NCBI GenBank assembly: GCA_002772325.1
Contig: PCSL01000089.1
Span: forward strand, 316 to 9,078
Direction of reading: 5' to 3'
DNA length: 8,763 bases
Source of the DNA: Chloroflexi bacterium CG23_combo_of_CG06-09_8_20_14_all_45_10
GTDB taxonomy: Bacteria > Chloroflexota > Dehalococcoidia > GIF9 > AB-539-J10
The notes under the pieces are model-generated. The model saw nothing but the letters and a program-made list of their open reading frames with translations, ran no database searches and was not told the origin of the DNA. Below, piece after piece: positions 1-8,763 of this stretch; positions within the stretch are counted from its first letter, which is position 1, and the number at the start of each line of letters is the position of its first letter. The position numbers and the translations under genes are program-made.

Positions 1-96
1 GAATTTAGAGCATCGTGAGAATTTAGCGGTCTTTGTGCCTCGCTTCTGGCGCTAATCTTATTTGAATTGGGGGAACTAAGCGTAAAGGGGGATATT

Positions 97-321
97 ATGG
101 AAATAGCTCCAATGATAAGTGTAGATAAGAGAATTCGTTTCGGTAAGCCTGTAATTAATGGAACGCGAGTTCCTGTCGACCTCATCATAGGCAAACTTGC
201 GGCAGGAATGACCTACGAAGAGATTGTGACTGAATATGAAATCACCCGTGAGGATATACTGGCTGCTCTTAGGTATGCTGCGAACATCCTGTCTAGCGAG
301 GAAGTCAAAGCGGTAGGGTGA
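97..321 (+). CDS. DUF433 family small protein (antitoxin-like)
   Basis: The 74-residue product matches the DUF433 pattern: a GKPVINGTRVPV core (residues 16-27), then a helical part ending in an EDILAALRYAA stretch (52-62). Members are small helix-turn-helix-like proteins, often encoded beside a PIN-like (DUF5615) toxin and predicted to act as antitoxins and DNA-binding autoregulators. I start at ATG 97 because a G-rich ribosome site (AAAGGGGG) lies just upstream. An in-frame TTG at 67 would add ten residues that do not fit the family. No toxin gene follows: the next 480 bases hold no convincing ORF, so this is an orphan or a remnant of a pair. The family is clear from the motif; the function in this organism is inferred. 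Confidence 0.8.
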   Translation: MEIAPMISVDKRIRFGKPVINGTRVPVDLIIGKLAAGMTYEEIVTEYEITREDILAALRYAANILSSEEVKAVG

Positions 322-803
322 AATACTAAAATAGGCAACTGCATAGACTCCTACCTCATAACCATCACGTGCCGGAGCAGCGCTAAGGAACGGCCTCAAC
401 TGTGCTACCACCTGCTGATGTTCTGGGTCAGGTTAGAAAAAATACCAAGAAGCCCTCTCACAAAAATCTGAGCCTCTTCCGAGTACCCACATATCTTACC
501 ACTGGTGCTTTTCTGAGGTAAAGCGGAAGGGACTGGCTAGCGTTTTTATGCTTTACCCTGAACAATCTGGACTTCTGTTTACTTTGTGTACCCTGTGTTG
601 CTAGTGTGGCCACTATCGGAGGATAAAGCAACTCTAGGACGATACTAATTACTGCTATCTTCTATACTACAGCAATAGCCTGGATTACAGCTACCCTTAT
701 CTTTCAGATTGGCAACCTCATTGTAGGGCGGGACATTAGAATCGCGGTAATGAGAATGGAATGGTGACGATCAAGAAATATATTCAAGGGGGCCTTTTCT
801 GTA
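322..803. other. Intergenic stretch without recognisable gene
   Basis: About 480 bases between the DUF433 gene and the 3' end of the repressor gene. I find no ORF with a good start, ribosome site and family motif in either direction. The only local structure is an 8-bp inverted repeat, GGTAAAGC at 517-524 and GCTTTACC at 550-557, with 25 bases between the arms; it is not followed by a T run and I assign it no role. The minus-strand frame reaching about 411 runs into and across the DUF433 gene and shows no known motif. Confidence 0.6.
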
Positions 804-1088
804 CTAAATTTTGTCGCTACTGTGTACTCTGCCCCAAATGGCAATAGCACGTGCTAGAGACTCGATATCAGCACATTCTGGTGCTTCCTTGTTAAAGCAA
901 ATTCTCATGTAGTTTCTTAGCAAAAGCGCACCAGCGCTTTCGATAGCTGAGCGTACTGCCCCTAACTGGGTAATAATACTTTCACAGTCGCGGCCATTCT
1001 CAATCATCTTCTCAATGCCACGAACCTGTCCCTCAATTCTTTTCAATCGGTTCAACAAAACCTCTTTTGATACTGCTTCGTCAGCCAT
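804..1088 (-). CDS. CsoR/CstR-family (DUF156) transcriptional repressor
   Basis: A 94-residue all-helical repressor of the CsoR/RcnR/FrmR/CstR family, which binds DNA as a tetramer and lets go when metal, aldehyde or sulfane sulfur reacts with conserved residues. The family core NRLKRIEGQVRGIEKMI is at 13-29, followed by C35. The second site reads NYMRIC, ending in C64. The C35-C64 spacing of 29 residues equals the CsoR ligand pair. The copper-binding histidine expected four residues before C64 is Y60, and there is an extra C72. Keeping both cysteines without the histidine resembles persulfide-sensing CstR more than copper-sensing CsoR; this is inference. ATG 1088 is chosen because GGAGG lies five bases upstream; a TTG at 1100 would fall within that site. 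The gene is divergent from the long operon, and a CsoR-type operator lies between them. Confidence 0.9.
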   Translation of the reverse strand: MADEAVSKEVLLNRLKRIEGQVRGIEKMIENGRDCESIITQLGAVRSAIESAGALLLRNYMRICFNKEAPECADIESLARAIAIWGRVHSSDKI

Positions 1089-1115
1089 GATATCCTCCAA
1101 AAAAACCAGATTATG

Positions 1116-1145
1116 TTGACATACTATACCCCTCTAGGGTATAAT
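1116..1145 (+). promoter_or_regulatory. Consensus sigma70-type promoter for the operon
   Basis: A perfect TTGACA (-35, 1116-1121) and a perfect TATAAT (-10, 1140-1145) are separated by 18 bases. The expected start is near 1152, giving a leader of about 90 bases before the mvhD-like gene. Both hexamers match the consensus exactly, so the unrepressed promoter should be strong. On the opposite strand, TATAGT (1128 down to 1123) could be the -10 box of the repressor gene, but I see no good -35 for it. Confidence 0.8.
1125..1143. promoter_or_regulatory. CsoR-type operator (inverted repeat)
   Basis: TATACCC (1125-1131) and GGGTATA (1137-1143) form a perfect 7-bp inverted repeat around CTCTA. A TATACC/GGTATA palindrome with a central C/G tract is the typical operator of CsoR-family repressors. 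It fills the spacer between the -35 and -10 boxes and overlaps the -10, so binding would block RNA polymerase. It also covers the candidate -10 of the divergent repressor gene, which suggests autoregulation. That the neighbouring repressor binds here is inferred from proximity and motif. Confidence 0.75.
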
Positions 1146-1197
1146 GCCGCTTCAGTATTAAATCTAATTGCTCTGGTTCTTTACATTTTAGCATATG

Positions 1198-1217
1198 CTG
1201 TCTGATATATCAGGCAG
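1198..1217 (+). promoter_or_regulatory. Palindrome in the operon leader (hairpin or second operator)
   Basis: CTGATATATCAG (1202-1213) is a perfect 12-bp palindrome, extended by CTG/CAG arms with one T/G mismatch that would be a G-U pair in RNA. It lies in the leader, 16 bases ahead of the AAGGAGG ribosome site of the first gene. It could be an RNA hairpin or an operator for a second dimeric regulator. No T run follows, so it is not a classical terminator. Confidence 0.45.
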
Positions 1218-1244
1218 ATTGAATAAGGTATCAAGGAGGCATCG

Positions 1245-1664
1245 GTGAACGAATTTGAACCCAAGATAATTGGTTTCTTTTGCAACTGGTGTTCTTATTC
1301 AGCCGCTGACCTAGCAGGGGTGTCACGACTCAAGTGCTCACCTAACGTACACATAATAAGACTAATGTGCTCTGGGAGAGTAAACGAGCACCTAATACTA
1401 AAGGCATTTACTGCTGGCGCTGATGGCGTTCTAGTTTGTGGCTGCCATCCCGGAGAGTGCCATTATACAAAAGGTAATCTGAATGCTAGAAGGAGGGTGG
1501 TGGGGTTGAAGCCTTTCCTTAAGGCTGTGGGCATCAATAGCGAGAGAGTGAGGCTGGAATGGATTGGAGCATCCGAGGCAACAAAGGTGGTTGAGACAAT
1601 TAAGAGTTTTACCCAAGCTATAAAAAATCTTGGTCCGAGTCCGCTTAACAGGAGGCGAAAATGA
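1245..1664 (+). CDS. mvhD: MvhD/FlpD-type iron-sulfur subunit
   Basis: A 139-residue protein of the F420-nonreducing hydrogenase delta-subunit (MvhD/FlpD) family. These small [2Fe-2S] proteins pass electrons from a hydrogenase or formate dehydrogenase to heterodisulfide-reductase-type complexes in the cytoplasm. Conserved motifs are FFCNWCSYSAADLAG (C13, C16), RLMCSGRV (C42), and GADGVLVCGCHPGECHY (C65, C67, C72). The length is normal for the family. It starts with GTG, five bases after a strong AAGGAGG (1233-1239). It is the first gene of the operon and overlaps the fdhA-like start by four bases (ATGA), which suggests coupled translation and a physical partnership, as known for FlpD with formate dehydrogenase in methanogens. 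The partner heterodisulfide-reductase-like subunits are not in the window. Confidence 0.9.
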   Translation: MNEFEPKIIGFFCNWCSYSAADLAGVSRLKCSPNVHIIRLMCSGRVNEHLILKAFTAGADGVLVCGCHPGECHYTKGNLNARRRVVGLKPFLKAVGINSERVRLEWIGASEATKVVETIKSFTQAIKNLGPSPLNRRRK

Positions 1665-3691
1665 GTATTGAATATGTGCCTACCATATGCCCCTATTGTA
1701 GCTGCGGTTGTGGCATTAACCTGGTGGTCAAAGATGGCAAAATCATTGGACAGGAGCCGTGGAAGGAGCACCCGGTAAACCAGGGAGCAAACTGCCCTAA
1801 AGGCAAGAACGCCTACCATTACATCTACAGCGAAGACAGGCTAAAGATGCCACTGGTGAGAAAGAACGGCACTCTTAAAGAAACATCTTGGGATGAAGCT
1901 CTTGACCTAGTATCCTCGAAGCTGAAGGAGTCCAGCCCGGAGAGCTTTGGCTTTATCGCCTCATGTCGGAATAGCAATGAGGACGCTTATGTGATGCAGA
2001 AGTTTACCCGAGTGGTGATGGGTACCAATAATGTAGAATATTGCGGTAGATTGTGTCATTCCCCAGCAGCGGCTGCCCTGATTCCTGCCATGGGCTCAGG
2101 GGCAATGCAGACCTCCCAGCCTGAAATTGAGCTCGCTGATTGCATCTGCCTCGCCGGTGTTAATATCATGGAGACCTTCCCCATGATAGCCCGAAGGGTA
2201 TTCCGAGCTAAAGCCAAGGGGGCTAAAGTTATCTATACTGACCCCAGGAAAACTGCCACGGCAAGGCATCTGGCTGACATACACCTACAACTAAGGTCAG
2301 GCACAGATGCTGCCCTGATAAACGCCATGATGAGCATCATCCTGGCTGAGGGGCTGGAGGATAAAGAGTTCATTGCGTCAAGGACAGCCGGGATTGATAA
2401 ATTGCGTGATTTTCTCTCCAAGATAGACCTAAAACAGGCAGAAAAAATCACTGGGGTGCCGAAAGATTTGATTAGAGAGGCGGCAATTACCTATGCTAAG
2501 GCAGAGAGGGGATGTATTCTCTATGACCAGGGTATATCCCAGCATTATGTTGGCACCGACAATGTTAGGAATCACGCTAACCTAGCCCTTCTTTGCGGGC
2601 ATGCTGGTAAGTCGGGGAGTGGGATAAACTCAATGAGAGGGCAGATAAACGGTGAGGGCAGTGGTGACATGGGCTGCCTATGTGTCTTCTACCCCGGATT
2701 TAAGCGTGTTGGTGAGGAGACGGCAAAATTTTTTGAAGAGGCGTGGGGAGTAGCTAGCCTGCCTACAAAGCCGGGGATTACCTATATAGACATGCTGTAT
2801 AAATGTCCCTACCTCTATGTTGTGGGGGGAGACCCGACGATGGCAGTGCCCGATGTTAATAATGTGAAGAAGGCTTTGCGGAAAGCCAGTTTCCTCGTGG
2901 TCCAGGACATATTTCCCACTGAGATCGCTAAGCTTGCCCATGTGGTACTGCCAGCGGCTACCTGGGTGGAGAGGCAGGCTACTCACACCTGGATAGACAG
3001 ACGAGTGCAGAAGATAGACAAGGTTGTCGACCCGCCTGGCGAGGCTAAGCCTGACTGGTGGATTATATGCCGGTTAGCAGAAAAGATGGGCTATAAGGAT
3101 AAGTTCGACTTTAATTCAGCGGAAGGAATATTTGAGGAGATAAGAAGTTGTGTTCCCCAGTATAAGGGAATAACCTACGAACGGCTGGACAAGACAGTAG
3201 GGGGAATTCACTGGCCTTGCCCTTCAGAAGATCATCCAGGCACCCCCACCATGTTTTTGCAAAAGTTCAACACCCCTGATGGCCTGGGGCACTTCCAGGT
3301 GGTGGAGTTTAAGCCTCCAGCGGAACTGCCTGATGAAGAATATCCCTATGTTCTGACCACAGGGAGAAGCATGTTTCACTATCATACGGGGACAATGACG
3401 CGGAGAACGCCAAGGCTACTCGACGAGGTGCCTCATGGTTTTGTTGAAGTCAACCCCGAGGATGCCAGCAAGGCAGGGATTAAAAACAAGGATATGGTTA
3501 CTCTGGAGACAAGGCGAGGGAGCATAGAAGCCGAAGCCAGGGTGACTGACAAGATGCCTCCCGGGCTATTATTTGTCCCCTTCCATTTTCCCGACTCCTG
3601 CGCCAATGTGCTGACAATTCCAGCCTTAGACCCCAGTGCCAAGTGTGCTGAGACCAAGGTTTGCGCCGTCAGAATGAAGATAAAAACCTAG
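1661..3691 (+). CDS. fdhA: Formate dehydrogenase alpha-like molybdopterin oxidoreductase (Cys type)
   Basis: A 676-residue molybdopterin oxidoreductase of the formate dehydrogenase group, which would interconvert formate and CO2 in the cytoplasm; there is no twin-arginine signal. The N-terminal [4Fe-4S] site is C10, C13, C17 and C45, followed by K47. The metal ligand position reads CGRLCHSP: C132 (TGT codon) replaces selenocysteine, and H133 is kept. NLALLCGHAGKSGSG (307-321) and MRGQINGEGSGDMG (325-338) correspond to the substrate and cofactor region; R326 and Q328 match R333 and Q335 of E. coli FdhH, but the following residues differ from the usual RGQNNVQGA. A molybdopterin-dinucleotide-binding domain fills the C-terminus from about 570. 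The protein lacks the extra N-terminal ferredoxin domains of NuoG-like enzymes, so electrons must leave through partner subunits. The ribosome site AGGAGG is at 1650-1655. Formate as substrate is likely but not proven. Confidence 0.88.
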   Translation: MSIEYVPTICPYCSCGCGINLVVKDGKIIGQEPWKEHPVNQGANCPKGKNAYHYIYSEDRLKMPLVRKNGTLKETSWDEALDLVSSKLKESSPESFGFIASCRNSNEDAYVMQKFTRVVMGTNNVEYCGRLCHSPAAAALIPAMGSGAMQTSQPEIELADCICLAGVNIMETFPMIARRVFRAKAKGAKVIYTDPRKTATARHLADIHLQLRSGTDAALINAMMSIILAEGLEDKEFIASRTAGIDKLRDFLSKIDLKQAEKITGVPKDLIREAAITYAKAERGCILYDQGISQHYVGTDNVRNHANLALLCGHAGKSGSGINSMRGQINGEGSGDMGCLCVFYPGFKRVGEETAKFFEEAWGVASLPTKPGITYIDMLYKCPYLYVVGGDPTMAVPDVNNVKKALRKASFLVVQDIFPTEIAKLAHVVLPAATWVERQATHTWIDRRVQKIDKVVDPPGEAKPDWWIICRLAEKMGYKDKFDFNSAEGIFEEIRSCVPQYKGITYERLDKTVGGIHWPCPSEDHPGTPTMFLQKFNTPDGLGHFQVVEFKPPAELPDEEYPYVLTTGRSMFHYHTGTMTRRTPRLLDEVPHGFVEVNPEDASKAGIKNKDMVTLETRRGSIEAEARVTDKMPPGLLFVPFHFPDSCANVLTIPALDPSAKCAETKVCAVRMKIKT

Positions 3692-3742
3692 GGGGGATGC
3701 TACTGTATGCCAGGAGAATAATAAAGAAAGGAGGTTTCAAAG

Positions 3743-4189
3743 GTGGCACAAGTAAAGAATTTTCTCATTATAGTAAATAGCGGAGCCGACAAGCCCTATG
3801 ACCAGTATGCTGCTTATGTCGTTGCCTTTATGGCTAAGCAAATAGCCAGGATTGAGAATGTCACTATATACTACGGTCCATATGGCATCGGGATGACCAG
3901 GAAGGGAGAACTGGCCAAGCTCACTATTCAGAGTTCAGTTAAGGAGCTGATAGCTGGGCAGATTGAGGGGCTTTCATCTTCTGCTCTACCCGACAACCTC
4001 GAGCAGCTAGCTCGTTTTGAGAAGGATAAGCTCGGCGTAAACATCGTGTCTTGCGGAACCTTTCATGTGATTGATGGAGCTGGTAAAACTATTGATGATA
4101 CATCAAACATTGAAGAGTTTGTTACACCAATCAAGCTCCCTCAAGCTGCGGAAGCCATTCTCGGCGCAGATAAGATACATTACCTCTAA
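3743..4189 (+). CDS. DsrE/DsrF-like family protein
   Basis: A 148-residue soluble protein with a DsrE-like pattern: an N-terminal strand (KNFLIIVNSGADKP, 5-18), a helix (QYAAYVVAFMAKQIAR), a mid-region strand (VTIYYGPYGIGM) and a single cysteine in VNIVSCGTFHVIDG (C104). Family members include sulfur carriers with a reactive cysteine (TusD/DsrE) and many uncharacterised proteins. Having only one cysteine, in the usual position of the active thiol, would allow persulfide carriage, but this is inference. It starts with GTG after AAAGGAGG (3727-3734). It lies 51 bases after fdhA and before a small ferredoxin gene. Together with the thiol-based repressor and the thioredoxin it is one of three hints of a sulfur or thiol link for this operon. 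Confidence 0.7.
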   Translation: MAQVKNFLIIVNSGADKPYDQYAAYVVAFMAKQIARIENVTIYYGPYGIGMTRKGELAKLTIQSSVKELIAGQIEGLSSSALPDNLEQLARFEKDKLGVNIVSCGTFHVIDGAGKTIDDTSNIEEFVTPIKLPQAAEAILGADKIHYL

Positions 4190-4241
4190 AGAGGATGCTA
4201 GTTGAAACCTATACCCTTGATGCAATTTGGATGTAAACGAA

Positions 4242-4457
4242 ATGCTATTACAACCCAAGCAGAAGGCTAGCATTGAATATCAGAAATGTCGCCCTGAAAA
4301 ATGTGAAAAGGGGGGTTGCCTTGTTTTATCTGTATGTCCGAAGAAGCTGTGGAAGCAGGAATCGCCTTATGATATCCCTTTTATTGTTTCTGGCTTCTGC
4401 GATGAATGTGGGAAATGTGTTGAAGCATGCCCCCTAAAGGCGGTTCGGATGCTGTGA
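4242..4457 (+). CDS. Small two-cluster 4Fe-4S ferredoxin-like protein
   Basis: A short protein with two [4Fe-4S] motifs. With the ATG 4242 start it has 71 residues. The first site is unusual, CRPEKCEKGGCLVLSVCP (C16, C21, C26, C32: C-x4-C-x4-C-x5-C), recalling the CxPxKC pattern of the RLI/ABCE1 iron-sulfur domain. The second is classical, CDECGKCVEACP (C53, C56, C59, C63). It probably passes electrons between the oxidoreductase subunits around it. The start is uncertain: neither ATG 4242 nor the in-frame TTG 4227 has a good ribosome site. A 13-codon frame from ATG 4195 ends at 4236, just before ATG 4242, so coupled translation is possible. No helices or membrane parts are seen. Confidence 0.8.
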   Translation: MLLQPKQKASIEYQKCRPEKCEKGGCLVLSVCPKKLWKQESPYDIPFIVSGFCDECGKCVEACPLKAVRML

Positions 4458-4499
4458 ACTGGATATGTTGAGAGGCAGTTAAGTAGGTTGAAGTTTATC

Positions 4500-4918
4500 A
4501 TGGAAATTTCTGAATGGAAAGAGCATCTTGAAATGGAGCGCAAAGCGAAGGATAGATTTTTCGCTCAACATCGGCACTCTCCAATACTCGCCGAAGATCG
4601 TATAAAATTTCAAGGGCTCAATTATTATCCTCCTGACTCAGCCTATAGGTTCGAACTCGAGCTGCATGAACATGAAGAAAAAAAGGTGCAACATCAGGCA
4701 AGGAAACATATAGTGCAGGACGATATATTGATCTCAAGCCTGGGAGGCATCTTACAATTGAGGGGAAGTGGGTTCTCGACTTTAACAAGGCATATAATCC
4801 GTGGTGCGTCTATAGCAAAGATTATACTTGTCCCTTCGTGCCCAAGGAAAATTGGCTTGAAGTGCCAATATGTAGGGGCGAGCATGCTCGCCCCTACTAC
4901 CATTGGAAAAGAGGATAA
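4500..4918 (+). pseudogene. DUF1684 family protein, frameshifted and internally deleted
   Basis: The N-terminal part in one frame (ATG 4500 to about 4684) has the family start: EWKEHLEMERKAKDRFF, HSPI, FQGLNYYPPDSAYRFELELHEHEE. The conserved C-terminal part continues in the -1 frame from 4685 to TAA 4916-4918: ATSGKETYSAGRYIDL, GKWVLDFNKAYNPWCVYS, DYTCPFVPKENWLEVPI. The break is at a run of seven A (4678-4684). From memory of the family, about 45 residues that normally separate the two parts are missing, so an out-of-frame internal deletion is the simplest explanation. Near the end, the 26-bp palindrome (4872-4897) replaces the expected AGEK-type tail with RGEHARPY. The frame-2 stop overlaps the ATG of the next gene by one base (TAATG). 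If the first frame is not shifted, it reads nonsense to 4925. DUF1684 proteins have no firmly known function. Confidence 0.75.
4872..4897. repeat. 26-bp perfect palindrome, copy 1
   Basis: GTAGGGGCGAGCA followed directly by its exact reverse complement. An identical copy lies at 6272-6297. This copy sits in the last part of the DUF1684 pseudogene; in that gene's C-terminal frame it is read as RGEHARPY. It probably belongs to a dispersed REP- or MITE-like palindromic family, judged by the exact repeat and its intragenic insertion. Confidence 0.85.
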
Positions 4919-6111
4919 TGGCTAGCAGCTTAAGGAAGGAGAACCGATTGAACCAACAAGTTGTGGAACAAATAACGGCACTTAAGCTAAATGAAAGTCG
5001 TTGTGCCAATTGTTCTCTGTGCGCCTCTCTCTGTCCTTTCGAGGCAATCAAGGGGGATCCAGAGACGAGGAAGATGGTCCTGGAGATAGAGAAATGCCAG
5101 GTATGTGGTATCTGCTACTCCAGTTGTCCCGCCAAGGCCATTGATATCTTCTACTACGATTTGGTCTCACTGACCAGGTACCTTGAAAGTGCCAGACAGG
5201 AGTATGACTCTGACACACTGGTCATTGCGTGTAAAGGGAGCAGTCCAGATTTCGACGCGGTAGGAAATCTGTTTGGAGTCTCCAAGTTCATTCCTCTATC
5301 CGTCCCATGTGTGGGGCGTCTCTCCGAGGATGTCTTTCTGAAAGCTATTGCTAGCCTGAGCATTAACAAGATATACATTCTTGCTTGCGATGAGAACTAC
5401 TGCCGGTTCGAGAAAGGAAGCGCTCTCAATGGGCGAAGAGTCACTGTCTTAAACCTGCTGCTAGAGCAACTTGGCTTTGGCAAAGACATCATTATTCTGA
5501 AGAGAAACAGCCTTAAAGTGAAAGCCGATAGGAACAAATGTATCAGGTGCGGCACCTGCGTATTTTATTGCCCCTACGAAGCTGTTAAACTAGATGGTAC
5601 CGAGCCAGCCAGCTTTGACCTGGAGCTATGTCAGGGGTGCGGTATATGTGTAGCTATGTGCCCTGCCATGGCCTTAGAACTCGAGGGCTGGGAAAGGGAA
5701 CGCCTTTCTGCTTTGATTTCGGAGCTATGCTCACAGATGCAGCAGCCGAAGATACTGGTATTCCGCTGCCAGTGGTCAGCATTTCCCTTGCTTGATGGTG
5801 ATCTCGAGCCAAATGTTCGTTTGATAGATTTGCCCTGTGCTGGGAGAGTGGACACGTTCCATATCCTAGAAGCTTTTGCACAGGGCGTGGGTGGTGTTAT
5901 GGTGGTTGCCTGCCCTGCGGAGGAGTGCAAGTTGAAAGAAGGGAGTAAGGAAGCTTATTGGGGGATACTGAAGTTAAAGGGAAAATTAGACCAAATTGGC
6001 CTCGGGGAAAGACTTCATTTCTGCTTCGTCGCGCCGAGGTATCCGCAAGATTTTGCCCAAGAACTGAGGCAATTCAAGGAAAAACTGGAGACCACTGCTG
6101 AAGGAGATTAA
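4918..6111 (+). CDS. Tandem ferredoxin-MvhD fusion (hydrogenase iron-sulfur subunit-like)
   Basis: A 397-residue protein made of two copies of the same pair of domains. Unit 1 has two [4Fe-4S] sites (C29/32/35/39 and C60/63/66/70), then an MvhD-like domain (about 100-200) with C105, VPCVGR (C131) and ACDENYC (C157, C162). Unit 2 has two [4Fe-4S] sites (C208/211/214/218 and C238/241/244/248), then an MvhD-like domain (about 278-385) with FRCQWS (C284), LPCAGR (C307) and ACPAEEC (C332, C337). In both MvhD parts the second cysteine of the usual CxxC is serine. There is no FAD domain, so it is not HdrA itself. It would be an electron wire carrying at least four [4Fe-4S] clusters. ATG 4918 overlaps the preceding stop, but the in-frame TTG 4948 has a much better ribosome site (GGAAGGAG, 4934-4941, spacing six) and may be the real start. 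Confidence 0.85.
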   Translation: MASSLRKENRLNQQVVEQITALKLNESRCANCSLCASLCPFEAIKGDPETRKMVLEIEKCQVCGICYSSCPAKAIDIFYYDLVSLTRYLESARQEYDSDTLVIACKGSSPDFDAVGNLFGVSKFIPLSVPCVGRLSEDVFLKAIASLSINKIYILACDENYCRFEKGSALNGRRVTVLNLLLEQLGFGKDIIILKRNSLKVKADRNKCIRCGTCVFYCPYEAVKLDGTEPASFDLELCQGCGICVAMCPAMALELEGWERERLSALISELCSQMQQPKILVFRCQWSAFPLLDGDLEPNVRLIDLPCAGRVDTFHILEAFAQGVGGVMVVACPAEECKLKEGSKEAYWGILKLKGKLDQIGLGERLHFCFVAPRYPQDFAQELRQFKEKLETTAEGD

Positions 6112-6114
6112 GAA

Positions 6115-6789
6115 GTGATTGTAACTGAGCTAAAACCCTTAGAGGAGATCTTGGAATCTGTCTCTCCTTACTCCACAGTCCTGATTGCCGGCTGTGACGG
6201 CTGTACTCAACCTCCACGGAGTATAAAGGAAGCTGAAAATTTAAGTCGGCTCCTCGAACTTGGAGGAAGGCGTAGGGGCGAGCATGCTCGCCCCTACTTC
6301 AAGGTGACCACTATCCCCAAACAATGCGACTCACACTTGGTGGCTACTGCACTCAGGGAACAGCTCCAAGGCATTGAGGCTGTCCTTTCCCTGGGTTGTG
6401 GAGCTGGAGTGCAGACCATAGTGGGAGTGTTTCCTGACCTCGTTGTCCTTCCTGCACAGAACACTCTTTTCATCGGGATGGAGGACAGAGAAGGACATCT
6501 CCTGGAAGAAAGATGTGCTGCCTGTGGGGATTGCCTACTTGGTCTGACCGGTGGCATTTGCCCGGTTACGAGGTGCGCCAAGGGTTTGCTCAATGGTCCC
6601 TGCGGTGGTTGTAGCAACGGAAAATGTGAGGTTGACCCGGAGAAGGATTGTGCCTGGTATCTTATCATCAAGCAACTGGAGAAACAGGGCAGGTTAGATA
6701 CTCTGGAGGAAATTCGCCCTCCTAGAGATTTCCAAACAGTGATAAGACCGGGAAGAATTATAGAACGCTTAGAGGAGGTGAAGCAATGA
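6115..6789 (+). CDS. metV: MetV-like methylene-tetrahydrofolate reductase C-terminal domain protein
   Basis: A 224-residue cysteine-rich protein of the MetV family, the small subunit of MetVF-type methylene-tetrahydrofolate reductases in acetogens; related domains occur at the C-terminus of fused reductases. Visible motifs are AGCDGCTQPP (C27, C30), C71, LGCGAGVQ (C95), then the metal-binding end: CAACGDC (C134/137/140), ICPVTRCAKGLLNGPCGGC (C149, C154, C163, C166), C171 and C179. It starts with GTG three bases after the previous stop, behind GAAGGAG, and overlaps the next gene by four bases (ATGA). A 26-bp palindrome (6272-6297) is inserted in frame, adding RGEHARPY (54-61) between LLELGG and KVTTIPKQC. 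No metF is nearby, so it may serve another electron-transfer complex or a distant MetF. The family is well supported; the partner is unknown. Confidence 0.82.
   Translation: MIVTELKPLEEILESVSPYSTVLIAGCDGCTQPPRSIKEAENLSRLLELGGRRRGEHARPYFKVTTIPKQCDSHLVATALREQLQGIEAVLSLGCGAGVQTIVGVFPDLVVLPAQNTLFIGMEDREGHLLEERCAACGDCLLGLTGGICPVTRCAKGLLNGPCGGCSNGKCEVDPEKDCAWYLIIKQLEKQGRLDTLEEIRPPRDFQTVIRPGRIIERLEEVKQ
6272..6297. repeat. 26-bp perfect palindrome, copy 2
   Basis: Identical to the palindrome at 4872-4897 (half-site GTAGGGGCGAGCA). Here it lies inside the metV-like gene and keeps the reading frame, encoding RGEHARPY as in copy 1. The sequences flanking the two copies differ, so they look like separate insertions of one element rather than a larger duplication. 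Confidence 0.88.
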
Positions 6790-8000
6790 AAGGAGACATG
6801 TGTCTTGCTTGGTCTTCTGATGAACAAATCTTCAAGAGGGCTGAATATGGAGGTGCCGTTACTGCGCTCCTCAAATTTGCTCTAGAGAGCAGAATGGTGG
6901 ATGCTGTACTGGCAGTAAAGGCAAGGGATGGTAACAGATACGATGGCGTTCCTGTGCTGATAACCGAGCCCGAAAAGGTAATAGAAACAGCCGGGTCGCT
7001 GCATTGCGTTTCCCCTAATATTGCCAGATGTCTCAAGGAATACCTGAACGGCGCCTTCGATATGAAAATAGCTGTAGCCTGCAAGCCTTGCGATGCCAGA
7101 GCCATTATCGAGCTGGTTAAGAGAACTCAGATCGAAAAGGAGAACCTGATTCTCATCGGTCTTAACTGCACCGGCACACTCCCTTCAGCAACAGCAAAAC
7201 GGATGTTCCACGAAGAATTTGGAATAGACCCTAGCGATGTCATCCGAGAAGACATTGAAGAAGGCAAATTAACTATCAGGTTGAAGGACGGCACTGAGAA
7301 AGAGAAGGACCTGGACGAGCTTGAGGAAAAGGGATATGGAAGAAGAGAGAACTGCCGCAGGTGCGACGTCAACATACCTGTTATGGCAGATATAGCCTGT
7401 GGCAAATGGGGCACAAATGGCAGGAAAGCAACATTTATCGAGGTCTGTTCTGAAAAAGGGTCTGATTTCATCGAGAAAGCCATTGAAGCGGGATATATCA
7501 AGGTGGAAAAGCCTGACAGTGCGGCGATAGAAACTCGAAAGCGAAAGGATGAAGAAGAGGTCAAGCGAGCCAGGAAACAGCAAGAGAAGGATTTTGCCTT
7601 TCTTAGGGGAATGAGCACTGAGGAGAAATTCAACTATTGGTTGGGTCAGTTCAGCCGTTGCATTAAGTGCTATGGCTGTAGGGATGCTTGCCCTATATGC
7701 TACTGTAAAGACTGCACCCTCGAGGCAGATAGGGGGACTGTGCCTCCCGGAGAAATTCCGCCTGATATTATGTTTCCTATGATAAGGATTGTCCATGTGA
7801 TGGATTCCTGTGTCAATTGTGGTCAGTGTCAGGATGTTTGTCCCGCGGAGATTCCCCTTTCCCGGCTTATCTTCATGCTGAATAGAGAGCTTGGCGGCAT
7901 CTTCAAATACGAACCAGGAATGGATATAAACACTCCCATCCCTTTAAAGTCGGTTACAGATAAGGAATTAACGATGGCTGGTGTTGAAATCCAGTTCTAG
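6786..8000 (+). CDS. fdhB: FdhB/FrhB-family subunit with two C-terminal 4Fe-4S sites
   Basis: A 404-residue protein of the coenzyme F420 hydrogenase/dehydrogenase beta-subunit family (FrhB/FdhB), usually an FAD and iron-sulfur subunit that exchanges electrons between the formate dehydrogenase or hydrogenase and F420 or another acceptor. The N-terminal part has EYGGAVTALLKFALE (20-34) and the VACKPCDARAI motif (C99, C102). The middle part has GLNCTG (C128), CRRCDVNIPVMADIACGKWG (C190, C193, C205) and C221. A charged linker (about 245-270) leads to two [4Fe-4S] sites: C292/295/298/302, with extra C305, C307 and C310, and C342/345/348/352. The ribosome site AGGAGGTG is at 6773-6780. It is the likely partner of the FdhA-like protein, although fdhA lies about 3 kb upstream rather than adjacent. 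Whether the cofactor is F420, NAD or a ferredoxin cannot be read from the sequence. Confidence 0.85.
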   Translation: MKGDMCLAWSSDEQIFKRAEYGGAVTALLKFALESRMVDAVLAVKARDGNRYDGVPVLITEPEKVIETAGSLHCVSPNIARCLKEYLNGAFDMKIAVACKPCDARAIIELVKRTQIEKENLILIGLNCTGTLPSATAKRMFHEEFGIDPSDVIREDIEEGKLTIRLKDGTEKEKDLDELEEKGYGRRENCRRCDVNIPVMADIACGKWGTNGRKATFIEVCSEKGSDFIEKAIEAGYIKVEKPDSAAIETRKRKDEEEVKRARKQQEKDFAFLRGMSTEEKFNYWLGQFSRCIKCYGCRDACPICYCKDCTLEADRGTVPPGEIPPDIMFPMIRIVHVMDSCVNCGQCQDVCPAEIPLSRLIFMLNRELGGIFKYEPGMDINTPIPLKSVTDKELTMAGVEIQF

Positions 8001-8079
8001 GCAAAGTAGGTCAAGGCAAGAAACCCTTTAAGGATTTTGAAAAGAAAGAGATCAGTTGCTCAAAGGAGAAGTTAAAAAA

Positions 8080-8427
8080 ATGGAAAAAAATTTGGTTCCC
8101 AAGTTAAGTTCTGACGATTTCGATGAGGTAGTTAAGAAGCATCCGTTACTAGTAGTTGATTGCTGGGCACCATGGTGTGGCCCTTGCCGGTTTCTCTCTC
8201 CTGTAATTGAAGAATTGGCTAAGGATTATCAAGGAAAAATCACTTTTGGCAAGCTAAATGTGGACGAAAACCGAGCACTTGCCATGAAGTATCAAATCAT
8301 GTCCATACCTACGCTGCTAATATTCAAGAACGGTCAGCTTATTGACCAGAAGGTAGGAGCCATGCCAAGGGAAATGTTAGAGCCTGAGCTAACCAGATAC
8401 ATTGGAAAGGATGAGAAAGGAGAATAG
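8080..8427 (+). CDS. trxA: Thioredoxin
   Basis: A 115-residue cytoplasmic thioredoxin that reduces disulfides and persulfides of partner proteins. The active site is APWCGPC (C33, C36), with the buried D27 in VVDCWA and the cis-proline in SIPT (P77). Length and motif order match classical thioredoxins; C28, just after the buried aspartate where phenylalanine is common, is an extra cysteine. ATG 8080 is chosen for the AAAGGAGA site nine to ten bases upstream; an in-frame TTG at 8056 is less likely. It follows the fdhB-like gene by 79 bases on the same strand with no obvious promoter or terminator between, so it is probably the last gene of the operon. No thioredoxin reductase gene is visible. 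Confidence 0.93.
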   Translation: MEKNLVPKLSSDDFDEVVKKHPLLVVDCWAPWCGPCRFLSPVIEELAKDYQGKITFGKLNVDENRALAMKYQIMSIPTLLIFKNGQLIDQKVGAMPREMLEPELTRYIGKDEKGE

Positions 8428-8500
8428 TGCCTGTCCAATCAGATTCGATGCAATTAAGAATATAGGGAAAAGGAATGAATTCCAACCTGCTTCTGTTCCC

Positions 8501-8544
8501 GGGGCAGGGGTGGTCCCCTCCCCAAAAGTGGGTCTACACTTTTT
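8501..8544 (+). terminator. Probable transcription terminator of the operon
   Basis: A very stable hairpin: GGGG (8501-8504) and AGGGG (8506-8510) pair with CCCCT (8515-8519) and CCCC (8520-8523), with one bulged C and a TGGT loop. It is followed at once by a second hairpin, AAAAGTG (8524-8530) and CACTTTT (8537-8543), whose 3' arm ends in a T run. The first hairpin lacks its own T run, so termination may depend on the second. It lies about 75 bases after the thioredoxin stop, where the operon would end. Confidence 0.55.
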
Positions 8545-8546
8545 AG

Positions 8547-8687
8547 CGTGAAAAATTTTGTAAAGGATGGCGGGTAGAGCTAAAGGACCATTTTGAAGTT
8601 ACTGTGAGATACCGGCGGGGCAAAGTGGTTTGTCCTGGATGTAGTGGGATGATAGTGAGGGGGATGTTAATTCCCTCTGAAATTTGA
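8547..8687 (+). pseudogene. Possible remnant of a transposase N-terminus (zinc-ribbon type)
   Basis: An open segment of 46 codons, without a start codon at its front, reads GWRVELKDHFEVTVRYRRGK and then VVCPGCSG. An ordinary beta-rich start followed by a CPxC knuckle resembles the N-terminus of ISL3-type transposases. It is closed by TGA at 8685-8687, and a TAG lies just upstream. The following bases carry no catalytic domain, so at most this is a decayed fragment. The match is from memory of the pattern and could be chance. Confidence 0.3.
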
Positions 8688-8711
8688 CTCGCTTCCAGAG
8701 AACTGAAAAGC

Positions 8712-8745
8712 AAGGAGGTTTGAATAAATGGCCTACATGTGCTAG
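8712..8745 (+). other. Strong ribosome site with a five-codon ORF at the window edge
   Basis: AAGGAGG (8712-8718) stands nine bases before ATG 8728, but this frame ends after five codons (MAYMC, stop 8743-8745). It may be a leader peptide, a gene broken by a point change, or the ribosome site of a gene starting in another frame: TTG 8720 stays open to the window end but is too close to the site, and GTG 8739 encodes a hydrophobic start but is far from it. The window ends before this can be decided. Confidence 0.3.
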
Positions 8746-8763
8746 TTTTATTTTACCTGGCGT

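Follow-up and report, generated by a model that had tools for sequence, protein, structure and literature searches.

The closest described counterparts of the repeat presented here are the 'double foot' REPs, which go with TnpA-REP subclass 2.4 (Quentin et al. 2018, PMC6006769). According to the text of that article, they carry GTAG at one end, the reverse complement CTAC at the other end and a hairpin in between. A REP within a transposase gene is already in print there, so that palindromes inside a transposase gene are ruled out as a novelty. The GTAG-tagged REPs treated by Di Nocera et al. 2013 (PMC3733652) are, as the text of this article has it, palindromes of 20-40 bp with an unpaired GTAG tag at one end; they are mostly intergenic, and REPs inside other genes are described as well, some of them in frame in conserved genes. 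The spread and integration of REPs are called unsolved in the text of a further article (PMC8266576), and the running text of the REP literature consulted, figures and supplements aside, mentions neither the 26-mer described below nor a replacement at REP sites.

The window, i.e. the whole stretch of DNA that was analysed (8,763 nucleotides), covers positions 316-9078 of one contig in a draft genome; the 119 contigs of this draft add up to 1.0 Mb, with 73% completeness and 3.46% contamination. The window contains the 26-mer GTAGGGGCGAGCATGCTCGCCCCTAC twice, and each copy is its own reverse complement (Table 1). The first-pass annotation had reported two identical perfect palindromes, and both their positions and their self-complementarity were verified. 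The copies are located 1.4 kb apart in the same gene cluster, with genes for FlpD, a molybdopterin oxidoreductase, an iron-sulfur/FlpD protein, an FrhB/FdhB-like protein and a thioredoxin as neighbours. If up to two mismatches are allowed, the half-site GTAGGGGCGAGCA has four matches in the window, compared to a mean of 0.15 and a maximum of 3 in shuffled sequences (n=200). The single-stranded 26-mer has a predicted folding energy of -12.3 kcal/mol (z -6.5), which was equalled by none of 200 shuffles, and in the predicted hairpin the GTAG end pairs with the CTAC end. An Rfam scan of the window gave no match at gathering scores.

Table 1 Features of the window around the two palindromes
Feature	Positions	Strand	Remarks
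DUF1684 gene, N-terminal remnant	4500..4689	+	residues 1-70 match DUF1684 proteins; likeness stops about here
DUF1684 gene, C-terminal remnant, other frame	4703..4918	+	contains copy 1; alignment with 22/25 relatives covering the end
Palindrome copy 1	4872..4897	.	3' end of DUF1684 remnant, directly upstream of next gene; exact repeat, perfect palindrome, hairpin z -6.5
Iron-sulfur/FlpD-domain gene	4903..6111	+	sits between the copies; neighbour, outside the element
MetV-like gene, 224 aa	6115..6789	+	C-terminal PF12225 domain; open across copy 2
Palindrome copy 2	6272..6297	.	in frame (RGEHARPY) within open MetV-like gene; identical to copy 1; 58/58 aligned relatives 2 residues shorter

Both copies had initially been regarded as coding sequence read as RGEHARPY. 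Such a reading, (x)RGEHARPY, is indeed possible for both in a plus-strand frame of a recognisable protein, but the host gene of copy 1 is a broken DUF1684 remnant (window 4500-4918), in which about 50 residues are gone and the frame changes between the two parts, upstream of the palindrome. Since this gene is a frame-shifted remnant, the frame of copy 1 carries little weight. The gene around copy 2, whose name 'MetV-like' is taken from the first-pass annotation, is uninterrupted as claimed there, its frame running through the palindrome. It was also correctly pointed out that one reading frame of the palindrome gives a TAG stop and that surviving copies might be selected for frame: the copies in open genes do not use the TAG frame, as expected if readable copies survive. 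The view that the 26-mer is a dispersed palindromic repeat that occurs in frame within genes is supported, copies in ffh and an ATPase gene of a second genus (see below) showing the same.

Compared to the double-foot REPs of subclass 2.4, as far as the text of PMC6006769 describes them, the 26-mer shares the GTAG and CTAC ends and the hairpin, but the window's genome shows no subclass 2.4 gene, and its two copies are located in other genes rather than in or beside tnpA. The GTAG-tagged REPs in the text of PMC3733652 are similar in length, in the GTAG sequence and in some in-frame cases, whereas the 26-mer is paired at both ends and its copies are found within reading frames. None of the features of classical GTAG REPs, namely an unpaired tag, a mostly intergenic position and a high copy number, was found for the 26-mer. 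Among the Rickettsia palindromic elements, which can be set beside the 26-mer by description alone and belong to another host, RPE-1 is described as longer, and RPE-4 and RPE-6 correspond to other REP families according to the text of PMC3733652. The likeness to these elements that had been suggested at first holds for the in-frame palindromic stretches within open genes (MetV-like, ffh and an ATPase gene, see below), but there is no special likeness, the build being that of a GTAG double-foot REP. Small dispersed repeats of Nostoc (Elhai et al. 2008) are reportedly mobile and 21-27 nt long; they have other sequences and hosts and are likened to the 26-mer by description alone.

The window's draft genome holds two copies of the 26-mer, both on one 9-kb contig. 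Beyond these, neither GTAGGGGCGAGCATGCTCGCCCCTAC nor the looser pattern GTAGGGGC-N4..30-GCCCCTAC was found in it, so that the further copies for which the first-pass annotation had proposed a count were not found there; a half-site search with one mismatch gave one extra stray match. No copies were detected in two other genomes of the same genus, and 152 kb of sequence sampled from 20 further contigs in the window's genome (one of them masked) contained 13 weaker palindromes, none of them built like the 26-mer. When the GTDB species genomes were scanned for the exact 26-mer, five loci were obtained, four in Dehalococcoidia bacterium CG2_30_46_9 and one in Serratia proteamaculans UME734, while IMG/VR gave 0 stretches. 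CG2_30_46_9 (a draft, 82% complete) represents a second genus within the window's family, and its copies lie in ffh (463 aa), in an AAA-type ATPase gene (496 aa), in a trypsin-like peptidase frame (281 aa), which is shorter than the frames of its closest relatives, and in a DUF3160 fragment (116 aa). Three of them are read as VGASMLAPT and one as GRGEHARPY. In the two genomes together, all six copies are located within reading frames, and three of the genes look intact. The Serratia copy (L064 2058-2083), from an unrelated phylum, is exact and single, and no frame longer than 96 aa spans it. Although two copies are far below the usual REP family, it is likely that the element belongs among the REPs.

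Related genes without the palindrome do exist, as the first-pass annotation had presumed, but they do not show the clean 26-bp boundary of an insertion with defined ends. In 14 MetV-like relatives with 82-88% identity, and likewise in all 58 aligned, the site is merely two residues shorter (GGRHRGKKFN--FKV in a relative, GGRRRGEHARPYFKV in the window), and at the DUF1684 site, where 22 of 25 relatives cover the end, one of these has VPICAGEKNYS opposite VPICRGEHARPYYH. At both window sites the net gain is thus 6 nt, i.e. 26 bp stand in place of about 20 bp according to the protein alignments, and since the gain is 6 nt and not 26, 'inserted' is too simple a word. The ffh gene of CG2_30_46_9 exceeds its closest relative (89%) by 18 nt (SHLVASV------RPPSM vs SHLVGASMLAPTVQPSSM). 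There the palindrome separates the N-terminal helical domain from the GTPase domain, and 47 of 48 aligned Ffh relatives cover the site, with a gap of six residues in 46 and of eight in one. For the ATPase gene (L065) and the peptidase frame (L063), the high variability of the stretch precludes fixing the limits of the site. At the three comparable sites, the native residues share a longest common subsequence of 3.1-3.4 with the peptide of the element, compared to 1.5-1.9 for random peptides, which reach at least 3 with a chance of 0.09-0.23 per site. A resemblance of the native sites to the element's peptide beforehand is therefore suggestive only.

Of 294 relatives, 85 possess palindromes with the build GTAGGGGC-N4..30-GCCCCTAC and a variable core, the maximum being 189 in one genome, whereas the reversed pattern occurs 0-2 times. 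When one copy was fetched per genome, 17 of 29 were 28 bp long, and the cores are typical of the genome, the same sequences being shared within it. Matches to NF047646 (RAYT) were found in 26 of the 27 genomes with at least 10 copies and in 79 of the 267 others, and copy number correlates with these matches (Spearman 0.52; 0.48 after genome size), both comparisons being made among related genomes with kinship ignored. The best-scoring NF047646 RAYTs were rejected as movers, as the full palindrome by the strict pattern occurs in 0/20 of their loci and a strong palindrome after the HUH motif in 0/17. Among 20 lower-scoring RAYT loci, a palindrome was found in the gene, in frame right behind MPNHxHG, in eight cases and anywhere in the stretch in 12.

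One transposase subfamily is represented by an alignment of 14 members (A1) with the motifs MPNHxHG, WQRNY and YIxxNP. It is present in 76 of the 294 genomes, among them 25 of the 27 with at least 10 copies vs 51 of the 267 others (again related genomes, kinship ignored). Of 70 subfamily loci 68 were read, and 41 of these have a strong palindrome after the HUH motif, compared to 1/68 before the motif, 2/340 in shuffles and 0/17 for the best-scoring RAYTs. The full GTAGGGGC...GCCCCTAC form occurs in 24 of 59 distinct subfamily genes, in one open frame in 14 and in the other in 10; its absence from the TAG frame (0) is what open genes require. Subclass 2.4 is characterised by NH[IFV]H, WQ and YIxNNP motifs and by a variable insert between HuH and Y in which REPs lie in frame, and the subfamily agrees with this in the motifs of A1 and in its palindromes after HUH. 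Its best match is 4er8, a TnpA-REP bound to a REP hairpin, both in the fold comparison (E 2.1e-8) and in the profile comparison (E 2.6e-5), in keeping with a TnpA-REP fold, and 12 of 14 members match Y1_Tnp. Structure prediction (mean pLDDT 80) places the insert in a loop of low confidence that connects the HUH strand to a helix.

Among 186 listed copies from 15 genomes, 14 are inside subfamily genes and 15 within 1 kb of them, and of 21 palindromes carried by such genes, 11 have an exact counterpart among the dispersed copies in the same genome, compared to 2.4 by permutation (p 0.0002), both counts being based on partial lists. One subfamily gene (G190) is flanked by one perfect copy on each side. 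In a tree of 58 subfamily proteins, calculated with the insert region excluded and of low support, the state of the insert is scattered (26 changes vs 31.2 when shuffled, as low in 4 of 200). The surroundings of three of five matches in plasmid records showed the HUH pattern in Spirosoma only, and the palindrome was absent there, so that the plasmids provide no named example. Across the class, palindromes of the 26-mer's build go with this TnpA-REP/RAYT subfamily. The associated RAYT transposase that the first-pass annotation had proposed to look for is hence borne out by the class-wide co-occurrence of RAYT genes and palindromes in relatives, but not in the window's genome itself. Neither a subfamily gene nor an NF047646 match was found in this 73% complete draft, and the same is true for CG2_30_46_9 (82% draft), the other holder of the 26-mer. 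Within the window's family (52 genomes), the six genomes with palindromes are disjoint from the six with a subfamily match and from the 10 with an NF047646 match.

We consider it probable that the two palindromes are copies of one 26-bp repeat with the double-foot REP build (GTAG...CTAC), likely placed by a TnpA-REP/RAYT HUH transposase of the subclass 2.4 type, each apparently replacing about 20 bp, an exchange deduced from protein alignments with relatives. The transposase would now be lost, absent or unassembled in the window's genome. It might have moved the copies as single-stranded hairpins, and the sites would have been filled via replacement in one step. In working genes, the survivors would be the copies in TAG-free frames and in tolerant places such as loops, linkers and tails; a benefit for the host would not be required. 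Double-foot REPs would thereby extend to the small genomes of a Dehalococcoidia family, altering proteins rather than spacers. As copies lie in conserved genes (ffh, MetV-like), comparable empty sites are available, from which the moving unit, the replaced bases and the surviving frames can be read directly. A possible novelty could be the manner of entry, in which similar native bases are replaced. It is conceivable, although we regard it as doubtful, that double-foot REPs colonise genes by replacement: the single-stranded hairpin would anneal in a replication gap to native sequence similar to its arms and be copied in for 8-20 native bases, which would add no more than 2-6 residues to the protein. 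If this were true, the same 26-mer could turn up in genes that are unrelated, with no frameshift and even after the transposase has gone, and REPs would act as a natural form of oligonucleotide recombination by which loops in ordinary proteins are rewritten.

A serious rival to replacement is insertion plus trimming, in which the same REP-type element of about 26 bp inserted cleanly, and minor deletions that followed in tolerant loops brought the gene back into frame by removing about 20 (or 8) adjacent bases. Since 26 is not a multiple of 3, a clean insertion needs such a compensating loss, and the losses to be assumed at the three sites (20, 20 and 8 nt) are each 2 modulo 3; the sites are also situated in loops, linkers or tails of variable length. 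However, trimming would have had to arrive at the same net gain of 6 nt at two unrelated sites, and the native residues are somewhat similar to the element's peptide, although this point is weak, so that we judge this course of events possible but rather unlikely. Formation of each palindrome in place, by a template switch during replication on a native half-site similar to GTAGGGGC, could explain the small net gains and is in line with half-site-like native codons in relatives (e.g. AGG GGG AAA in L005). We nevertheless think it very unlikely, as core sequences are shared within genomes and the occurrence of one and the same 26-mer at six unrelated places, spread over two genera, demands copying and not six separate events.

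The position of both copies in one gene cluster, only 1.4 kb apart, and their strong predicted hairpins might also suggest that they serve the window's operon as operators or terminators and have been retained for regulation. This is hardly credible, because the gene that contains copy 2 is open, the other copies are found in ffh, the ATPase gene and other unrelated frames, and the palindrome is absent from the MetV-like relatives (58/58). It is similarly improbable that the copies are an artefact of misassembly or of a contig from another genome. The fragmented state of the draft (119 contigs, 3.46% contamination), the presence of both copies on a single 9-kb contig and its G+C content of 0.472, just above the 0.41-0.47 of the unmasked sampled contigs, would fit such an artefact. 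In contrast, the MetV-like protein cluster (90% identity) comprises nine sequences on 17 contigs, and the tetranucleotide distance of the contig to the genome mean (0.190) is within the range of the genome's contigs (0.140-0.405), with 0.181 to CG2_30_46_9, so that the distances fit either bin. It is plausible that the contig belongs to the window's genome bin, and neither misassembly nor misbinning would alter the nature of the element.

Some minor observations were made in the course of the analysis. At a contig end in one relative (G007:C60:9-749, L006), a MetV-like gene is matched in part on one strand and in part on the other, which indicates either an inverted duplication or an assembly fault. 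CG2_30_46_9 possesses a second palindromic repeat, TCCTGAA..TTCAGGA, with 15 copies in the stretches read, several of them in frame within long frames (VLNQVQD and PESSSG peptides); it was not seen in the sampled contigs of the window's genome. A further likely intragenic case is a 28-bp palindrome of the same build as the 26-mer in a 527-aa open frame of another relative (L033 1501-1528, G104), where it is read as VGAHGHTPLQ.
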